DNA of 64,000 bases from Thermodesulfovibrio sp. 3462-1. Lineage in GTDB: Bacteria; Nitrospirota; Thermodesulfovibrionia; Thermodesulfovibrionales; Thermodesulfovibrionaceae. This document shows positions 1 to 64,000 of this stretch, in pieces (position 1 is the stretch's first letter; every line of letters starts with the position of its first letter). Under the pieces are notes generated by a model that was not told where the DNA came from, ran no database searches, and saw only the letters and a program-made list of their open reading frames with translations. The stretch covers positions 434,001 through 498,000 of the forward strand of contig NZ_CP144374.1 in assembly GCF_040451425.1 (NCBI RefSeq). The letters are read 5' to 3'. The translations under genes were made by a program, and so were the position numbers.

Positions 1-987
1 GGAACTGCTATTAGAAACCATCTGATGATGCAGGCTATGAAACAGGGTAGAGGACCTATTCTTATGAATACCCACACTGCAATGCAGGAACTTGCAAAGC
101 AGATGGATGCAAAGAGACTCAAACACCTTGAAGCAGAAGCATGGGAAGACTTCCTTGACATGTGCATTGGTCAGGCAGGATTGTGGGCAGCCTATAATGT
201 AGAGCCTGAGAAGGTTCCATCTGAAATTATGCCAACAGAGCCTTATCTCCTTGGCTCACATGCTGGCTGTGCAGGATTCTGGGTAAGCGGACCTGGTGAC
301 ATCCCCGGTGCACCAGCAGAGTGGTTCTGGGGCTATAATAGAATGAGCACAGTTAATGGTCTTTTCATGGCTGGTGATATTGTTGGTGCATCAGGACATA
401 AGTTCTCCTCAGGTTCACATGCAGAGGGAAGAATTGCTGCAAAAGCAGCAATTGCCTTCATACTTGATAATTCAGGATACACACCAACAATAGCAGAAGA
501 TCCAAATGCTCTGGCAGCAGAGCTGTATCTGCCATTTGAGCTTTATGAAAAATATAAGACCTACTCAACAGATCCAAAAGTTAATCCATACTACATCAAG
601 CCCGATATGTATCAGGCAAGACTCCAGAAGATTGCTGATGAGTACTTTGGTGGAGTTGGAACATGGTATATGACCTCTAAGACAATGATTGAGGAAGGTC
701 TTAGGAAGCTTCAGGTTCTCAAAGAGGATGCTTCAAGACTGGCTGCAGCAAATCTCCATGAGCTTCTCCGTTGCTGGGAGAATGTACACAGAACACTCTC
801 ACTTGAAGCTCATGCAAGACACATTCTATTTAGAGAAGAATCCCGTTATCCTGGCTATTACTACAGAGGAGACTTTGACTTTGTTGATGATAACAACTGG
901 CGTGCTTTTGTCAACTCAGTTTATGATCCAGCTACTGATACATTTACACTTAAGAAAGTCCCATACGTCCAGATATTCCCAGACTAA
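1..987 (+). CDS. aprA: Adenylylsulfate reductase alpha subunit, C-terminal part (5' end outside window)
   Basis: This is the C-terminal half (328 residues) of the FAD-containing subunit of APS reductase, which reduces adenylylsulfate to sulfite and AMP in the cytoplasm. The reading frame is open from base 1, so the gene begins upstream of the window; the family is usually about 620-660 residues. Visible landmarks are the stretch around GHKFSSGSHAEGRIAAKAA, which belongs to the flavin-domain closure, the helical C-terminal domain with the RCWENVHR segment, and the typical ending YVQIFPD. qmoABC follows on the same strand, as in other sulfate reducers, and QmoABC is the electron donor for this enzyme. 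Two hairpins separate it from qmoA. The identification is secure; only the end of the protein can be described. Confidence 0.95.
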   Translation, partial: GTAIRNHLMMQAMKQGRGPILMNTHTAMQELAKQMDAKRLKHLEAEAWEDFLDMCIGQAGLWAAYNVEPEKVPSEIMPTEPYLLGSHAGCAGFWVSGPGDIPGAPAEWFWGYNRMSTVNGLFMAGDIVGASGHKFSSGSHAEGRIAAKAAIAFILDNSGYTPTIAEDPNALAAELYLPFELYEKYKTYSTDPKVNPYYIKPDMYQARLQKIADEYFGGVGTWYMTSKTMIEEGLRKLQVLKEDASRLAAANLHELLRCWENVHRTLSLEAHARHILFREESRYPGYYYRGDFDFVDDNNWRAFVNSVYDPATDTFTLKKVPYVQIFPD

Positions 988-1002
988 TACAGAGTCAGAT
1001 TT

Positions 1003-1036
1003 GGGAGGGGATTATCCCCCTCCCTTTAATTTTAAA
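1003..1036 (+). terminator. Hairpin directly after aprA
   Basis: An 8-bp G/C-rich stem (GGGAGGGG, 1003-1010, with CCCCTCCC, 1017-1024) closes a 6-base loop 16 bases after the aprA stop. It is followed by the T-rich but interrupted run TTTAATTTT. This has the shape of an intrinsic terminator, probably partial, or of a 3'-end stabiliser for the abundant apr transcript. Confidence 0.7.
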
Positions 1037-1056
1037 CATTGAAAAGAGATGATTAT

Positions 1057-1102
1057 AAAAATTCGTAATGCAGTCAAAGCTGTATTACGAATTTTTGTGT
1101 TT
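1057..1102 (+). terminator. Second, long hairpin between aprA and qmoA
   Basis: A 17-bp stem (1057-1073 with 1080-1096, one G-U pair) has a 6-base loop and is followed by GTGTTT. The 3' arm itself ends in five Ts. It lies about 30 bases upstream of the qmoA ribosome-binding site (AAAGGAGG, about 1117-1124). It could terminate apr messages that read through the first hairpin, or act as a processing site that lets apr and qmo be expressed at different levels. Confidence 0.65.
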
Positions 1103-1128
1103 AAGAATTTATTTAAAGGAGGCTACCG

Positions 1129-2376
1129 ATGAGCGCTGAAACAAACCGCATCTTGGTAATTGGTGGAGGATTCAGTGGGTTAACTGCAGGTATTGAGGCT
1201 GCCGAGACAGGAGCAGAGGTTATAATTGTTGAGAAAAATCCTTATCTCGGCGGAAGAGTTACTCAGTTGAATAAATACTTTCCAAAAATCTGTCCACCAA
1301 TGTGTGGTCTTGAGATTAATTTCAGGCGTATAAAAGTTAATCCAGCAGTAACATTCTACACCATGGCAGAGGTTACATCAATTAGTGGTGGACCAGGAGA
1401 TTATACAGTAACAATAAAATTGAATCCTCGTTATGTAAATGAAAACTGTACAGCCTGCAATGCCTGTGCAGAAGTTTGTCCAGCTGAAAGAGATAATGAT
1501 TTCAACTTTGGATTGAACAAGACTAAAGCTATTTATCTGCCGTTTGAACAGGCTTTTCCTCTTAGATATGTCATTGACAGAACAGCATGTCCAAAGGATT
1601 GTGCAGCTCCCTGTGTGGATGCCTGTAAATATAATGCAATAGACCTTAATATGCAACCTCAGACAATTGAAATTAAAGTTAACTCAATAATTGTCGCAAC
1701 AGGTTGGAAGCCTTATGATGCTTCAAAGATAGATAATCTCGGATTTGGAAAGGTTAAAAATGTTATAACAAACATGATGCTTGAAAGACTCGCTTCTAAA
1801 AATGGGCCTACCCAGGGACAGATTTTAAGACCATCTGATGGAAAGCCTGTTGAGAGTGTTGCCTTTGTTCAATGCGCTGGAAGCAGAGACGAAAATCATC
1901 TTCCCTTCTGTTCATACATCTGCTGTCTTGCTTCTCTGAAGCACACGCTGTATATAAAAGAGCAAAATCCTGATGCTGAGGTTACAATCTTTTACATTGA
2001 CATAAGAACTCCGGGCAGATATGAAAAGTTTTTCAATCAAGTTAAAGAACAAACAGGAGTTAATCTTATCAAAGGAAAAGTTGCTGAAGTCCAGCAGGAT
2101 AAGGATTCAGATGATGTTATTGTAACTGCAGAAGATATGCTCAGTGGAGAAAAAATCAGGAAAAAAGTAGATATGGTAGTTCTTGCCACAGGAATGCAGC
2201 CAGAGGGCTTTGAAATAAAAATTCCAGGGCTCAAGTACGCAATAGATGGATTTGTGGTTGACTCTGACGGCTTATATTCTGCAGGTTGTGCAAAAGCTCC
2301 AATGGATGTAGCAGGTTGTGGAAAGGATGCCACAGCTGCAGCCCTCAAGGCAATTCAGACTGGAGTAAGGAGGTAA
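1129..2376 (+). CDS. qmoA: Quinone-interacting oxidoreductase subunit A (HdrA-like flavoprotein)
   Basis: QmoA is the smaller HdrA-like FAD protein of the QmoABC complex, which passes electrons from membrane quinol to APS reductase. The 415-residue protein opens with a Rossmann FAD motif (GGGFSG, residues 12-17). A ferredoxin-like cysteine set (C107, C110, C113, C117) and a second Cys group (C154, C158, C162, C166) follow, and a VQCAGSRD motif shared with HdrA lies in the middle. The ATG is preceded by AAAGGAGG. The qmoB start lies 3 bases after the qmoA stop, so the two are co-transcribed. Length and motifs match known QmoA proteins, and the position after aprA supports the assignment strongly. 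Confidence 0.95.
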   Translation: MSAETNRILVIGGGFSGLTAGIEAAETGAEVIIVEKNPYLGGRVTQLNKYFPKICPPMCGLEINFRRIKVNPAVTFYTMAEVTSISGGPGDYTVTIKLNPRYVNENCTACNACAEVCPAERDNDFNFGLNKTKAIYLPFEQAFPLRYVIDRTACPKDCAAPCVDACKYNAIDLNMQPQTIEIKVNSIIVATGWKPYDASKIDNLGFGKVKNVITNMMLERLASKNGPTQGQILRPSDGKPVESVAFVQCAGSRDENHLPFCSYICCLASLKHTLYIKEQNPDAEVTIFYIDIRTPGRYEKFFNQVKEQTGVNLIKGKVAEVQQDKDSDDVIVTAEDMLSGEKIRKKVDMVVLATGMQPEGFEIKIPGLKYAIDGFVVDSDGLYSAGCAKAPMDVAGCGKDATAAALKAIQTGVRR

Positions 2377-2379
2377 TCT

Positions 2380-4614
2380 ATGGAAAAGAAAATAGGACTA
2401 TATATCTGCAAAGGCTGTGGTATAGGTGAAGTAATTAACACGGAAAAGATTGTAAATATAGCAAAAAATGCATTAAGAGTTCCAGTAGTAGCTGAGCATG
2501 ATGTTTTATGCAGCAAAGAAGGTATTAAATTAATAAAACAAGACATTGCTGAGCAGGGAGTAAACAGCATCGTTATAGCAGGATGCTCTCCAAGAGTTAA
2601 AACCTATGAATTTACCTTTCCTGGTTGCTTTGTAGAGAGAGTTCCTCTTAGGGAGCTTGCTGTCTGGGCAATAGAGGATGATGCTGAAAAACAGCTTGCA
2701 GCGGAAGATTACATTAAAATGGGAGTTATAAAGGCTCAAAAAGGAGATATTCCAGAGCCCTACATTATTGAAATTGCTAAATCAATTCTCGTAGTAGGTG
2801 GTGGAATCTCAGGAATGACAGCAGCGATAGAGGCAGCTCGTGCTGGATATGATGTTGTTCTTGTTGAAAAGGAGGCTGAGCTTGGAGGTTTTGCAAGAAA
2901 ACTTTACAAAAGAGTGCCAACAGATGATTTTACAAAGGGAGTTCTCGGAGATGTTAATCTTGAGCCACTTATAAACGAAGTTACATCAAATCCAAAAATA
3001 AAGGTTTATACATCGTCAAAAATTGAAAGAATTGATGGACAACCCGGTGATTTTGATGTAACCATTCTTAAAGGAGACTCTACAGAAACCATTAAAATTG
3101 GTGCTATAATTCAGGCAACAGGATGGAAACCCTATGATGCTAAAAAACTTGCCAAGAAATATGGATACGGTAAGTTCAAGGATGTAGTCACTAATTTTGA
3201 GTTTGAAGAAATTGCAAAAAATAACAATGGTGTAATCAAGAGACCTTCTGATCACAGAGTTGTTAAATCTGTTCTTTTTGTTCAGTGTGCAGGGCAGAGA
3301 GACCCTGAGCATATTCCATATTGTTCAGGAATGTGCTGTGCTACAACACTTAAGCAGGCAAGATATGTTACAGATGGTAATCCTGACGCTATAGCAATGG
3401 TTATTTACAAAGATATTCGTACTCCAGGAAAGCTTGAATATTATTACAAAGAAGCTCAGAATACACCTGGAGTTATGCTTGCCAAAGGAGAAGTTACAGG
3501 AATTAGAGAAGAATGGGATAAATTGATTGTTACTGTGGAAGACTCTTTAATTGGCGAAAAAGCTGAAATAGAAGCAGAAATGGTTGTTCTTGCCACTGGA
3601 ATGGTCCCAACAACAAAAGAACCGCAGGATTATCTTATTGGACTCGCAGAGGCTGCAGCAAAAGGTGATGAAGCAAAGGCAAAATATATTGAGACAACCA
3701 AAAAACCGGAATTCATTCTTAATCTTGGATATCGTCAAGGACCTGAACTTCCTTTCCTTGAGGGTGGATTTGGTTTTGTTGATTCTAATTTTATCTGCTT
3801 CCAGTATGAAACCCGTAGGACAGGTATATACGCGGTTGGACCAGTGCGTCAACCTATGAATATGGCTGAATCTCAGGAAGATGCCCGTGGTGCTGTATTA
3901 AAAGCAATTCAATGCATTGAACATGTTGCAAAGGGAATGGCTGTTCATCCAAGAGCATGGGATACTTCTTATCCAGAACCAAATCTTTCAAAGTGTACAG
4001 CATGCAAGCGCTGCACAGAGGAGTGCCCCTTTGGTGCAATTGATGAGGATGAAAAAGGCATTCCATTCTATAAACCAAACAGATGCCGTAGATGCGGGAC
4101 TTGTATGGGTGCATGTCCAGAAAGAATAGTTTCATTCAAAGACTACAGCGTGGATATGATTGGTTCAATGCTTAAGAATGTTTCTGTACCGAGTGAAGAT
4201 GAAAGACCTCGTATTATAGTGCTTTGCTGTGAAAATGACGCATTTCCTGCAATAGAGACAGCAGCATTTCACAGACTCAAACTTGACCCTGCATTGAGAT
4301 TTATTCAACTAAGGTGCCTCGGCTCTATGAACCTTGTCTGGATTGCTGATGCTCTTTCAAGAGGTGTGGACGGAATGTTACTGCTCGGATGTAAATTTGG
4401 CGAAAACTATCAGTGTCATTTTGCAAAAGGCAGTGAGCTTGCCAAATACAGACTTGGTAAGGTTCAGGAGACTCTTGACAGACTTCAACTTGAATCAGAC
4501 CGAGTTCAGATGTATGAGGTAGCAATTGATGAGTACTGGAGAATTCCTGATATAGTAAATGAATTTATGGAGAAAATTAGACAAATCGGTCCTAATCCAT
4601 TTAAGGGCTTCTAA
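2380..4614 (+). CDS. qmoB: Quinone-interacting oxidoreductase subunit B (HdrA-MvhD fusion)
   Basis: QmoB is the large cytoplasmic flavoprotein of QmoABC. An N-terminal segment with scattered cysteines is followed by a FAD Rossmann motif (GGGIS, 140-144) and the HdrA-type motif VQCAGQRD. Two 4Fe-4S motifs follow: C539, C542, C545, C549 and C569, C572, C575, C579. From about residue 610 there is an MvhD-like domain with conserved cysteines (VLCCEN, RCLGSMN, LGCKFGENYQCH), as in hydrogenase-heterodisulfide reductase complexes. The HdrA + MvhD layout and the 744-residue length are standard for QmoB. It sits between qmoA and qmoC and is expected to work only as part of that complex. Confidence 0.95.
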   Translation: MEKKIGLYICKGCGIGEVINTEKIVNIAKNALRVPVVAEHDVLCSKEGIKLIKQDIAEQGVNSIVIAGCSPRVKTYEFTFPGCFVERVPLRELAVWAIEDDAEKQLAAEDYIKMGVIKAQKGDIPEPYIIEIAKSILVVGGGISGMTAAIEAARAGYDVVLVEKEAELGGFARKLYKRVPTDDFTKGVLGDVNLEPLINEVTSNPKIKVYTSSKIERIDGQPGDFDVTILKGDSTETIKIGAIIQATGWKPYDAKKLAKKYGYGKFKDVVTNFEFEEIAKNNNGVIKRPSDHRVVKSVLFVQCAGQRDPEHIPYCSGMCCATTLKQARYVTDGNPDAIAMVIYKDIRTPGKLEYYYKEAQNTPGVMLAKGEVTGIREEWDKLIVTVEDSLIGEKAEIEAEMVVLATGMVPTTKEPQDYLIGLAEAAAKGDEAKAKYIETTKKPEFILNLGYRQGPELPFLEGGFGFVDSNFICFQYETRRTGIYAVGPVRQPMNMAESQEDARGAVLKAIQCIEHVAKGMAVHPRAWDTSYPEPNLSKCTACKRCTEECPFGAIDEDEKGIPFYKPNRCRRCGTCMGACPERIVSFKDYSVDMIGSMLKNVSVPSEDERPRIIVLCCENDAFPAIETAAFHRLKLDPALRFIQLRCLGSMNLVWIADALSRGVDGMLLLGCKFGENYQCHFAKGSELAKYRLGKVQETLDRLQLESDRVQMYEVAIDEYWRIPDIVNEFMEKIRQIGPNPFKGF

Positions 4615-4625
4615 GGAGGAAAGAT

Positions 4626-5774
4626 ATGGATACAATAAAACCAGATTTACAGTTTGCAAAAGAGATTATAAAAGCAGGCGGAGAATCTTTGAAAAAGTGT
4701 TATCAGTGCTCGACATGCACTGTTGTATGCCCGCTCTCACCTGATAAAGCACCTTTTCCAAGAAAAGAGATGCTTTATGCTCAGTGGGGGATTAAGGAAA
4801 AACTTTTCCAGAATCCTGATATATGGCTTTGCCATCATTGTGGTGACTGCACAGCCTACTGTCCAAGAGGAGCTAAACCTGGCGAGGTTTTAGGTGCTGT
4901 AAGAAAGCTCATGATACAAAACTATTCTCCACCTAAGTTTCTTGCAAAATGGGTATCAGATCCTAAGTATATTTTGCTCATATTCCTTATTCCATTGCTT
5001 TTCTTTCTCGGTGAAATGGCAGTTCTGGGTTACTTCAGTGGAGCAGAGATTCCAAGAGGGGAGAATGGCGAGATGTCCTATGTGGCTTTTTTGCCTGCAG
5101 TTCCATGGATTGATGTTCCTTTTATGGCATTGGCAGCTTTTGCAATAATTTGCTTTTACAATGGCGTTAAGCGATACTGGCTTGACCTTGCACAAGGAAC
5201 GGAGATTAAGCGCAAGGATATATACGGATGCATATGGGAAACCATAAAAGACATACTCCTTCATAAGAAATTTCAACTCTGCGGTGTAAATAAAGGAAGA
5301 TATACAGCTCATATTCTTGTTCTTTATGCCTTTATCGGACTTGCTATAACAACTGGTATAGCTGCTTTTTATGAATGGGTGCTGAGATGGGAGTCTCCCT
5401 ATCCGCAGACAAACATTGTGAAGATTATCGGAAATATAAGTGGAATCGCGCTTATTATAGGAATGTTCCTTGTGATTGTAAACAGAAGTAAAAATTCGGC
5501 AAAACAGGGACTCGGAAGCTATTTTGATTGGCTACTTATTACGATAATTGCTGGAGTGGGTGTTACAGGATTTCTTGCTGAAATTCTGAGACTTGCTGAT
5601 GTAGAAACTCTTGGATATGCCTCATACATTGCTCATCTTGTATTTGTATTTGTTCTTTTTGCATATGCACCTCACTCAAAGATGGCACATATGGTTTACA
5701 GAGCAACTGCAATGGTTTTTGCAAAAGCATCATTGAGAGAGGAAGCTTCCCTAAGGCAGGAAGAAGCAGCATAG
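4626..5774 (+). CDS. qmoC: Quinone-interacting oxidoreductase subunit C (Fe-S / membrane cytochrome b)
   Basis: QmoC anchors the Qmo complex in the membrane and oxidises menaquinol. The N-terminus carries two 4Fe-4S motifs of HdrC type (C25, C28, C31, C35 and C69, C72, C75, C79). The rest is hydrophobic, with about six membrane segments from residue 113 on, of the HdrE/NarI cytochrome b type. The C-terminal tail is Glu-rich. An AAGGAGG site lies 4-5 bases upstream of the ATG, 11 bases after qmoB. A strong terminator follows, so this is the end of the apr-qmo unit. Heme-ligand histidines were not mapped individually. Confidence 0.94.
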   Translation: MDTIKPDLQFAKEIIKAGGESLKKCYQCSTCTVVCPLSPDKAPFPRKEMLYAQWGIKEKLFQNPDIWLCHHCGDCTAYCPRGAKPGEVLGAVRKLMIQNYSPPKFLAKWVSDPKYILLIFLIPLLFFLGEMAVLGYFSGAEIPRGENGEMSYVAFLPAVPWIDVPFMALAAFAIICFYNGVKRYWLDLAQGTEIKRKDIYGCIWETIKDILLHKKFQLCGVNKGRYTAHILVLYAFIGLAITTGIAAFYEWVLRWESPYPQTNIVKIIGNISGIALIIGMFLVIVNRSKNSAKQGLGSYFDWLLITIIAGVGVTGFLAEILRLADVETLGYASYIAHLVFVFVLFAYAPHSKMAHMVYRATAMVFAKASLREEASLRQEEAA

Positions 5775-5777
5775 AGA

Positions 5778-5815
5778 AAGGGCGGCTTATGCCGCCCTTA
5801 AATTTTTATTTTTCA
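5778..5815 (+). terminator. Intrinsic terminator of the apr-qmo operon
   Basis: A perfect 9-bp stem (AAGGGCGGC, 5778-5786; GCCGCCCTT, 5791-5799) with loop TTAT is followed by AAATTTTTATTTTT. It starts 4 bases after the qmoC stop. The T-run overlaps the stop of the convergent peptidase gene. On the minus strand the hairpin lacks a good T-run, so it mainly serves the plus strand. Confidence 0.9.
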
Positions 5816-7032
5816 AAAACGAGTTTCTCACTAACAGGTCCAAGAAGTGTTATTGAAAAATCTTTTTCTTTTAAAATTGATGCCATATCCCTCACTTCAT
5901 TAAATGTAACTGATTCGAATTGCTTTATTTGCTGCTGAAGAGTATAATACTGTCCAAAATATAGCTCCTGATAGGCTAAATTGTGCATTACTGAGCTTGG
6001 AGATTCCTGAGAAAAAATAATTTGCGATATTGTCTGAGTTTTTGCCCTTTTAAATTCTTCCTTTTTCAAGTTTTCAGGAATTTTTTTTAATATTTTAAAG
6101 ATTGTTTCCACTATTCTATTTATTTTTTTAGGTTCACAGGCAGTATAAACTCCAAATAAACCTGTATCATGATAAAAGGAAGTAAAAGAATAGATATTAT
6201 AAACCCAGCCTCTTTTTTCTCTTATTTCCTGAAATAGTCTTGAGCTGACGCTTCCACCAACAATACAGTTAAGCAGAATTAAAGCATATCTGTGAGGACT
6301 GTTGAAAGGGAAAGTCTCTGTTCCCATACATAAATGGATTTCGTTTAAGTCTTTTTCATGGATTTTAATACATGGAGAAAAAAGGGAATTACTATTTATC
6401 ACGACATTTTTAAAAATTCTGGGTTTGATGTTTTTCTCAAGGCTTTCAATTAATCTTTTTTCATCAAAACTTCCTGCGCAGCTTATAATAGAGTTTCCGT
6501 AAAACTCATTATAACGGTCAACAATATCTTTTCTGGTTATTGTTAATACTGCTTCCTCTCTGCCAAGAATAGGTTGTCCAAGTCCATCTGGGAATGAGTT
6601 TTCCATAAAAAGATCATGAACAAGCTCATCTGGTGTATCATTTATTGTTCGGATTTCGTCAAGAATAACAGAACGTTCTTTTTCTATTTCTTCCTCAGGA
6701 AAAAGGGGATTTGAATAAATATCTCCAATAAGTTCTATTGCCTGAGGCATGTAAGTATCAAGAACTTTTATATAAATTGAAGTAAACTCTCTTGAAGTAA
6801 AGGCATTTATATCTCCTCCCAGAGTATCAATTTCAAGAGATATTCTGTGCGCATCCCTCTTTGGAGTTCCTTGAAAGAAAAGATGTTCTATGAAATGGGA
6901 TAATCCATTTTTTGAAGAAGGTTCATGTCTGGAGCCATGTTTTATCCATACTCCAAGCACAAAAGATCTGTAGCCTTTCATTTCATTCATTAATACAGGG
7001 ATGTTGGAGGACAGATAGGTTTTTTTAATCAT
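5806..7032 (-). CDS. M16 family zinc peptidase (pitrilysin/insulinase type)
   Basis: This is a cytoplasmic zinc metallopeptidase of family M16 in the short processing-peptidase form (408 residues). The inverted zinc motif HFIEH is at residues 46-50. The downstream ligand region lies in the segment around ERSVILDEI, and a C-terminal half follows the usual inactive M16 domain pattern. It starts 5 bases after the pnp stop on the same strand. Placement of an M16 peptidase (YmxG/MlpA type) right after pnp is common in bacteria, as in Bacillus. No signal peptide is seen. The natural substrate of this bacterial group is not established. Confidence 0.9.
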   Translation of the reverse strand: MIKKTYLSSNIPVLMNEMKGYRSFVLGVWIKHGSRHEPSSKNGLSHFIEHLFFQGTPKRDAHRISLEIDTLGGDINAFTSREFTSIYIKVLDTYMPQAIELIGDIYSNPLFPEEEIEKERSVILDEIRTINDTPDELVHDLFMENSFPDGLGQPILGREEAVLTITRKDIVDRYNEFYGNSIISCAGSFDEKRLIESLEKNIKPRIFKNVVINSNSLFSPCIKIHEKDLNEIHLCMGTETFPFNSPHRYALILLNCIVGGSVSSRLFQEIREKRGWVYNIYSFTSFYHDTGLFGVYTACEPKKINRIVETIFKILKKIPENLKKEEFKRAKTQTISQIIFSQESPSSVMHNLAYQELYFGQYYTLQQQIKQFESVTFNEVRDMASILKEKDFSITLLGPVSEKLVFEK

Positions 7033-7037
7033 AAAGA

Positions 7038-9131
7038 TTAATTTTTTGCGATAGTTCTGGCTTCAATTTCTCTTAAAGCCTCTTTTCTGCTCAGGCGAAC
7101 CCTTCCAAGTTCGTCAATTTCAATTACTTTTACAGGAATCTCATCTCCCACTTTTAGTACTTCAGATACTTTATGAATTCTTTTATCAGCAATTTGAGAT
7201 ATATGTAGTAATCCTTCAACTCCTGGCATTATTTCAACAAAAGCTCCAAAATCTGCTATTCTTGTTACTTTACCCATGTAAATTCTTCCCAGTTCTGCTT
7301 CCTGAGTAATTCCTTTAATGATCTCAATGGCTCGTAGAGCTGAAGCTTCTTGGGAAGATGCAATTTTGATAATTCCCTCTTTATCTTCAATGTCTATTTT
7401 TACCCCTGTTTCTTCTATAATGCTTTTAATTACCCTTCCTCCTGTGCCAATTATATCTCTAATTTTTTCAGGTTTGACCTGTATTTTATATATTCTTGGA
7501 GCATATGGAGAAAGCTCTTTTGGCTGACTGATGGTTTCATACATTTTTTCGAGAATAAATAATCTTGCATGCTTTGCCTGCCCTAAAGCTTTTTTAAATA
7601 TTTCATAATCTATGCCAGGAATCTTCACATCCATCTGAAAGGCTGTTATACCTTTTTCAGTTCCTGCTACTTTGAAATCCATATCACCATAATGGTCTTC
7701 CATCCCGAGTATGTCAGTAAGTATCACAACTTCATCGTCCTCTTTAATGAGGCCCATCGCAACCCCTGCTACATGAGCTTTTATTGGAACTCCTGCATCC
7801 ATCAAAGAAAGACTTGCTCCGCATACAGTTGCCATTGAGGATGAACCATTTGATTCAAGAATGTCTGATACAACTCTTATGGTATATGGAAATTCGTCCT
7901 TAGAAGGAATTACATACTGTAGAGCTCTCTCTGCAAGATATCCATGACCAATTTCTCTTCTTCCAGGTGCTCGTAAGGGCTTAACTTCTCCTACACTGAA
8001 TGGCAAGAAATTATAATGAAGCATAAATGTTTTAAATATTTCTCCTTCAAGAGAATCAACTTTTTGTTCATCTTCTGAAGTGCCAAGAGTTGTTGCAACA
8101 AGTGCCTGTGTTTCTCCTCTTGTAAATAAAGCAGAACCATGAACTCTTGGTAATATTCCCACCATGCATGTAATTGGTCTTATTTCATCAGGTTTTCTAC
8201 CATCCACTCTCAGTCCTTTTTTTACAATTCTCTGGCGCATAATTTTTTTTACTACTTTATCAAAGGCACTACTAATCTTGAGGAAATCTATCTCTTCTGT
8301 ACTTAAATTTTGTATGCATTCATTAAGTAGTTCCTCAAGCGCCTGCTGTCTTTCAAGCTTTTTTTGTAGAAATAAGGCATTTTCAATTTTTCCTGAAATG
8401 ATATTTAAAATGGCTTCTTTGAGATTTTCATCTTCTTGGGCTTTAATTTCTCTTTTTGATTTTCCTGCTAAAAGAGCAAGTTTTTTCTGGATAGCGATTG
8501 TTTCTTTTATATGAGTGTGAGCAAACTTTAAAGCTTCTATTAGAATTTCTTCAGAACACTCTTGAGCGCTACCTTCAACCATGGTAACAGCTTCTTCTGT
8601 GCCTGCAACCACAAGATTGAGGCTGCTTTTTTCAGATTCTTCATTGTCAGGATTTAAAACAAACTTTTCTCCAATTAGACCAACTCTCACAGCTCCCACA
8701 GGTCCATTAAATGGAATATCAGATATAGTCAAAGCAGCTGAAATTCCAATTATACTTAGAATATCCGCAATGTTTTCATCTCCATAAGAAAGAACAGAGG
8801 CAATTCCCTGGGTTTCATAATTAAATCCTTCAGGGAAAAGAGGCCTTATAGGCCTGTCAATCAGACGGGAAACCAGAATTTCTCTATCCGTTGGTTTACC
8901 TTCTCTTTTAAAAAAACCTCCTGGAATTTTACCTGCAGAATAGGCTTTTTCCTGATAGTCAATGGTTAGTGGAACAAAATCTACTCCTTCATTAGGAGTT
9001 TTTTCAGCAACTATAGTACATAATACATATGTATCACCATATTTTACTAAAACTGAGCCATTTGTTTGTTTTGCAAAAACGCCTGTCTGTAAAATAAGTT
9101 TTTTCCCTTTAATATCCAGTTCTACTTCCAT
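7038..9131 (-). CDS. pnp: Polynucleotide phosphorylase
   Basis: PNPase is a phosphorolytic 3'-5' exoribonuclease of RNA turnover, acting as a trimer in the cytoplasm. The 697-residue protein has two RNase PH domains, the second with the segments FTRGETQALV and RREIGHGYLAERAL. A KH domain (IIGTGGRVIKSI) and a C-terminal S1 domain (GKVTRIADFGAFVEI) follow. Length and domain order are complete. The minus-strand site AGAGGGGAC precedes the ATG. rpsO lies just upstream, giving the widespread rpsO-pnp operon. Confidence 0.97.
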   Translation of the reverse strand: MEVELDIKGKKLILQTGVFAKQTNGSVLVKYGDTYVLCTIVAEKTPNEGVDFVPLTIDYQEKAYSAGKIPGGFFKREGKPTDREILVSRLIDRPIRPLFPEGFNYETQGIASVLSYGDENIADILSIIGISAALTISDIPFNGPVGAVRVGLIGEKFVLNPDNEESEKSSLNLVVAGTEEAVTMVEGSAQECSEEILIEALKFAHTHIKETIAIQKKLALLAGKSKREIKAQEDENLKEAILNIISGKIENALFLQKKLERQQALEELLNECIQNLSTEEIDFLKISSAFDKVVKKIMRQRIVKKGLRVDGRKPDEIRPITCMVGILPRVHGSALFTRGETQALVATTLGTSEDEQKVDSLEGEIFKTFMLHYNFLPFSVGEVKPLRAPGRREIGHGYLAERALQYVIPSKDEFPYTIRVVSDILESNGSSSMATVCGASLSLMDAGVPIKAHVAGVAMGLIKEDDEVVILTDILGMEDHYGDMDFKVAGTEKGITAFQMDVKIPGIDYEIFKKALGQAKHARLFILEKMYETISQPKELSPYAPRIYKIQVKPEKIRDIIGTGGRVIKSIIEETGVKIDIEDKEGIIKIASSQEASALRAIEIIKGITQEAELGRIYMGKVTRIADFGAFVEIMPGVEGLLHISQIADKRIHKVSEVLKVGDEIPVKVIEIDELGRVRLSRKEALREIEARTIAKN

Positions 9132-9151
9132 GTCCCCTCTTTTTCCTTCAA

Positions 9152-9421
9152 TTATTTTCTAATATTAAGTCTTTCAATGAGCTTATCATATCTTTCTCTG
9201 TCAATCTTTTTGAGATAGTTTAGAAGCTTTCTTCTTTGTGCAACTAATTTAATGAGACCTCTTCTTGAATGATGGTCTTTTTTGTGAATTTTAAAGTGTT
9301 CAGTTAAATAATTAATTCTTTCAGTTATAATAGCAATTTGTACCTCAGGTGAACCTGTATCAGTTGGATGCATTTTAAAACTTTCAATAATCTCTTTTTT
9401 TCTTTCTGGAGAAATTCCCAT
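9152..9421 (-). CDS. rpsO: Ribosomal protein uS15
   Basis: Small-subunit protein S15 binds the central domain of 16S rRNA early in assembly. The 89-residue product starts [10 protein letters not shown] and contains the family signature GSPEVQIA and the basic [11 protein letters not shown] region. A longer frame extends 15 codons upstream, but the ATG at 9421 is chosen because a purine-rich site (AGGAAAGGTGGTG) precedes it and S15 proteins are about 89 residues. pnp follows after about 20 bases. rpsO and pnp are usually co-transcribed and processed by RNase III or autoregulated in bacteria; no specific regulatory fold was identified here. Confidence 0.96.
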
Positions 9422-9489
9422 ACCTTTCACCACCTTTCCTAAAAGATTAACTTTAAAAATTAACATAAAATTAAAGATTTAGTAAAGTT

Positions 9490-11505
9490 TTAGGCTTCGG
9501 TACTGACTGAAATAAGCTTAAAATCACCTTCTAATTCCTTAAGAAGGTTTAATCTATTTTGATGACAGCTCAATATAATTACCTGATTTGATTTTGCAAT
9601 GTCCTGGATTAAATATTTCATGCCCTTAACAAATCTTTCATCATCTGAGTGGGCGAAGGGCTCATCAAGTATTAAAGGAATTTTTATATTGTTACTTAAA
9701 GCCTGAGCAAGAATGACTCTCACAGTAAGGTATATCTGTTCCACCATTCCTCCGCTGAGTTTACTTTCAATTTCTTTCTCCGATAAAGCATATTCAATTT
9801 CTGGCACTTTTATATTAAAGGAAAGGTCTTTGTTAAAAGATATGTTTACTGTTTTGCCTGTTATTTTACTTAAAAGCTCAGAAGCTGATATATTTAATTT
9901 TTCAGCCCAGACTGCATGATGTTTCTTTGTAATATTTTCAATTACTTCAAAAGATTTTTGTAAGGCTTTCTTAAATCTTTCCAGAGTTTCTAATCGCTTT
10001 GCTAAAGTCTCTATCTTTTCATCTATCTCTTCAATTTCTTTTCTGTACTGAATAATTTTTTCATAATCCCTCTGAAGTTGATGAATTTTGTCTTTTAAAT
10101 CCTCTTTAGCCCTGAGTAGTTCTTCTTTTTTCTGTTCATATTTTTCAATATCTTCATAATTTATTTCCCCATCAGTGAGAATTCTTGATTCATAAAAGTT
10201 TATTTCCTCATTGGAAAGAAGATTTTTCTTGAATTCTTCAATTTTTTTCGCATTTTCTATAAATTCTTTGATTTCTTTCCTGTGCATATTCATTTTCTTA
10301 AATACATTGAAGAATTCCTGTCTGTCATTTATAAAAAATTTAGAAATCAACTGGTCTATATTCTCAGAAAGTCTTTGAGTTTTCAGTTGCAATTCTTTTA
10401 TTTCATTGTTTAATTTTTTGTTTTCACTGTAAAGTTTGAGTTGATAAAAAAGTAGAGGAATACATAGGGCAATTCCTGAGTAAAATATTTTATTTGTTAA
10501 TCCTCCTATGATGCTTAATAAGGCTATTATGAGAACCAGAAAGTATATTTTTTTTGATAAATTTTTTATCTCACTATGCCTCTGCTGTTTTGATTTTAAA
10601 CTCTGTAGCAATGCCTGCATTTCATTTTCGTAAAGAATTATAAATTGCTGCTCTTCAGATTTTAGATTTTCAAAATCTCTATAAAAATCAACGAATTTTT
10701 TAAATTCCTTTAATTCCTGATTTCTTTTTTCAAGTTTCTCAATCTCTTTCCTGTAAAAATTATCTCTATGAATTTTCCATTTAGCATAATTACTGTCAAT
10801 CTCTATTAGTTTATTGTTTATTTTTTCTAATTCATGCATTTTTTCAGCATAATTTTCAATAAGTTCTGCCTGCAAGTCTGTCAAATTTTTAAAATATGAC
10901 TTTTCTTTTTCGTATTTAGCAATTTCTTCTCTCCATATTTTTATTGCTGTATCCAGCTTGCCCTTTGTAGCAAAAGGAAAGAGTATGCCCGTATGAATGC
11001 TTTCATGAAGTGCCTCTTTTATTTTGGCTAAGGCTACTGATGCTGAAGTATCCTGAAAACCTGTATCAATAGCTCTCTCTAAAAAAGATGTAATTGAATA
11101 AAGCTCCTTTGTATTTATTCCTGCCTTTTGAGTTAAAAAAGAAGTATTGATAAAAATTTCCCGTGATAGATTAAAAATAATCTCTCCTGGTAATTTTCTT
11201 ATAATTCTTCCTTTATTTTTGGTCTCAATTTTTACTGGATTTCCATTCTTAAATATTTTATATCCATCGTAATTTCTTATAATCTGATAGAAATCATTTT
11301 CCGATTCAATCTCTATCTTAATGGTGCCATTGTGTAAAAGATGAGAGCCTTTTAGAGGATATAGGGCTTCAAGCATAGAGTTTGCAAGAAGGGATTTGCC
11401 AGCTTCATTTTTGTCAAAAATAATACAGCAGGGATGTTCAAAAATAAATTCCCTTAGCCTGTATATTCCTACATTTTCTATGAATACTCTTTTTATTTTA
11501 ATCAT
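9490..11505 (-). CDS. Rad50/SbcC-like ATPase with internal membrane hairpin (YhaN-like)
   Basis: This is an SMC/Rad50-type ATPase of 671 residues that probably partners the Mre11-like nuclease encoded just upstream. The Walker A region lies at about residues 30-38 (DKNEAGKS, lacking the usual first glycine). Long coiled-coil arms follow, then an ABC signature LSGGMVEQ (about 580) and Walker B LILDEPFAHSDD (about 613). Unlike classical SbcC, the coiled coil is interrupted at about residues 315-355 by two hydrophobic segments that look like a membrane hairpin. That layout recalls Bacillus subtilis YhaN. Its start overlaps the nuclease stop by 8 bases. A role in DNA end processing at the membrane is inferred, not shown. 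Confidence 0.85.
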   Translation of the reverse strand: MIKIKRVFIENVGIYRLREFIFEHPCCIIFDKNEAGKSLLANSMLEALYPLKGSHLLHNGTIKIEIESENDFYQIIRNYDGYKIFKNGNPVKIETKNKGRIIRKLPGEIIFNLSREIFINTSFLTQKAGINTKELYSITSFLERAIDTGFQDTSASVALAKIKEALHESIHTGILFPFATKGKLDTAIKIWREEIAKYEKEKSYFKNLTDLQAELIENYAEKMHELEKINNKLIEIDSNYAKWKIHRDNFYRKEIEKLEKRNQELKEFKKFVDFYRDFENLKSEEQQFIILYENEMQALLQSLKSKQQRHSEIKNLSKKIYFLVLIIALLSIIGGLTNKIFYSGIALCIPLLFYQLKLYSENKKLNNEIKELQLKTQRLSENIDQLISKFFINDRQEFFNVFKKMNMHRKEIKEFIENAKKIEEFKKNLLSNEEINFYESRILTDGEINYEDIEKYEQKKEELLRAKEDLKDKIHQLQRDYEKIIQYRKEIEEIDEKIETLAKRLETLERFKKALQKSFEVIENITKKHHAVWAEKLNISASELLSKITGKTVNISFNKDLSFNIKVPEIEYALSEKEIESKLSGGMVEQIYLTVRVILAQALSNNIKIPLILDEPFAHSDDERFVKGMKYLIQDIAKSNQVIILSCHQNRLNLLKELEGDFKLISVSTEA

Positions 11506-12640
11506 AAAATTTTGGTATTAATGTTTTCCCGGCAAAAGCATCAAGTCCGTATATTAAAGCATCTTCAATAATTTGTTTTTCCTCATCCTTTGCCAGTTCT
11601 CTCATTTTGAGCATTTCATTAATAAAGAGTCCAATCGTTGTTTCTGGTGAGATTTCCTTTAATCTCTCAAATCTCTCAATATCAAATTTTGTGAATTCAG
11701 AAATGTCAAATAAAATTTTATGTTCAGAAAAAAGTTCTTTTAAATAGCTAATATTTAAATCTCCCATGCCTTTGATTTTTAAAATAAAAAGGGTATCCTG
11801 AGGAGCATCACTCTCTGTGATTTCAGTAGATATTATATTTTTGACTTTTTCAATATTTTGAGAGGCTGAAATCTCAATTTTTTTGATGGAAAAATCACTT
11901 AACCCTACAAATTCTGTTTCAATTTTTGTTTTACCACTGTCTTTTACAATTTCAACAATCAGTCCACCCCTTTTACCATATTCATAGATTGAAGTTGGCA
12001 CCATACTTCCTGAATAGGCTGCTTTTATTCCTGAGTCATCATAGATTTCCGAGTAATTATGATAATGTCCTAAAGCAATGTAATCAAAGCCTGATTTTAA
12101 AATATCACTGTCTTCAAAGGGATGCCAGATTTCTTTGCCTTCAGGATTAAAGTTAATTCTTGATGCGTGAATAACTGCTATATTAATTTTTGATGGATTA
12201 ATATCTTCGATTTTATCAAAAGCTCGCATTTGTCTGCTAAGACAGGGTTTTCCATAAATATTTACATTTTTAAAGGAGAAATATGAAAATGTCGGTTTTT
12301 TAAATATTTTCACATTTTCTTGCCATCCTTTAAATCTGAGTATATTAAGAAGTTTTTCATCATATGGACAATTAGGTGCTAAAAAATCATGATTTCCAGG
12401 TGAAATAATAACAGGTTTTGGATAGATTAATTCAAAAACTTCGTTTAAAAACTCTATATCTTCCCTGTAAATTTTATCATTTTCAAAAAAATCTCCTGCC
12501 ACTATCATGGCATCAAGCTGCTTTTCTTTAATGATTTTAAATGCTTTTAAAAGAGCTTGTTTACAATAGTTAAGTCTATCTATTCCCTTGATTTTTAAAC
12601 CTAAATGAAGGTCAGAAATTTGTAAAAAATTAAATTTCAT
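11498..12640 (-). CDS. Mre11/SbcD-like metallophosphoesterase (YhaO-like DNA nuclease)
   Basis: This is a calcineurin-like phosphoesterase of the Mre11/SbcD family with the metal-binding motifs in order: SDLHLG (9-14), GDFFEN (49-54), GNHDF (82-86), then VIHASR and GHYHN. Mre11-type enzymes are Mn-dependent DNA exo/endonucleases that work with a Rad50-type ATPase, here the overlapping downstream gene. The protein is 380 residues, near the usual SbcD/YhaO size, with a divergent C-terminal capping region. The first gene of this minus-strand pair faces HU across 95 bases. Pairing with a membrane-spanning Rad50-like protein favours the YhaO/YhaN type over SbcCD. Confidence 0.88.
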   Translation of the reverse strand: MKFNFLQISDLHLGLKIKGIDRLNYCKQALLKAFKIIKEKQLDAMIVAGDFFENDKIYREDIEFLNEVFELIYPKPVIISPGNHDFLAPNCPYDEKLLNILRFKGWQENVKIFKKPTFSYFSFKNVNIYGKPCLSRQMRAFDKIEDINPSKINIAVIHASRINFNPEGKEIWHPFEDSDILKSGFDYIALGHYHNYSEIYDDSGIKAAYSGSMVPTSIYEYGKRGGLIVEIVKDSGKTKIETEFVGLSDFSIKKIEISASQNIEKVKNIISTEITESDAPQDTLFILKIKGMGDLNISYLKELFSEHKILFDISEFTKFDIERFERLKEISPETTIGLFINEMLKMRELAKDEEKQIIEDALIYGLDAFAGKTLIPKFYD

Positions 12641-12661
12641 TCTTTTATTATAAAAAAATAC

Positions 12662-12690
12662 TTGACATTATATGAAAAATTTGGTATTGT
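12662..12690 (+). promoter_or_regulatory. Sigma-70-type promoter of the HU gene
   Basis: A perfect -35 box TTGACA (12662-12667) is followed after 17 bases by TATTGT (12685-12690). Transcription would start near 12697, giving a leader of about 40 bases with an AAAGGAGG site before the ATG at 12736. Confidence 0.8.
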
Positions 12691-12735
12691 TTACATCAAA
12701 TCCTTAATTTATCAATAAAAAGGAGGTAAGTAGTT

Positions 12736-13008
12736 ATGACAAAGGCAGAATTAGTAAGCAAAATTGCAGGGAAGGCAGAGCTTACAAAGGCTGAGGCAGC
12801 GAAGGCACTGGATGCTACAATTGATGCGATTAAAGAAGCTCTCAAAAAAGGCGACAAGGTTACATTAGTAGGTTTTGGCAGCTTCTATGTTTCAAAGAGA
12901 AAGGCAAGAAAGGGAAGAAATCCAAGAACTGGACAGGAAATTAAGATTCCTGCAACAAAAGTTCCTAAATTTACAGCAGGAAAATCTTTGAAAGAAGCAG
13001 TAAAGTAA
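12736..13008 (+). CDS. hup: DNA-binding protein HU
   Basis: HU is a small basic, dimeric nucleoid protein that bends DNA without strong sequence preference. The 90-residue product has the classic form: an N-terminal helical dimerisation part (MTKAELVSKIA), the GFGSFYVSKRKARKGRNPRT segment leading into the beta-arm, and a basic C-terminal helix. It has its own strong promoter, a near-ideal ribosome-binding site and its own terminator, so it is a single-gene unit that is probably highly expressed. HU and IHF subunits are related; the sequence fits HU better than IHF. Confidence 0.96.
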   Translation: MTKAELVSKIAGKAELTKAEAAKALDATIDAIKEALKKGDKVTLVGFGSFYVSKRKARKGRNPRTGQEIKIPATKVPKFTAGKSLKEAVK

Positions 13009-13023
13009 TCTCTGAAAATTTAT

Positions 13024-13060
13024 TTTAGGGGAGGAGAAAATCTTCCCCTAAATACTTTTT
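13024..13060 (+). terminator. Intrinsic terminator after the HU gene
   Basis: A 12-bp stem with one G-U pair (TTTAGGGGAGGA, 13024-13035, and its partner 13041-13052) closes the loop GAAAA. TACTTTTT follows. It starts 15 bases after the HU stop and ends just before the next gene's start. Confidence 0.82.
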
Positions 13061-13064
13061 AAAA

Positions 13065-14231
13065 GTGAAGGATTGGTCTGAGTTTCTTTTAAAACATATC
13101 TTCAGAGAAAAAATTCCTCCGAAACAGCAATTAAAAAATTTAATTCTAAAAGCTTCTGAGCTTTTTACTTTTTCAGATTTTAAAAGACCTATAGATTACA
13201 TGAAAAATCAGGATATTTTAAAAGGCTATCTTGCCTATTTTTTCCCTGTAAATTTGTCAAAAGTATATGGAATTCTTAAGGAGCTTTTCAGGCATCCTTC
13301 AATTTCTCATAAAAAAGATTTAAAAATAGTTGACATTGGTTGTGGTCCCTGTCCAGCAGTTCTGCCAGTTTTTAAGCTATTTGAGCAAGGAATAATTTCA
13401 GCAGGCTATATCAGATATGAAGGTGTTGAATTAGAAGATCAGGCTATGAATTTTGCAAAGGAAATGATTGAGAGATTTAAACCATATAATTTGTCAGTAA
13501 ATTATGAATTTTTAAAAGCTGATGCATCTGATGTAAAAACTTATGTTGAATTGAAAGAATTAAAACCTGACATAATGATTTTTTCAAATTCTATGGGAGA
13601 ACTATTCGATAAACAAGGAATAAGCCAGGAGGACTTTATAAAATTCATAAAGTATTTTATTTATCGTAATGAAAATTTTACTCTAATTATTATTGAACCA
13701 GCAACTAAAAGAAGTTCTATGAGGCTTCATAAACTCAGAGATAGCCTGATTGATGAGCTTAAACTTTATCCTTACAGCCCTTGTCTGAATAATCTTGCAT
13801 GTTCTGCTCTTAAAGCAAACAACTGGTGTTATGAAGAAAGGAGATGGATTCCTCCAGAATATCTTTCGTTTTTAAGCGCAGTGGGACTGCAGGTAAATTA
13901 TCTTAAATTTAGCTATGTAATTTTAAGAAAAGATGGGATAAACATAAAAGATACTTTTCCAGAACATGAGATGGTTATAAAAAACACTTCCCATCTTCTC
14001 AATGAAAAAGGAAAAAGCAGATTATGGGGATGCTGGGATGGAAGACTTGTTGATATTGAGAGATTAAAAAGAGACTATATAGAAGATGATTGCTGGCTGA
14101 AAATTAAAAAAGGCTGCTATTTTTCTTTTTCTGAGTTTATTGAAGTCTCAGAAAAAAAAGTCCGCATTCCTAAAAATTCTAAAATAGAAATTTTTTACTG
14201 TCCTGAAATTGTATCTTTTATTTCCTTGTAG
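13065..14231 (+). CDS. Class I SAM methyltransferase, Rsm22-like
   Basis: This is a 388-residue protein with a Rossmann methyltransferase fold. Motif I is VDIGCGPCP (89-97), and an acidic motif follows in the 120s (YEGVELEDQA). In the second half a cysteine-containing stretch (about residues 238-262: PCLNNLACSA, NNWCYEERRW) resembles the Cys cluster of Rsm22/METTL17-type proteins, which are associated with the small ribosomal subunit. The start is GTG, directly after the HU terminator, without a clear ribosome-binding site. Its 3' end overlaps the convergent HTH gene by 37 bases. The methyltransferase fold is clear; the Rsm22 link is a resemblance only, and the substrate is unknown. Confidence 0.7.
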   Translation: MKDWSEFLLKHIFREKIPPKQQLKNLILKASELFTFSDFKRPIDYMKNQDILKGYLAYFFPVNLSKVYGILKELFRHPSISHKKDLKIVDIGCGPCPAVLPVFKLFEQGIISAGYIRYEGVELEDQAMNFAKEMIERFKPYNLSVNYEFLKADASDVKTYVELKELKPDIMIFSNSMGELFDKQGISQEDFIKFIKYFIYRNENFTLIIIEPATKRSSMRLHKLRDSLIDELKLYPYSPCLNNLACSALKANNWCYEERRWIPPEYLSFLSAVGLQVNYLKFSYVILRKDGINIKDTFPEHEMVIKNTSHLLNEKGKSRLWGCWDGRLVDIERLKRDYIEDDCWLKIKKGCYFSFSEFIEVSEKKVRIPKNSKIEIFYCPEIVSFISL

Positions 14232-14590
14232 GCAAGACGGGCAATCGCTCCTGCAGTATGAACTTTAAGTTCCTTTTTATTTTCACCTGAAGCTTCTTCT
14301 AATTCTTTAATCTTCTTTAATGCTATCTCAGGGTCTGAGCGAAGTATCATTCTTACTGTATTTTTTGTAATTCCTACTATGCTCGCTATTTCTTCCTCGC
14401 TTTTTAAAAATTTTTCTTTAAGCACAACTGCATAAGAAGCCCTTGCTAAAGCAGGAAGCCATGTAAGACTTCTGTATTCAGCAAGTTTTCTAATTCCACC
14501 AAGAAGCTCAATTGTTTTGAAAAAAACTTTTTGTGTAATCTCCTCAACATCAGAAGATTCATCTTTTTGAGGCTTGACTTCAATAACCAT
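14195..14590 (-). CDS. Small helix-turn-helix protein of the KaiC-like operon
   Basis: This is a 131-residue protein with a predicted helix-turn-helix at about residues 66-85 (EEIASIVGITKNTVRMILR). It is preceded by a helical region (TIELLGGIRKLAEYRSLTW) and followed by a charged helix. It is probably a DNA-binding regulator or an adaptor of the KaiC-like ATPase encoded 3 bases upstream. The same-strand order GYD protein, KaiC-like ATPase, HTH protein with 1-3 base gaps indicates one operon. I do not recognise a named family with certainty. The 3' end overlaps the convergent methyltransferase gene. Confidence 0.72.
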   Translation of the reverse strand: MVIEVKPQKDESSDVEEITQKVFFKTIELLGGIRKLAEYRSLTWLPALARASYAVVLKEKFLKSEEEIASIVGITKNTVRMILRSDPEIALKKIKELEEASGENKKELKVHTAGAIARLAYKEIKDTISGQ

Positions 14591-14593
14591 TTT

Positions 14594-15487
14594 TTACCTC
14601 CCAATAGGTTCAAGGATTTTTACAAGTCCTGTTTCTGTTATTTCAAGAAAATGCGTTTTTGTATCATGACCTGAAAGTCTACAACCATCAATTCTGAAAA
14701 GTCTTACAATATCACCGATTTCTTTTTTATAAAGTTTCATTTTGTATGCAGAATCAACCAGTTCTTTAGCTAAAACCATTGTTCCATCAACAATGTGTCC
14801 TACAGCATATCCTCCTGCAGCCTCTGCAGTAAGTTCTTCGTGTCCGCTTCTTTTTTGTGATACAAGGAGTGCTGTTTGATACCATTTTTTTAAAAAATTG
14901 AAAATTTGCCTTACCACAACTCTTGCAAGCATTTCTTTATTTTCAAAAAGCCCTGTAACAGAATCAATCACTGTAAATTTAACTTTATAGTTCTGAATTA
15001 CATAGGCGAGAGTGGAAAGAAGTTCAGGAATATTTTCCCTTAAGCTTCCATAGGAAGCAGCATCAATCAAAATTATGTTGTCTTCAAATTTCTCAAAATT
15101 ATATCCCATTGCCTGCGCTCTGAGCCTAAGCCCAGCAACAAGAAAGTTTGCAGGAGCCTCAACAGTTATAAAGGCTACTTTATATCCCTTTCTTGCCTGT
15201 TCTACAGCAAATTGTTCAACCATTAATGATTTTCCTGTGTCTGAAACTCCTGTAATATTAAAAACAGAGTAGGCTGGAATTCCTCCAAGAGGCTGATTAA
15301 TAAGCTTACCATCTTTTAGTGTAACTATATAAAAAAGCTTGTCAAGCCCTTCAATTCCTGTTGAGACTCCTTCTATTTCTGGAGCTTTTTCAAGTGCCTG
15401 TTTAGCTGTAAATATAGCCTTCTTAACAGGCTCAGGATATTCTTTCTGTTCTTTTAATGTTTCTGTAATTTCAGTTTCCTTTTTCAT
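14594..15487 (-). CDS. Single-domain KaiC/RecA-superfamily ATPase
   Basis: This is a 297-residue RecA-fold ATPase of the KaiC-like type. Walker A is GVSDTGKS (80-87), followed by the beta-strand FITVEAP (107-112), where KaiC proteins carry catalytic acidic residues. Walker B is FTVIDSV (171-177). Only one ATPase domain is present, unlike cyanobacterial KaiC, which has two. A 40-residue charged N-terminal extension precedes the domain. Single-domain KaiC-like proteins are widespread in archaea and thermophilic bacteria and often sit with regulators; there is no reason to infer a clock. Neighbours are a GYD protein (1 base upstream) and an HTH protein (3 bases downstream). Confidence 0.85.
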   Translation of the reverse strand: MKKETEITETLKEQKEYPEPVKKAIFTAKQALEKAPEIEGVSTGIEGLDKLFYIVTLKDGKLINQPLGGIPAYSVFNITGVSDTGKSLMVEQFAVEQARKGYKVAFITVEAPANFLVAGLRLRAQAMGYNFEKFEDNIILIDAASYGSLRENIPELLSTLAYVIQNYKVKFTVIDSVTGLFENKEMLARVVVRQIFNFLKKWYQTALLVSQKRSGHEELTAEAAGGYAVGHIVDGTMVLAKELVDSAYKMKLYKKEIGDIVRLFRIDGCRLSGHDTKTHFLEITETGLVKILEPIGR

Positions 15488-15488
15488 T

Positions 15489-15776
15489 TTATGTCTTCAA
15501 ATTTTTAATCAACTCTTCCACTGTAATGGCAGGCATTGTCATGAGTTGAACTGTGCCTCTTGAACCAAGTTCAACAGACATTTTCATCACTGTGATATTA
15601 TCTGGAGCCTCAATAATGTTTACAAAATCATAGGGTCCAAGAACAGCATACTGCGCAATTAGCCTGACTCCCATTTTTTCAATCTCCTTGTTGACTTCAG
15701 TAATTCTTTCAGGCCTTTCCTTTAAAGTCTCTCTTCCTTCATCTGTAAGAGTGCTTAAAATAACATAGTAAGGCAT
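15489..15776 (-). CDS. GYD-domain protein
   Basis: This is a 95-residue protein of the GYD family, small alpha/beta barrel-like proteins related in fold to dimeric ferredoxin-like domains and of unknown function. The family's namesake motif appears as the segment VLGPYDFVNIIEAPD in mid-sequence, with an N-terminal strand YYVILSTLTDEG. It has a good ribosome-binding site (GGAGGTG on the minus strand) and is the first gene of the operon with the KaiC-like ATPase and the HTH protein. A ligand-sensing or dimer-forming role in that operon is a guess from size and position. Confidence 0.8.
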   Translation of the reverse strand: MPYYVILSTLTDEGRETLKERPERITEVNKEIEKMGVRLIAQYAVLGPYDFVNIIEAPDNITVMKMSVELGSRGTVQLMTMPAITVEELIKNLKT

Positions 15777-15800
15777 AATACACCTCCATTATTTTTTTAA

Positions 15801-15809
15801 ATTATACCA
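15801..15809 (-). promoter_or_regulatory. Extended -10 promoter of the GYD-KaiC-HTH operon
   Basis: On the minus strand TGG-TATAAT forms an extended -10 element (TG at 15809-15808, TATAAT 15806-15801), about 25 bases before the GYD start codon at 15776. No convincing -35 box is present; the upstream DNA is A/T-rich. Confidence 0.55.
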
Positions 15810-15828
15810 ATTTTTTTAGTAAATTTTT

Positions 15829-15834
15829 TATAAT
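15829..15834 (+). promoter_or_regulatory. -10 box immediately upstream of cutA (leaderless start)
   Basis: A perfect TATAAT ends 6 bases before the cutA ATG, and no ribosome-binding site is present. Transcription would begin at or next to the A of the start codon, giving a leaderless mRNA. No good -35 box is visible. Confidence 0.5.
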
Positions 15835-15840
15835 TAAATT

Positions 15841-16155
15841 ATGGATTACATGGTGATTTTCATAACAGCACCTAATGAAGAGGAAGCAGTAAAAATAGCA
15901 AAAACTCTTGTTGAAGAAAAACTTGCAGGTTGCGTAAATATCATAAAAAATATTCGTTCCATTTATTCCTGGCAGGACAAAATTGAGGATGAGCCAGAAG
16001 TTCTGATGATAGTTAAAACACGCTCTGAGTTGTTTGAAGAGCTTGAAAAAAGAGTAAAATCACTTCATTCCTATACAGTGCCCGAGATTATAGGATTAAA
16101 AATTAAAAAAGGCAGTGAAAGCTATTTAAACTGGCTTAGTGAGGTTACAAAATGA
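15841..16155 (+). CDS. cutA: Divalent-cation tolerance protein CutA
   Basis: CutA is a small trimeric cytoplasmic protein of the PII-like fold, linked in E. coli to copper tolerance; its biochemical role is still unclear. The 104-residue product has the full family pattern: the N-terminal strand VIFITAPNEEEA, EEKLAGCVNI, SIYSWQDKIEDEPEVLMIVKTR and the ending YTVPEIIGLKI. It starts next to a TATAAT box without a ribosome-binding site. The next gene overlaps its stop by 4 bases (ATGA), suggesting translational coupling. Confidence 0.96.
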   Translation: MDYMVIFITAPNEEEAVKIAKTLVEEKLAGCVNIIKNIRSIYSWQDKIEDEPEVLMIVKTRSELFEELEKRVKSLHSYTVPEIIGLKIKKGSESYLNWLSEVTK

Positions 16156-16457
16156 AAGAGGAAGCTTATACTTCTTTGATCTGTAAGAAATTTTGCAACT
16201 ACTATAAACCTGGCAAAGAAACTGAATTATGCGGAGGATATTTTTATCTCAAGCAATATATTACCTCTCGTGAGTTAGATGGAATTATTGAGATATTTCA
16301 TTTAAATAATGAGGCAGTACCAGTTCAGGGTTTATCCTTCCTCTGTGATAAATGCGATTTTAGAGAAGATGGATGTGATTTCTTTGTCAATAAAAGCCAG
16401 ATACCCTGTGGAGGATATCTGATAATTAGCAGACTCCTTTATTATTTAAATTTCTGA
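16152..16457 (+). CDS. Cysteine-rich small protein, unknown function
   Basis: I do not recognise this 101-residue protein. It has seven cysteines (11, 15, 27, 65, 68, 75, 86) arranged as two similar blocks. Both blocks end in CGGY: Cx3C-x11-CGGY in the N-terminal half and Cx2C-x6-C-x10-CGGY in the C-terminal half. This spacing suggests a metal or Fe-S site, perhaps from an internal duplication. It overlaps cutA by 4 bases, so the two are probably translated together. Its 3' end overlaps the convergent hisD gene by 12 bases. No signal peptide or membrane segment is seen. Confidence 0.7.
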   Translation: MKEEAYTSLICKKFCNYYKPGKETELCGGYFYLKQYITSRELDGIIEIFHLNNEAVPVQGLSFLCDKCDFREDGCDFFVNKSQIPCGGYLIISRLLYYLNF

Positions 16458-17738
16458 AAAAGGAGGAAGTGTAGTTTTTCTTACTCTCACTGTATTTGCA
16501 TGTGCTTGCAGTCCCTCAAGGCTTGCAAGCACCTCAACATATGAAGCAAGTTTATTAAATCCTTTTTTGCCAACCTTTATAAGAGAACTTCTTTTTAAAA
16601 AATCATAAACTCCTAAGGGAGAGAAAAATCTTGCAGTTCCAGATGTTGGAAGAGTATGATTTGGTCCTGCCACATAGTCTCCAATGGGCTCAGGAGTCCA
16701 TTGCCCTAAGAATATCGTTCCAGCGTTTTTTAAAAGGGGTAACAGTTTTTCAGGATTTTCTGTCATAATCTCAAGATGTTCCGGTGCAATCTCATTGGCA
16801 ACATCACATGCTTCATTCAAAGATTTAACAATTATAATGGCTCCGAAGTTTTTAAGAGATTTTTTAGCTATTGATGCCTTTGGTAAAGATTTAAGCTGTA
16901 CTGATATTTCCTTTTTTACTGCCTCTGAAAGCTTTTCAGAATTTGTGACAAGAATGCTACATGCCATCTCATCGTGTTCAGCCTGACTGAGCATATCAGC
17001 AGCTACAAAGGCTGGGATTGCTGAGCTGTCAGCAATAATAAGAATTTCACTCGGTCCTGCAATCATGTCTATGTCCACTTCACCGAAAACAAGCTTTTTA
17101 GCTGTTGCCACATAAATATTTCCCGGTCCTACGATTTTATCAACCTTTTTTACTGTCTCAGTTCCATAAGCCATTGCTCCTATTGCCTGTGCTCCTCCAA
17201 TTCTGTAGACTTCCTTTATTCCGAGAAGATGTAAAGCAGCACATACTGTTGAATTTAGTTCTCCATGAGGCGTGGGAACACATATTGCAATCTCCCTTAC
17301 TCCTGCAACCTGAGCAGGAATAATATTCATGAGAACCGTTGACGGATATGAAGCTTTGCCTCCTGGAACATACGCTCCTAAACGCTCAATAGGTCTTATT
17401 AGCTGTCCAAGGGTAATATCTTCCTCTTCATACTGCCAGGAGTTTTCAAGTTGATGTTCATGAAACTTACGGATTCTTTCTGAAGCAAACCTGAGTGCAT
17501 CAATGACTTCCTTTGAGACATTATCTGCCTTTTTTTTGATTTCATCAGGTTCAATTTTAAGAGGAAGGTTGTGTCTGTCAAACAACTTTGTATATTTAAT
17601 TAGGGCTTTATCTCTTTTTTTCTTAACTTCATTGAGGATTTTTTTAACATTTTCTTCAATTTCAGGCTCAGATGTTGACCTTTTACGGAGTTTTTTTATA
17701 AACCTTTCAAGCTCTATTTTATCTTTGATCGTAAGCAT
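16446..17738 (-). CDS. hisD: Histidinol dehydrogenase
   Basis: HisD catalyses the last two steps of histidine synthesis, oxidising L-histidinol to L-histidine with two NAD. The 430-residue protein is full length. It contains GPGNIYVATAKKLVFGEVDID, the HisD signature GPSEILIIADSSA with QAEHDEMACSILVT (zinc and catalytic His region) and GPNHTLPTSGTARF. The gene starts inside the 3' end of the upstream 2-oxoacid oxidoreductase gene (25-base overlap), so they are co-transcribed. No other his gene is in the window, so the pathway genes are scattered. Confidence 0.97.
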   Translation of the reverse strand: MLTIKDKIELERFIKKLRKRSTSEPEIEENVKKILNEVKKKRDKALIKYTKLFDRHNLPLKIEPDEIKKKADNVSKEVIDALRFASERIRKFHEHQLENSWQYEEEDITLGQLIRPIERLGAYVPGGKASYPSTVLMNIIPAQVAGVREIAICVPTPHGELNSTVCAALHLLGIKEVYRIGGAQAIGAMAYGTETVKKVDKIVGPGNIYVATAKKLVFGEVDIDMIAGPSEILIIADSSAIPAFVAADMLSQAEHDEMACSILVTNSEKLSEAVKKEISVQLKSLPKASIAKKSLKNFGAIIIVKSLNEACDVANEIAPEHLEIMTENPEKLLPLLKNAGTIFLGQWTPEPIGDYVAGPNHTLPTSGTARFFSPLGVYDFLKRSSLIKVGKKGFNKLASYVEVLASLEGLQAHANTVRVRKTTLPPFSEI

Positions 17739-18811
17739 AAACCCAATCCAACCTGCTTTTCAGTAACTGTATCTCTAACTATAGCCTCATAGATATCTTC
17801 TGCTGTTACTATACTTCCACCGGGTCTTCCATATAAATAAACTTCAGCCATGCCATTTACAGCAAGCCTTACATCTTCAACCATCTGTCCTGCATTGAAT
17901 TCAACAACAATGAATTTTTCAATTTCCTGAGCAAGCTGTCTTATTGGCTCTTCAGGAAATGGAAAGAGTGTGATTGGTCTTAAAAGTCCTATTTTAATTC
18001 CTTCCCTTCTGAGCCTTTTTATTGCTGAAATTGAGATTCGTGCGGCAGAACCGAAGGCTACAATAACAACCTCTGCATCCTCAATAAAGTAGGTCTCATA
18101 TCTGACTTCCTTTTCTTTCCACTGTTGATATTTTTCCTGTAGCTTCCAGTTGCGTTTTTCAAGCTCTCCTTCTCCCATAAAAAGAGTTCTTATGAAACGG
18201 GATGGTCTTCCTTTTGCTCCAGTTAAAGCCCAGGAGGATTTATCAAAAGTTTTTAATTCTGGAAATCTCTGAACAACGGGCTCCATCATCTGGGCAATTA
18301 CTCCGTCTCCAAGAATCATTACTGGATTTCTCCATTCGTCTGCCTTTTCAAAGGCAAGTATTGTATAATCCCACATCTCCTGAACACTGAAGGGAGCATA
18401 TACAAGCAAACGATAATCTCCATGTCCTCCCCCTTTTACTGCTTGAAAGTAGTCAGCCTGACTTCCTGATATATTTCCAAGCCCTGGTCCCCCTCGCATC
18501 ATGTTTACAATAACTGCTGGCAACTCAGCACCTGCAAGATATGATATTGCTTCCTGCTTAAGACTTATTCCTGGAGAGCTTGATGAAGTCATTACTCTAA
18601 CTCCACATGCACTGGCACCGTAAATCATGTTTATTGCAGCGATTTCACTTTCTGCCTGAATAAATACCCCTCCTGCCTCTGGCAGCTTTTTTGATAAGTA
18701 TTCAGGGATTTCATTTTGAGGTGTTATAGGGTATCCTGCATAAAATTTTAATCCTGCCTGAATTGCAGCTTCTGCAACAGCTTCATTTCCTTTCATTAAG
18801 ATTTTATTCAT
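17714..18811 (-). CDS. 2-oxoacid:ferredoxin oxidoreductase alpha subunit (VorB/KorA-like)
   Basis: This is the alpha subunit of a 2-oxoacid:acceptor oxidoreductase, an enzyme family that oxidatively decarboxylates 2-oxo acids to acyl-CoA with ferredoxin. The product (365 residues) shows the pyrimidine-binding pattern GYPITPQNEI near the N-terminus. GGPGLGNISGSQADYFQA and a transketolase-C-like domain (LRPITLFPFPEEP, VEFNAGQMVEDVRLAV) follow. A longer frame exists, but the ATG at 18811 is preceded by AGGAGG and begins like VorB (MNKILMKGNEA). Neither the beta/gamma nor the ferredoxin subunit gene is adjacent; hisD follows instead. Substrate (branched-chain or 2-oxoglutarate) cannot be fixed from sequence. 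Confidence 0.85.
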   Translation of the reverse strand: MNKILMKGNEAVAEAAIQAGLKFYAGYPITPQNEIPEYLSKKLPEAGGVFIQAESEIAAINMIYGASACGVRVMTSSSSPGISLKQEAISYLAGAELPAVIVNMMRGGPGLGNISGSQADYFQAVKGGGHGDYRLLVYAPFSVQEMWDYTILAFEKADEWRNPVMILGDGVIAQMMEPVVQRFPELKTFDKSSWALTGAKGRPSRFIRTLFMGEGELEKRNWKLQEKYQQWKEKEVRYETYFIEDAEVVIVAFGSAARISISAIKRLRREGIKIGLLRPITLFPFPEEPIRQLAQEIEKFIVVEFNAGQMVEDVRLAVNGMAEVYLYGRPGGSIVTAEDIYEAIVRDTVTEKQVGLGLCLRSKIK

Positions 18812-18821
18812 GAAAAGCCTC

Positions 18822-18890
18822 CTATATATTTTCAATAAATTCCTCAGATGGAATGCCACCCTCGGAATGAAGAAACAGTGCATCTTTCAT
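18822..18890 (-). CDS. Possible 22-codon leader ORF upstream of the VorB-like gene
   Basis: An ATG-initiated ORF of 22 codons begins about 12 bases after the predicted transcription start. Its TAG stop overlaps the start of the AGGAGG site of the oxidoreductase gene. The product would be acidic and soluble (it contains LHSEGGIPSEEF). There is no ribosome-binding site. It may be a leader peptide, a very small subunit remnant, or chance. It is short and unsupported by comparison, so confidence is low. Confidence 0.3.
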   Translation of the reverse strand: MKDALFLHSEGGIPSEEFIENI

Positions 18891-18908
18891 GATTTACTGA
18901 ATATAATT

Positions 18909-18937
18909 ACTATATCATCTACAAAATTTACTGTCAA
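18909..18937 (-). promoter_or_regulatory. Promoter of the VorB-like gene and hisD
   Basis: On the minus strand TTGACA (18937-18932) is followed by a 17-base spacer and TATAGT (18914-18909). Transcription would start near 18902. The -35 box is perfect and the -10 differs from consensus at one position. Confidence 0.75.
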
Positions 18938-18953
18938 TATTTTTTGAATTGTA

Positions 18954-18962
18954 TGATATAAT
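18954..18962 (+). promoter_or_regulatory. Extended -10 promoter of the SapC-family gene
   Basis: TGATATAAT (TG at 18954-18955, TATAAT 18957-18962) forms an extended -10 element 28 bases before the ATG at 18991. An AGGAGG site lies between. No good -35 box is seen. It is back to back with the VorB-like promoter. Confidence 0.65.
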
Positions 18963-18990
18963 TTATAAACTTTCCTATCAGGAGGCTAAA

Positions 18991-19686
18991 ATGAAGGCAA
19001 TTATGAAGGCTTTTAATAGAGCTGTTGCCCTTGACAGCAGTATTCATAGAAATTTAAAAGTAAAAATGCCAGAAAACTACTCATTCATGAAGAATGTTGA
19101 GATTGTTCCTCTTACTTACTCTGAAATTTTATCTGCTACAATGTATTATCCAGTTATGTTCGGTCTTCAGGAAGGAGTTGTTTTCCCCTTTGCTGTTACA
19201 GGAATTAACGGTAAAAATATATTTTTAAAAGAAAACGGAGAATGGAAGGTTGACACTGTTCCAAATGTTTGCAAGCACTATCCTTTTGGAGTTTTCAAAG
19301 AAGTAGATGAATATACAATTATTTTTGATGAAATTTATGCATCTGAAGATGGACAAAGATTGTTTGACGATGAAGGAAATGAAACTGAATTTTTTTTCAC
19401 AATAAAACAGGGACTTACAGAACTTGCAAGAGATTTTCATGATGCAGAGGAGTGTTCAAAAGAGTTATTTGAAGGAGGATACTTAAAACCTTTAAATCTT
19501 GAAGTTGATACAAAACTCGGTAAAATGCAGTTTCACAATACACTAATGGCAAACATTGAATATCTTTCCAAGCTCCAGCCTGAAAAGCTTTATACTGTCA
19601 ATTCAAAGGGTTATCTTTTAATTCTTCATGCTCATTATCTGAGTCTTAGAAATTTCAAGCTTTTTGATATATTTGCAGAGTTCTGA
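18991..19686 (+). CDS. SapC family protein
   Basis: This 231-residue protein matches the SapC family (the soluble family named after a peptide-resistance locus, not the ABC permease of the same name). Typical segments are YPVMFGLQEGVVFPFAV with ING, then a WKVDTVPNVCKHYPFG stretch and an acidic LFDDEGNETEF motif. The family's biochemical role is unknown. The ATG at 18991 is chosen because AGGAGG precedes it and the upstream in-frame ATG lies before the promoter's transcription start. The gene is a single-gene unit, and its last 69 bases overlap the convergent glycosyltransferase gene. Confidence 0.82.
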   Translation: MKAIMKAFNRAVALDSSIHRNLKVKMPENYSFMKNVEIVPLTYSEILSATMYYPVMFGLQEGVVFPFAVTGINGKNIFLKENGEWKVDTVPNVCKHYPFGVFKEVDEYTIIFDEIYASEDGQRLFDDEGNETEFFFTIKQGLTELARDFHDAEECSKELFEGGYLKPLNLEVDTKLGKMQFHNTLMANIEYLSKLQPEKLYTVNSKGYLLILHAHYLSLRNFKLFDIFAEF

Positions 19687-20460
19687 GATTAAAAATTCTG
19701 TTTCCAGACATTTTCTTTCTTTACATACATCTGGAAAACAGGGTTTACAGCTTTCATAACGAATTACTGTAAGATTTGCACCGATAGGATGCCAGACTTC
19801 AGGATCTGTTGGACCAAAAATAACAATTGAAGGAACTCCAAGATAGCTGCTTAAGTGGCTTACTCCACTGTCAAGCCCAATATAAAAATCTGCTTTTAGA
19901 AGAATTTTTGCTATTTCAACAGGATGCTCTGCATAAACTGAGTTTTTAAAGTTTTTTACCAGCTCAGATTCAGCTGGTCCAAGTAAATAAAGAGTCTCAA
20001 ATCCGTAGTCTTTTAAAATTTTTTCCAGCTTATAGAAAAAAATTAAATCAGGATTTTTCTTTTTTGAACCACTTCCAGGATGAATGATGCAAAAATTATC
20101 ATGTTTTATTTCTGAAAAAGGCAGTGTAAGAACCTTTGAAAAAGTTTCATTCTGAAATCCAAGTTTTTTTAAGTAATAATCAACAATCCAGAGCTGCTCT
20201 CCTGGAATTGGATTGATATAAATTGAGTTATTGCTATGTAAAATATCCCTGTTTTGTGAAAAAATTATATTTAAATCAAACTTCTCTTTTGGCTCATAAA
20301 ATATTGTTTTTTTGCAAAAGCCTGCTTCTTTAGCGAGATTAAAATATTCCGTATTTCCCCACACAGTCACTTCATATCCCTTTTTTACCAGAATTTCAAG
20401 AAGTGGATAAACAAGGATACTGTCTCCTAAGCCTGCCATGCGATAAACAAGAGCTTTCAT
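19618..20460 (-). CDS. Glycosyltransferase family 9 (heptosyltransferase-like)
   Basis: This 280-residue protein is of the GT9 family, which transfers ADP-heptose or related sugars in lipopolysaccharide core assembly at the inner face of the cytoplasmic membrane. It starts MKALVYRMAGLGDSILVYPL (GT9 N-terminal domain) and carries IHPGSGSKKKNP and the C-terminal nucleotide-sugar motif GLDSGVSHLSSYLGVPSI with FGPTDPEVW. It is somewhat shorter than WaaC/WaaF (about 320-350). Its start codon is only 16 bases from the divergent ferredoxin/ASKHA gene, and no ribosome-binding site is present. The acceptor sugar cannot be assigned. Confidence 0.88.
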   Translation of the reverse strand: MKALVYRMAGLGDSILVYPLLEILVKKGYEVTVWGNTEYFNLAKEAGFCKKTIFYEPKEKFDLNIIFSQNRDILHSNNSIYINPIPGEQLWIVDYYLKKLGFQNETFSKVLTLPFSEIKHDNFCIIHPGSGSKKKNPDLIFFYKLEKILKDYGFETLYLLGPAESELVKNFKNSVYAEHPVEIAKILLKADFYIGLDSGVSHLSSYLGVPSIVIFGPTDPEVWHPIGANLTVIRYESCKPCFPDVCKERKCLETEFLISELCKYIKKLEISKTQIMSMKN

Positions 20461-20468
20461 GATATAAT
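20460..20468 (+). promoter_or_regulatory. Extended -10 box in the 16-bp gap between divergent genes
   Basis: TGATATAAT (20460-20468) lies 8 bases before the ATG of the ferredoxin/ASKHA gene, predicting a transcription start at or next to the ATG and a leaderless mRNA. Any -35 contact would fall inside the divergent glycosyltransferase gene. Confidence 0.5.
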
Positions 20469-20476
20469 TTTAAATC

Positions 20477-22273
20477 ATGTATAAAATTAGAACAAATCGT
20501 GGAGAAATTTTTGAAGCTAATAAAGAAACACTTCTTCAGATTTTACAAAAACATGGAATATATGTTCCTACATCTTGCGGAGGCAGGGGAAATTGTGGAA
20601 GATGTAAGATTAGAATCTTAGAAGGTAAGGTAAAATCAGACTCATTTTTCGGAATATCAGAATATGAAAAAGCAGAAGGTTTTGTTCTTGCTTGCCAGAG
20701 TTTTCCAAAAAGCGATCTTCAAATTGAATTGCCTGCTCAGTTAATTACAGTCTCTGAAAGAATAGCTCTTGCAAAAGCAGAACTTATTGAAAATATTTTT
20801 AAAACTCAGCCATCTCTTTTAAGTCCCCTTGTTGAGAAACTTCATTTAAAAATAGACCCCCGGGAGGCTCTGGCGGATTTTGAAAATTTAAAAATCGCAG
20901 CTTGTAGAACTTTATCAATATCACGAAAACTTGCAGCAGAGCTTTCAGATTTTTTAAGACAAAATCAGTGGAATATAACTTTAGTATTATCAGAGGATGA
21001 AATTATTGATTTTCTTTCAAAAAGACTCTATGCAGTAGCCATTGATATAGGAACCACAACTGTGGCAATGGCGCTGATTGATCTGGAAAAAGGCAGGATT
21101 CTTGATGTGGCAACCTGTTACAACTCTCAGATTAATTACGGAGATGATGTAATTACAAGAATTGTCTTTGCAGAGGAAAATCCTCATGGACTTAATGTTT
21201 TAAGAAAATGCATTGTTGATGATATCAATGCTCTTGTCAATACAGTTTTACTAAGGCATGAAGATGGCAAAATTTACTGTGTTATTCTATCTGGCAACAC
21301 TACAATGTGTCATCTTTTCTGGGGAATTAATCCAAAGTATATAAGACAGGAGCCTTACACTCCTGCTTTAAACTATTACCCTGTGTGGAGAGCTTCTGAT
21401 GCCCGGCTTTTGCTGGAGGCACAAATACCTGTTTACACTTTTCCCTCTGTTGCCGGTTATGTAGGAGGAGACATTGTTTCGGGAGTTCTGGCATCCGGGC
21501 TTTACAACAATGAAGAGCTCTCATTATTCATTGACATAGGAACAAATGGTGAAATTGTTATTGGAAACAGAGAGTTTCTTGTTACTGCATCAACCTCTGC
21601 AGGACCATGCTTTGAAGGAAGTGGAATAAGCTGTGGAATGCGAGCAACTCAGGGAGCTGTGGAGTCTTTTAAATATCATAGAGAAAGTGACAGTTTTGAA
21701 ATTAAAGTTATAGGCAATGTAAAACCACAAGGAATATGCGGAAGTGGAATGATAGATATTGTCTCCGAACTTTTCAGTAATGGAGTCATTGATCAGAAAG
21801 GCAAGCTTCTTCCTGATAGATCCAGACACATTGTCTTCAGTCAACTCTCACGCGATGATTCAAGATTCATTATTTCATCTGACTGTTACATAACTCAATC
21901 AGACATTGACAATATTATCAGGGCAAAGGCTGCTATCTATGCAGGGGTCTCAACACTTCTTGAAGAAATGGGGATAAGTGAAAAAGAATTAAAAAAAGTT
22001 TACATAGCAGGAGGATTTGGTGAGTTTTTAGATGTGAAAAAGGCTATTAAAATAGGGATGTTACCGAATTTTCCAGAAGAAAGGTTTATTTTTTTAGGTA
22101 ACACATCCTTAACAGGTGCTGTTTTATGTCTCTTAAGCAAAGAGTTATGGAAAGCAGCAAATGAAGTTGCTCAAAAAATGACATACATTGATCTTTCCCG
22201 TTCTAAAAAATTCATGGATGAATATATTTCTGCGCTCTTCCTGCCACATACAGATTGGGAAAGATTTAAATAA
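20477..22273 (+). CDS. 2Fe-2S ferredoxin / ASKHA-domain protein (corrinoid protein reductive activator type)
   Basis: This 598-residue protein is of the RACE type (reductive activators of corrinoid-dependent enzymes, e.g. RamA/AcsV relatives). These use ATP to drive reduction of inactive Co(II) corrinoid to Co(I). The N-terminus is a plant-type 2Fe-2S ferredoxin with C34, C40, C43 and C73. A linker domain follows, then an actin-like ASKHA ATPase region with phosphate motifs AIDIGTTTVAMAL (about 186) and FIDIGTNGEIVIG (about 350) and AGGFGEFLDVKKA near the end. A likely partner is the corrinoid iron-sulfur protein or a methyltransferase of the Wood-Ljungdahl pathway, or methionine synthase; none is encoded nearby. 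The start has no ribosome-binding site. Confidence 0.87.
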   Translation: MYKIRTNRGEIFEANKETLLQILQKHGIYVPTSCGGRGNCGRCKIRILEGKVKSDSFFGISEYEKAEGFVLACQSFPKSDLQIELPAQLITVSERIALAKAELIENIFKTQPSLLSPLVEKLHLKIDPREALADFENLKIAACRTLSISRKLAAELSDFLRQNQWNITLVLSEDEIIDFLSKRLYAVAIDIGTTTVAMALIDLEKGRILDVATCYNSQINYGDDVITRIVFAEENPHGLNVLRKCIVDDINALVNTVLLRHEDGKIYCVILSGNTTMCHLFWGINPKYIRQEPYTPALNYYPVWRASDARLLLEAQIPVYTFPSVAGYVGGDIVSGVLASGLYNNEELSLFIDIGTNGEIVIGNREFLVTASTSAGPCFEGSGISCGMRATQGAVESFKYHRESDSFEIKVIGNVKPQGICGSGMIDIVSELFSNGVIDQKGKLLPDRSRHIVFSQLSRDDSRFIISSDCYITQSDIDNIIRAKAAIYAGVSTLLEEMGISEKELKKVYIAGGFGEFLDVKKAIKIGMLPNFPEERFIFLGNTSLTGAVLCLLSKELWKAANEVAQKMTYIDLSRSKKFMDEYISALFLPHTDWERFK

Positions 22274-22312
22274 TTAAGTTAAAATAAGCATAAATCAACT
22301 TTGGAGGATAGG

Positions 22313-23773
22313 ATGAGAGTTTTCAATACATTGACCAACAGGCTGGAGGAATTTGAACCTTTGAATGACAAAAAAGTGGGCATTTATGCCTGTGGAGTTA
22401 CTGTTTATGACCTCTGTCACATTGGTCATGCAAGAAGTGCTGTTGTTTTTGATGTGATTGTGAAATATCTTAGATACAAAGGCTATGAAGTTAAATTTGT
22501 GCGAAATTTTACAGACATTGACGACAAAATTATAAATAGAGCCAATAAAGAAGGTGTATCATGGAAGGAGATTGCTGAAAAGTATACAGAAGAATATTAC
22601 AAAGACATGGATCATCTTGGAATAGCAAGAGCTGATGTAGAGCCAAAGGCAACAGAACATATAAAAGAGATGATAGAGATAATTCAAAAGTTAATTGAAA
22701 AAGGATATGCCTATACAGTAGATGAAGGTGATGCAAAGAGTGTTTATTTTTCCGTAGAAAAGTTTCCTCAATATGGAAAGCTTTCAAAGAAAAAGATTGA
22801 TGAGCTTATGAGCGGTGCCAGAGTTGAGGTGGATGAAAGAAAAAAGAGTCCTCTTGATTTTGCCTTATGGAAGGCATCAAAGCCTGGAGAACCCTGGTGG
22901 GATTCACCCTGGGGTAAAGGAAGACCTGGATGGCACATTGAGTGCTCTGCCATGTCAATAAAGTATCTTGGTGAAACCCTTGATATTCACGGTGGCGGTG
23001 CGGATTTAATATTTCCCCACCATGAAAATGAAATCGCTCAATCAGAGGCATATACAGGAAAAACATTCGCAAAATACTGGATTCACAACGGATTTGTAAC
23101 GATAAATAAAGAAAAGATGTCAAAATCTCTCGGAAATGTTTTAAATATCAGGGATTTGCTTGAAATCTATGATGCTGAGGCTTTGAGGCTTTTTCTTCTT
23201 TCAAGTCATTATCGCAGTCCCATAGAGTTTACCCATGAGTATGTAAAAGAGGCTGAAGCAACCCTTGATAGAGTTTATAGCACAATAATGAGAATTGATG
23301 ATTTTGAAAAAATTGAGCCAAATGTCAGAAACAGCTCAAATTTTGAAAAAATTAAGTCAGACTTTGAAAATCTTAAACCAGATTTTGAAAGAGCAATGGA
23401 TGAAGACTTCAATACTGCAAGGGCGCTGGCAGTAATATTTGAATTCATTAAAGAGCTGAATCGGTTCATGGATAAAAGACCTTCCGGTAAAGAAGAAATA
23501 AACCTGCTTTTTAATTCAAAAAAAATCATCAGAGAACTCGGCAGTGTCTTAAATTTATTTCAGAGGGAGCCAATTCAGTGGCACAGGGATTTGCTTAAAA
23601 TTAAGAAAATTGAGATTACAGAAGAGGAAATTAATATGCTCATAGAAGAAAGATTTCAGGCAAGAAAAAACAAAGATTGGCAGAGGGCTGATAGCATCAG
23701 GCAACAACTTCTTTCAAAGGGAATTATTCTCGAAGACAAACCAGATAGAACAGTATGGAAAGTAAAAATTTAA
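22313..23773 (+). CDS. cysS: Cysteinyl-tRNA synthetase
   Basis: CysRS charges tRNA-Cys; it is a class I synthetase with a structural zinc. The 486-residue protein has the HIGH motif as HIGHARS (preceded by GVTVYDLC), the KMSKS motif as KMSKSLGN, and GWHIECSAMS with downstream HGGGADLIFPHHENEIAQSEA, which supplies zinc ligands. The ATG at 22313 is chosen because TTGGAGG lies 5-6 bases upstream; the in-frame TTG at 22301 is part of that site. The C-terminal DALR-type domain is complete. The next gene starts within its last 19 bases. Confidence 0.97.
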   Translation: MRVFNTLTNRLEEFEPLNDKKVGIYACGVTVYDLCHIGHARSAVVFDVIVKYLRYKGYEVKFVRNFTDIDDKIINRANKEGVSWKEIAEKYTEEYYKDMDHLGIARADVEPKATEHIKEMIEIIQKLIEKGYAYTVDEGDAKSVYFSVEKFPQYGKLSKKKIDELMSGARVEVDERKKSPLDFALWKASKPGEPWWDSPWGKGRPGWHIECSAMSIKYLGETLDIHGGGADLIFPHHENEIAQSEAYTGKTFAKYWIHNGFVTINKEKMSKSLGNVLNIRDLLEIYDAEALRLFLLSSHYRSPIEFTHEYVKEAEATLDRVYSTIMRIDDFEKIEPNVRNSSNFEKIKSDFENLKPDFERAMDEDFNTARALAVIFEFIKELNRFMDKRPSGKEEINLLFNSKKIIRELGSVLNLFQREPIQWHRDLLKIKKIEITEEEINMLIEERFQARKNKDWQRADSIRQQLLSKGIILEDKPDRTVWKVKI

Positions 23774-24504
23774 TGTATATTTATGGTGTAAATCCTGTTG
23801 TTGAGGCTTTTAAAGTTCCACAGGCTTTAAAAGAGGTATTCATAGCAAAAAAAAGGATTCTAAAACTTAAAGAAATCATTGAACTTGCTGAGAAAAATTC
23901 AATTCCTGTGAAAATTGTTGATGAAGCATTTATTGAAAAGATTTCACAGGGAGTTCATCAGGGAGTAGTTGCAAAGATAAAACCAAAGGAAACAATAACG
24001 CTTGATGATGCTTTAAATATTGCATCACATAAAAATGAACCTGCCTTTTTCTTGATTCTTGATTTAATTGAAGATCCCCAGAATTTTGGAAGCATATGCA
24101 GAGTTGCTGATGCAGCAGGAGTTCATGCAATAATTTATCAGGAAAGACGCTCTGCAGGATTGGTTCCTTCTGCATGGAAAGCCTCAGCTGGAGCTCTTTG
24201 GCATGTCAATCTTGTGCAGGTCAACAACATCAAATATGCAATAAGGGCTTTAAAAGAGCATAACATTAAAATCTACGGAGCTGAGGCAAAGGCAGAAAAG
24301 CTTTATTGGAAGAGCGATTTTACTCAACCAATGGCTTTAGTGGTTGGTTCTGAAGGAAAAGGAATAAGGCAGACAGTGCTTTCTTTATGTGATGAAGTGG
24401 TAAAAATCCCGATGAAAGGTAAAGTAAACTCATTGAATGTATCAGTTGCTACGAGCCTGCTTGCTTTTGAAGTATTAAGACAGAGAAGTAAAATAATTGA
24501 TTGA
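23755..24504 (+). CDS. rlmB: 23S rRNA 2'-O-methyltransferase of the TrmH/RlmB family
   Basis: This is a SPOUT-class RNA methyltransferase that 2'-O-methylates a guanosine of 23S rRNA (G2251 in E. coli) if orthologous to RlmB. The 249-residue protein has the N-terminal substrate-binding domain (YGVNPVVEAF) and the knotted domain motifs LDLIEDPQNFGSICRVADAAG, VVGSEGKGI and IPMKGKVNSLNVSVA. It overlaps cysS by 19 bases, a linkage seen in many bacteria. TrmH-family paralogues differ in substrate, so the exact site is inferred from length, motifs and the cysS linkage. Confidence 0.9.
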   Translation: MESKNLMYIYGVNPVVEAFKVPQALKEVFIAKKRILKLKEIIELAEKNSIPVKIVDEAFIEKISQGVHQGVVAKIKPKETITLDDALNIASHKNEPAFFLILDLIEDPQNFGSICRVADAAGVHAIIYQERRSAGLVPSAWKASAGALWHVNLVQVNNIKYAIRALKEHNIKIYGAEAKAEKLYWKSDFTQPMALVVGSEGKGIRQTVLSLCDEVVKIPMKGKVNSLNVSVATSLLAFEVLRQRSKIID

Positions 24505-24530
24505 ATCAAAAATAAAATAAGGAGGAAGCT

Positions 24531-25304
24531 GTGGATGAAATTATTAAAGCAATTATTCTTGGAGTGATTCAGGGAATTACAGAGTTTTTGCCAATTAGCA
24601 GTACCGCCCATCTTGTAATTACGCCATGGATTTTTGGATGGAGTGGTGAATTGAACTCTTTAAGCTTTGATATTGCTGTTCATTTGGGTACTTTAATTTC
24701 ACTTATTTACTGCTTTTGGAAAGACTGGATTGAAATTCTCTTTAAAGATACAAGAATGCTCGGGTTTTTGATAATTGGAACCATCCCTGCTGGTATAGCT
24801 GGTGTGGCTTTTCATGATTTGATAGAAACTTCCTTAAGAAATCCCTTAGTAATTGTTTTTACTCTTGTAGCTGTTGGCTTTTTAATGCTTTATGCAGAAA
24901 AAATAGGGAAAAGACAGCGAAGCTTTGTAACACTTTTTGATGCAATAGTTATTGGTTTAGCTCAGGCAATAGCTTTAATTCCTGGAGTATCGCGCTCAGG
25001 AATCACAATTACTGCAGGATTATTAAGAGACCTGACAAGAGATTATGCTGCTAAATTTTCTTTTTTGTTGTCAACTCCTGCGATTGCAGGTGCTGCATTC
25101 CTTGATTTTCATAAATCATTAAAATTAAATTATTCCCATGATTATTCACTTTTTATTGTGGGAATTATCTCAGCAGCCATAACAGGGATTATTGCAATTA
25201 AATTTCTTCTCAGCTTCCTCAGAAAATACCCTCTGAATCTTTTTATATACTATCGATGGATTTTAGCAGGAGTGATTTTTTTGTTATATTTTCTTAGAAG
25301 CTAA
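24531..25304 (+). CDS. uppP: Undecaprenyl-diphosphatase
   Basis: UppP (BacA) dephosphorylates undecaprenyl pyrophosphate so the lipid carrier can be reused in peptidoglycan and polysaccharide synthesis. The 257-residue integral membrane protein has about eight membrane segments. It carries the two family motifs, GVIQGITEFLPISSTAHL (with catalytic Glu) and PGVSRSGITITAG. GTG is the start, preceded by AAGGAGGAAG. Its stop codon overlaps the ftsK start (TAATG), so the two are coupled. Confidence 0.96.
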   Translation: MDEIIKAIILGVIQGITEFLPISSTAHLVITPWIFGWSGELNSLSFDIAVHLGTLISLIYCFWKDWIEILFKDTRMLGFLIIGTIPAGIAGVAFHDLIETSLRNPLVIVFTLVAVGFLMLYAEKIGKRQRSFVTLFDAIVIGLAQAIALIPGVSRSGITITAGLLRDLTRDYAAKFSFLLSTPAIAGAAFLDFHKSLKLNYSHDYSLFIVGIISAAITGIIAIKFLLSFLRKYPLNLFIYYRWILAGVIFLLYFLRS

Positions 25305-27406
25305 TGCAGAAAAAGATATATAAAAAATCTAAAAAATTTATTCCCGTTCGAGAAATTGAAAGAGGTGCAAATTCTCACACTTTATCTGCTTCTGATATAG
25401 TTAAATCAGTTTTACTCGTAGCCTTAGCAGTTTATGTTTCTGTATGTCTTTTTAGCTATAGTTTTCTGGATCTCTCTTTTCTAACTTATACAAAATCAAA
25501 GCCTGTAAACTGTGGAGGAGTAGTGGGTTCTTATTTGGCTGATTTTTTATTAAGCATATTTGGAGTTGGAGGATTTTTAATCCCCCTTTTGCTTCTTTTT
25601 TTAGGGATAAAAAGATTTAATGGCAAACCTATTGCTTTTAGAAAAATGCCATATATTTTAACTCTTTTATTTTCTTTGTCTGTTATGCTTGAACCTTTAA
25701 GAAAAATTATTGAAACTTATAAAAAGCTTCCCACTGGAGTTTCATGGATAGCTTTTCATGGGAGTGAAGCTTTTTTATCGCTCGCTGGAACTTATATTTT
25801 ATGGAGTTCTGTATTTATTGCATCAGTTATTTTGCTTAAACCTGAAATAATAAGAAGAAAGAAAATGGAAGCTTCTGAAAAATCTACTTCTGAGAAAGAA
25901 ATATCTGAAAAAGAAATAAAGGTGGTTAAGGTATCAAAATCTGAAGAACCAATAAAGGATGTTAAAATTTCAAAAACAAAACAAATTGAAAAAGAACAAA
26001 GAGTTGAAACAGAAAAAAAAGGTTTTCTTATTCCACCACTTTCTTTACTCAAGGTTGAAAAAACAGATGAGAGTATTTCAAAGGATGAAATAATAGCATC
26101 TGCCCGTAGCATTGAGGCAAGATTTGCAGAATTCGGCATTCATGGCAGCATAAAAGAAGTTCATCCAGGTCCTGTTGTGACAATGTATGAGTTTGAGCCA
26201 GCAAGTGGAATAAAGCTGAGCAGAATAATTACCCTTAGTGACGAGCTTGCTCTTTCTCTGAAAGCTCAGAGCATAAGAATATACCCAATTCCTGGAAGGT
26301 CAGCAATAGGCATTGAAGTTCCAAATAAAAAGCGGCATATTGTAAGACTTGGTGAAATTATCGCCTCTGAAAAGTTTCAGAACTCATTATCCTATCTTAC
26401 TCTTGCACTTGGGAAAGATATATATGGGAATCCTGTTATAACAGATCTTGCAAAGATGCCTCATCTTTTGGTTGCGGGTGCGACAGGTTCTGGTAAAAGT
26501 GTTTGTCTCAATACAATGATACTCAGTCTTCTTTATAAGGCAACTCCTCATGATGTGAGGCTTTTGCTCATTGATCCAAAACTTCTGGAACTTTCAGTTT
26601 ATGAAAATATTCCCCATTTAATGTCACCTGTAATTACAGACCCAAAAGAAGCATCAGAGGCATTAAAGAAAGTTATTGTTGAAATGGAGCGTAGATACAA
26701 ACTTTTTGCATCAAGAGGCTTCAGAAACATAGAAAGTTTTAATCAATCAGTGCAAGAAGATGAAAAAGTTCCATATCTTGTTGTATTTATTGATGAATTT
26801 GCAGACCTTATGTTTACAGCACCAACAGAGGTTGAACAGGCTGTAACCCGCATTGCTCAAATGGCAAGAGCATCAGGAATACATCTTGTTGTTGCAACCC
26901 AGAGACCAAGTGTTGATGTAATAACAGGCATAATAAAAGCAAACTTTCCTGCAAGAATTGCCTTTCAGGTTACATCCAGGGTAGATTCCAGAACAATACT
27001 TGATACACAAGGGGCAGAGAAGCTTCTTGGAAGGGGTGACATGCTTTTTATGGTTTCAGGTGTGAAGATAATCAGGGTTCATGGTGCTTATGTAAGTGAG
27101 GAAGAAGTAAAAGCAGTTACTGAATATCTTCGCAGTCAAGGTAACCCGGATTACTCCCTTTTTGAATCAATTCAGATTCCTCAAGATAAAAAGGAAAATG
27201 GCAAGACAGAGGAAACAAACAGGGATGAACTTTATCAAGAAGTTATTGAATATGCTCGCCAGGCTGGAGAGATTTCAATTTCTCTTATTCAGCGAAAATT
27301 CAAAATAGGCTATAACCGTGCAGCAAGAATAATGGATTTACTTGAAGAAGACGGACTTGTAGGTCCGCCTCAGGGTGCTGGTAAACCGAGAAAATTTTTG
27401 GGATAA
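25304..27406 (+). CDS. ftsK: DNA translocase FtsK/SpoIIIE
   Basis: FtsK pumps chromosomal DNA through the division septum and helps resolve chromosome dimers. The 700-residue protein has an N-terminal membrane domain with about four segments (residues 30-180) and a short charged Lys/Glu linker (about 185-245). The motor domain carries Walker A GATGSGKSVCLN (about 390) and Walker B VVFIDEFADLM (about 490), and ATQRPSVDVITGIIKANFP follows. A C-terminal winged-helix gamma domain (ISLIQRKFKIGYNRAARIMDLLEEDG) reads KOPS orientation sites. It is shorter than E. coli FtsK because the linker is short. It overlaps uppP by one base. Confidence 0.96.
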   Translation: MQKKIYKKSKKFIPVREIERGANSHTLSASDIVKSVLLVALAVYVSVCLFSYSFLDLSFLTYTKSKPVNCGGVVGSYLADFLLSIFGVGGFLIPLLLLFLGIKRFNGKPIAFRKMPYILTLLFSLSVMLEPLRKIIETYKKLPTGVSWIAFHGSEAFLSLAGTYILWSSVFIASVILLKPEIIRRKKMEASEKSTSEKEISEKEIKVVKVSKSEEPIKDVKISKTKQIEKEQRVETEKKGFLIPPLSLLKVEKTDESISKDEIIASARSIEARFAEFGIHGSIKEVHPGPVVTMYEFEPASGIKLSRIITLSDELALSLKAQSIRIYPIPGRSAIGIEVPNKKRHIVRLGEIIASEKFQNSLSYLTLALGKDIYGNPVITDLAKMPHLLVAGATGSGKSVCLNTMILSLLYKATPHDVRLLLIDPKLLELSVYENIPHLMSPVITDPKEASEALKKVIVEMERRYKLFASRGFRNIESFNQSVQEDEKVPYLVVFIDEFADLMFTAPTEVEQAVTRIAQMARASGIHLVVATQRPSVDVITGIIKANFPARIAFQVTSRVDSRTILDTQGAEKLLGRGDMLFMVSGVKIIRVHGAYVSEEEVKAVTEYLRSQGNPDYSLFESIQIPQDKKENGKTEETNRDELYQEVIEYARQAGEISISLIQRKFKIGYNRAARIMDLLEEDGLVGPPQGAGKPRKFLG

Positions 27407-27414
27407 AATTTAAC

Positions 27415-27444
27415 TTGCATTTTCTGAAGAAGTTGTGCTATTAT
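27415..27444 (+). promoter_or_regulatory. Promoter of the 5S rRNA gene
   Basis: TTGCAT (27415-27420) and TATTAT (27439-27444) are separated by 18 bases. The spacing from the -10 box places transcription start at about 27451, which is where the 5S-like sequence begins. Confidence 0.6.
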
Positions 27445-27450
27445 AAAAAT

Positions 27451-27570
<120 letters not shown>

Positions 27571-27668
27571 TTTTTTATTTATACAAAACCTTTCTGTAAA
27601 AATCTACCTTTATAAATTCCTATTAAAACAGCATAGAAAAATTTTACTTTACTTTTTATGATGTAGCA

Positions 27669-27677
27669 TGTTATAAA
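27669..27677 (+). promoter_or_regulatory. Extended -10 promoter and leader of the cold-shock gene
   Basis: TG-T-TATAAA (27669-27677) forms an extended -10 element about 75 bases before the csp ATG. The implied leader of about 65 bases contains a small inverted repeat, TTGCA/TGCAA, and a strong AAAGGAGG site. Cold-shock genes often have structured leaders. No convincing -35 box is seen. Confidence 0.45.
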
Positions 27678-27750
27678 AGATTAGCTTTGCATTTTGCAAG
27701 CTTTTAGCACCTGCCATTGGTGGGAGAATTAAAAGGAGGTTTTAAGAAGT

Positions 27751-27954
27751 ATGGCTTTTGAAGGACGTGTTAAGTGGTTTAACGAGTCAAAGGGATTCGG
27801 GTTTATTCAGCAGGACGGCGGACAGGATGTCTTTGTCCATTACACCTCAATTAAGGGTGATGGATTTAAGACTCTGAAACAGGGTGACAGAGTGAGATTT
27901 GATGTTGTTGAAGGAGATCGTGGACCTAAAGCAGTTAATGTAGAAAAAATCTGA
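27751..27954 (+). CDS. csp: Cold-shock domain protein
   Basis: This is a 67-residue CspA-type protein, a single five-stranded beta-barrel that binds single-stranded RNA and DNA and melts RNA structure. RNP1 is KGFGFIQ and RNP2 is DVFVHYT, both intact, with the usual start [10 protein letters not shown]. It has an excellent ribosome-binding site (AAAGGAGG) and its own promoter. The family includes cold-induced and constitutive members; the sequence alone does not tell which this is. Confidence 0.96.
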
Positions 27955-27961
27955 CAACCCG

Positions 27962-27983
27962 AGGGACCTCATACGAGGTCCCT
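27962..27983 (+). terminator. Hairpin between csp and lipA
   Basis: A perfect 9-bp stem (AGGGACCTC, 27962-27970; GAGGTCCCT, 27975-27983) with loop ATAC lies 8 bases after the csp stop. No T-run follows (TCTATAAAC), so it may be a weak terminator or an mRNA 3'-end stabiliser. It ends 15 bases before the lipA start. Confidence 0.5.
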
Positions 27984-27998
27984 TCTATAAACTTTCCT

Positions 27999-28859
27999 AT
28001 GCCTCTTCCAGAATGGGTTAAAAGCCAGCTTAAAGAAATTAAAAAAACGCAGAATTTTTTAAAAAATCGCAGATTAAACACTGTATGTGAAACTTTAAGA
28101 TGTCCCAACAGAAGTATTTGTTATAAAGAGTCAATTGTTACTTTTATGATTCTTGGCAATGTATGCACAAGAGGATGTAAATTCTGTAATGCAGAGAAAG
28201 GAATTCCTGAAAAAATTGATTCTGAAGAGCCTTTAAGAATTGCCAGAGCAGTTAAAGAGCTTTCCCTGAAATACGTTGTCATAACTTCCCCAACAAGAGA
28301 TGACCTAAAAGATGGTGGAGCATCTCATTTTGCAAAAACTGTGAAAGAAATTAAAGAAATAAATCCAGATACTTTGGTAGAAGTTCTTGTTCCAGATTTT
28401 CAGGCAGACATAAAATCCATCAAAAAGGTTTTGGATTCTGATATTTCAGTTTTTGCCCATAATATTGAAACAGTGCAATCCCTTTATGGATATGTAAGAG
28501 TTGGTTGTTATAGCCGTTCATTAAAAGTTCTTGAATCTGCAAAAAATTTTAATTCAGAATTAATTACAAAATCAGGATTCATGATTGGATTTGGCGAAAG
28601 TATGAGTGAAATATTTCAGACAATAAAAGATTTAAAAAATGCAGGTTGCGACATTATTACAGTGGGACAGTATCTTCAGCCTTCAAAAAAAGCTCTGCCT
28701 GTAGTAGAATATAAAAAAGTAGAAGTATTTGATGAAATTGCTGATTTTGCTTTAAAAGAAGGCATTAAAGTTGTTTTAAGCAACCCTTTAATAAGAAGCT
28801 CTACAAGAGCTTATGAAGCCTATAAAGCAGTAAAGGTGGGAGAATATGGAAAACTTTGA
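27999..28859 (+). CDS. lipA: Lipoyl synthase
   Basis: LipA is a radical-SAM enzyme that inserts two sulfurs into octanoyl groups on lipoyl carrier proteins (glycine cleavage H protein, 2-oxoacid dehydrogenase E2). The 286-residue protein carries both LipA cluster motifs: the auxiliary 4Fe-4S motif Cx4Cx5C (CETLRCPNRSIC) and the radical SAM motif CTRGCKFC. VITSPTRDDLKDGGASHFA and the C-terminal RSS segment are also typical. No clear ribosome-binding site is seen; the start lies 15 bases after a hairpin. The following dehydrogenase gene overlaps it by 14 bases. Confidence 0.94.
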   Translation: MPLPEWVKSQLKEIKKTQNFLKNRRLNTVCETLRCPNRSICYKESIVTFMILGNVCTRGCKFCNAEKGIPEKIDSEEPLRIARAVKELSLKYVVITSPTRDDLKDGGASHFAKTVKEIKEINPDTLVEVLVPDFQADIKSIKKVLDSDISVFAHNIETVQSLYGYVRVGCYSRSLKVLESAKNFNSELITKSGFMIGFGESMSEIFQTIKDLKNAGCDIITVGQYLQPSKKALPVVEYKKVEVFDEIADFALKEGIKVVLSNPLIRSSTRAYEAYKAVKVGEYGKL

Positions 28860-29991
28860 ATTTTTTAATCCAACAAGAATAGTTTTTGGCAGAGGCACAG
28901 AGAATAAAATTGGTGAGATTCTTAAAAAAGACGGAGTTAAAAAGGTATTATTTGTTTATGGTAAAGAGTCAATAAAGAAAATAGGACTTTATGAGAGAGT
29001 CCTCAAGGCATTAAAAGACAATGATATTGAATTTATTGAACACAGCGGAGTAAAGCCAAATCCTGTGCTCAGTCATACAAAACAAGGAATTGAAAAAGCC
29101 AAAGCAGAAAAAGTAAATGCCATACTTGCAGTGGGAGGTGGTTCTGTTATTGATGAAGGAAAGACAATTGCAGTAGGAGCTAAAAGTGAAAAAGATGTAT
29201 GGAGGTTTTTTAAAAGGCAGGATGAGATAAAATCTGCTTTGCCTGTTTATACAATTTTAACTCTGGCTGCAACAGGAAGTGAGATGAATGAAAATGCTGT
29301 AATCACAAATGAAGAAACTCAGGAGAAACTGTCAATCTCCTCAAAATATATATTCCCTAAGGTTTCTATACTTAATCCTGAATTAACCTTCAGTGTTTCT
29401 GCACAATATCAGGCATATGCAGCAGTAGATGCTATTGCCCATACAGTAGAGTACTATTTCAGTGGTTCTTACTGCCCGATGATTCAAAATAGATTTATTG
29501 AAGGATTAATTAAAACAGTTATGGATACTACAGAGAGCATTCTTAAAGAGCCTGACAACTACAATGCCCGTGCAGAGTTTATGTGGGCTGCAACTCTGGC
29601 TTTGAATGGACTTGCAAAATTGGGGATAAGAGGAGGAAGTTTTCCCAATCACATGATTGCTCATGCATTAGGTGCTCTTTATGATCTTCCACACGGTGCC
29701 TGTCTTAGCATCATTATTCCAGCATGGATGAAGTGGTATAAGGATAAAAATCCTGCACAGTTTAAAAGATTTGCAAAAGAAATATTTAATAAAGAAACAG
29801 CTGATGACGGAATTTCAGAGCTTAAGGCATGGTTTAAAAAAATTGGTGCACCTGTCAGTTTGAAAGCTGCTGGAGTCAAGGATTTTGAGATCTCAAAAAT
29901 TGTTGATAATGCTTACAACATCGCTCATGTATGGCAGATAGGTTACACAAAAGAGACATTGACAGAAATAATAAAAAATGCAAATGATTAA
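28846..29991 (+). CDS. Iron-containing alcohol dehydrogenase
   Basis: This is a 381-residue group III (Fe-dependent) alcohol dehydrogenase, most like the YqhD/BdhA butanol-dehydrogenase branch that reduces aldehydes with NADPH. Features are the N-terminal FFNPTRIVFGRG, the nucleotide motif VGGGSVIDEGKTIA, LAATGSEMNENAVI and the metal-binding segments AVDAIAHTVEYYF and HALGALYDLPHGAC. It has a good ribosome-binding site (GTGGGAG) inside the end of lipA. The cofactor and the physiological aldehyde cannot be determined from the sequence. Confidence 0.92.
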   Translation: MENFEFFNPTRIVFGRGTENKIGEILKKDGVKKVLFVYGKESIKKIGLYERVLKALKDNDIEFIEHSGVKPNPVLSHTKQGIEKAKAEKVNAILAVGGGSVIDEGKTIAVGAKSEKDVWRFFKRQDEIKSALPVYTILTLAATGSEMNENAVITNEETQEKLSISSKYIFPKVSILNPELTFSVSAQYQAYAAVDAIAHTVEYYFSGSYCPMIQNRFIEGLIKTVMDTTESILKEPDNYNARAEFMWAATLALNGLAKLGIRGGSFPNHMIAHALGALYDLPHGACLSIIIPAWMKWYKDKNPAQFKRFAKEIFNKETADDGISELKAWFKKIGAPVSLKAAGVKDFEISKIVDNAYNIAHVWQIGYTKETLTEIIKNAND

Positions 29992-30012
29992 ATAAAAAAT
30001 GGAGGGATAAAA

Positions 30013-31221
30013 ATGTTTGATTTTCCAAGAATTAAAAGACTGCCTCCTTATGTATTTGCAGTGGTAAATCAATTGAAAACTGAATTGAGAAGAAAAGGTG
30101 AGGACATCATAGATCTTGGAATGGGAAATCCTGATCTACCAACTCCAAAACATGTAGTGGAAAAGCTATGTGAAGCAGCAAAGAATCCAAAAAATCACAG
30201 ATATTCAGCAAGCAGAGGAATCACTCAATTGAGATGTGCTATTTCAGAGTGGTATAAAAGGAGATTTAATGTTGATATCGACCCTGAAACAGAGGCAGTT
30301 GTTACAATTGGTTCAAAAGAGGGTTTGAGCCATTTACTTTTAGCAGCAGTGCAACCCGGTGATGTGGTGCTTTCTCCATCTCCAGCTTATCCAATTCATC
30401 CCTATGGAGCAATAATTGCCGGTGGAGATGTGAGAACCTTTAGTGTATGCCCTTGTATGGATTTCTTTGAGGAACTTGAACGAGCTTATAAAAATTCATG
30501 GCCCAGACCCAAGATTTTGATAATTAATTTTCCTCATAATCCAACAACAGCAGTGGTAGAGGATCTTGACTTTTTTAGAAAAGTGGTTGACTTTGCTAAA
30601 GAAAACAACATTATGGTCATACACGATTTTGCCTATGCTGATCTGGTTTTTGATGATTATAAAGCTCCAAGTTTTCTTCAGGTTCCAGGGGCAAAGGATG
30701 TGGGAGTTGAATTTTTCTCTATGACAAAAAGTTATTCAATGGCTGGATGGAGAGTAGGCTTTTGTGTTGGCAATAAAGAGATTGTTGGAGCACTCACGAA
30801 AATAAAAAGCTATCTTGACTATGGAATGTTTCAGCCAATTCAGATTGCTTCAATTGTAGCATTAAGAGGACCGCAGGATTGTGTTGAAGAAATAAGAAAA
30901 ACTTATGAACGCAGAAGAAATGTTCTCATAAAAGGATTAAATCAGGCAGGCTGGAAAGTTGAACCACCAAAGGCAACAATGTTTGTGTGGGCAGAGATTC
31001 CAGAACCTTTCAAAAAAATGGGTTCTCTGGAGTTTGCCAAATTTTTAATAAATGAAGCAAAGGTTGCTGTATCTCCAGGCATAGGTTTTGGTGAAGGAGG
31101 AGAAGGTTTTGTCAGATTTGCTCTTGTTGAGAATGAACACAGAATAAGGCAAGCTTGTAAAGGTATTAAAAGGGCATTAAATTTGATTCCTCAGGTAAAG
31201 AAAATTAGAAAAGTAGGATAA
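30013..31221 (+). CDS. Class I/II aminotransferase, AlaC-like
   Basis: This is a PLP-dependent fold type I aminotransferase (402 residues). It has the catalytic Lys motif in [20 protein letters not shown], the substrate-binding NFPHNPTT, and an N-terminus ([13 protein letters not shown]) typical of the AlaC/YfdZ group of glutamate-pyruvate transaminases. Related enzymes act as LL-diaminopimelate or aspartate aminotransferases, so the substrate is uncertain. It is followed 9 bases later by homoserine dehydrogenase, which fits amino-acid synthesis from pyruvate or aspartate. A GGAGGG site precedes the ATG. Confidence 0.88.
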
Positions 31222-31230
31222 GGAGGGGTA

Positions 31231-32511
31231 ATGAAACAGGTTAGGGTTGGTGTTATTGGCTTTGGAACAGTTGGAACGGGAACAGTAAAAATTCTTCTTA
31301 ATCAGAGAGAGTTAATTAAAAAAAGAACAGGCATAGATGTAGTGTTAAAAAAAGTTGCAGATAAAGACATCGAAAGACCGAGAGAAATAACTCTTCCAAA
31401 AGAGCTTTTGACAACAGATGCATGGGAAATCATAAAAGACCCGGAAATTGATATAGTTGTTGAAGTTGTAGGTGGCACTACTGTCGCAAAACAATTCATT
31501 ATGGAAGCCTTAAAAAATGGAAAGCATGTTGTTACAGCAAATAAGGCTTTATTGGCAGAACAGGGAAATGAAATATTTAAAGAAGCTTTATCCAGAGGAT
31601 TAAAAATTGGTTTTGAAGCCTCTGTTGGAGGTGGGATCCCCATTATTAAAATAATGAGAGAAGGTCTTGTGGCAAACAAGATGCTTGCAATTTATGGAAT
31701 AATCAATGGAACAACCAATTTTATCCTTACAAAGATGACTAATGAAGGGATTGATTTTCAGGATGCCTTAAGGCAAGCACAAACTTTAGGGTTTGCAGAA
31801 GCAGATCCAACCCTTGATATTGAAGGGATTGATTCAGCTCACAAGATTACCATTCTGGCATCTTTAGCCTATGGAATTCCTTTAAGTTTTGATAGAGTTT
31901 ACTGCGAAGGGATTACAAAGATAACTGCGCAGGATATAGCCTTTGCAAGGGAATTCGGATATAAAATCAAACTTCTTGCAATAACAAAAATTCTTAATGG
32001 AGAGATTGAGCTAAGAGTGCACCCCACAATGGTGCCAGAGGATTATTTAATCTCTAAGGTTGATGGTGTTTTTAATGCCATATATGTGGAAGGAGACAGT
32101 GTAGGCTCAACTCTTTATTATGGAAGAGGTGCTGGAAGCATGCCTACAGGAAGTGCAGTTACCGCAGACATAGTTGATATTGCAAAGGGTGTTAATACAA
32201 TGCCCTTTGATTTTTCAGAAAAATACAAAATTAAACCAATGGAAGAAATAGAAAGCATGTATTATTTCAGGTTTACTGCACTTGATCGTCCTGGAGTGCT
32301 TTCAAAGATTTCAGGAGTTTTTGGAGAGCACAACATAAGTATTGCGTCAGTAATTCAGAAAGGAAGATCAAAAGCTGGAGCTGTTCCTCTTGTAATTTTA
32401 ACTCATAAAGCCAGGGAAAAGGATGTACTTGAGGCATTGGAAAAAATAGATAAACTGCCTGTGGTTTCAGATAAAAGTGTGTTTATTAGGGTTGAGGGAG
32501 AAGAATCTTAG
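31231..32511 (+). CDS. hom: Homoserine dehydrogenase
   Basis: Homoserine dehydrogenase reduces aspartate semialdehyde to homoserine, the branch point to threonine and methionine. The 426-residue protein has the NAD(P) motif GFGTVGTGTV at the N-terminus, the catalytic segment GIINGTTNFILTKM, FAEADPTLDIEG and a C-terminal ACT domain (about 345-420, FTALDRPGVLSKISGVF) for feedback control by an amino acid. An AAGGAGGGG site lies upstream. Its last base overlaps the GTG start of the ThiF-like gene, so sulfur-carrier functions are linked to this branch. Confidence 0.96.
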   Translation: MKQVRVGVIGFGTVGTGTVKILLNQRELIKKRTGIDVVLKKVADKDIERPREITLPKELLTTDAWEIIKDPEIDIVVEVVGGTTVAKQFIMEALKNGKHVVTANKALLAEQGNEIFKEALSRGLKIGFEASVGGGIPIIKIMREGLVANKMLAIYGIINGTTNFILTKMTNEGIDFQDALRQAQTLGFAEADPTLDIEGIDSAHKITILASLAYGIPLSFDRVYCEGITKITAQDIAFAREFGYKIKLLAITKILNGEIELRVHPTMVPEDYLISKVDGVFNAIYVEGDSVGSTLYYGRGAGSMPTGSAVTADIVDIAKGVNTMPFDFSEKYKIKPMEEIESMYYFRFTALDRPGVLSKISGVFGEHNISIASVIQKGRSKAGAVPLVILTHKAREKDVLEALEKIDKLPVVSDKSVFIRVEGEES

Positions 32512-33254
32512 TGTATTCTATTCTGCAAAGCTTAAGTGAGCAACAGCTTTTAAGATATGACCGTCAGATTATACTTCCTCAGATTGGTTTAAAGGGACAG
32601 AGAAAGCTTAAAGAATCAAAGGTTTTAGTAATTGGCATAGGTGGGCTTGGAAGTGTTGTAGCTTACTGGCTTGCTTGCTCTGGTATTGGCTACATCGGGA
32701 TTATTGATCCTGATACAGTTGAAATAAGTAATCTTCAGCGTCAGATTCTTCATAATGAAGAACATATTGGCATGCCAAAAGTGATTTCAGCGATGGTAAA
32801 TCTTAAAAAACTTAACAGTGAAATACAGATTCTTCCATATCCTGAAGACATTAACAAGAAAAATGCTATGGATTATATAAAATTTTATGATGTTGTTGTT
32901 GCCTGTCCTGATAATTTTGAAACAAGAAAAATTATTAACGAAACATGTTTTAAATTAAACAAACCCCTTGTAATTGGAGCAGTATCAGAGTTTGAAGGAC
33001 AGGTTTTTGATATAATTCCTCCAGCAGGGCCCTGTTATCACTGTATTTTTGATGGAGCAGAAGACAACACCTCCAGAGGCATTTTAGCTCCTGTAGCAGG
33101 AGTAATTGGCTCAATTCAAGCTACAGAAACAATAAAAATCTTGGTTGGTTTTGGAGAGCTTTTGCATGGCAGAATAATTATATATGATGCTTTAAAAGGA
33201 GCTTTCAGAGAAGCAAAATTTCTAAAAAATCCATCCTGTCCAATATGTAAATGA
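32511..33254 (+). CDS. E1-like adenylyltransferase of the ThiF/MoeB/HesA family
   Basis: This 247-residue E1-like enzyme adenylates the C-terminal glycine of a ubiquitin-like sulfur-carrier protein. It has the nucleotide motif GIGGLGSVVAYWLACSGIG, the adenylation segment ISNLQRQILH and a C-terminal CPIC motif, which pairs with the CYHC motif of mid-sequence to bind zinc. MoeB, ThiF and homocysteine/cysteine-pathway E1 enzymes cannot be told apart by sequence alone. Its overlap with hom (GTG start on the hom stop) and with the JAMM peptidase gene (4 bases) favours a role in sulfur transfer to amino acids. Confidence 0.88.
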   Translation: MYSILQSLSEQQLLRYDRQIILPQIGLKGQRKLKESKVLVIGIGGLGSVVAYWLACSGIGYIGIIDPDTVEISNLQRQILHNEEHIGMPKVISAMVNLKKLNSEIQILPYPEDINKKNAMDYIKFYDVVVACPDNFETRKIINETCFKLNKPLVIGAVSEFEGQVFDIIPPAGPCYHCIFDGAEDNTSRGILAPVAGVIGSIQATETIKILVGFGELLHGRIIIYDALKGAFREAKFLKNPSCPICK

Positions 33255-33640
33255 AAATAAAAAAAGAAATTTTTGATGAAATGATAAGCCATTGTGTAGC
33301 TTCTTTGCCCTATGAAGCCTGCGGAATTCTTGCTGGAAAGCATGATATGGTAACAAAAATTTATAAAATAAAAAATATAGAGAATTCTTCAGTAAGCTAT
33401 CTCATGGAGCCAAAAGAACAGTTAAGGGCAATGAAAGATATTAAAAACAAAGGGCTTGAAATGGTTGCTATTTTTCATAGTCATCCTTCTGGCTCTGCCT
33501 ATCCATCCAGCAAAGATATAGAGCTTTCTTTTTATGATGTTTACCATGTGATAGTTGCTTTAGAACCAGATTTTGAGGTTAAATGTTTTAAAATAAATGA
33601 TGGAAAAGTTTATGAGGAAGAATTAGTTATTGAGCAATGA
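33251..33640 (+). CDS. JAMM/MPN zinc metallopeptidase (Mec/HcyD-like)
   Basis: This 129-residue JAB1/MPN metalloprotease has all the active-site residues of the JAMM motif: a Glu in PYEACGIL and HSHP followed by SSKD (HxHPx6SxxD). Bacterial members of this size trim or cleave ubiquitin-like sulfur-carrier proteins, such as Mec (cysteine released from CysO) and the Wolinella HcyD-type enzyme. It overlaps the E1-like gene by 4 bases and the penicillin-binding protein gene by 4 bases. The carrier protein itself is not encoded in this window. Confidence 0.88.
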   Translation: MKIKKEIFDEMISHCVASLPYEACGILAGKHDMVTKIYKIKNIENSSVSYLMEPKEQLRAMKDIKNKGLEMVAIFHSHPSGSAYPSSKDIELSFYDVYHVIVALEPDFEVKCFKINDGKVYEEELVIEQ

Positions 33641-35418
33641 AAGCAAAAATATTTTATACTGCCATTTTTTTCTTTCTTTTTCTGATTGGTGCATGTGCAG
33701 GCTATATATACTGGCTTTTTTCAGACCTACCAGATGTAAAAGCCTTAGAGAGCTATAGACCTATGGAAGCCTCTATTGTTTATTCCTCTGATGGGCAGGT
33801 TCTTACAGAGTTTTTCTATGAGAGAAGAAAATTCGTTCCCCATTATGAAATTCCTGACTTGATAAAAAAAGCCTTTGTTGCTGCAGAAGATGTAAGGTTT
33901 TACAAGCATCCAGGGGTTGATATTATTGGTATCTTGCGAGCTCTTTATAGAGATATAAAAGCTGGAGGAATAGTTGAAGGAGGAAGCACAATCACACAAC
34001 AGCTTGCAAAGATGCTGTTTCTAAAACCTGAGCGAAGCATTACAAGGAAGTTAAAGGAGGCAATACTTTCAATACAGATTGAGAGAAAATACACAAAGGA
34101 TGAAATACTTGGACTCTACTTAAATCAAGCTTATTTTGGAAATAGAGCTTATGGAATAGCAGCTGCATCAGAGACCTATTTTGGTAAATCCTTTAAGGAG
34201 TTAAAAATTTCTGAAATTGCCTTACTTGCTTCTCTACCTAAAGCACCATCAGCCTTTAATCCGTTTAAAAGACCAGAGATAGCATTAAAACGAAGAAACA
34301 TTGTTTTACAGAAAATGCTTGAAGAGGGGTTTATTACAAAGGAGCAGTATGCCGAGGCAGTAAAAGAGCCTATTGCTGAACATCCACACTACAGAAGATT
34401 TGAAGCTCCTTATTTTGTCGAGACATTGAGGCAGGAGCTTGAAGCAAAATATGGAGAAAGACTTTATAAGGATGGATTAAGAATTTACTCTACGATTGAT
34501 TACAATCTTCAAAAAAAAGCAGAAGAAGCTGTGCAGAAAGGGCTTAATGAGATTCACAAGAGGGTAAAGCCTAAGGTTCAGGCAGCATTGATTGCCATTG
34601 ACCTTAAAAGAGGTTATGTAAGGGCTATGGTAGGAGGAAATGATTTCTGGGAGAGCCAGTACAACAGAGTATTTGCGCTGAGACAGCCTGGAAGTGCCTT
34701 TAAACCCTTTGTTTATGCAGTGGCTCTCACTGAAGGCTGGAGTCCTGATGATACAATTCTTGATGCTCCTGTTAGTTTTCCTGGTGCAGTTCAGGGTAAG
34801 AGCTGGAGTCCGAAAAACTATAACAATGAATACCATGGTGAAGTTCCACTCCGCAAGGCAATTGCTCTTTCTTTAAATTCTGCCACTGTTAGATTAGCCT
34901 CTCAGATAGGCATTAAAAAAGTTGTTGAATTTGCTCAGGAGTGTGGTTTAACAACAAAGATTCATCCATATCTTTCAACAGCCCTTGGTGGCTCTGATGT
35001 AAAACCAATAGAGCTCACAGCAGCCTACTCAGTGTTTGCAACAGGAAAAAAAATAAAACCAATTTTCTATGAAAAAATAACTGACCACAATGGTATTACA
35101 ATTGAAGAAAACAAACCAGAAATAAAAACAGTACTACCAGAGGAAATAGTGGAGCAGATTAGAGAGCTTTTAAGAGAGGTTGTTCTTTCAGGAACTGCTC
35201 AGAAAGCAAAGGAAATTGGAAGAGAAGTTTATGGCAAAACAGGGACAACCAATGATTTTTCTGATGCATGGTTTGTTGGATTTGATGACAATTTACTGGT
35301 TGGTGTATGGGTAGGAAGGGACAATCACAAGCCAATTGGACCAAAGGAAGCAGGAGCAAGAGCAGCCCTTCCAATATGGATAGATTTTATGAAAGAAGCA
35401 GGGCAAATGTTAAAATAA
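33637..35418 (+). CDS. Class A penicillin-binding protein (PBP1A type)
   Basis: This is a bifunctional peptidoglycan synthase (593 residues) anchored by one N-terminal membrane helix (about 5-28). The GT51 glycosyltransferase domain has the catalytic Glu in FVAAEDVRFYKHPG and GGSTITQQLAK. The transpeptidase domain carries SxxK in GSAFKPF, SxN in LSLNSATV and KTG in GKTGTTNDF. It is shorter than E. coli PBP1A (850), in line with the minimal class A forms of many bacteria. The start overlaps the JAMM gene by 4 bases, and parA follows 3 bases after the stop. Confidence 0.95.
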   Translation: MKAKIFYTAIFFFLFLIGACAGYIYWLFSDLPDVKALESYRPMEASIVYSSDGQVLTEFFYERRKFVPHYEIPDLIKKAFVAAEDVRFYKHPGVDIIGILRALYRDIKAGGIVEGGSTITQQLAKMLFLKPERSITRKLKEAILSIQIERKYTKDEILGLYLNQAYFGNRAYGIAAASETYFGKSFKELKISEIALLASLPKAPSAFNPFKRPEIALKRRNIVLQKMLEEGFITKEQYAEAVKEPIAEHPHYRRFEAPYFVETLRQELEAKYGERLYKDGLRIYSTIDYNLQKKAEEAVQKGLNEIHKRVKPKVQAALIAIDLKRGYVRAMVGGNDFWESQYNRVFALRQPGSAFKPFVYAVALTEGWSPDDTILDAPVSFPGAVQGKSWSPKNYNNEYHGEVPLRKAIALSLNSATVRLASQIGIKKVVEFAQECGLTTKIHPYLSTALGGSDVKPIELTAAYSVFATGKKIKPIFYEKITDHNGITIEENKPEIKTVLPEEIVEQIRELLREVVLSGTAQKAKEIGREVYGKTGTTNDFSDAWFVGFDDNLLVGVWVGRDNHKPIGPKEAGARAALPIWIDFMKEAGQMLK

Positions 35419-35421
35419 AAA

Positions 35422-36192
35422 ATGGGTAAAATAATTGCCATTGCTAATCAGAAAGGCGGAGTTGGGAAGACTACAACAGCTTTAAATTTGGGAGCCTGCC
35501 TCAGTATTGAAGGCAAAAAGGTTCTTTTAGTGGATTCAGATCCCCAAGGAAATCTTACAACAGGAGCAGGAATAGACAGGCATAAACTTAATTTTAGCCT
35601 TTATAATTTATACATTAATTCACATCCTCCAGAAAGTGCAAAACTCAGCACAGCTTTTGAAAATCTCTGGATAATTCCATCAACAATAGACCTTGTTGGA
35701 GTTGAAGTAGAGCTTGTTCACAGGGAAAACAGAGAGTTTATTTTAAAAAACTTGCTCTTTAAAATTGTTTCAGATTTTGACTATATTTTTATTGATGCTC
35801 CTCCATCCTTGGGATTATTGACACTTAACTGTCTTGTAGCAGCAGATTCTCTCATAATTCCTGTTCAGTGTGAGTATTATGCTCTTGAGGGACTGGGATT
35901 GCTTATGAGAACAGTTGAACTTGTAAAAGCCAAACTAAATCCAGAGCTTAAAATTGAAGGGATTCTACTTACGATGTTTGATGGAAGGAATACCTTGTCA
36001 AGGCAGGTTGCTCAGGAAGTGAGACGCTTTTTTGGTAAAAAAGTTTATAATACAATGATACCAAGAAATGTAACACTTGCGGAGGCTCCAAGTCATGGAA
36101 AGCCGGCTGTTTTTTATGATATAAAATCAAAGGGCTCGCAAAGTTATTTAAGTTTTGCTATGGAGTTTTTAAATGAAGAAAGCACTCGGTAA
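35422..36192 (+). CDS. parA: Chromosome partitioning ATPase ParA/Soj
   Basis: ParA is a deviant Walker ATPase that moves ParB-parS complexes on the nucleoid. The 256-residue protein has the Walker A' motif [14 protein letters not shown] at residues 11-24, [11 protein letters not shown] and [12 protein letters not shown]. It is of the short chromosomal Soj type, without an N-terminal DNA-binding domain. parB starts within its last 20 bases. No parS-like sequence was searched exhaustively and none is claimed. Confidence 0.96.
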
Positions 36193-37006
36193 AGGACTTG
36201 ATGCTTTAATTCCTAAGCAGGAAGAGCAGCTTCAGGAAATTGAAATAGAAAGAATAATTCCAGGTGAGGCTCAACCAAGAACAGATTTTAATGAAGAAGC
36301 TTTAAAAGAACTTGCCCAATCCATCAAGGAAAAGGGAGTTATTCAGCCTATTGTTGTATCCCGTGTTGGTGATGGAACTTTTAGAATAATTGCTGGAGAG
36401 AGAAGATGGAGAGCAGCAAAAATTGCAGGACTTGAAAAAATTCCAGCGGTTATAAAAGATGTTTCTCCTTCGGAAGCTGTTGAGATTGCACTGATTGAAA
36501 ATATTCAAAGAGAAGACCTTGATCCTGTTGAAACAGCCTCTGCATTTGACAGACTCATTAAAGAGTTTAACATTACACAGGAAGAACTTTCAAAAAGAGT
36601 TGGAAAAGACAGAGCCACAATTGCAAACTATTTGAGAATTCTCAAGCTTCCTGATGAAATAAGACAACATCTTAAACAGGGTACAATAACAATGGGGCAT
36701 GCAAAGGCAATTCTTTCAGTTGAAGAATCTCAAAAACAGATAGAAATTGCAAATATGGTTATAAAAAAGTCATTGTCTGTGAGGCAGACTGAAGAGCTTG
36801 TAAAAAAAATAGATAAACCCAAGCCTTCCAAGGAAATTATTCCGGAAATAGCAGAACTTGAGGATAAACTTACTTCAGAGCTTGGATATAAAGTTAAGAT
36901 TTTACATAAAGGTAAAAAAGGCAAGCTTGAAATATTTTACAACTCCCTTGATGAGCTTGATGGTATTTTACAGAGAATATTTAGAAAATCCTTCCTTGAT
37001 TCATGA
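36173..37006 (+). CDS. parB: Chromosome partitioning protein ParB
   Basis: ParB binds parS sites and spreads as a CTP-dependent clamp. The 277-residue protein starts [18 protein letters not shown] (the conserved N-terminal ParA-interaction peptide) and has the CTP-binding motif [14 protein letters not shown] and [17 protein letters not shown]. An HTH follows ([24 protein letters not shown]), then a C-terminal dimerisation part. The parAB overlap is standard. The 3' end overlaps the convergent kdsA gene by 6 bases. Confidence 0.96.
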
Positions 37007-37828
37007 ATTCATTGAGCTCAAGTTTTTTACTGTGTTATGAATTTCAATGAGAAATTTAAGAAGCTCTTTGAACTCTTTAAGAGGAATCATATTCGGACCA
37101 TCGCATAAAGCTCTGTCAGGCTCTGGATGGACCTCAAAGAACAATCCGTCAACTCCACAGGCAACAGCTGCCCGAGAAAGATAGGGAATAAACTCTCTCT
37201 GCCCTGAGGAGCATGTTCCAGCACCTCCAGGAAGCTGAACTGAATGAGTTGCATCAAAAACTACAGGTACACCCATTGAGCGAATTATTGGAAAACTGCG
37301 GAAATCGACGATGAGATTATTATATCCAAAGCTTGTTCCTCTTTCTGTAATGATTATTTTTTTGTTATCAGTAGATTCAATCTTTTCAATTATATTTTTC
37401 ACATCCCATGGAGCAAGAAACTGCCCCTTTTTAACATTCACAGGTTTTCCAGTTTTCCCTGCTTCCACAATCATATCTGTCTGTCTGCATAAAAAGGCAG
37501 GAATCTGAATAACATCAAGAAAATCTTTTGCAATTTGTATCTCTTCCACTGAATGAACATCGCTCAGAATTGGTAGATCAAATTCTTCTTTCACTTTATT
37601 TAATATCTCAAGCCCTTTTTTTATTCCAGGACCTCTGTAAGACTTTATTGATGATCTATTTGCTTTATCATAGGAAGATTTAAATATTAATGGAATTTTC
37701 AAGTTCTGAGTAATTTCCTTTAATTTTTCAGCAGTTTTAAATAATATTTCTTCAGATTCTATAACACAGGGTCCTGCTATGACAAAAAGTTCGTCTCTTT
37801 TTATTTCAATGTTACCAATAGAAAACAT
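37001..37828 (-). CDS. kdsA: 3-deoxy-D-manno-octulosonate 8-phosphate synthase
   Basis: KdsA condenses phosphoenolpyruvate and arabinose 5-phosphate to KDO 8-phosphate for lipopolysaccharide. The 275-residue TIM barrel includes FVIAGPCVIESEE near the N-terminus, FKSSYDKANRSSIKSYRGPG, PILSDVHSVEE and the segment DGLFFEVHPEPDRALCDGPN. It shows that the cell has a Gram-negative outer membrane with KDO. Its start abuts the stop of the lipoprotein gene upstream on the same strand, sharing a base at 37828, so kdsA is co-transcribed with it. Confidence 0.97.
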   Translation of the reverse strand: MFSIGNIEIKRDELFVIAGPCVIESEEILFKTAEKLKEITQNLKIPLIFKSSYDKANRSSIKSYRGPGIKKGLEILNKVKEEFDLPILSDVHSVEEIQIAKDFLDVIQIPAFLCRQTDMIVEAGKTGKPVNVKKGQFLAPWDVKNIIEKIESTDNKKIIITERGTSFGYNNLIVDFRSFPIIRSMGVPVVFDATHSVQLPGGAGTCSSGQREFIPYLSRAAVACGVDGLFFEVHPEPDRALCDGPNMIPLKEFKELLKFLIEIHNTVKNLSSMNS

Positions 37829-38805
37829 TATTTTTTCTGCTGTAATTCAAAAGCTTTTTTAGCTGCCTCTGCAGCCTGTTTTGCTTCTTCTGCAGCCTTT
37901 CTGGCTTCTTCAGCAGCTTTTTTTGCTTCTTGTATATCTTTTTCAGTTTCTTTTTTCTCCTCTTTTGTTTCAATTTTTTTAATTATAGAGGGGGTTGTTG
38001 CCAGTTTATAAATTTTTTCATCTGCTGAAGGGCTTCCCCAATCACTAATTTTTACAATATAACCAGAATTTCTATCAGAAATCCAGAGTTTGCCGTCAAT
38101 CCAGACCATTGCTGAAGGAAATGTAACATAGCGAGAATTTGAGATTTCCTCAATAACCTTTCCATTTACAGTATCTAATCTCAGGATTTTTACATTATCC
38201 GATGAATCAGACGGAAGAGCAGGATTTATAATTCCAGCGACTATCAAATATTTTCCATCCCATGCTAAAGCAGTAGGATAGCTAACAGGTGAGAGATATT
38301 CTTCAATTACTGAGCCATCTTCTGTAGTTATTTTAAATACCTTTCCTCTTTTAGAGTCAGCAATCCAGAGATATTTTCCATCAAATGTCATGTCTTCAGG
38401 ATAGATTTTGTTTAATTGAATACTCTTAATTGTTTCTCCCTGAGGAGTCAGTTTAATAAGTCTTTTATTCGCTGCATCTGCCGCCCATATGAAGCCAGAA
38501 TATGCTGTTTTCTGCCATGCAAGTCCTGTTATATAAGGTGGATTTTCCTTTGATGTTATTGTTATTGGATAGTTATTTAGAGAATAGTGGCCCTCATATC
38601 CTATGAAAGAGCCAGCAGTAGCTGTGTCTATGTTTTCTAAAAAAACAATTATGCCCTCCTTTGCAATTATAAGATTTTTACCATCCCATGTAATTGCTGA
38701 TGGAGCTGTAGGAAAAGTTTCTCCAACTCCGGCAATATCTGTCTTTACCTGCTGTGTACATCCAATAGCAAAAATTATAAGTATTGCTAAAAATAATCTT
38801 CTCAT
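37828..38805 (-). CDS. Lipoprotein with beta-propeller domain and Ala-rich coiled-coil tail
   Basis: This predicted lipoprotein (325 residues) has a signal peptide ending in a lipobox-like AIGC, so acylation is expected at that cysteine. The body has repeats with WDGK motifs (ITWDGKNLI, MTFDGKYLWIADS, LAWDGKYLIVAG, VWIDGKLWISDRNSG), typical of a six-bladed or NHL-type beta-propeller. The last 50 residues form an Ala/Lys/Glu-rich amphipathic helix (EEARKAAEEAKQAAEAAKK). The ATG at 38805 is chosen over an upstream TTG because AGGAGG precedes it. It lies between bioA and kdsA on the minus strand. Ligand and function are unknown. Confidence 0.82.
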   Translation of the reverse strand: MRRLFLAILIIFAIGCTQQVKTDIAGVGETFPTAPSAITWDGKNLIIAKEGIIVFLENIDTATAGSFIGYEGHYSLNNYPITITSKENPPYITGLAWQKTAYSGFIWAADAANKRLIKLTPQGETIKSIQLNKIYPEDMTFDGKYLWIADSKRGKVFKITTEDGSVIEEYLSPVSYPTALAWDGKYLIVAGIINPALPSDSSDNVKILRLDTVNGKVIEEISNSRYVTFPSAMVWIDGKLWISDRNSGYIVKISDWGSPSADEKIYKLATTPSIIKKIETKEEKKETEKDIQEAKKAAEEARKAAEEAKQAAEAAKKAFELQQKK

Positions 38806-38816
38806 TTTTAACCTCC

Positions 38817-40184
38817 TCAATCTGAACTAATCCTTATTATACAATCTTTGATTACCTCAAGCAACCTTGCAAGATTTTCCTCTGAAATAACAAGTGGAGG
38901 CATGATTACTATAACATCGCCGAGCGGTCTGAGCCACACTCCGTATTTTCTTGCTAATCTAACTACTTTCCAGCCAGTCTGCTCTTTCCATGCAAAAGGC
39001 TCTTTTGTTTTTTTATCCATTACAAGTTCTATTCCGGCAATCATTCCTTTTTGTCTTACATCTCCTACATGGGAAAGCTCTGCTATCTCTGAAAGCTTAT
39101 TTTTCAATAATTCGATTTTCGGTGGAAGATTCTCTAAAGTTCTATCTTTTTTAAATATTTCAAGACTGGCAATGGCTGCTGCACAAGCTAAGGGATTTCC
39201 TGTGTAGGAATGTCCGTGATAAAAGGTTTTTCTTTCTTCAATTTCACCTAAAAAGGCATTGAAGATTTTTTCGTTCACCGCAGTAACTGCCAATGGCATG
39301 TAACCATTTGTTATTCCTTTGCTAAGGCATATTATATCAGGAGTTACCTCTTCATGTTCACAGGCAAACATTCTGCCTGTTCTTCCAAAGCCTGTTGCCA
39401 CTTCATCAGCAATTAAAAGAATTTCATATTTGTTGCATAGCTTTCTTAGCCCCTTTAAATATCCCTGAGGCCATACAATTATACCACCCGCACACTGAAC
39501 AATAGGCTCAACTATTACAGCCACAATTCTTTCATGATTTTGCCTTATTATTTTTTCCATTTCACCAAGGCAAGCAAGTCCACAGGATGGAAAGTTTAGC
39601 TTTAATTCACATCTGTAGCAATAGGGTGCAGGTGCCTGAATTGATTTGCTTAGCAGGGGTTTGTAAATCTCATGAAAAAGCTTAATTCCTCCAACGCTTA
39701 CTGCACCTATTGTATCTCCGTGATAACCTTCTTTTAGGCTTACAAATGTATCTTTTTCCTTGATGCCCTGATTAACCCAGTACTGATAGGCAATTTTCAG
39801 AGCAATCTCAACTGCTGTTGAGCCATTGTCAGAGTAAAATATCTTTGTAAGAGGCTCACCCCATGGAAGTCTTTCAATCAGCATTTCAGCAAGATTTTGT
39901 GCAAGCACTATACTTGGTTCATTACATGCTCCAAGCAATGTGGAGTGTGCAAGTTTGTCGATCTGTGCTTTGACTGCCTCATCAATTTCAGCTCTTCTAT
40001 GCCCGTGAATGTTTACCCAGAGGGATGATACTCCATCAAGATACCACTTTCCATCAATGTCCTTTAAGAAGCAGTCTCTGCCTTCAGTAAATATTACGGG
40101 TTCTTCAGTAAGCCATTGATTCATCTGTGTAAAAGGATGCCATATGTATTTTTTATCCCATTCAATAAGAGTTTTTTTATTCAT
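38817..40184 (-). CDS. bioA: Adenosylmethionine-8-amino-7-oxononanoate aminotransferase
   Basis: BioA transfers the amino group of S-adenosylmethionine to KAPA, making DAPA for biotin. The 455-residue class III aminotransferase has KYIWHPFTQM near the N-terminus (a BioA hallmark), the PLP lysine in CLSKGITNGYMPLA and ADEVATGFGRTGRMFACEH. An AGGG site precedes the ATG (GGAGGGC). No other biotin gene is within the window. The lipoprotein gene follows 11 bases after its stop. Confidence 0.95.
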   Translation of the reverse strand: MNKKTLIEWDKKYIWHPFTQMNQWLTEEPVIFTEGRDCFLKDIDGKWYLDGVSSLWVNIHGHRRAEIDEAVKAQIDKLAHSTLLGACNEPSIVLAQNLAEMLIERLPWGEPLTKIFYSDNGSTAVEIALKIAYQYWVNQGIKEKDTFVSLKEGYHGDTIGAVSVGGIKLFHEIYKPLLSKSIQAPAPYCYRCELKLNFPSCGLACLGEMEKIIRQNHERIVAVIVEPIVQCAGGIIVWPQGYLKGLRKLCNKYEILLIADEVATGFGRTGRMFACEHEEVTPDIICLSKGITNGYMPLAVTAVNEKIFNAFLGEIEERKTFYHGHSYTGNPLACAAAIASLEIFKKDRTLENLPPKIELLKNKLSEIAELSHVGDVRQKGMIAGIELVMDKKTKEPFAWKEQTGWKVVRLARKYGVWLRPLGDVIVIMPPLVISEENLARLLEVIKDCIIRISSD

Positions 40185-40247
40185 ATTGCCCTCCAGATTT
40201 ATTTATATTATACACAACAAAATTGCTCAATAGAGAGATTATTGAGC

Positions 40248-42734
40248 TTATAAATTTAGATTTTTACCTGTAAAGATGTTGACCTCAAGAGGCACTTTGA
40301 GATCAAAATTTTTCATTTCATTCTTGACAATTTCTTTCACCTCTTCAATGATATTTTCTTTCACTTCAAGAACTATCTCATCATGAATCTGAAGAATAAG
40401 CCTTGCATTCATATTTTTTGTTTTAAGATGTCTGTATATTCTTATCATTGCAATTTTTATAATGTCTGCTGCAGTTCCCTGAATAGTAGCGTTCACTGCT
40501 ATTCTTTCTGCCTGCATTTTTAAAAACTGATTTGGACTGTTAATTTCTGGCAGGGGGCGAATTCTTCCAAAAAGAGTTTTTACGTAGCCATTTTTTCTTG
40601 CAAAAGAAATTGTTTCCTCAATAAATTTTTTCACCATTGGATATCTTAAAAAATAGAGCTCAATCAGTTCCTGAGCCTTTTCATAGGGAATTTTTATTGA
40701 GTCAGACAGTCCAAAGGGACTTATTCCATAAGAAATGCCGAAATTTACAGTCTTTGCAATTCTTCTATGATCCTCTGTAACAGCTTCTTCAGGTATTGAA
40801 AAAATCTCAGATGCTGTTGCTCTGTGAATATCCTTTCCTTCATGAAATGCTTTGATTAGAGAAGTATCATTACTCATATGAGCCAGAAGTCTTAACTCAA
40901 TCTGAGAATAATCAGCACTCATAAACAGATATCCATCTTCAGGTATAAAGACTTCTCTTAAGAACTCTGCCCATTGTCCCTTTACAGGAATGTTCTGTAA
41001 ATTAGGCTCACTGCTGATAATTCTTCCTGTTCCTGCTACGGTTTGAGACCATTTTGTATGAATTCTTTGTGTTTCAGGATTTACACAATCTCTGAGAGGA
41101 ATTAAATAAGCTGTCAAAAGCTTATTTAGTATGCGATGATTGATTACTTCCTGAGGCAGTTCATGTTGTGTGGCAAGCTCTTCAAGAACTTCCATTTCTG
41201 TTGAACGAGCCTTTTTACCTCTTTTTCTGCTCTTAAGTCCAAGCCTGTCATATAGAATTTCTGCCAGCTGTCTTGGTGAGTTAATATTAAACTGTTTCCC
41301 TGCAATTCTGTAAATTTTTTCCTTGATTTTATCAATCTCTGTAGATACAATTCTGGTAAGAGCTTCAAGTTTTTCAAGATCAACCTTTATTCCTGCTTCC
41401 TCCATGTGGAAGAGTACTTCAATAAGAGGCATCTCAATATCAAAATAAAGTTTTTCAAGCTCCTTTTCTTTTAATTCGTTGTTTAATTTTTCATAAAGCT
41501 CACGCATATAACAAACAGAATTTTGAGAATCATTATAGAACTTGCCAAGATATTCAAGCACAAGCTCATCAAAATTATATTTACCTCTGTTTGGATTTAT
41601 AAGATATGCTGCTATCATAAGATCAAAGTAAGGAGGTTCAAGTCTGATGCCTGAATTTTTCAATCTCCTGAGTGTTTCCTTTACATTGAATAAAACTTTT
41701 AATGCTCGAGAAGACAGAATCAATTCTGAATCATCAAGGGATATTTCATATACATCTCCATTAATACCAACATTAAGAGTATTTTCATCAATTGATACTG
41801 AAAAACTTCCTTTTTCTTTTATTTTTTTAAGTAATGTTTGAACATCAGTTTTTTTGTTTTCTGATTTTTCTATCTGTGGCTTTATATAAAGTTGCATTGT
41901 CTGCTTTAGAAGGCTTGTGAATTCAAGTTCACGAAAAATTTTAGCAAGTTTTTCCGTGTTCTGCTTCTTTATTTTAAGCTCCTCAAGTTTAATTTCAACA
42001 GGAGCATCCTTTTTTAACATTACAAGTTCTTTACTGAGCTTCACCGCTTCAATGTTTTTTCTTAAAATGTCTGCGACCTTTGAAGGTTTTATAATATCAA
42101 GATTTTTAATGATGTTTTCCACAGAGCCATATCTCTTTAAAAGCTCTAAAGCTGTTTTTTCTCCAATTCCTTTTACTCCTGGAATGTTGTCAATAGAGTC
42201 ACCCACCATAGCCATAAAATCATTAAGTTTTTCAGGAGAAATTCCGTATTTATTAATGACATACTTTTCATCAATTATAATGTTATTGAAAGGGTCATAG
42301 ATTTTTACATTCTGCGAGACAAGCTGTAGCATGTCTTTGTCAAGACTAACGATATAAAAAAATCCTGAAGGCTGAAGTTTAAAAATGACAGAGGCTACTA
42401 TATCATCAGCTTCGTATCCGGGAATTTCTATTCTTTTGATACCCAGAGCATCAACAATCTCTTTTATATATTCAATCTGGAGTGGTAAATCCTTGGGTGT
42501 CTCAGGCCTTGTTATTTTATATTCTTCATATATTTTATGCCTTTTAGTTGGATGGGGACTGTCAAAGGCACAAAGCATGTATTCGATATTTTTTTCTTTA
42601 AGAAGCTTAAGAAGCATTCTTGTAAAACCATAAACAGCATTTGTTGGGATACCACGACTGTTACTCAGTCCTTTTATAGCATGATAGGCTCTGTAAACAA
42701 AACAGCTTCCATCAAGCAGATAAATTTCTTGCAT
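40248..42734 (-). CDS. polA: DNA polymerase I
   Basis: Pol I (828 residues) removes primers and fills gaps. It has an N-terminal 5'-3' exonuclease domain (about 1-290, DGSCFVYRAYHA, GYEADDIVAS, GDSIDNIPGVKGIG). A middle domain without a recognisable proofreading site follows, then a C-terminal polymerase domain with motif A SADYSQIELR, motif B RRIAKTVNFGISYG and motif C QIHDEIVLEV. The proofreading acidic motif of E. coli (DTET) reads SIDENT here, so 3'-5' exonuclease activity is probably lost, as in Taq polymerase. It is transcribed from its own region, divergent from transketolase. Confidence 0.96.
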   Translation of the reverse strand: MQEIYLLDGSCFVYRAYHAIKGLSNSRGIPTNAVYGFTRMLLKLLKEKNIEYMLCAFDSPHPTKRHKIYEEYKITRPETPKDLPLQIEYIKEIVDALGIKRIEIPGYEADDIVASVIFKLQPSGFFYIVSLDKDMLQLVSQNVKIYDPFNNIIIDEKYVINKYGISPEKLNDFMAMVGDSIDNIPGVKGIGEKTALELLKRYGSVENIIKNLDIIKPSKVADILRKNIEAVKLSKELVMLKKDAPVEIKLEELKIKKQNTEKLAKIFRELEFTSLLKQTMQLYIKPQIEKSENKKTDVQTLLKKIKEKGSFSVSIDENTLNVGINGDVYEISLDDSELILSSRALKVLFNVKETLRRLKNSGIRLEPPYFDLMIAAYLINPNRGKYNFDELVLEYLGKFYNDSQNSVCYMRELYEKLNNELKEKELEKLYFDIEMPLIEVLFHMEEAGIKVDLEKLEALTRIVSTEIDKIKEKIYRIAGKQFNINSPRQLAEILYDRLGLKSRKRGKKARSTEMEVLEELATQHELPQEVINHRILNKLLTAYLIPLRDCVNPETQRIHTKWSQTVAGTGRIISSEPNLQNIPVKGQWAEFLREVFIPEDGYLFMSADYSQIELRLLAHMSNDTSLIKAFHEGKDIHRATASEIFSIPEEAVTEDHRRIAKTVNFGISYGISPFGLSDSIKIPYEKAQELIELYFLRYPMVKKFIEETISFARKNGYVKTLFGRIRPLPEINSPNQFLKMQAERIAVNATIQGTAADIIKIAMIRIYRHLKTKNMNARLILQIHDEIVLEVKENIIEEVKEIVKNEMKNFDLKVPLEVNIFTGKNLNL

Positions 42735-42779
42735 ATTTTTAGAATACCATAGAAGATGTCTTTTTTTGTGATTTTGATT

Positions 42780-42785
42780 TATAAT
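42780..42785 (+). promoter_or_regulatory. -10 box upstream of the transketolase operon
   Basis: A TATAAT hexamer lies in A/T-rich DNA 34 bases before the GTG at 42819, with an AGAGGTGA site before the start. No convincing -35 box is present, so this is a weak call. Confidence 0.4.
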
Positions 42786-42818
42786 TAAAAATTAAATAAT
42801 AAAATCAGAGGTGAAGTA

Positions 42819-43643
42819 GTGACAGATATAGAATTCTTAAAAGAAAAGGCAAGACAGTTGAGAATTGAAATTGTAAAAATGCTTGCTCAGGCAGGCTCTG
42901 GACATACAGGAGGAAGCCTTTCTGCAGCAGATATTGTAACTGCTTTGTATTTTTATAAAATGAGACATGACCCTAAAAATCCTCAATGGCAACAAAGAGA
43001 CAGATTTGTTCTTTCAAAAGGTCATGCAGCACCTCTGCTTTATGCAGTTTTAGCTCTTACAGGATATTTTGATAAATCTCTTCTTGGCACTTTAAGAAAA
43101 ATTGGCTCTCCTCTTCAGGGTCATCCATGCTGCAGAGAACTGCCAGGAGTTGAAGTTTCAACAGGTTCTCTTGGGCAGGGGCTTTCTGTAGCCTGTGGAA
43201 TTGCTCTTGGATTAAAAATTGATAACATTCCAGCAAGGGTTTACTGTTTGTTAGGAGATGGAGAAATTCAGGAAGGACAGGTATGGGAAGCTACCATGAC
43301 TGCTTCTCATTACAAACTTGACAATCTCTGTGCTATCATTGATCACAACAATCTTCAGATTGATGGAGCCTGCACCGAAGTAATGAATATAAAACCTATA
43401 GAGGATAAATTTCTTGCCTTTGGATGGAATGTATTTACAATTGATGGGCATAATATGCAGGAAATTGTTGATGCTTTAAATGAAGCTGAAAAAATAAAAG
43501 GAAAACCTACAGTAATTGTGGCAAATACTCTGAAAGGTAAAGGAGTTTCCATATTTGAAGGAAAGGTTCAGTATCATGGAGTAGCTCCAACACATGAGGA
43601 GCTTGAAATTGCACTTAAGGAGTTAAAGGATGGGAAAAATTAA
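42819..43643 (+). CDS. tktA: Transketolase, N-terminal (TPP-binding) subunit
   Basis: This is the N-terminal half of a split transketolase, 274 residues, binding the diphosphate of thiamine pyrophosphate. Motifs are SGHTGGSLSAADI, SKGHAAPLLYA and the TPP motif GDGEIQEGQVWEA ending in DHNN. Transketolase moves two-carbon units between sugar phosphates in the pentose phosphate pathway. The split form with two adjacent genes is common in thermophiles and archaea. GTG is the start. It overlaps the C-terminal subunit gene by 14 bases. Confidence 0.94.
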   Translation: MTDIEFLKEKARQLRIEIVKMLAQAGSGHTGGSLSAADIVTALYFYKMRHDPKNPQWQQRDRFVLSKGHAAPLLYAVLALTGYFDKSLLGTLRKIGSPLQGHPCCRELPGVEVSTGSLGQGLSVACGIALGLKIDNIPARVYCLLGDGEIQEGQVWEATMTASHYKLDNLCAIIDHNNLQIDGACTEVMNIKPIEDKFLAFGWNVFTIDGHNMQEIVDALNEAEKIKGKPTVIVANTLKGKGVSIFEGKVQYHGVAPTHEELEIALKELKDGKN

Positions 43644-44613
43644 TGAGGCTTGTTTATTAAATGATGTTTCCCAGTTTTATGGAAAAGAGATTGCAACAAG
43701 AGATGCTTATGGTATTACACTTGTTGAATTAGGCAAGAGAAATCCAAATATAGTTGTTCTTGATGCTGATCTCAGCTGTTCCACAAAGACTGCCAAGTTT
43801 GCAAAGAGCTTTCCAGAAAGATTTTTTAACATTGGAATTTCTGAACAGGATATGATTGGAGTTGCTGCTGGACTTGCTCTTACAGGTAAAATTCCCTTTG
43901 CTTCCACATTTGCAATTTTTGCCACTGGAAGAGCATGGGAACAGATCAGGCAGACTGTTTGTTATTCAAATGCAAATGTAAAAATTGTTGCAACTCATGG
44001 AGGAATTACAGTTGGCGAGGATGGAGCAACTCATCAGGCAGTTGAGGATGTAGCACTTATGCGTGTTATCCCCGGGATGACAGTTATTGTTCCAGCAGAT
44101 GCCTATGAAACTGCACAGGCTGTAACATTGGCAGCAGAATACTACGGACCTGTTTATATAAGACTTGGAAGGGCAAAGGTTTCTTCAGTAATGCCTGAAG
44201 ACTATAAATTTCAGATTGGAAAAGCTTATCTATTTAAAATTGGCAGGGATGTAAACATAATAGCAAATGGAATTATGGTTTCAGAGGCATTGAAGGCTTC
44301 AGAAATTTTAAATAAAGAAGGAATAGATACAGGTGTAGCAAATTTTTCCTCTGTTAAACCAATTGATGAGCAAACTTTATTAAAAATTGCAAGGTCTTCA
44401 AAGTTAATCATAACAGCAGAGGAACACTCAATAATTGGAGGTCTTGGTTCAGCTGTAACTGAGTTTATTTCTGAAAATCATCCTACTGTAGTGAAAAGAA
44501 TCGGGATAAGAGATACCTTTGGATGCTCTGGTTCATGGAAAGAATTGCTCAAACTTTATGGTCTTACAGCTGAAAACATTGTTCAAACAGTGAAAGATTT
44601 TTTTAAAAAATGA
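43630..44613 (+). CDS. tktB: Transketolase, C-terminal (pyrimidine-binding) subunit
   Basis: This is the C-terminal half of the split transketolase, 327 residues, with the pyrimidine-binding domain (ATRDAYGITLVEL, FFNIGISEQDMIGVAAGLAL, THGGITVGEDGATHQ) and the regulatory C-terminal domain. It pairs with the preceding subunit, overlapping by 14 bases. Distant relatives include 1-deoxyxylulose-5-phosphate synthase and pyruvate dehydrogenase E1; the pair as a whole fits transketolase best. ftsE overlaps its stop by 4 bases (ATGA), making a mixed metabolic/division operon. Confidence 0.92.
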   Translation: MGKINEACLLNDVSQFYGKEIATRDAYGITLVELGKRNPNIVVLDADLSCSTKTAKFAKSFPERFFNIGISEQDMIGVAAGLALTGKIPFASTFAIFATGRAWEQIRQTVCYSNANVKIVATHGGITVGEDGATHQAVEDVALMRVIPGMTVIVPADAYETAQAVTLAAEYYGPVYIRLGRAKVSSVMPEDYKFQIGKAYLFKIGRDVNIIANGIMVSEALKASEILNKEGIDTGVANFSSVKPIDEQTLLKIARSSKLIITAEEHSIIGGLGSAVTEFISENHPTVVKRIGIRDTFGCSGSWKELLKLYGLTAENIVQTVKDFFKK

Positions 44614-45257
44614 TAACGTTCCAGGGAGTTTATAAATACTACAGCGGAGTGGCTGTTTTACAAAATGTTTCATTTAATATAGAAAAAGGTGAGCTTGTAT
44701 TCATAACAGGTCCTTCTGGAGCTGGTAAAACAACACTTCTTAAATTAATCTTTGGAAGCGAATTCCCGGATGAAGGTGAAATAAAGGTGGCAGATTTTGA
44801 ACTCAGCCGAATAAAACAAAAAGAGATACCAAAACTAAGAAGAGTGGTTACCTTTGTTTTTCAGGATTTTAGATTAAGGCAGGATTTAACAGTTTTTGAC
44901 AATGTGGCACTTCCTTTGAGAGTTATTGGAGAAAAAGAAAAAGAGATTAAAATAAAGGTTTTTGATGTTTTGAAAGATGTTGCCTTAAGACATAAAGCAG
45001 ACAGCATTGTTAAAACTCTATCTGGTGGTGAACAGCAAAAAGTTGCCATAGCAAGAGCTATTATTACAAATCCTCAGATTATTCTTGCTGATGAGCCTAC
45101 AGGAAATCTTGATCCTGAGGCATCACAGGATGTAATAAATCTTTTTAAAAGAATAAATAACAAAGGTTGTAATGTTGTCATTGCCACACATAATAAAGAA
45201 CTTTTTAAAAATTCTTCTTACAGAGTTTTAAATTTAAAAGAGGGGAAAGTTCAATGA
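44610..45257 (+). CDS. ftsE: Cell division ABC ATPase FtsE
   Basis: FtsE is the cytoplasmic ATPase of FtsEX, which signals across the membrane to cell-wall hydrolases at the septum. The 215-residue protein has Walker A GPSGAGKTTLLKL, signature LSGGEQQKVAIARA and Walker B ILADEPTGNLD. It overlaps the upstream transketolase gene and the downstream ftsX by 4 bases each. Next in line is an EnvC-like activator, the known periplasmic partner of FtsEX in E. coli. Confidence 0.95.
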   Translation: MITFQGVYKYYSGVAVLQNVSFNIEKGELVFITGPSGAGKTTLLKLIFGSEFPDEGEIKVADFELSRIKQKEIPKLRRVVTFVFQDFRLRQDLTVFDNVALPLRVIGEKEKEIKIKVFDVLKDVALRHKADSIVKTLSGGEQQKVAIARAIITNPQIILADEPTGNLDPEASQDVINLFKRINNKGCNVVIATHNKELFKNSSYRVLNLKEGKVQ

Positions 45258-46117
45258 AGATGCAGCTTCAATCAGCAATTAAAGGATTATGGTTCAACAG
45301 ATGGTCATCTTTACTGTGTATGGTTAGTATTGGCATATGTTTCTTTATTTTTACAGCAGTATTTTTACTGCTTTACAATCTTGAAATTTTTACAAAAAAG
45401 CTTTCTGAGAAAGCAGCCATAGTTATATATATAAAAGAAGGCACAACTCAGGATGAAACTTCTTCTATGATTGCGAATTTAAAAAAAATGGGAGTTTTTT
45501 CAAAAATTCAATATATTTCAAAAGATGAAGCTTTAAACGAAATGAAAGATCTTATTGATCCTGCATTAATACAACTTATTGGATACAATCCCCTTTCTGA
45601 TACAGTAGAGGCTTTCATAAAAGAGGAAAATCTTAAAAATATTGAAGAAATAACAAAAAAAATCAAAGAAATAAAAATTGTTGATGATGTTTATTATCCA
45701 ACCAAAATCATATCAGGATTGAAGACAATAAAGGTAACCATGTGGAATTTTGCTATTGCTGTGCTTTGTTTTATTTCAATTGCAATTTTATTTATAATTT
45801 ACGCTACTGTAAAGAGTTTTTACTGGAAAAAAACTGAAGAAATTGAGATTTTAAAACTTCTTGGAGCAACTCCTTCCTTCATAAGACTGCCTTTTTTAAT
45901 TGAAGGAGGAATCATTGGATTGGGAGGAAGTATTTTTGCAACTGTTTTAATTATTTTGATATACTTTGCTTTACATTCAAAAGATATTTTAACTTACCTG
46001 CCAGCAGTGACTCAGATTGTTTTTCCTGTTGAGGTTTTTTATGTATTGCCAGTATTTGGTGTAATTTTTGGGATGCTTTCTTCTTTTTTTGCACTTGGTA
46101 AAATAAAATATCAATAA
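45254..46117 (+). CDS. ftsX: Cell division permease-like protein FtsX
   Basis: FtsX has four membrane segments and a large extracytoplasmic loop that contacts the hydrolase activator. The 287-residue protein has an N-terminal membrane helix (about 20-42) and a periplasmic domain (about 50-160, including AAIVIYIKEGT and DEALNEMKD). Three C-terminal helices surround the segment EEIEILKLLGATPSFIRLPFLIEG, typical of FtsX. It forms the ftsE-ftsX-envC operon. Confidence 0.95.
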   Translation: MKMQLQSAIKGLWFNRWSSLLCMVSIGICFFIFTAVFLLLYNLEIFTKKLSEKAAIVIYIKEGTTQDETSSMIANLKKMGVFSKIQYISKDEALNEMKDLIDPALIQLIGYNPLSDTVEAFIKEENLKNIEEITKKIKEIKIVDDVYYPTKIISGLKTIKVTMWNFAIAVLCFISIAILFIIYATVKSFYWKKTEEIEILKLLGATPSFIRLPFLIEGGIIGLGGSIFATVLIILIYFALHSKDILTYLPAVTQIVFPVEVFYVLPVFGVIFGMLSSFFALGKIKYQ

Positions 46118-46119
46118 AG

Positions 46120-47271
46120 ATGAGTAAAAAGTTACACATTATAATAGCCCTATTTTTTATTGTTGTGAGTTCTGTTAGTTTTGCTGCTCAACCAAAAGAA
46201 GAATTAAATCAGATAAAAAAAGAGCTTAAGATCCATAAAAAAAAGCTCGAGGAGACAAAAAAAATTGAAGAAAATGTTCTTGAAGATTTAAAGAGAGTTT
46301 CAAGACAACTTAGTGAAATAGAAAAAAACATAAAAAATCATCGTGCAAAGATAAAAAGCCTGCAGATAAGAATTGCAGAAACAGAAAAAGGGATAAAAAC
46401 TTACAGCGCTCAACTTGAAGAGAGAAAGATTTATCTAATAAACAGAATAAAAGGAATTCAGAAACTGAGCAAAGAGCCTGATGTAGCATTGATAATTTTA
46501 ATGGAAGAAGACACAACAAAGGCATTTCGTCTCATGAGAAATACTCAAAAAATTGTTAACATTGATAAAAAACTAATACAACAATATAAAGCAGAACTTG
46601 GTAATTTAATACTGCAACAAACAGAGTTAAAAAAACTTTATGCCTCATTAAAGCAGGAAGAGGAAGCTCTTAAAAAAACCGAGGAAGCTCAAAAGCAAAA
46701 GAAAAAAGAAAAAGAAGTTTTACTTGCTAAGGTAAGACAAAATAAAGCCCTTTATGAGAAAAAAATTAGGGAACTTGAAGAAAATGCAAGAAGGCTTACA
46801 AGACTTCTTCAGGAAACTGAAAGAAAAGAAAAAAGAACAGGTAAAATAGAATCTTTGCCGCAGGGAGGTTTTACTAAAAAAAGAGGAAGTCTTCTATGGC
46901 CTGTGAGCGGTCCTGTTGTTGCCCATTATGGCAGCCAAAGGGATCCTGTTTTTAATGTTCCAATTATGAGAAGCGGAATTTACATTCAAGCACAACCTGG
47001 CACTCAAGTAAAAGCCTCTGCTGACGGTAGGGTTGTTTATGCAAATTATTTTAAAGGATATGAAAACCTTGTTATAATAAGTCATGGAGATGGTTACTAC
47101 ACAGTCTATGGTAATCTTGGTTCAATGAGCGTGAAGGAAGGTTCGTATGTTAAAGCAGGGCAAGTCATTGGAGCAGTTGGAAGTAATTCAAATATAGATA
47201 CGCCAGCCTTGTATTTTGAGGTTAGATATAGAGGAAAACCACTTAATCCAGAACAGTGGTTAAGAAAATGA
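46120..47271 (+). CDS. envC: EnvC-like murein hydrolase activator (degenerate LytM domain)
   Basis: This is an exported protein of 383 residues: a signal peptide (about 1-22), a long Lys/Glu-rich coiled coil (about 25-245) and a C-terminal M23/LytM domain (about 260-380). In active LytM peptidases zinc is bound by HxxxD and HxH. Here the first motif reads MRSGIYI and the last His position YGNL, so the ligands are lost. That is the condition of E. coli EnvC, which activates amidases rather than cutting peptidoglycan. It starts 2 bases after ftsX, supporting an FtsEX-EnvC septal pathway. Confidence 0.9.
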   Translation: MSKKLHIIIALFFIVVSSVSFAAQPKEELNQIKKELKIHKKKLEETKKIEENVLEDLKRVSRQLSEIEKNIKNHRAKIKSLQIRIAETEKGIKTYSAQLEERKIYLINRIKGIQKLSKEPDVALIILMEEDTTKAFRLMRNTQKIVNIDKKLIQQYKAELGNLILQQTELKKLYASLKQEEEALKKTEEAQKQKKKEKEVLLAKVRQNKALYEKKIRELEENARRLTRLLQETERKEKRTGKIESLPQGGFTKKRGSLLWPVSGPVVAHYGSQRDPVFNVPIMRSGIYIQAQPGTQVKASADGRVVYANYFKGYENLVIISHGDGYYTVYGNLGSMSVKEGSYVKAGQVIGAVGSNSNIDTPALYFEVRYRGKPLNPEQWLRK

Positions 47272-47291
47272 AAAGGAGGAATAAATAAGAG

Positions 47292-48563
47292 ATGAAAAAA
47301 AAGATTAAGATTTCAGCATTAATCTTTATTATTGCCTTTATGGGAATAATAATAGGAAGATGGTCAGCAGCTCAAAATACAGATAGTATTTACGAGGATT
47401 TAAGGACATTTACTGAGGTTTTTACAACAATAAAGAAAAATTATGTTGAAAATGTTAATCCCCATGAACTCATAATATCTGCAATTAAAGGAATGGTTAA
47501 TTCTCTTGACCCTCATTCTGCCTATTTAACTCCAGAAGCCTATAAAGAATTTCAGACAGAAACTAAAGGTGAATTCGGAGGAATAGGAATTCAGATTGGG
47601 ATAAAAGATGGTAGTTTAACAGTAATTGCTCCGATTGAAGACACTCCTGCATGGAAAGCTGGAATTAAAGCAGGTGATAAGATTATAAAAATTGATGGGC
47701 AGTCAACAAAAGATATGAATATAAATGATGCTGTGTCAAAAATGCGTGGGCCAAAAGGAAAACCTGTTACTCTTACAATACAAAGGGATGAATGGAAACA
47801 ACCTAAAGACATCACAATTATAAGAGACATAATCAAAATTAAAAGCGTAAAATACAAAATGATTGATAAAGAAATTGGTTATATAAAACTCATTCAATTT
47901 CAAGAAGGCACAGCACAGGATCTGGCAAATGCATTACAAAGTCTTAAAGAATCAGGAATGCAAAGCCTTATTCTTGACTTAAGAAATAATCCTGGAGGAC
48001 TTCTTCAGAGTGCAGTTGATGTTTCTGAACAATTTTTACCTCCAAAGCATCTTGTTGTATCAATTAAGGGAAGAACAGGAGACAAAATCGATTATTATAC
48101 TGAAAATTTAAGGCCTGCTTACACTGATATTCCTATGATTGTTCTTGTAAATCAAGGTTCTGCCTCTGCATCAGAGATTGTTGCAGGAGCTTTACAAGAC
48201 TGGGGCAGGGCTTTAATTGTCGGAGTGCAAACTTTTGGAAAAGGTTCTGTTCAGAGCCTCATTCCTTTAAGTGATGGATCTGCTTTGAAACTTACTACAG
48301 CGAAATACTACACACCAAAAGGAAGAAGCATTCATGGAGTTGGAATAATGCCAGATATAGTGGTAAAACTTGAAAGCAAAAATGGCAAGGAAGTTCCTGT
48401 AATTAGAGAAAAGGATCTTGAACAACATCTGAAGGGAGAAAAAGTTGAACCTCAGGAAAAGGCTCCTCAAGAGGTTGATGAAAAAGATGATACCCAGCTT
48501 CAGAGAGCAATTGATATTTTAAAAAGCTGGAAAATAATGGAAAAATTAAAAAAGGCAGCATAA
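47292..48563 (+). CDS. ctpA: Carboxyl-terminal processing protease (S41)
   Basis: This 423-residue periplasmic serine protease of the CtpA/Prc family is anchored by an N-terminal hydrophobic segment (about 5-24). A PDZ domain (about 85-165, FGGIGIQIG, GIKAGDKIIKIDG) precedes the S41 catalytic core. The catalytic Ser lies in NQGSASASEIVAGAL and the Lys in TFGKGSVQS. It follows envC by 20 bases with an AAGGAGG site. Members of this family control the level of peptidoglycan hydrolases in several bacteria, which fits its place after ftsEX-envC, but the substrate here is inferred only. Confidence 0.95.
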   Translation: MKKKIKISALIFIIAFMGIIIGRWSAAQNTDSIYEDLRTFTEVFTTIKKNYVENVNPHELIISAIKGMVNSLDPHSAYLTPEAYKEFQTETKGEFGGIGIQIGIKDGSLTVIAPIEDTPAWKAGIKAGDKIIKIDGQSTKDMNINDAVSKMRGPKGKPVTLTIQRDEWKQPKDITIIRDIIKIKSVKYKMIDKEIGYIKLIQFQEGTAQDLANALQSLKESGMQSLILDLRNNPGGLLQSAVDVSEQFLPPKHLVVSIKGRTGDKIDYYTENLRPAYTDIPMIVLVNQGSASASEIVAGALQDWGRALIVGVQTFGKGSVQSLIPLSDGSALKLTTAKYYTPKGRSIHGVGIMPDIVVKLESKNGKEVPVIREKDLEQHLKGEKVEPQEKAPQEVDEKDDTQLQRAIDILKSWKIMEKLKKAA

Positions 48564-48606
48564 CACTGTAAAGAATTTTCAATTTTCTGTTAAAATATTT
48601 TTTGAC

Positions 48607-48635
48607 CTCCCGCGAAAGCGGGAGAATTTTATTTT
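48607..48635 (+). terminator. Intrinsic terminator after ctpA
   Basis: A perfect 7-bp stem (CTCCCGC, 48607-48613; GCGGGAG, 48618-48624) with a stable GAAA loop is followed by AATTTTATTTT. It sits 43 bases after the ctpA stop and ends just before the next gene, separating the division operon from yceD-rpmF-plsX-fabH. Confidence 0.85.
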
Positions 48636-48646
48636 GAGGTATTAAA

Positions 48647-49165
48647 ATGAAAATCGAGGTCTTTGATATACCTGATGAAGGACTTGATATTGAACTGGAA
48701 GAAACTCCAAAAATAGAGGGAATAAAGATTACCAAATCTTTTAAAGCAATTTTGAGGATTGAGAAAAAAGGAGCAGAGGTTTTTGTAAAAGGTATTGTTA
48801 GTGGAGAAGTTGAACTTCAATGTAGCAGATGCCTTAAGGAATATACGATGCCTATAAAAACCTTAGTGGAAGTTACATATCATCCAATTGAGGAGCTCAG
48901 TAAAGAAGAGCTTGTTGAACTTAAGAAAGATGAAATGGATGTAGATTTTTACAGAGAAGGAATAATTGACACAGAAGATATAATTCGCGACCAAATTTTG
49001 CTTAATATTCCAATGAAACCTTTGTGTTCTGAAGACTGTAAAGGGTTATGTCCTATCTGCGGGACAGATTTAAATGAATTTAAATGTGGATGCGTAGTTA
49101 AAGAAATAGATCCAAGAATGGCTGTATTACAATCACTTTTAAGGAGGATGAAGAAAAATGGCTAA
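48647..49165 (+). CDS. YceD/DUF177 family protein
   Basis: This 172-residue member of the YceD (DUF177) family is usually encoded just before rpmF and implicated in large-subunit rRNA/ribosome assembly in some bacteria and plastids. The family motif appears as LQCSRCLKEY, and the C-terminal half has SEDCKGLCPICGTDLN and KCGC, likely a zinc site. The rpmF start lies within its last 8 bases. Gene order yceD-rpmF-plsX-fabH matches E. coli and many others. Confidence 0.92.
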   Translation: MKIEVFDIPDEGLDIELEETPKIEGIKITKSFKAILRIEKKGAEVFVKGIVSGEVELQCSRCLKEYTMPIKTLVEVTYHPIEELSKEELVELKKDEMDVDFYREGIIDTEDIIRDQILLNIPMKPLCSEDCKGLCPICGTDLNEFKCGCVVKEIDPRMAVLQSLLRRMKKNG

Positions 49166-49340
49166 TCCAAGACATCGTCATACCCCTTCAAGAAGGGACA
49201 AAAGAAGAGCAAATTGGCTTAAAATGGCTGTGCCTACACTTGTTGAATGCCCTGAATGTAAGGAGCCAAAGCTCGCACACAGGGTATGTCCAAATTGTGG
49301 CACTTATAAAGGAAAAAAATTCTTAGAGGTTGAAGAGTAA
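49158..49340 (+). CDS. rpmF: Ribosomal protein bL32
   Basis: This is large-subunit protein L32 (60 residues), with the typical N-terminus ANPRHRHTPSRRDKRRANW. A complete zinc ribbon follows (CPECKEPKLAHRVCPNCG; CxxC...CxxC), so it is the zinc-binding form. It is translated inside the end of yceD (AAGGAGG upstream), and plsX follows after 9 bases. Confidence 0.97.
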   Translation: MANPRHRHTPSRRDKRRANWLKMAVPTLVECPECKEPKLAHRVCPNCGTYKGKKFLEVEE

Positions 49341-49349
49341 TTTAAAAAA

Positions 49350-50387
49350 ATGCTAAAAATTGCTGTTGATGCAATGGGGGGCGATTTTGCCCCTGAAGTA
49401 AATATTTTAGGTGCTATAGAAGCAGCTTCAGATAGCGAAATAGAGATTATTCTTGTTGGGGAGGAAAATAAAATAAATGAATTTTTAAAAGATAGGAAAG
49501 ATTTAAAGGGAAAAATATCTATTTTGCATGTGGAAGAACAGGTTGGGATGGATGAAACTGTCTCAACTGCCATTAGAAGAAAAAATACATCCATGAAAAA
49601 AGCTATAGAACTTGTAAAGGAAGGCAATGCTCAAGCTGTTCTTAGTGCGGGTAATTCTGGTGCAATGATGGCTTTAAGCCTTCTTTTACTTGGGAAGCTA
49701 CCAAATGTTGACAGACCAGCTATTGCCACAGTAATGCCAAGTCTTAAAGGTCATTTTATTCTTCTCGATGCAGGAGCAAATGTTGATTGTAAAGCAGAAC
49801 ATTTACTTCAATTTGCCTACATGGGAAATGCCTATCATAAAGCTCTTTTTAACTCCACTTCTCCCAAAATAGCGCTTCTTAGCATTGGTGAGGAAGCAAC
49901 AAAAGGAAATGAGGCAACAAAAGAAGCCTTCAGGCTTCTTAAGTCATCAAAGCTCAATTTTATAGGAAATATTGAAGGAAAAGATATATTTTTTGGCTCA
50001 GCTGATGTTGTTGTTTGTGATGGTTTTGTAGGTAACATTGTTTTAAAGGTAGGTGAAGGGCTTGCAGAAGCATTGATGAAAATGCTAAAAAGAGAGGTCA
50101 CAGAGATAATAACTGGAAGGCTTGGATATATGATGATAAAACCAGCTATAAAGAGTTTTCGGAAAAAGGTTGATTACTCAGAGTATGGCGGCGCTCTTTT
50201 ACTTGGAATTAATGGCACAAGCATAATATGTCATGGAAGATCTTCGGCAAAGGCAATAAAAAATGCAATAAAGGTTGCTGCAGAAATGGCAAAAAAAGAG
50301 ATTTACAAAACAATCTCAGAAAGTTTAGAGCATATGGAGGAGATTAATGAAAGCACGAATAGTTTCAACAGGCTCTTATGTTCCTGA
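49350..50387 (+). CDS. plsX: Phosphate acyltransferase PlsX
   Basis: PlsX converts acyl-ACP and phosphate to acyl-phosphate, the first step of phospholipid synthesis in most bacteria. The 345-residue protein has DAMGGDFAPEVNILGA at the N-terminus and VLSAGNSGAMMAL, LDAGANVDCKAEHL and GFVGNIVLKVGEGL. It links membrane-lipid synthesis with fabH downstream. The 41-base overlap with fabH is unusually long. Confidence 0.96.
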   Translation: MLKIAVDAMGGDFAPEVNILGAIEAASDSEIEIILVGEENKINEFLKDRKDLKGKISILHVEEQVGMDETVSTAIRRKNTSMKKAIELVKEGNAQAVLSAGNSGAMMALSLLLLGKLPNVDRPAIATVMPSLKGHFILLDAGANVDCKAEHLLQFAYMGNAYHKALFNSTSPKIALLSIGEEATKGNEATKEAFRLLKSSKLNFIGNIEGKDIFFGSADVVVCDGFVGNIVLKVGEGLAEALMKMLKREVTEIITGRLGYMMIKPAIKSFRKKVDYSEYGGALLLGINGTSIICHGRSSAKAIKNAIKVAAEMAKKEIYKTISESLEHMEEINESTNSFNRLLCS

Positions 50388-51324
50388 AAAAGTTTTAACA
50401 AACCATGATCTTGAAAAAATGGTAGAAACATCAGATGAATGGATAACTGAAAGAACAGGAATAAAAGAAAGAAGAATAGCATCAGCAGAGCAGGCAACAA
50501 GTGATCTTGCCTATGAAGCTTCTATTAAAGCATTAAAAAAAGCAAATTTAACCGCAGAAGACATAGATTTAATTATTGTTGCAACAGTTACACCTGATAT
50601 GCTTGTTCCATCCTGTGCGTGTATTCTTCAAATGAAGCTTGGAGCAACCCGTGCAGTAGCCTTTGACATAAATGGTGCGTGCACAGGCTTTATTTATGCG
50701 CTGGCTGTAGCAGAAAAATTCATAAGAACAGGTTCATCAAAGAGAGCACTTGTCATAGGTGCTGAGACTCTTTCAAAATTTACCGATTGGACTGACAGAA
50801 CCACTTGTGTTCTTCTGGCTGATGGAGCTGGTGCAGTGATACTTGAACCAACAAAGAAAGATGAAGGAATTAAGATAATAGACATTTATTCAGATGGAAC
50901 AATGTGGGATTTTATACACATGCCTGCAGGAGGCTCAAAAATGCCTGTCACAGAAGATGTAATTAAACAGAGGCTTAACTTTATAAAAATGAGAGGCAAT
51001 GAAACATTCAAAGTTGCAGTTAAAACTCTTGAAGAAATTGTTGATGCCACGCTTAAAAAGGCTGGAATTACTTCGTCAGAGCTTGCTTTATTGGTTCCTC
51101 ATCAGGCAAACATTAGAATTATTCAAGCAATGGCAAAAAGACTTGAACTGCCAATGGAAAAAGTAATGGTAAATATAAATAAATACGGTAATACCTCAGC
51201 TGCCTCTATTCCTATTGCACTGGATGAAGCTGTGCAGAATGAAAAAATTAAAAGAGGTGAATATGTTATGCTTGCAGCCTTTGGAGCAGGACTTACATGG
51301 GGGTCAGCTTTGATAAAGTGGTAA
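50347..51324 (+). CDS. fabH: 3-oxoacyl-ACP synthase III
   Basis: FabH starts fatty-acid synthesis by condensing acyl-CoA with malonyl-ACP. The 325-residue thiolase-fold enzyme has the catalytic Cys in DINGACTGFIYAL, the His in VPHQANIRII and the Asn in INKYGNTSAASIP. The start at 50347 follows GGAGG inside the end of plsX and gives the standard N-terminus (STGSYVPEKVLTN). No fabD/G/acpP follows; the next gene is on the other strand, one base away. Confidence 0.97.
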   Translation: MKARIVSTGSYVPEKVLTNHDLEKMVETSDEWITERTGIKERRIASAEQATSDLAYEASIKALKKANLTAEDIDLIIVATVTPDMLVPSCACILQMKLGATRAVAFDINGACTGFIYALAVAEKFIRTGSSKRALVIGAETLSKFTDWTDRTTCVLLADGAGAVILEPTKKDEGIKIIDIYSDGTMWDFIHMPAGGSKMPVTEDVIKQRLNFIKMRGNETFKVAVKTLEEIVDATLKKAGITSSELALLVPHQANIRIIQAMAKRLELPMEKVMVNINKYGNTSAASIPIALDEAVQNEKIKRGEYVMLAAFGAGLTWGSALIKW

Positions 51325-52038
51325 TCATTTTTTCTTTTTTTTTCTATATCTGCTTACATGCCATATCCTTAAAAGGCGTTCAATTTTTTCTTTAAATAGC
51401 CATACTATTACCATTACAACCGCTGCTATGCTAGCAAGACTCAAAAATTTTTCATATTCATGATGTCTCAGATAGTCTCCACCAAGAGAAAGAAGAACTG
51501 TTCCAAGAAGTCTTCCCACTCCTGCAATTACTGTAAACTCAAGAACGCTGAGGCTGCTTAATCCCAAAAAGTAGCTCAGATAGTCTTTTGGAAATCCAGG
51601 AATCAAAAAAAGAAAAAATACTAAAAATGCACCCTTATGATGTAGCAGATAGTCAAACTTACTAAGGACCGTTGGATCAACAACCCTTTCAACAAATGGT
51701 CTTCCAAATGTTCTTCCAAGAATGAATGCAACTACTGAGCCAAGCGTAAGTCCGATTGTGGATAAGACTATTCCACCTACAGTTCCGTATAAATAACCAC
51801 CGAGTAATCCTGTTACTTCACCAGGAATTGGTGCTGCTACTACCTGAAAAGCCTGTAAAAGAACAAAGCCAATCACCCCAAAGGGTCCAAGAGACTGTAT
51901 AAAACTTTTAAGTTTTTCCTCATTGAGAAATAATTCAATAATTCCAAATTTATAGGCTAAAAAAACAGATAAAGCAATAAGCACTGCAAGGGCTATAAAC
52001 CTGAGCAGTGCTTTAAAAGTTATCTTATTTTTTACCAC
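51325..52038 (-). CDS. TVP38/TMEM64-family membrane protein (VTT domain)
   Basis: This is a 237-residue polytopic membrane protein of the TVP38/DedA superfamily with about five to six membrane segments. VTT-domain landmarks are [38 protein letters not shown] and [17 protein letters not shown]. DedA-superfamily proteins include lipid-carrier flippases and scramblases; the role of this branch is not settled. The C-terminus ends in a basic tail rich in Lys (RKKKKK). It overlaps the SPFH gene upstream by 14 bases. Confidence 0.88.
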
Positions 52039-52798
52039 GAGATATAAGCTCCATGAAAGGAGTGATTAAATCTATTGGAAGAGGGAAAAGGATTGTTGAG
52101 TTTTTCTCAGAGGCAATCTCTTTCAAAGTCTGCAAGTACCTGAGTTGCAATGCAGCAGGCTCTGATGAAATAATTCTTGCTGCCTCTGTGAGTTTTTCAG
52201 CAGCTTGAAGCTCTCCTTCTGCATGAATGATTTTTGCCCTACGCTCTCTTTCAGCTTCTGCCTGTCTTGCCATTGCTCTTAACATTTCCTGTGGCAGGTC
52301 AACATTTTTAACCTCCACTGCAGTAACCTTAATTCCCCAGGGTTCTGTTTGTGAGTCAATAACCTTCTGAAGCTCTGCATTAATCTGTTCACGATTTGTA
52401 AGCAAATCCTGAAGTTCACTCTGCCCGAGAATACTACGAAGGGTTGTCTGAGCAATCTGACTTGTTGCATAGTAAAAGTCCTCAACAGCTGTAACTGCCT
52501 TAACTGGATCAATTGGTCTGAAATAAACAACTGCATTGACTTTTACTGAAACATTATCCTTTGTAATAACATCCTGTGCTGGAACATCCATTGTAACAAT
52601 TCTCAGGCTTACTTTTACTATTTTGTCAATAACTGGCCATATAAGAACTAATCCAGGTCCTTTAACAGGAATTACTCTTCCAAGTCTGAATACAACTCCT
52701 CTTTCATATTCTTTAAGAATCTTGATTGCGCTGCTGAGAATGTAAACTGTCAGGAAAATAATTACAATCAAAGTTAAAAGTGAAGTTTCAAAAAACAT
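52025..52798 (-). CDS. SPFH/stomatin-like membrane protein (slipin)
   Basis: This 257-residue SPFH-domain protein has one N-terminal membrane helix (about 5-25) and the hallmark segments [27 protein letters not shown] and [17 protein letters not shown] coiled-coil region follows ([19 protein letters not shown]). Slipins form large membrane-bound assemblies that organise lipids or control proteases. They are often paired with NfeD; here the partner by overlap is a TVP38-type protein. An AAGGAGG-like site precedes the ATG. Confidence 0.92.
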
Positions 52799-52809
52799 AA
52801 AAAACCTCC

Positions 52810-54429
52810 TTAAACTTTAAATCTGCCAATGGCAGTGTTAAGCTCTGCACCTAATCTTGCTAAGGCAGTTGCTGTCTGTGCTGACTGGTCAACTGCAAGT
52901 GATATCTCTTTTGAACCCTCTGCAATGCTTCCAATGTCCTGTGTTATATGGTCTGTAACTGAGCTCATTTCTTCTGTTGCACTGGCTATTTGCTGTATCA
53001 TACTCTGCAGTTCCTGTGCTTTGTTTAATATCTGGCCAAGTATCTGTGCTGCCTTCTGGCTTAACTCAACTCCGCTTGCCACCTTCTTTGTAGCATCCTC
53101 CATAGAACCCTCTGCAACATCTACCTCACTCTGAATGCCTCTTATCATCTCCGCTATCTCATCAGTTGCCTTTGTTGTTCTCTCTGCAAGCTTACGCACT
53201 TCATCGGCAACCACAGCAAAGCCACGACCCTGCTCTCCTGCCCTTGCTGCCTCAATTGCTGCATTCAATGCAAGCAGGTTTGTCTGATCTGCAATGTCTT
53301 TAATTACTGTCACAATCTCTCCAATCTGGCGGGAACGATCTCCAAGAACATTTATTACTTCTGAAAGTTTCTGAATTGCTCCTTCTATTACTTTTATTTC
53401 ATTGGCTGTGTTAAGTGTCATATCTCTTCCATCTTTAGCTACTTTTGCAGTTTCAACACTCACTTCTGCTATGTTTGAAGCATTTTTTGCTATGTCAACA
53501 ACTGTCTGGCTCATTTCCTCTGCAGCACTGGCTATCTGACTGGCACGCTCTGTTTGAGATTTGAGATTACGGGATATCTCCTCTGTTGTTGCTGAAAGTT
53601 CTTCAGAAGATGAAGCAAGGGAGGTTGATATGGTCTTTGACTCTGCTATCAATTTCTTAATGCTTGCTATTGCCTCATTTAGTGATTGAGAAATCACTCC
53701 AAGTTCGTCTTTACTTTCCATTTTTACATTAACTGATAAGTCTCCCTTTGCGACTTTTTCAAGTACTTCTTTTAATTCTGTAACTGGATTTTTAACAGAA
53801 CGAGAAATAAATATAGCAAAGCCAATGCCTATTAGAATTGAAGCAGCTGTGAAAATAACTATAACTAAAATTTCTCTCATGATAATTGAATTTATCTTTT
53901 CAAGCCTTGCATTAAGTGTTTTATTATGAAAAGCTACCTGATCATCAAGAGCTTTTTCAAGGCGATCAAGCTTTGGTGAAACTTCACGATTAAAAATTTC
54001 TATTGCCTCCTTATTTTTCCCTGCCATTGAGAGTTCTATTATTTTATTGTTTGCCTGAGCTGCATCACTTATTGCCTCTTCAAGGTTTTTTATAACTTGC
54101 GCACCTTCTTTTGTATGGGTTATCTTTTTTATTGCCTCTAATTTTTCCCTGTATTTAGCTCTATTTTCATCAATGGCTTTTTTAAGCTCCTGTTTTTTCT
54201 TTAAATCTTCAGTAAGCATCATATCTTTTACATTATTAATTATTTCTACAACAATCCTTCTTATACCCACTGCATAGTTGAGTTTTTTAATTCTTTCGTC
54301 AATATCTGAAACATCACTTTTTATGAATTGTAATTGAATAAGAGTTATAGCACTTGATAAAGCTAAGAGCAAAATTAAAACTCCAAAACCAACTGTGAGT
54401 TTTTTACCAATTGTAAGGTTTTTAAACAT
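52810..54429 (-). CDS. Methyl-accepting chemotaxis protein with four-helix-bundle sensor
   Basis: This 539-residue chemoreceptor has a membrane helix at about 10-30 and a periplasmic helical sensor domain of the 4HB_MCP type (about 32-185). A second membrane helix (about 188-210), a HAMP domain (about 212-265) and the signalling coiled coil complete it. The hairpin tip ([20 protein letters not shown] and [18 protein letters not shown]) is intact and should bind CheA/CheW. It has its own promoter and an AAGGAGGG site. The ligand cannot be predicted; 4HB sensors bind amino acids, organic acids and others. Confidence 0.95.
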
Positions 54430-54461
54430 TCTTAATCCCTCCTTTTTTATTTTTTCATTAC

Positions 54462-54490
54462 ATTATAAAGTAATCTCATTTATTTTTCAA
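54462..54490 (-). promoter_or_regulatory. Promoter of the chemoreceptor gene
   Basis: On the minus strand TTGAAA (54490-54485), a 17-base spacer and TATAAT (54467-54462) form a good sigma-70-type promoter. The -10 box ends 32 bases before the ATG. It is not a sigma-28 motif, so the receptor gene is not obviously under flagellar control. Confidence 0.75.
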
Positions 54491-54608
54491 TCAGTTTTCA
54501 CTACGGCTATATCAAAAAGTTTTCCGCCTCTGAGACCCCTTTCTTTTTTTGAGAAGAATTATAAAATATTGAGTATAATAATAAATAAAAACTGTATTGG
54601 AGGGTTTT

Positions 54609-55217
54609 ATGGAATGGGAAAAGGTAGTAGACAAAATAAGAGATTTGATTTTAGGGGAGATAAAAGAGGAGTTAAGGGATTTTAAGGCAACAGTTTCAGG
54701 ACAGCTTCAGGGATTTGCAATTGCCCTTGACTCAATCAATACAAGAATGAATTCAATTGAATCAAGACAGGCAAGCATTGAGTCTGAACTTAAGGACATA
54801 AGACGGGCTATTGATGAAACGAACAAAAGGATTGATGATACTAATAAGCGAATTGATGAACTCAGGGTTGAGCTTAAAACAGAGATTATGATGAATACAC
54901 AGAGGATTGATGATACGAACAAAAGGATTGATGATACGAACAAAAGGATTGATGATACGAACAAAAGGATTGATGAAACGAACAAAAGGATTGACGATAC
55001 TAATAAGCGAATTGATGAACTCAGGGTTGAGCTTAAAACAGAGATTATGATGAATACACAGAGGATTGATGAAACCAACGCCAGACTTGATGAATTATTT
55101 TTAGAGGCATCAAAAATCAGAGCAGACCTTAATAAAGCTTTATCTCAGAAAGAAGCTATTGATGATATGAGATTGAGAATTCAAAGGCTGGAAGATAAAG
55201 TATTGACTGCTGCATAA
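54609..55217 (+). CDS. Coiled-coil protein with tandem heptad repeats
   Basis: This 202-residue, highly charged protein is predicted to be almost entirely coiled coil. The core consists of perfect or near-perfect heptads (IDDTNKR / IDETNKR) encoded by 21-bp DNA repeats, flanked by two copies of a longer segment (IDELRVELKTEIMMNTQ). No signal peptide or membrane helix is seen. The ATG at 54609 follows TTGGAGG. The family is not recognised; similar repeat proteins often act as structural or adaptor proteins, or occur as tail-fibre-like phage genes. The repeat number may vary between strains. It is followed by a broken gene and pilin genes on the same strand. Confidence 0.75.
   Translation: MEWEKVVDKIRDLILGEIKEELRDFKATVSGQLQGFAIALDSINTRMNSIESRQASIESELKDIRRAIDETNKRIDDTNKRIDELRVELKTEIMMNTQRIDDTNKRIDDTNKRIDDTNKRIDETNKRIDDTNKRIDELRVELKTEIMMNTQRIDETNARLDELFLEASKIRADLNKALSQKEAIDDMRLRIQRLEDKVLTAA
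54828..55073 (+). repeat. 21-bp tandem repeats flanked by an 86-bp duplication
   Basis: Five 21-bp units of the type AGGATTGATGATACGAACAA start at 54903, 54924, 54945, 54966 and 54987, the first three identical. An approximately 86-base block starting at 54828 recurs at 54987 (offset 159 bases) with about one mismatch. All lengths are multiples of three, so changes in copy number keep the frame. Confidence 0.9.
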
Positions 55218-55226
55218 ATTCATTGA

Positions 55227-55871
55227 AGATTCCTCAGCATTAACAGACACATCGCAGAATATAAAAATGGCAAACTCAAAATTGTTTATGAATATCCAAG
55301 ACAGAGCATAAAAAAGATTTTCTATTCAGACCGAGCTGGAGTTTTCTATGAAACTGGAAATGGCATAGGCTTTGTAAAAAATGGTAGTGCGCTTGAGTTC
55401 CTTCAAAGTGAGAATTTTGAAGCATTTCTTAAAAAAAAGCATTTATGTCTTTTTTGTGAAAGCCCTGGCAGTGGCAGAGTTTAAAAAAGAAAGAAAAAAC
55501 AGCTTTTTGCCCAGTATAATCAGCGTCAACTAAGTTTAAATGATTTAGCAGAAAATATTAGAGCCTCTTCAGAGTTGAATGCCTCTGATTTGAATCAAAT
55601 CTTAGGTAATGTCATACAGGATAAAGTTACTGAGGTAATAAAGGATAAGATTGACAACATGGGAGAAAAACTTTTTGATAAACTTGATGAGAAATACAAG
55701 AAAACATGGGGATCAAAAATAAGTGAACACGCTTTGCCAGTTTTGAAAATTGCAGTGACAGCAAAAACAGAAGGTGCAGCTTCAGAAAGAACTTTAAATC
55801 TTGAAAAAATAAGTCTTTTATGGTATAAAAAAGTATGCTACTTCAATCAAAAAAAGGGCTTACACTTGTAG
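55227..55871 (+). pseudogene. Broken unrecognised ORF (in-frame stop)
   Basis: One frame is open from 55227 to a TAA at 55482-55484 (85 codons, with segments such as AEYKNGKLKIVYEYPRQS and FYSDRAGVFYETGNG). It continues in the same frame from 55485 to a stop at 55869-55871. The second part includes a Leu/Asn-rich stretch (QLSLNDLAENIRASSEL) and helical Lys-rich sequence. The first part has no ATG and no ribosome-binding site. The simplest reading is a decayed gene that lost its start and gained a stop; two small genes or stop readthrough are alternatives. The family is not recognised. Its end overlaps the pilin-like gene by 37 bases. Confidence 0.55.
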
Positions 55872-57076
55872 AAGTAGCCATTGTTCTTGTGATACTGGGC
55901 CTTTTAGTAGGTCTTGGTGCAAGCCTTATTGGTCCGCTTACAAAAAGGGCAAAACTAACTGAAACAAGGGATATTGTGAATGCAGCTACAGAGTCAGTGA
56001 TAGGTTTTACGGCAAAAAATAATAGATTGCCAACATCTACAGAATTTCCTCAAGTAGTAAGAAACCCTAATGATTCATGGGGGAAAGGACTTGTTTATTT
56101 TGTTGACAGTGCCTTGACTAATCCGCCATCTAATCCTGCTGAAGGAATTTGCGGAAGGAAAACCACAAATGTAATTGTTTGTACAGATGCAAACTGTAAC
56201 AATCAAATTCAGAATGTAGCTTTCATAGTAGTAAGTGGTGGTCCGAATTACAATGTTCAAACAGGACCTTTAACAAATTCTCCATGCCCTCCAGGAAAAA
56301 CATGCTATAGAGTGTATCCGCAAGATACTCCAAATATTGATGATTATTCTGGTGATTTTACAAGGCAACAAGAGTATGATGATATTGTTAAGTGGGTAAG
56401 TCTTGATGAGCTTAGAATAAAAGCAGGATGTCAGGGAGCTCAGCTTAAGATTTTAAACAATGAATTACCGTACGGTTATGTAGGACAATCTTATGAAGCC
56501 AAAATTTATGCGGAAGGAGGAGTCCCTTTCAGTAGTGGCGGAAAATACAGGTGGTGTATAGAAGTTAATCCTTCTCTTTCAGGATTCGATGTTAGTCAAC
56601 TCACAATTTCATCAGATTGTTTAGGACTTGCAGAAGCCTCATGGAGGCAGGCTGACTATATCACAATATCTGGCACCCCAAACACACCAGGAACTTATCT
56701 GCTTACTTTTTTTGCAAGAGATAATCAAGACCCGACAGGTTCAAATGATAACATTGCTCAGAAAACTCTGGTATTAACCATAAATCCTTTTGGCGGCGGC
56801 GGAGGAGGAGGTGGTGGTTGTGCTTCCTATGCTCTTAGTATTTCTAATCAGGGAAATTCAAAGTCCTTTAGAATTGATTCAGGACCATGTCAAAACTTAG
56901 GCAATGGAGACAGTAGTTATATATCAGGTCTGGGTAATAGTAGTGTTTTAACTGTTTATATAAACACTTGGTGCTGGGGCACTATATTGCTTTCTGGAAC
57001 GATGCAAAATCTTGATACCAACGGTGATTGTCAGGTTAATGTATCATGTCAAGGTAATAATTGTATCGCTAATTAA
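55835..57076 (+). CDS. Pilin-like protein with Ig-like module and Gly-linked C-terminal domain
   Basis: This 413-residue protein has a type IV pilin/pseudopilin N-terminus: a short basic leader ending in KKG, then LTLVEVAIVLVILGLLVGLG, with Glu at position 5 of the mature part. Prepilin peptidase should cut after the Gly. The first mature residue is Leu instead of the usual Phe. The middle (about 210-320) resembles a putative Ig (He_PIG) fold: YGYVGQSYEAKIYAEGGVPF through GTPNTPGTYLLTFFARD. A run of eight glycines (about 325-332) links it to a cysteine-containing C-terminal domain. It is probably a minor pilin or adhesin of a pilus or type II secretion system. The TPR gene follows after 8 bases. 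Confidence 0.75.
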   Translation: MLLQSKKGLTLVEVAIVLVILGLLVGLGASLIGPLTKRAKLTETRDIVNAATESVIGFTAKNNRLPTSTEFPQVVRNPNDSWGKGLVYFVDSALTNPPSNPAEGICGRKTTNVIVCTDANCNNQIQNVAFIVVSGGPNYNVQTGPLTNSPCPPGKTCYRVYPQDTPNIDDYSGDFTRQQEYDDIVKWVSLDELRIKAGCQGAQLKILNNELPYGYVGQSYEAKIYAEGGVPFSSGGKYRWCIEVNPSLSGFDVSQLTISSDCLGLAEASWRQADYITISGTPNTPGTYLLTFFARDNQDPTGSNDNIAQKTLVLTINPFGGGGGGGGGCASYALSISNQGNSKSFRIDSGPCQNLGNGDSSYISGLGNSSVLTVYINTWCWGTILLSGTMQNLDTNGDCQVNVSCQGNNCIAN

Positions 57077-57084
57077 GAGGTTGA

Positions 57085-57963
57085 ATGATATTTAAAACTA
57101 AAAAAGGCATACCACCAGGTCTTTTAACAATTATAAGAGCAAATGAGAAAACTCCGAAAAAACCTATTTTTTTAATAATACTATCATTACTGATTGTTGC
57201 CATCGGTTTTGTTGGAAGTTTTATTTATAATCATTATATAGAATCAGAATTAAAAAGCTCTAACAAGCCTGTTCAATATTCAACATTAGGGCCAAACCCT
57301 TCGCAAGAAAAAAAATATACTCAATCAAGTACAGAACCAGCTTCTGTACAAGTAAAATCTATGGAAACAGAAAACATTAACCAAAATTTAAAGACAAAAC
57401 ATACAACAAAACCTTTAAAGCAGGAAAAAGTAGCAAAGCAGACTACACAAAAAAAGCAGTCTAACAAACCTGCTGAAATTCCTTTTGAACAGTTTAATGC
57501 AGAAACAGTCAAAGCAGTAGATTATCTTTACAGAGCTCAGGATTTTGAATCAAGGGGAAATTACTCTGATGCAATCTCCGAATACAGAGAGTATCTTAGA
57601 ATTACGGGAAAGCAGGATCCAAAAATTCTTGATAAAATTGCAACCCTTTATCTCATGATTGGTGATCTTAGAGAAGCTTCCCATTATGCCCAGCTGAGCC
57701 TGAATCAAGCTCCGGATAATGTTTCAATAATCATTAATTACGGTGTAATTCAGGCAAAGATGGGAAATCTCACAAAGGCTGAAGAATGTTTCAGAAAAGT
57801 TCTTTCTATGAACCCGGACAACAAAACAGCACTTTATAATCTCGCACTCTTAAAGGAAAAGAAAAAACAATACGAAGAGGCATTGAAACTATATGAGAGA
57901 CTTTATCAACTTGGTGATCCTCAGGCTACTGAGGCAATTCAGCGCATAAGGTCATATAAGTAA
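57085..57963 (+). CDS. Membrane-anchored TPR protein (MshN-like)
   Basis: This 292-residue protein has a short cytoplasmic N-terminus, one membrane helix (about 28-50) and a Lys/Thr/Gln-rich linker (about 60-140). Three or more TPR repeats follow (about 150-290, including FESRGNYSDAISEYREYL, NLTKAEECFRKVLSMNPDN and KKKQYEEALKLYERLY). The layout resembles MshN of MSHA-type pili. With the pilin-like gene 8 bases upstream, a role in pilus assembly is likely but inferred. The 3' end overlaps the convergent kinase-fold gene by 12 bases. Confidence 0.72.
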   Translation: MIFKTKKGIPPGLLTIIRANEKTPKKPIFLIILSLLIVAIGFVGSFIYNHYIESELKSSNKPVQYSTLGPNPSQEKKYTQSSTEPASVQVKSMETENINQNLKTKHTTKPLKQEKVAKQTTQKKQSNKPAEIPFEQFNAETVKAVDYLYRAQDFESRGNYSDAISEYREYLRITGKQDPKILDKIATLYLMIGDLREASHYAQLSLNQAPDNVSIIINYGVIQAKMGNLTKAEECFRKVLSMNPDNKTALYNLALLKEKKKQYEEALKLYERLYQLGDPQATEAIQRIRSYK

Positions 57964-58803
57964 GTTGAATGCATCGGGAATGAATTTTATAATCTCTGAT
58001 ATCTGAGTTGATGGTTCTGGAGTTGACAGCTGTCCTGCAATTCTGTTAATCCTGGCTGCCATACTACATGCTTTTTCTACTTCATATCCTGAATCAATTA
58101 AAGCAGAAACTATGCCTGTGAGGCTATCTCCTGTTCCACCAATTGGTTCAAGAGCTTCAATACAAGGTTCTGATACAATATCTATGATTCTGCCCTGCTT
58201 TACAATATAGTCTGCCCTGCCTTTAACAAGCAGATATTTTGCCGCATTTTTATGTTTATAGGCTCTCTCAATGAGTTCTTCAACTCTGCTTTCATCCTGA
58301 AGGAGAAAACCTCTTGTGTAAAAGGGATGTGGAGCTTTTTCATCAGCTAAAAAAGCAAGCTCTCCAGGGTCTGGTGTAAAAAGGTCAAAACAGCTGGCGT
58401 TGCCACTCATCTTTGCTGCATACATAAATCCTGCATCAGCTATTAAAAAAGGGCGTTTATATAATTCTCCAATGGCAAGCAAAATTTTATTACACCAATC
58501 AGCATCTGGCATTAAGTAGTGAAATGTAAGTGTATCAAAGTCATGATTTTTAATTTCCTTGACAAAAAATTCATATAATCTCCTGCTTCCGTAGCCTTTT
58601 CCTGTATCTCCTGCGAGATAAACATATAGCGCAGCTTTACCTGATATTTCAAGAATTTTGCATGCTGATGCAATCAGAGCAGGTGTGCCTCTCTGTATGG
58701 AAATTTTTCTACCCTCTACAATTAAGAAATTGCCTTCAAGCTGAGCCTTTCCAGAAGTAACAGGAAAATCTTCTTCTGGAACAGTGCCTATGACTGCAAG
58801 CAT
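57952..58803 (-). CDS. Ribokinase-like / ADP-dependent NAD(P)HX dehydratase-like protein
   Basis: This 283-residue protein has a ribokinase-like fold with the active-site motif GGTGDSLTG (catalytic Asp), an ATP-binding region near KYLLVKGRADYIV and a TPDPGELAFLAD segment. These resemble the NAD(P)HX dehydratase (YjeF C-terminal domain) branch. The N-terminal YjeF epimerase domain is absent. It is the last gene of the YedE-TusA-DUF3343 operon, overlapping the DUF3343 gene by 16 bases. A role in handling a selenium/sulfur-related small molecule is possible but not shown; the exact substrate is unknown. Confidence 0.65.
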   Translation of the reverse strand: MLAVIGTVPEEDFPVTSGKAQLEGNFLIVEGRKISIQRGTPALIASACKILEISGKAALYVYLAGDTGKGYGSRRLYEFFVKEIKNHDFDTLTFHYLMPDADWCNKILLAIGELYKRPFLIADAGFMYAAKMSGNASCFDLFTPDPGELAFLADEKAPHPFYTRGFLLQDESRVEELIERAYKHKNAAKYLLVKGRADYIVKQGRIIDIVSEPCIEALEPIGGTGDSLTGIVSALIDSGYEVEKACSMAARINRIAGQLSTPEPSTQISEIIKFIPDAFNLLI

Positions 58804-59327
58804 AATTCTTTTATTTTATCATAGGCTAACTGAAGTGCATATCCACAGAGAGTATGTCCGAGCATTCTCGGCTCTGTTGCTTCATTAATTTTTTTACCAA
58901 TCAAGCAAGCTGCCAGATATGGAACATCAGGGCATCCTCCACCTGAAACATTAACAATAGTAAGGCTACTTTTATGAACAGTTATTTTCATGTTTGCTGC
59001 CCTTACCATGATAAATCTTCCGTAGTCTTTAACATGAAAGAGGTCAACAGGTTTTAAATTGCCATCATTGGAAGGCAAAAAATCAAGGGGCATAAGCCTC
59101 TGAGCTTCAAGAACATTAAGGATTCCCATTGCTTCCACAACAGAAAATTCTATTGCAAGGTCACATCCTTTTCTTACATGTGGAGGTGGTCCTACAACTT
59201 TGATCTCATATCCATGCTCTTTTAGAAGCCTCTCAGCTCTTATGACTTCTGATGTGTTTTCAAAGATAAGAATTCCTCTCTGAGTGGGAGTAGTCCTGTG
59301 TTTGAATAATTTTTTCAATATCTTCAT
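58788..59327 (-). CDS. DUF3343-domain protein (putative Se/S carrier-associated)
   Basis: This 179-residue protein has a DUF3343 domain in its N-terminal part (about 15-80, GILIFENTSEVIRAERLLKE, GPPPHVRKGCDLAIEF with the conserved Cys). An about 90-residue C-terminal part includes GGGCPDVPYLAACLIGKKI and HTLCGYALQLA. DUF3343 proteins are usually only about 80 residues, so the extra part is notable. The family occurs with YedE/YedF-type genes in bacteria that use selenium, and a Se or S carrier function has been suggested. It lies 11 bases after the TusA-like gene. Confidence 0.75.
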   Translation of the reverse strand: MKILKKLFKHRTTPTQRGILIFENTSEVIRAERLLKEHGYEIKVVGPPPHVRKGCDLAIEFSVVEAMGILNVLEAQRLMPLDFLPSNDGNLKPVDLFHVKDYGRFIMVRAANMKITVHKSSLTIVNVSGGGCPDVPYLAACLIGKKINEATEPRMLGHTLCGYALQLAYDKIKELCLQS

Positions 59328-59338
59328 TATTCACCTGC

Positions 59339-59557
59339 TCAGTCCTTTTTAATTCTCACTTTGTAGCCTGTTGTCTCTTCGGTTATCTCTACAATCTGCC
59401 ATCCCATTGAAGTAGCAGCACGGGACACATTCTCCTTTGATGTATCAGTATCAACAAGAATCTCTATCTCACCTTTGCCGAGCTTTTTTATTGCCTCAAG
59501 AGTTAAAAGCACAGGCTCAGGGCATGAAAGTCCTCTTGCATCAACAATTTCAGCCAT
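59339..59557 (-). CDS. TusA/YedF-family sulfur (selenium) carrier
   Basis: This 72-residue TusA-like protein has the carrier motif DARGLSCPEPVLL (active Cys in CPEP). TusA relatives relay persulfide sulfur; the YedF branch accompanies YedE transporters in selenium metabolism. It sits 4 bases after yedE and 11 bases before the DUF3343 gene, and AAGGAGG precedes the start. The genomic context favours the YedF-type role over TusA in tRNA thiolation, but sequence alone does not prove it. Confidence 0.85.
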   Translation of the reverse strand: MAEIVDARGLSCPEPVLLTLEAIKKLGKGEIEILVDTDTSKENVSRAATSMGWQIVEITEETTGYKVRIKKD

Positions 59558-59561
59558 TTTT

Positions 59562-60650
59562 TTACCTCCTTCTCATTGTTAAACCAATTATTACGCAAAC
59601 TATTAACCCAATTATTGTTGCCACAGCTCCATTTGGACCAATTCCTGCTGGACTGCTTGCCAATCCAAAATTGTGTGCCACTGCTGCACCAACAATCATA
59701 CCAGAGGCAAAAACTGCAGCATCTGCATCTCCTTCTCCTGAAAGAAAAAGTTGTCTACCAGGACAACCACCTGCAAGGGTAAAAGCCAGTCCGGCAAGAG
59801 TCATTCCAAGAAAGTTCCACAATTGCATTGTATGGGCAATTGGTTGTTTTTCAAAGCCAGGATTAAATTGTCCGAGTATAAGATTTGTAATTAAAGCAGC
59901 GATGAAAAATGCAGCCACGCCTGAAAATAAATGCCCCTGCTTGAAAAGTATTAGGTCTCTGAATGCTCCCATTGTACAGAATCTGCTTCTCTGAGCAAGA
60001 ACACCGATTAACAAAGCAATCCCAAGTGATATAAACAAAGGAGCATGCTGTGAGCCAGGTCCCTTTATACTATAAAATAGCAGCATTCCTCTGCCTTCAC
60101 CTGCTGGCTGAGGATCAATCAGTAATAGTAAAAGAAAGCTCAGCATTAAAAGAGGAAAGGCAATTCCAGCAGCCTTTGATGGAGCTGATTGAGTTCTTCC
60201 CAGTGAATAACCAGCCTTAAGAAACCTTGTTCCAATCCATATCCCAAAAATTAACCCAAGTAAGCCAAAAATAGCGTTTCCGTCTCCACCTGCAAGCCTT
60301 AAAATTGTTCTCCATGGACACCCTAAAAACACCAGTGCACCTATCATTGCAAAAACACCAAGAATGAATCTTATAAAAGGTGCTGAACCTCCACGAGGTC
60401 TGTATTCTTTAAAGGCAAGGGCAGAAAGAAAAGCTCCAAGAACAAATCCTATAATTTCAGGTCTCATATACTGAACAACTGCTGCCCTGTGAAGTCCCAG
60501 CGCGCCTGCAATGTCTCTTTCCATACAGGCAACACATATACCCATGTTTGGTGGATTTCCGAGATTCTGAAGCACAGGAGCAAGCACACCGATAATTAAA
60601 CCAACAAAAATAATGCCACTTCTTGTGGCAAAGAAATTCTTAAACTCCAT
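59562..60650 (-). CDS. yedE: YedE-family membrane transporter (putative selenium transporter)
   Basis: This 362-residue polytopic membrane protein is of the YeeE/YedE family with about ten membrane segments. Its conserved cysteine-containing loops (MGICVACMERDIAGALGLH, FLGCPWRTILRLAGGDG, RSRFCTMGAFRDLILF, LAGGCPGRQLF) are the repeated signature of this family and are thought to guide thiosulfate or selenium compounds. Full-length YedE with YedF and DUF3343 neighbours is the arrangement linked to selenium trait genes. The ATG at 60650 is chosen because GGAGGAAGG precedes it; the longer frame would start upstream of the promoter's transcription start. Confidence 0.87.
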   Translation of the reverse strand: MEFKNFFATRSGIIFVGLIIGVLAPVLQNLGNPPNMGICVACMERDIAGALGLHRAAVVQYMRPEIIGFVLGAFLSALAFKEYRPRGGSAPFIRFILGVFAMIGALVFLGCPWRTILRLAGGDGNAIFGLLGLIFGIWIGTRFLKAGYSLGRTQSAPSKAAGIAFPLLMLSFLLLLLIDPQPAGEGRGMLLFYSIKGPGSQHAPLFISLGIALLIGVLAQRSRFCTMGAFRDLILFKQGHLFSGVAAFFIAALITNLILGQFNPGFEKQPIAHTMQLWNFLGMTLAGLAFTLAGGCPGRQLFLSGEGDADAAVFASGMIVGAAVAHNFGLASSPAGIGPNGAVATIIGLIVCVIIGLTMRRR

Positions 60651-60676
60651 CTGCCTTCCTCCAGAATTTTTTGAAT

Positions 60677-60705
60677 ATTTTACTTTAGTAATGCCGATAT
60701 GTAAA
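60677..60705 (-). promoter_or_regulatory. Promoter of the yedE operon
   Basis: On the minus strand TTTACA (60705-60700) and TAAAAT (60682-60677) are 17 bases apart. Transcription would start near 60670, leaving a leader of about 20 bases with the GGAGGAAGG site. Confidence 0.55.
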
Positions 60706-61022
60706 ATTGTTTTTTTCAATAAATCATAGAATATTGATAGATTTTTCCAATGCCTTTTTTGCTATTCCGGGGCTTTATCCTGTTACTTGCCTCTCACCCC
60801 CTTCTTGCCCATTTGAACAATTTTGAACCATCTTGAACTTTTTTAAAAAGGAGAATCTCTCACCTGTGCGGTGGTGTTGGAAAAGGTTCAGATTGAACAG
60901 GATTTATGCGACCAATTTCAATCCATTGCTTTCTCATCAGCATATCGTAAATTCTGTAACTTATGTTAAAATTATCCCGTGGCTTTATTCCATAACCATT
61001 TGCGAAAGAAATTAAATATATA
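60706..61022. other. Gene-poor stretch with TTGAAC motifs
   Basis: No credible gene is seen here. The stretch contains three TTGAAC hexamers at exactly 10-base spacing (60813, 60823, 60833) and an inverted repeat GTTCA-GAT-TGAAC (60886-60898) of the same half-site. The base texture also changes, with C-rich patches (CTCACCCCCTTCTTGCCC) unlike the rest of the window. It borders a truncated gene on the right, so it may contain an insertion or recombination boundary. No terminal inverted repeats or transposase remnant were found. Confidence 0.6.
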
Positions 61023-61730
61023 ATGAGATACAATCCAGATGCAAGGATTTTCCTACACTATGGAGACCTCTCAGATTCAGGTCAAATTATGCACCTAATA
61101 TATAACATTCAACCTGATGAAATATACCACCTTGGAGCTCAAAGTCATGTTAGAGTAAGCTTTGATATACCAGAATACACAGGCGATATAACAGGACTTG
61201 GAACTACCAGAATACTGGAAGCCATAAGAAGAAGTGGGATAAAAACAAGATTTTATCAGGCCTCCTCCTCAGAAATGTTTGGAGCATCTCCACCCCCGCA
61301 AAATGAAAAAACACTCTTTTATCCAAGAAGCCCTTACGCGGCGGCAAAAGTTTACGCATACTGGATGACGGTAAACTACAGAGAAGCTTATAATCTATTT
61401 GCCTGTAACGGAATACTGTTTAATCACGAAAGTCCAAGAAGAGGAGAGACATTCGTAACGAGAAAGATAACAAGAGCTTTAGCACATATCTTAGCAGGAA
61501 AGCAGAATAAACTTTACCTTGGTAATCTTAATGCAAAAAGAGACTGGGGATTTGCACCAGAGTATGTAGAGATGATGTGGTTAATGCTCCAAGCAGATGA
61601 GCCAGATGATTATGTAGTAGGAACAGGAGAATCACACTCAGTAAGAGAATTTGTAGAAAAAGCATTTAGTTATGCAGGTATAGAGATAGAGTGGAAAGGA
61701 GAAGGAGTAGAAGAAAAAGGTATACGATAG
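61023..61730 (+). pseudogene. gmd: GDP-mannose 4,6-dehydratase fragment, truncated at both ends
   Basis: The 235-codon frame matches the interior of Gmd ([71 protein letters not shown]). It corresponds roughly to residues 55-290 of the about 370-residue enzyme. The NAD-binding GxxGxxG start is missing, replaced by unrelated upstream DNA. The C-terminal part with the DPRYFRPTEV-type ending is also missing; the frame stops after GVEEKGIR. Catalytic YxxxK is present (YAAAK), but without the nucleotide-binding N-terminus it should be inactive. There is no ribosome-binding site. Confidence 0.85.
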
Positions 61731-61768
61731 CAAAGATGAGAGAGTGTATAAGTAAAGGATTTAGGGTG

Positions 61769-61777
61769 TGTTATAAT
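61769..61777 (+). promoter_or_regulatory. Extended -10 promoter before the dTDP-sugar genes
   Basis: TG-T-TATAAT (TG at 61769-61770, TATAAT 61772-61777) is an extended -10 element. Transcription would start near 61784, about 75 bases upstream of rfbA and almost at the ATG of a 25-codon ORF. Confidence 0.5.
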
Positions 61778-61785
61778 TATACGAT

Positions 61786-61863
61786 ATGAAAAAGAACTAT
61801 GGTATAAAAAAGATTATAATACCCGTAAGTAAAGAAACATTTAACTTGGTGGCAAAATTGTGA
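61786..61863 (+). CDS. Possible 25-codon ORF upstream of rfbA
   Basis: This basic, amphipathic 25-residue ORF (containing [20 protein letters not shown]) begins about 2 bases after the predicted transcription start. Its stop codon overlaps the rfbA GTG start by 3 bases. It could be a leaderless coupling ORF or a remnant of a small DNA-binding protein. No family is recognised and chance is possible. Confidence 0.25.
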
Positions 61864-62741
61864 AAGCAGTTATTCTTGCAGGTGGTAGCGGGACAAGGCT
61901 TTACCCTACAACGAAAGTAATAAACAAACACTTTTTACCCATCTACAACAAACCTATGATTTACTATCCTCTATCCTTGGTTATGTTGCTTGGAATAAGA
62001 GATGTTCTTTTCATCGTAAACCCACAGGATTTAGAAGACTTTAAAAATCTTTTTTCAGATGGTTCTCATCTTGGTATGAGAATAGATTACAAAATTCAGG
62101 AAAAACCTAACGGTCTTGCTGAGGGCTTAATCCTTGCTGAAGATTATTTAAAAGGTGATAAAGTGCTTTACCTTCTTGGAGATAACATATTCTTTGGCCA
62201 TGATTTGGTAAAGATTTTAAAAGACGCCATGTTAGAAGTTGAAACAAAAGGAGGAGCTTACGTTTTTGGTTACTATGTAAAAGACCCAGAAAGGTTTGGA
62301 ATAGTTGAGTTTGATGAAAATGGAAAGGTTTTATCTATAGAAGAAAAACCAAAGAAGCCTAAGTCTCACTATGCAGTTGTAGGAGCATACTTTTTTGATG
62401 AAAATGCTTCCCAGATAGCGAGAAACGTAAAACCTTCAGACAGGGGAGAGCTTGAGATTACATCAGTTTTAGAAGAATACTTAAAAAGGGAAGCTTTGAA
62501 GGTTAAACTTCTTGGTAGAGGTTTTGCATGGTTTGATGCAGGAACCCACGATAGCTTTTTGGAAGCTGGAGAGTTTGTAGCCACCATAGAAAAAAGAACG
62601 GGCCTTATGATCGGATGTATAGAGGAGATAGCCTATCGGAACAGATGGATAACAAAAGAAGAGCTTTTGGAGTTAGCAAAACCGTTAAGTAAAACAGATT
62701 ACGGTAGATACTTGGAAGCAATTGCAGAGGAAAATCCATGA
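61860..62741 (+). CDS. rfbA: Glucose-1-phosphate thymidylyltransferase
   Basis: RfbA/RmlA makes dTDP-glucose from glucose 1-phosphate and dTTP. The 293-residue protein has the nucleotidyltransferase signature [13 protein letters not shown] followed by [27 protein letters not shown] and the catalytic-site stretch [18 protein letters not shown] is the start; no good ribosome-binding site is visible, so coupling to the small upstream ORF is possible. rfbC overlaps its stop by 4 bases. The codons differ in flavour from the genes to the left (more ACG, CCG, CGT). Confidence 0.95.
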
Positions 62742-63304
62742 ACTTTGAATTTATAAGGTTAGAAATTCCAGATGTAATCCTTGTAAAGCCTAAAATCTTC
62801 AAAGACCAAAGAGGTTTTTTCTTAGAATTTTACAAATCATCTGTGTTTAAAGAAAACGGTATAGACGTTTCTTTTGTGCAGGACAATCACTCAGGCTCTG
62901 TAAAAGGTGTTTTAAGAGGTCTTCATTACCAGAAAAAACCAAAAGCTCAGGGAAAGCTTGTAAGATGTGTAAAAGGAAAGATATTCGACGTTGCCGTTGA
63001 TATCAGAAAAAACAGTCCTACATTTGGGAAATGGGTGGCAGTTTACCTTTCCGAGGAAGACCAGAATATGCTTTGGATTCCAGAAGGTTTTGCCCACGGA
63101 TTTTTAGTCGTTTCCGATTATGCTGAAGTTGTCTACAAAGTCTCCGGTGCTGAATACTCACCTCAACACGACGCAGGAATAAGATGGGACGACCCGGATA
63201 TAGGAATAAAATGGCCGTTAGAAGGCATAGAAAATGTAATTCTTTCAGATAAAGACAGTAAACTCCCATATTTAAAAGATTTAAAAGAGGAGGATTTACT
63301 TTGA
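62738..63304 (+). CDS. rfbC: dTDP-4-dehydrorhamnose 3,5-epimerase
   Basis: RfbC/RmlC epimerises dTDP-4-keto-6-deoxyglucose at C3 and C5 on the way to dTDP-rhamnose. The 188-residue cupin has the segments [34 protein letters not shown] (catalytic His), [17 protein letters not shown] and [13 protein letters not shown]. It sits between rfbA and rfbB with 4-base overlaps on both sides. Related epimerases make other 6-deoxyhexoses, but full length and motifs fit RmlC. Confidence 0.94.
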
Positions 63305-64000
63305 AAATTTTAGTGACAGGTGGAGCTGGTTTTATTGGAAGTGAGTTCGTAAGACAGGCAGTAAAGCAAAACCATAACGTCTGCGTTGTAGATGCCCTAA
63401 CTTACGCTGGAGATACAGAAAGATTAAAAGAAGTAGAACACTATATAACATTTTACCATGCTGATATAAGAGATTACGAAGAGATGGATAGTATCTTTGC
63501 CAAAGAAAAACCAGAAGCTGTTGTGCATTTCGCTGCAGAAAGCCATGTAGATAGAAGCATTTTAGAACCAAGGGGATTTTTACAAACAAACATAGAAGGA
63601 ACGTTCAACCTTTTAGAGCTCTCAAAGAAATACGGTGTCGAGAGGTTTATAAACATATCTACGGACGAAGTTTACGGAGAACTTGGAGAAGAAGGAAAAT
63701 TTACAGAAGAAACACCTTTAAAACCAAACTCCCCATACTCAGTCAGTAAAGCCTCACAGGATATGTTAGGAAGAGCCTATTACAGAACCTACGGTTTACC
63801 GGTAATTACTGTAAGGCCATCGAACAACTACGGACCTTGGCAGTATCCAGAAAAGCTTATACCAGTAGTAATAGTTAAGGCTTTAAAAAACCAGCCTATA
63901 CCAGTTTACGGCACTGGAAAAAACGTAAGAGAGTGGCTTTATGTATCGGACTGTGCCGAAGCGGTCTTAACTATTTTAGAAAAAGGGAAAATCGGTGAAG
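63301..64000 (+). CDS. rfbB: dTDP-glucose 4,6-dehydratase (3' end outside window)
   Basis: RfbB/RmlB oxidises dTDP-glucose and removes water to give dTDP-4-keto-6-deoxyglucose. The visible 233 codons have the Rossmann motif GGAGFIGSEFVRQ, the segment DALTYAGDTERLKEVE typical of RmlB, AAESHVDRSI, ISTDEVYGELGEEG, catalytic YSVSK and RPSNNYGPWQYPEKLIP. The start is TTG, overlapping the rfbC stop (TTGA), with GAGGAGG upstream. The frame is open to the window end; the enzyme is normally about 330-350 residues. No rfbD is visible yet. Confidence 0.94.
   Translation, partial: MKILVTGGAGFIGSEFVRQAVKQNHNVCVVDALTYAGDTERLKEVEHYITFYHADIRDYEEMDSIFAKEKPEAVVHFAAESHVDRSILEPRGFLQTNIEGTFNLLELSKKYGVERFINISTDEVYGELGEEGKFTEETPLKPNSPYSVSKASQDMLGRAYYRTYGLPVITVRPSNNYGPWQYPEKLIPVVIVKALKNQPIPVYGTGKNVREWLYVSDCAEAVLTILEKGKIGE

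Follow-up and report, generated by a model that had tools for sequence, protein, structure and literature searches.

The closest described systems to the locus analysed here are recorded in NCBIfam as TIGR03878, a family of KaiC-type ATPases, and TIGR03879, whose name ('near_KaiC_dom, probable regulatory domain') itself records pairing with KaiC. Since two neighbouring proteins from Thermodesulfovibrio, a KaiC-like ATPase and a helix-turn-helix (HTH) protein, score above the curated cut-offs of these models, their partnership is already on record; the model names and descriptions that we saw state no link to reverse gyrase. A KaiC-type ATPase is likewise combined with a predicted DNA-binding regulator in the archaeal KaiC-like 'signal transduction hubs' (Makarova, Galperin & Koonin 2017, mBio), as that survey is represented in papers citing it. 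The archaeal PH0284 family (TIGR03877; PDB 2dr3) also has a single RecA/KaiC domain and offers the closest solved fold, and circadian KaiC shares the RecA-type ATPase core with Walker A and Walker B motifs but is built from two domains (CI and CII) rather than one. Compared with the common form of the TIGR03878–TIGR03879 pair, the HTH protein of the present locus has no C-terminal domain and a GYD-domain gene leads the operon.

We analysed this locus within a 64,000-nucleotide stretch of the Thermodesulfovibrio sp. 3462-1 genome (hereafter, the window; Table 1). Three minus-strand genes, encoding the GYD-domain protein, the KaiC-like ATPase and the HTH protein, are separated by gaps of 1 base (GYD/KaiC) and 3 bases (KaiC/HTH); the HTH gene and the convergent Rsm22-like gene share 37 bases at their 3′ ends. 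In relatives, the Rsm22-like gene is the flank of the KaiC-less site. The cutA gene is divergent from GYD in nearly all loci of the genus, with a rearranged cutA side in one genome (G052). Upstream of GYD, the extended -10 element TGGTATAAT is found alongside a GGAGGTG ribosome-binding site. Across 11 genomes of the genus, including those lacking KaiC–HTH, its TATAAT, the AATTATAAAAAATTT block and GGAGGTG recur with minor variation; TATAAT is invariant, and TGG precedes it in most. Because these elements are conserved also where KaiC–HTH is missing, we assign the promoter to GYD; besides it, no further sigma-70-like or terminator-like site rose above chance. The preliminary description of the window had reported a three-gene operon with these gaps, and the open reading frame coordinates, gaps and promoter all match; the extended -10 it had placed upstream of GYD is present and conserved across the genus, and the intact Walker A motif (GVSDTGKS) and single RecA/KaiC domain were both confirmed in the ATPase.

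Table 1 Features of the GYD–KaiC–HTH locus and its flanks, in window coordinates.
Feature	Position	Strand	Evidence
Rsm22-like methyltransferase gene, convergent	13065..14231	+	PF09243; order GYD / Rsm22-like in G083 and G166
HTH partner, TIGR03879 near_KaiC_dom, 131 aa	14195..14590	-	112 bits; short form
Single-domain KaiC/RecA-type ATPase, TIGR03878 (thermo_KaiC_2), 297 aa	14594..15487	-	453 bits
Walker A codons (GVSDTGKS) of KaiC gene	15227..15250	-	Sequence; kept in 53 relatives
GYD-domain protein, 95 aa	15489..15776	-	PF08734, 110.8 bits; present in 10/11 genus genomes
Extended -10 promoter element TGGTATAAT of GYD–KaiC–HTH operon	15801..15809	-	TATAAT invariant in 11 genus genomes
AT block AATTATAAAAAATTT, upstream of extended -10 TGGTATAAT	15821-15835		
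cutA, divergent neighbour of GYD	15841..16155	+	PF03091, 134 bits; synteny

The ATPase scores 453.3 bits against TIGR03878 (curated cut-off 232.2), covering profile positions 1-258 of 259, and 186.7 bits against PF06745 (KaiC). Across 53 KaiC sequences, G80, D83, G85, K86, E110, D175 and the Q211-K212-R213 triplet are invariant; D175 is the Walker B residue, both Walker motifs of the RecA/KaiC core are intact, and E110 aligns by inspection with the catalytic glutamate of circadian KaiC CI. An AlphaFold model (mean pLDDT 89.7) matched PH0284 and KaiC CI with E values of 1e-16 to 1e-15, the best PDB match being PH0284 (2dr3; E 8e-17; rmsd ~3 Å). A conserved loop following Q211-K212-R213 (residues ~211-230) is of low confidence in the model and presumably resembles the DNA-binding loop of RecA/RadA. 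Sequence identity to PH0284 is only 24%, and that protein represents a separate NCBIfam family (58.7 bits against TIGR03877, cut-off 307). A score of 33.6 bits against the circ_KaiC profile (cut-off 546) likewise places the ATPase outside the circadian-clock KaiC proteins, and no KaiA or KaiB was seen beside its gene.

The HTH partner scores 111.8 bits against TIGR03879 (cut-off 65.1), and its matches to generic HTH models (HTH_3, sigma-4) are weak and below cut-off. Homologues in most genomes are 195-242 residues long with a conserved C-terminal domain; from alignment and lengths, the 131-residue form lacks this ~80-residue domain, which was not found elsewhere at the locus. A long homologue modelled with AlphaFold (pLDDT 88.7) is largely helical and has weak PDB matches, several of which are DNA-binding HTH domains (Z up to 5.3, DeoR). 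Replacement of the lost domain by GYD was rejected, as other lineages with a short HTH protein have no adjacent GYD. A supposed remnant of the domain at another locus (L004) gave no match to the profile, and an association of the short form with rgy (reverse gyrase) loss (raw Fisher p=0.002) was unsupported on independent pairs.

The preliminary description had proposed that GYD as a sensor, KaiC as an ATPase switch and HTH as a DNA-binding output form a single signalling unit, and comparison of gene neighbourhoods upheld the KaiC–HTH half of this proposal. The two genes were directly adjacent (same strand, within 160 bases) in 73 of 87 KaiC loci, with a median gap of 4 bases and a spread over at least 15 named bacterial and archaeal phyla; KaiC preceded HTH in 69 loci. 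An HTH gene was found in 37/38 KaiC-positive genomes, and pairwise distance matrices of the two proteins were correlated (r=0.87; 36 genomes). Horizontal spread is evident from the KaiC tree, which intermixes Aquificota, Campylobacterota, Thermodesulfobacteriota, Nitrospirota and others and places a KaiC from Nitrospirota (L008/L104) among Archaeoglobi. We read KaiC–HTH as a two-gene module of thermophiles that has spread horizontally. We also considered a defence or mobile-element origin of the pair, for which there was no significant PADLOC match and no relative in viral contigs.

The GYD half did not hold up, failing the refutation criterion that the preliminary description had itself set. 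Several features speak for a three-protein unit: one promoter, the short intergenic gaps, the same arrangement in four genomes of the genus and, in a deep branch, a KaiC remnant behind GYD (see below). The GYD protein is a near full-length family member (PF08734 positions 1-89 of 91; gathering cut-off 31.4 bits). However, KaiC adjoins GYD in no other lineage tested: outside Thermodesulfovibrio no KaiC locus had GYD inside the fetched flank, and among 50 KaiC-positive genomes outside the Nitrospirota search, GYD exceeded the cut-off in 7 and adjoined KaiC only in L077, a Thermodesulfovibrio. GYD also persists by itself, being retained in 10/11 well-sequenced genus genomes, most without any KaiC–HTH, and present as one gene in nearly half of 296 Nitrospirota genomes, mostly without a TIGR03878 KaiC; in four genomes (G083, G104, G154 and G288) GYD and KaiC lie on different contigs. 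On the basis of these neighbourhoods and this independent persistence we rejected GYD as a functional partner. It is probably not a working part of the module, and a sensor–switch–output unit of all three proteins is highly improbable; the true unit is KaiC–HTH rather than GYD–KaiC–HTH. As this case shows, one gene of a tightly spaced three-gene operon can be a passenger. Our literature search found no paper for TIGR03878, nor for the GYD domain with KaiC.

The history of the locus was traced on a genus tree of seven concatenated genes (PNPase, GYD, CutA and others). One genome without KaiC–HTH (G166) is the sister of G318/SKYB9 (97% support), in which both rgy and KaiC are present, and is nested inside a clade of species carrying both genes. 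Directly behind its GYD stop codon lies a 72-bp stump of the HTH gene, an ungapped match to that gene's 3′-terminal 72 bases (54/72 identical; score reached by 0/400 shuffles). Part of this stump overlaps the 3′ end of the Rsm22-like gene and could be kept for that gene; the similarity extends beyond the overlap. A deep-branching genome (G093) retains a colinear remnant of the KaiC 5′ start (0/400 shuffles). Together, the two scars place KaiC–HTH downstream of GYD early in the history of the genus and indicate at least two losses of the pair with retention of GYD, and given these scars we rejected a recent insertion. Neither of the scarred genomes has rgy, carrying only TopA. A KaiC pseudogene in G346 (L216) was not supported, and G083 carries a distinct HTH–KaiC pair beside ATP synthase genes (KaiC identity 65%). 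KaiC–HTH in Thermodesulfovibrio is predicted to be transcribed from the promoter of the resident GYD gene.

Clustering of neighbouring genes unexpectedly revealed a stronger association than that with GYD: in 16 loci spanning five phyla (Aquificota, Campylobacterota, Aenigmatarchaeota, Methanobacteriota and Thermoplasmatota), one recurrent third gene comes directly after HTH on its strand. All 5/5 members tested with profiles are reverse gyrase (TIGR01054, 888-1241 bits, cut-off 472), described as the only protein that every hyperthermophile has and mesophiles lack (PMC6878951). In these linked loci the order is invariably KaiC, HTH, rgy, and in most of them HTH and rgy share 1-11 bases or are at most 25 apart (52 in L034; in L039 the overlap is overstated by the longest-ORF start). 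Linkage state changes at least 8 times on the KaiC tree, and no family other than rgy recurs comparably beside KaiC–HTH. The window's own genome encodes a complete rgy, uninterrupted by stop codons (1329 bits over positions 1-1169 of 1172), at C1:1118065-1121442, ~670 kb from KaiC (448603-449376); it has rgy in the same genome, but not directly behind HTH as in the KaiC–HTH–rgy module defined here. No upstream motif or operator shared by the KaiC operon and rgy was found, and a single high operator score in the window was a chance match within coding sequence. Genes of different ancestry are also combined, with an archaeal-type rgy alongside a bacterial-type KaiC–HTH in G154 and a bacterial-like rgy inside the archaeal-type KaiC–HTH operon of an archaeon (L103), which speaks for more than joint transfer. 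The Thermus thermophilus HB8 plasmid carries rgy with no KaiC–HTH beside it.

Beyond these linked loci, the pair is usually encoded in the same genome as rgy. All 4/296 rgy-positive Nitrospirota genomes (the window's genome, G047, G052 and G154; three of the four from one genus) are among the 7/296 with KaiC (Fisher 1.1e-7, ignoring shared ancestry). All 12/298 KaiC-positive Campylobacterota genomes are among the 15/298 with rgy (Fisher 5.6e-19, likewise ignoring shared ancestry), and KaiC and rgy are linked in 8/12 of them with gaps of 676-770 bp. Of 50 further KaiC-positive genomes, many of them incomplete MAGs, 40 carry rgy and no rgy was found in 10. Within Thermodesulfovibrio, presence and absence of the pair and of rgy mostly agree, both being missing from the two scarred genomes. 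Exceptions occur in both directions: no rgy was found in 3/7 KaiC-positive Nitrospirota genomes (G083, G104 and G288), and rgy occurs without a TIGR03878 KaiC in three Campylobacterota, two partial MAGs of the genus (G346 and G349) and the controls T. maritima, M. jannaschii and S. acidocaldarius. Neither gene strictly needs the other, therefore, and genomes lacking reverse gyrase can retain the module, which may still function there.

We propose, with a probability of about 0.6, that under heat stress KaiC–HTH controls reverse gyrase or assists it. We infer that the KaiC-type ATPase would assemble as an ATP-binding and ATP-hydrolysing ring or filament, that its HTH partner would dock on DNA through the helix-turn-helix, and that the two would set the timing and site of reverse gyrase action in heat stress, by way of rgy expression, loading of the enzyme on DNA, or both. 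The module would often be co-transcribed with rgy; in Thermodesulfovibrio it would have come to lie behind the resident GYD gene and to use the GYD promoter. Two reports bear on the heat link: rgy of N. profundicola is induced >100-fold at 65 °C (PMC2628731), and in P. furiosus a KaiC (PF1931) and a regulator (PF1932) are strongly up in heat shock and are predicted targets of the heat-shock regulator Phr (PMC10746257). PF1931 and PF1932 may belong to a KaiC family other than TIGR03878/TIGR03879.

A different account holds that KaiC–HTH and rgy are independent genes of the thermophile niche, their co-occurrence reflecting growth temperature and their linkage transferred genes landing together. 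Both are largely confined to thermophiles, both have spread horizontally, and each is found in some genomes without the other. This account fits poorly with a constant KaiC–HTH–rgy order on one strand with mostly overlapping or nearly overlapping ends in five phyla, repeated changes of linkage state, presence and absence that mostly agree within one thermophilic genus with scars of loss, and the coexistence of genes of different ancestry; we regard it as unlikely. The pair could instead be a general heat-stress signalling or regulatory module, a KaiC hub with a transcription factor, whose broad regulon includes rgy. Its persistence in genomes lacking rgy is as expected for such a regulator, as are Hsp20-type genes directly upstream in L008/L104, an SDH Clp-fold protease adjoining the pair in several loci, and membership of the P. 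furiosus KaiC and regulator in the Phr heat-shock regulon (PMC10746257), although these P. furiosus genes may come from another family and, apart from rgy, the pair has no widely recurring neighbour. We consider a broad regulator possible, short of probable; because it overlaps control or assistance of reverse gyrase, our confidences in the readings do not sum to one.

More specifically, reverse gyrase might have the two proteins as dedicated accessory subunits: KaiC would form an ATP-driven RecA/KaiC ring and, acting through HTH, recruit or gate the enzyme on chromosomal DNA in heat. We hold this version to be rather unlikely; if true, these would be the first conserved reverse gyrase partners encoded with the enzyme across Bacteria and Archaea.

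The KaiC–HTH pair is thus already known, and its association with reverse gyrase is apparently unreported. Our literature search found no report linking KaiC–HTH to rgy, nor anything connecting KaiC with reverse gyrase, with the main KaiC survey (2017, mBio) known through citing papers. The rgy distribution described by Catchpole & Forterre 2019 (PMC6878951) covers the same kinds of thermophiles and its main text names no KaiC or operon partner; for the Nautilia genome (PMC2628731), the legend of the rgy neighbourhood figure names the coo and fdr operons. The present analysis offers a function hypothesis for two NCBIfam families whose names go no further than 'KaiC domain-containing protein' and 'probable regulatory domain'. 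A module found in one operon with rgy in five phyla, co-occurring with it in the two fully tested phyla and absent together with it inside one genus provides a concrete, testable handle on the regulation and targeting of reverse gyrase in the cell.

At the 3' end of the operon, the gene for the HTH partner of the KaiC-like ATPase overlaps the convergent Rsm22-like methyltransferase gene, an arrangement retained in some relatives. This overlap may have helped to preserve the HTH stump in G166, a Thermodesulfovibrio relative that lacks the KaiC-HTH pair. On the opposite side, the divergent cutA shares four bases with an ORF for a cysteine-rich protein, and GYD is flanked by this cutA-Cys pair in nearly all loci of the genus. 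Across the whole window, Rfam matches were confined to the 5S rRNA gene.

Location of features in the window and at compared loci (L numbers)
Feature	Location	Strand	Remarks
HTH/Rsm22-like 3'-end overlap	window 14195-14231		37 bp
Cysteine-rich protein	window 16152-16457	+	101 aa; no Pfam match
5S rRNA gene	window 27453-27569	+	Rfam match
Tandem array	window 54903-55018		21-bp unit, 5.5 copies
KaiC and short HTH partner	L273 (NC_011961.1) 5986-7265		Thermomicrobium roseum megaplasmid
Hsp20-type genes, KaiC-HTH, then genes for rhomboid-like and SDH Clp-fold protease-like proteins	L104 119-4004		L008 denotes this locus too
Reverse gyrase, archaeal type	L240 4997-8251		foreign ancestry; Nitrospirota bacterium
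Reverse gyrase, bacterial-like	L103 3727-6911		foreign ancestry; archaeon
Reverse gyrase ORF	L244 5276-10084		~1600 aa; Archaeoglobaceae MAG

In T. roseum, the short partner is annotated as hypothetical (WP_012642838.1 and WP_012643312.1 are given for the locus). Hsp20-type genes precede KaiC-HTH at the L104/L008 locus (two in L008), and in L056 an SDH protease gene is sandwiched between HTH and KaiC. One reverse gyrase ORF (L244) exceeds the usual length by about 500 aa, possibly reflecting an intein. Both genomes with a reverse gyrase of foreign ancestry also carry KaiC-HTH.
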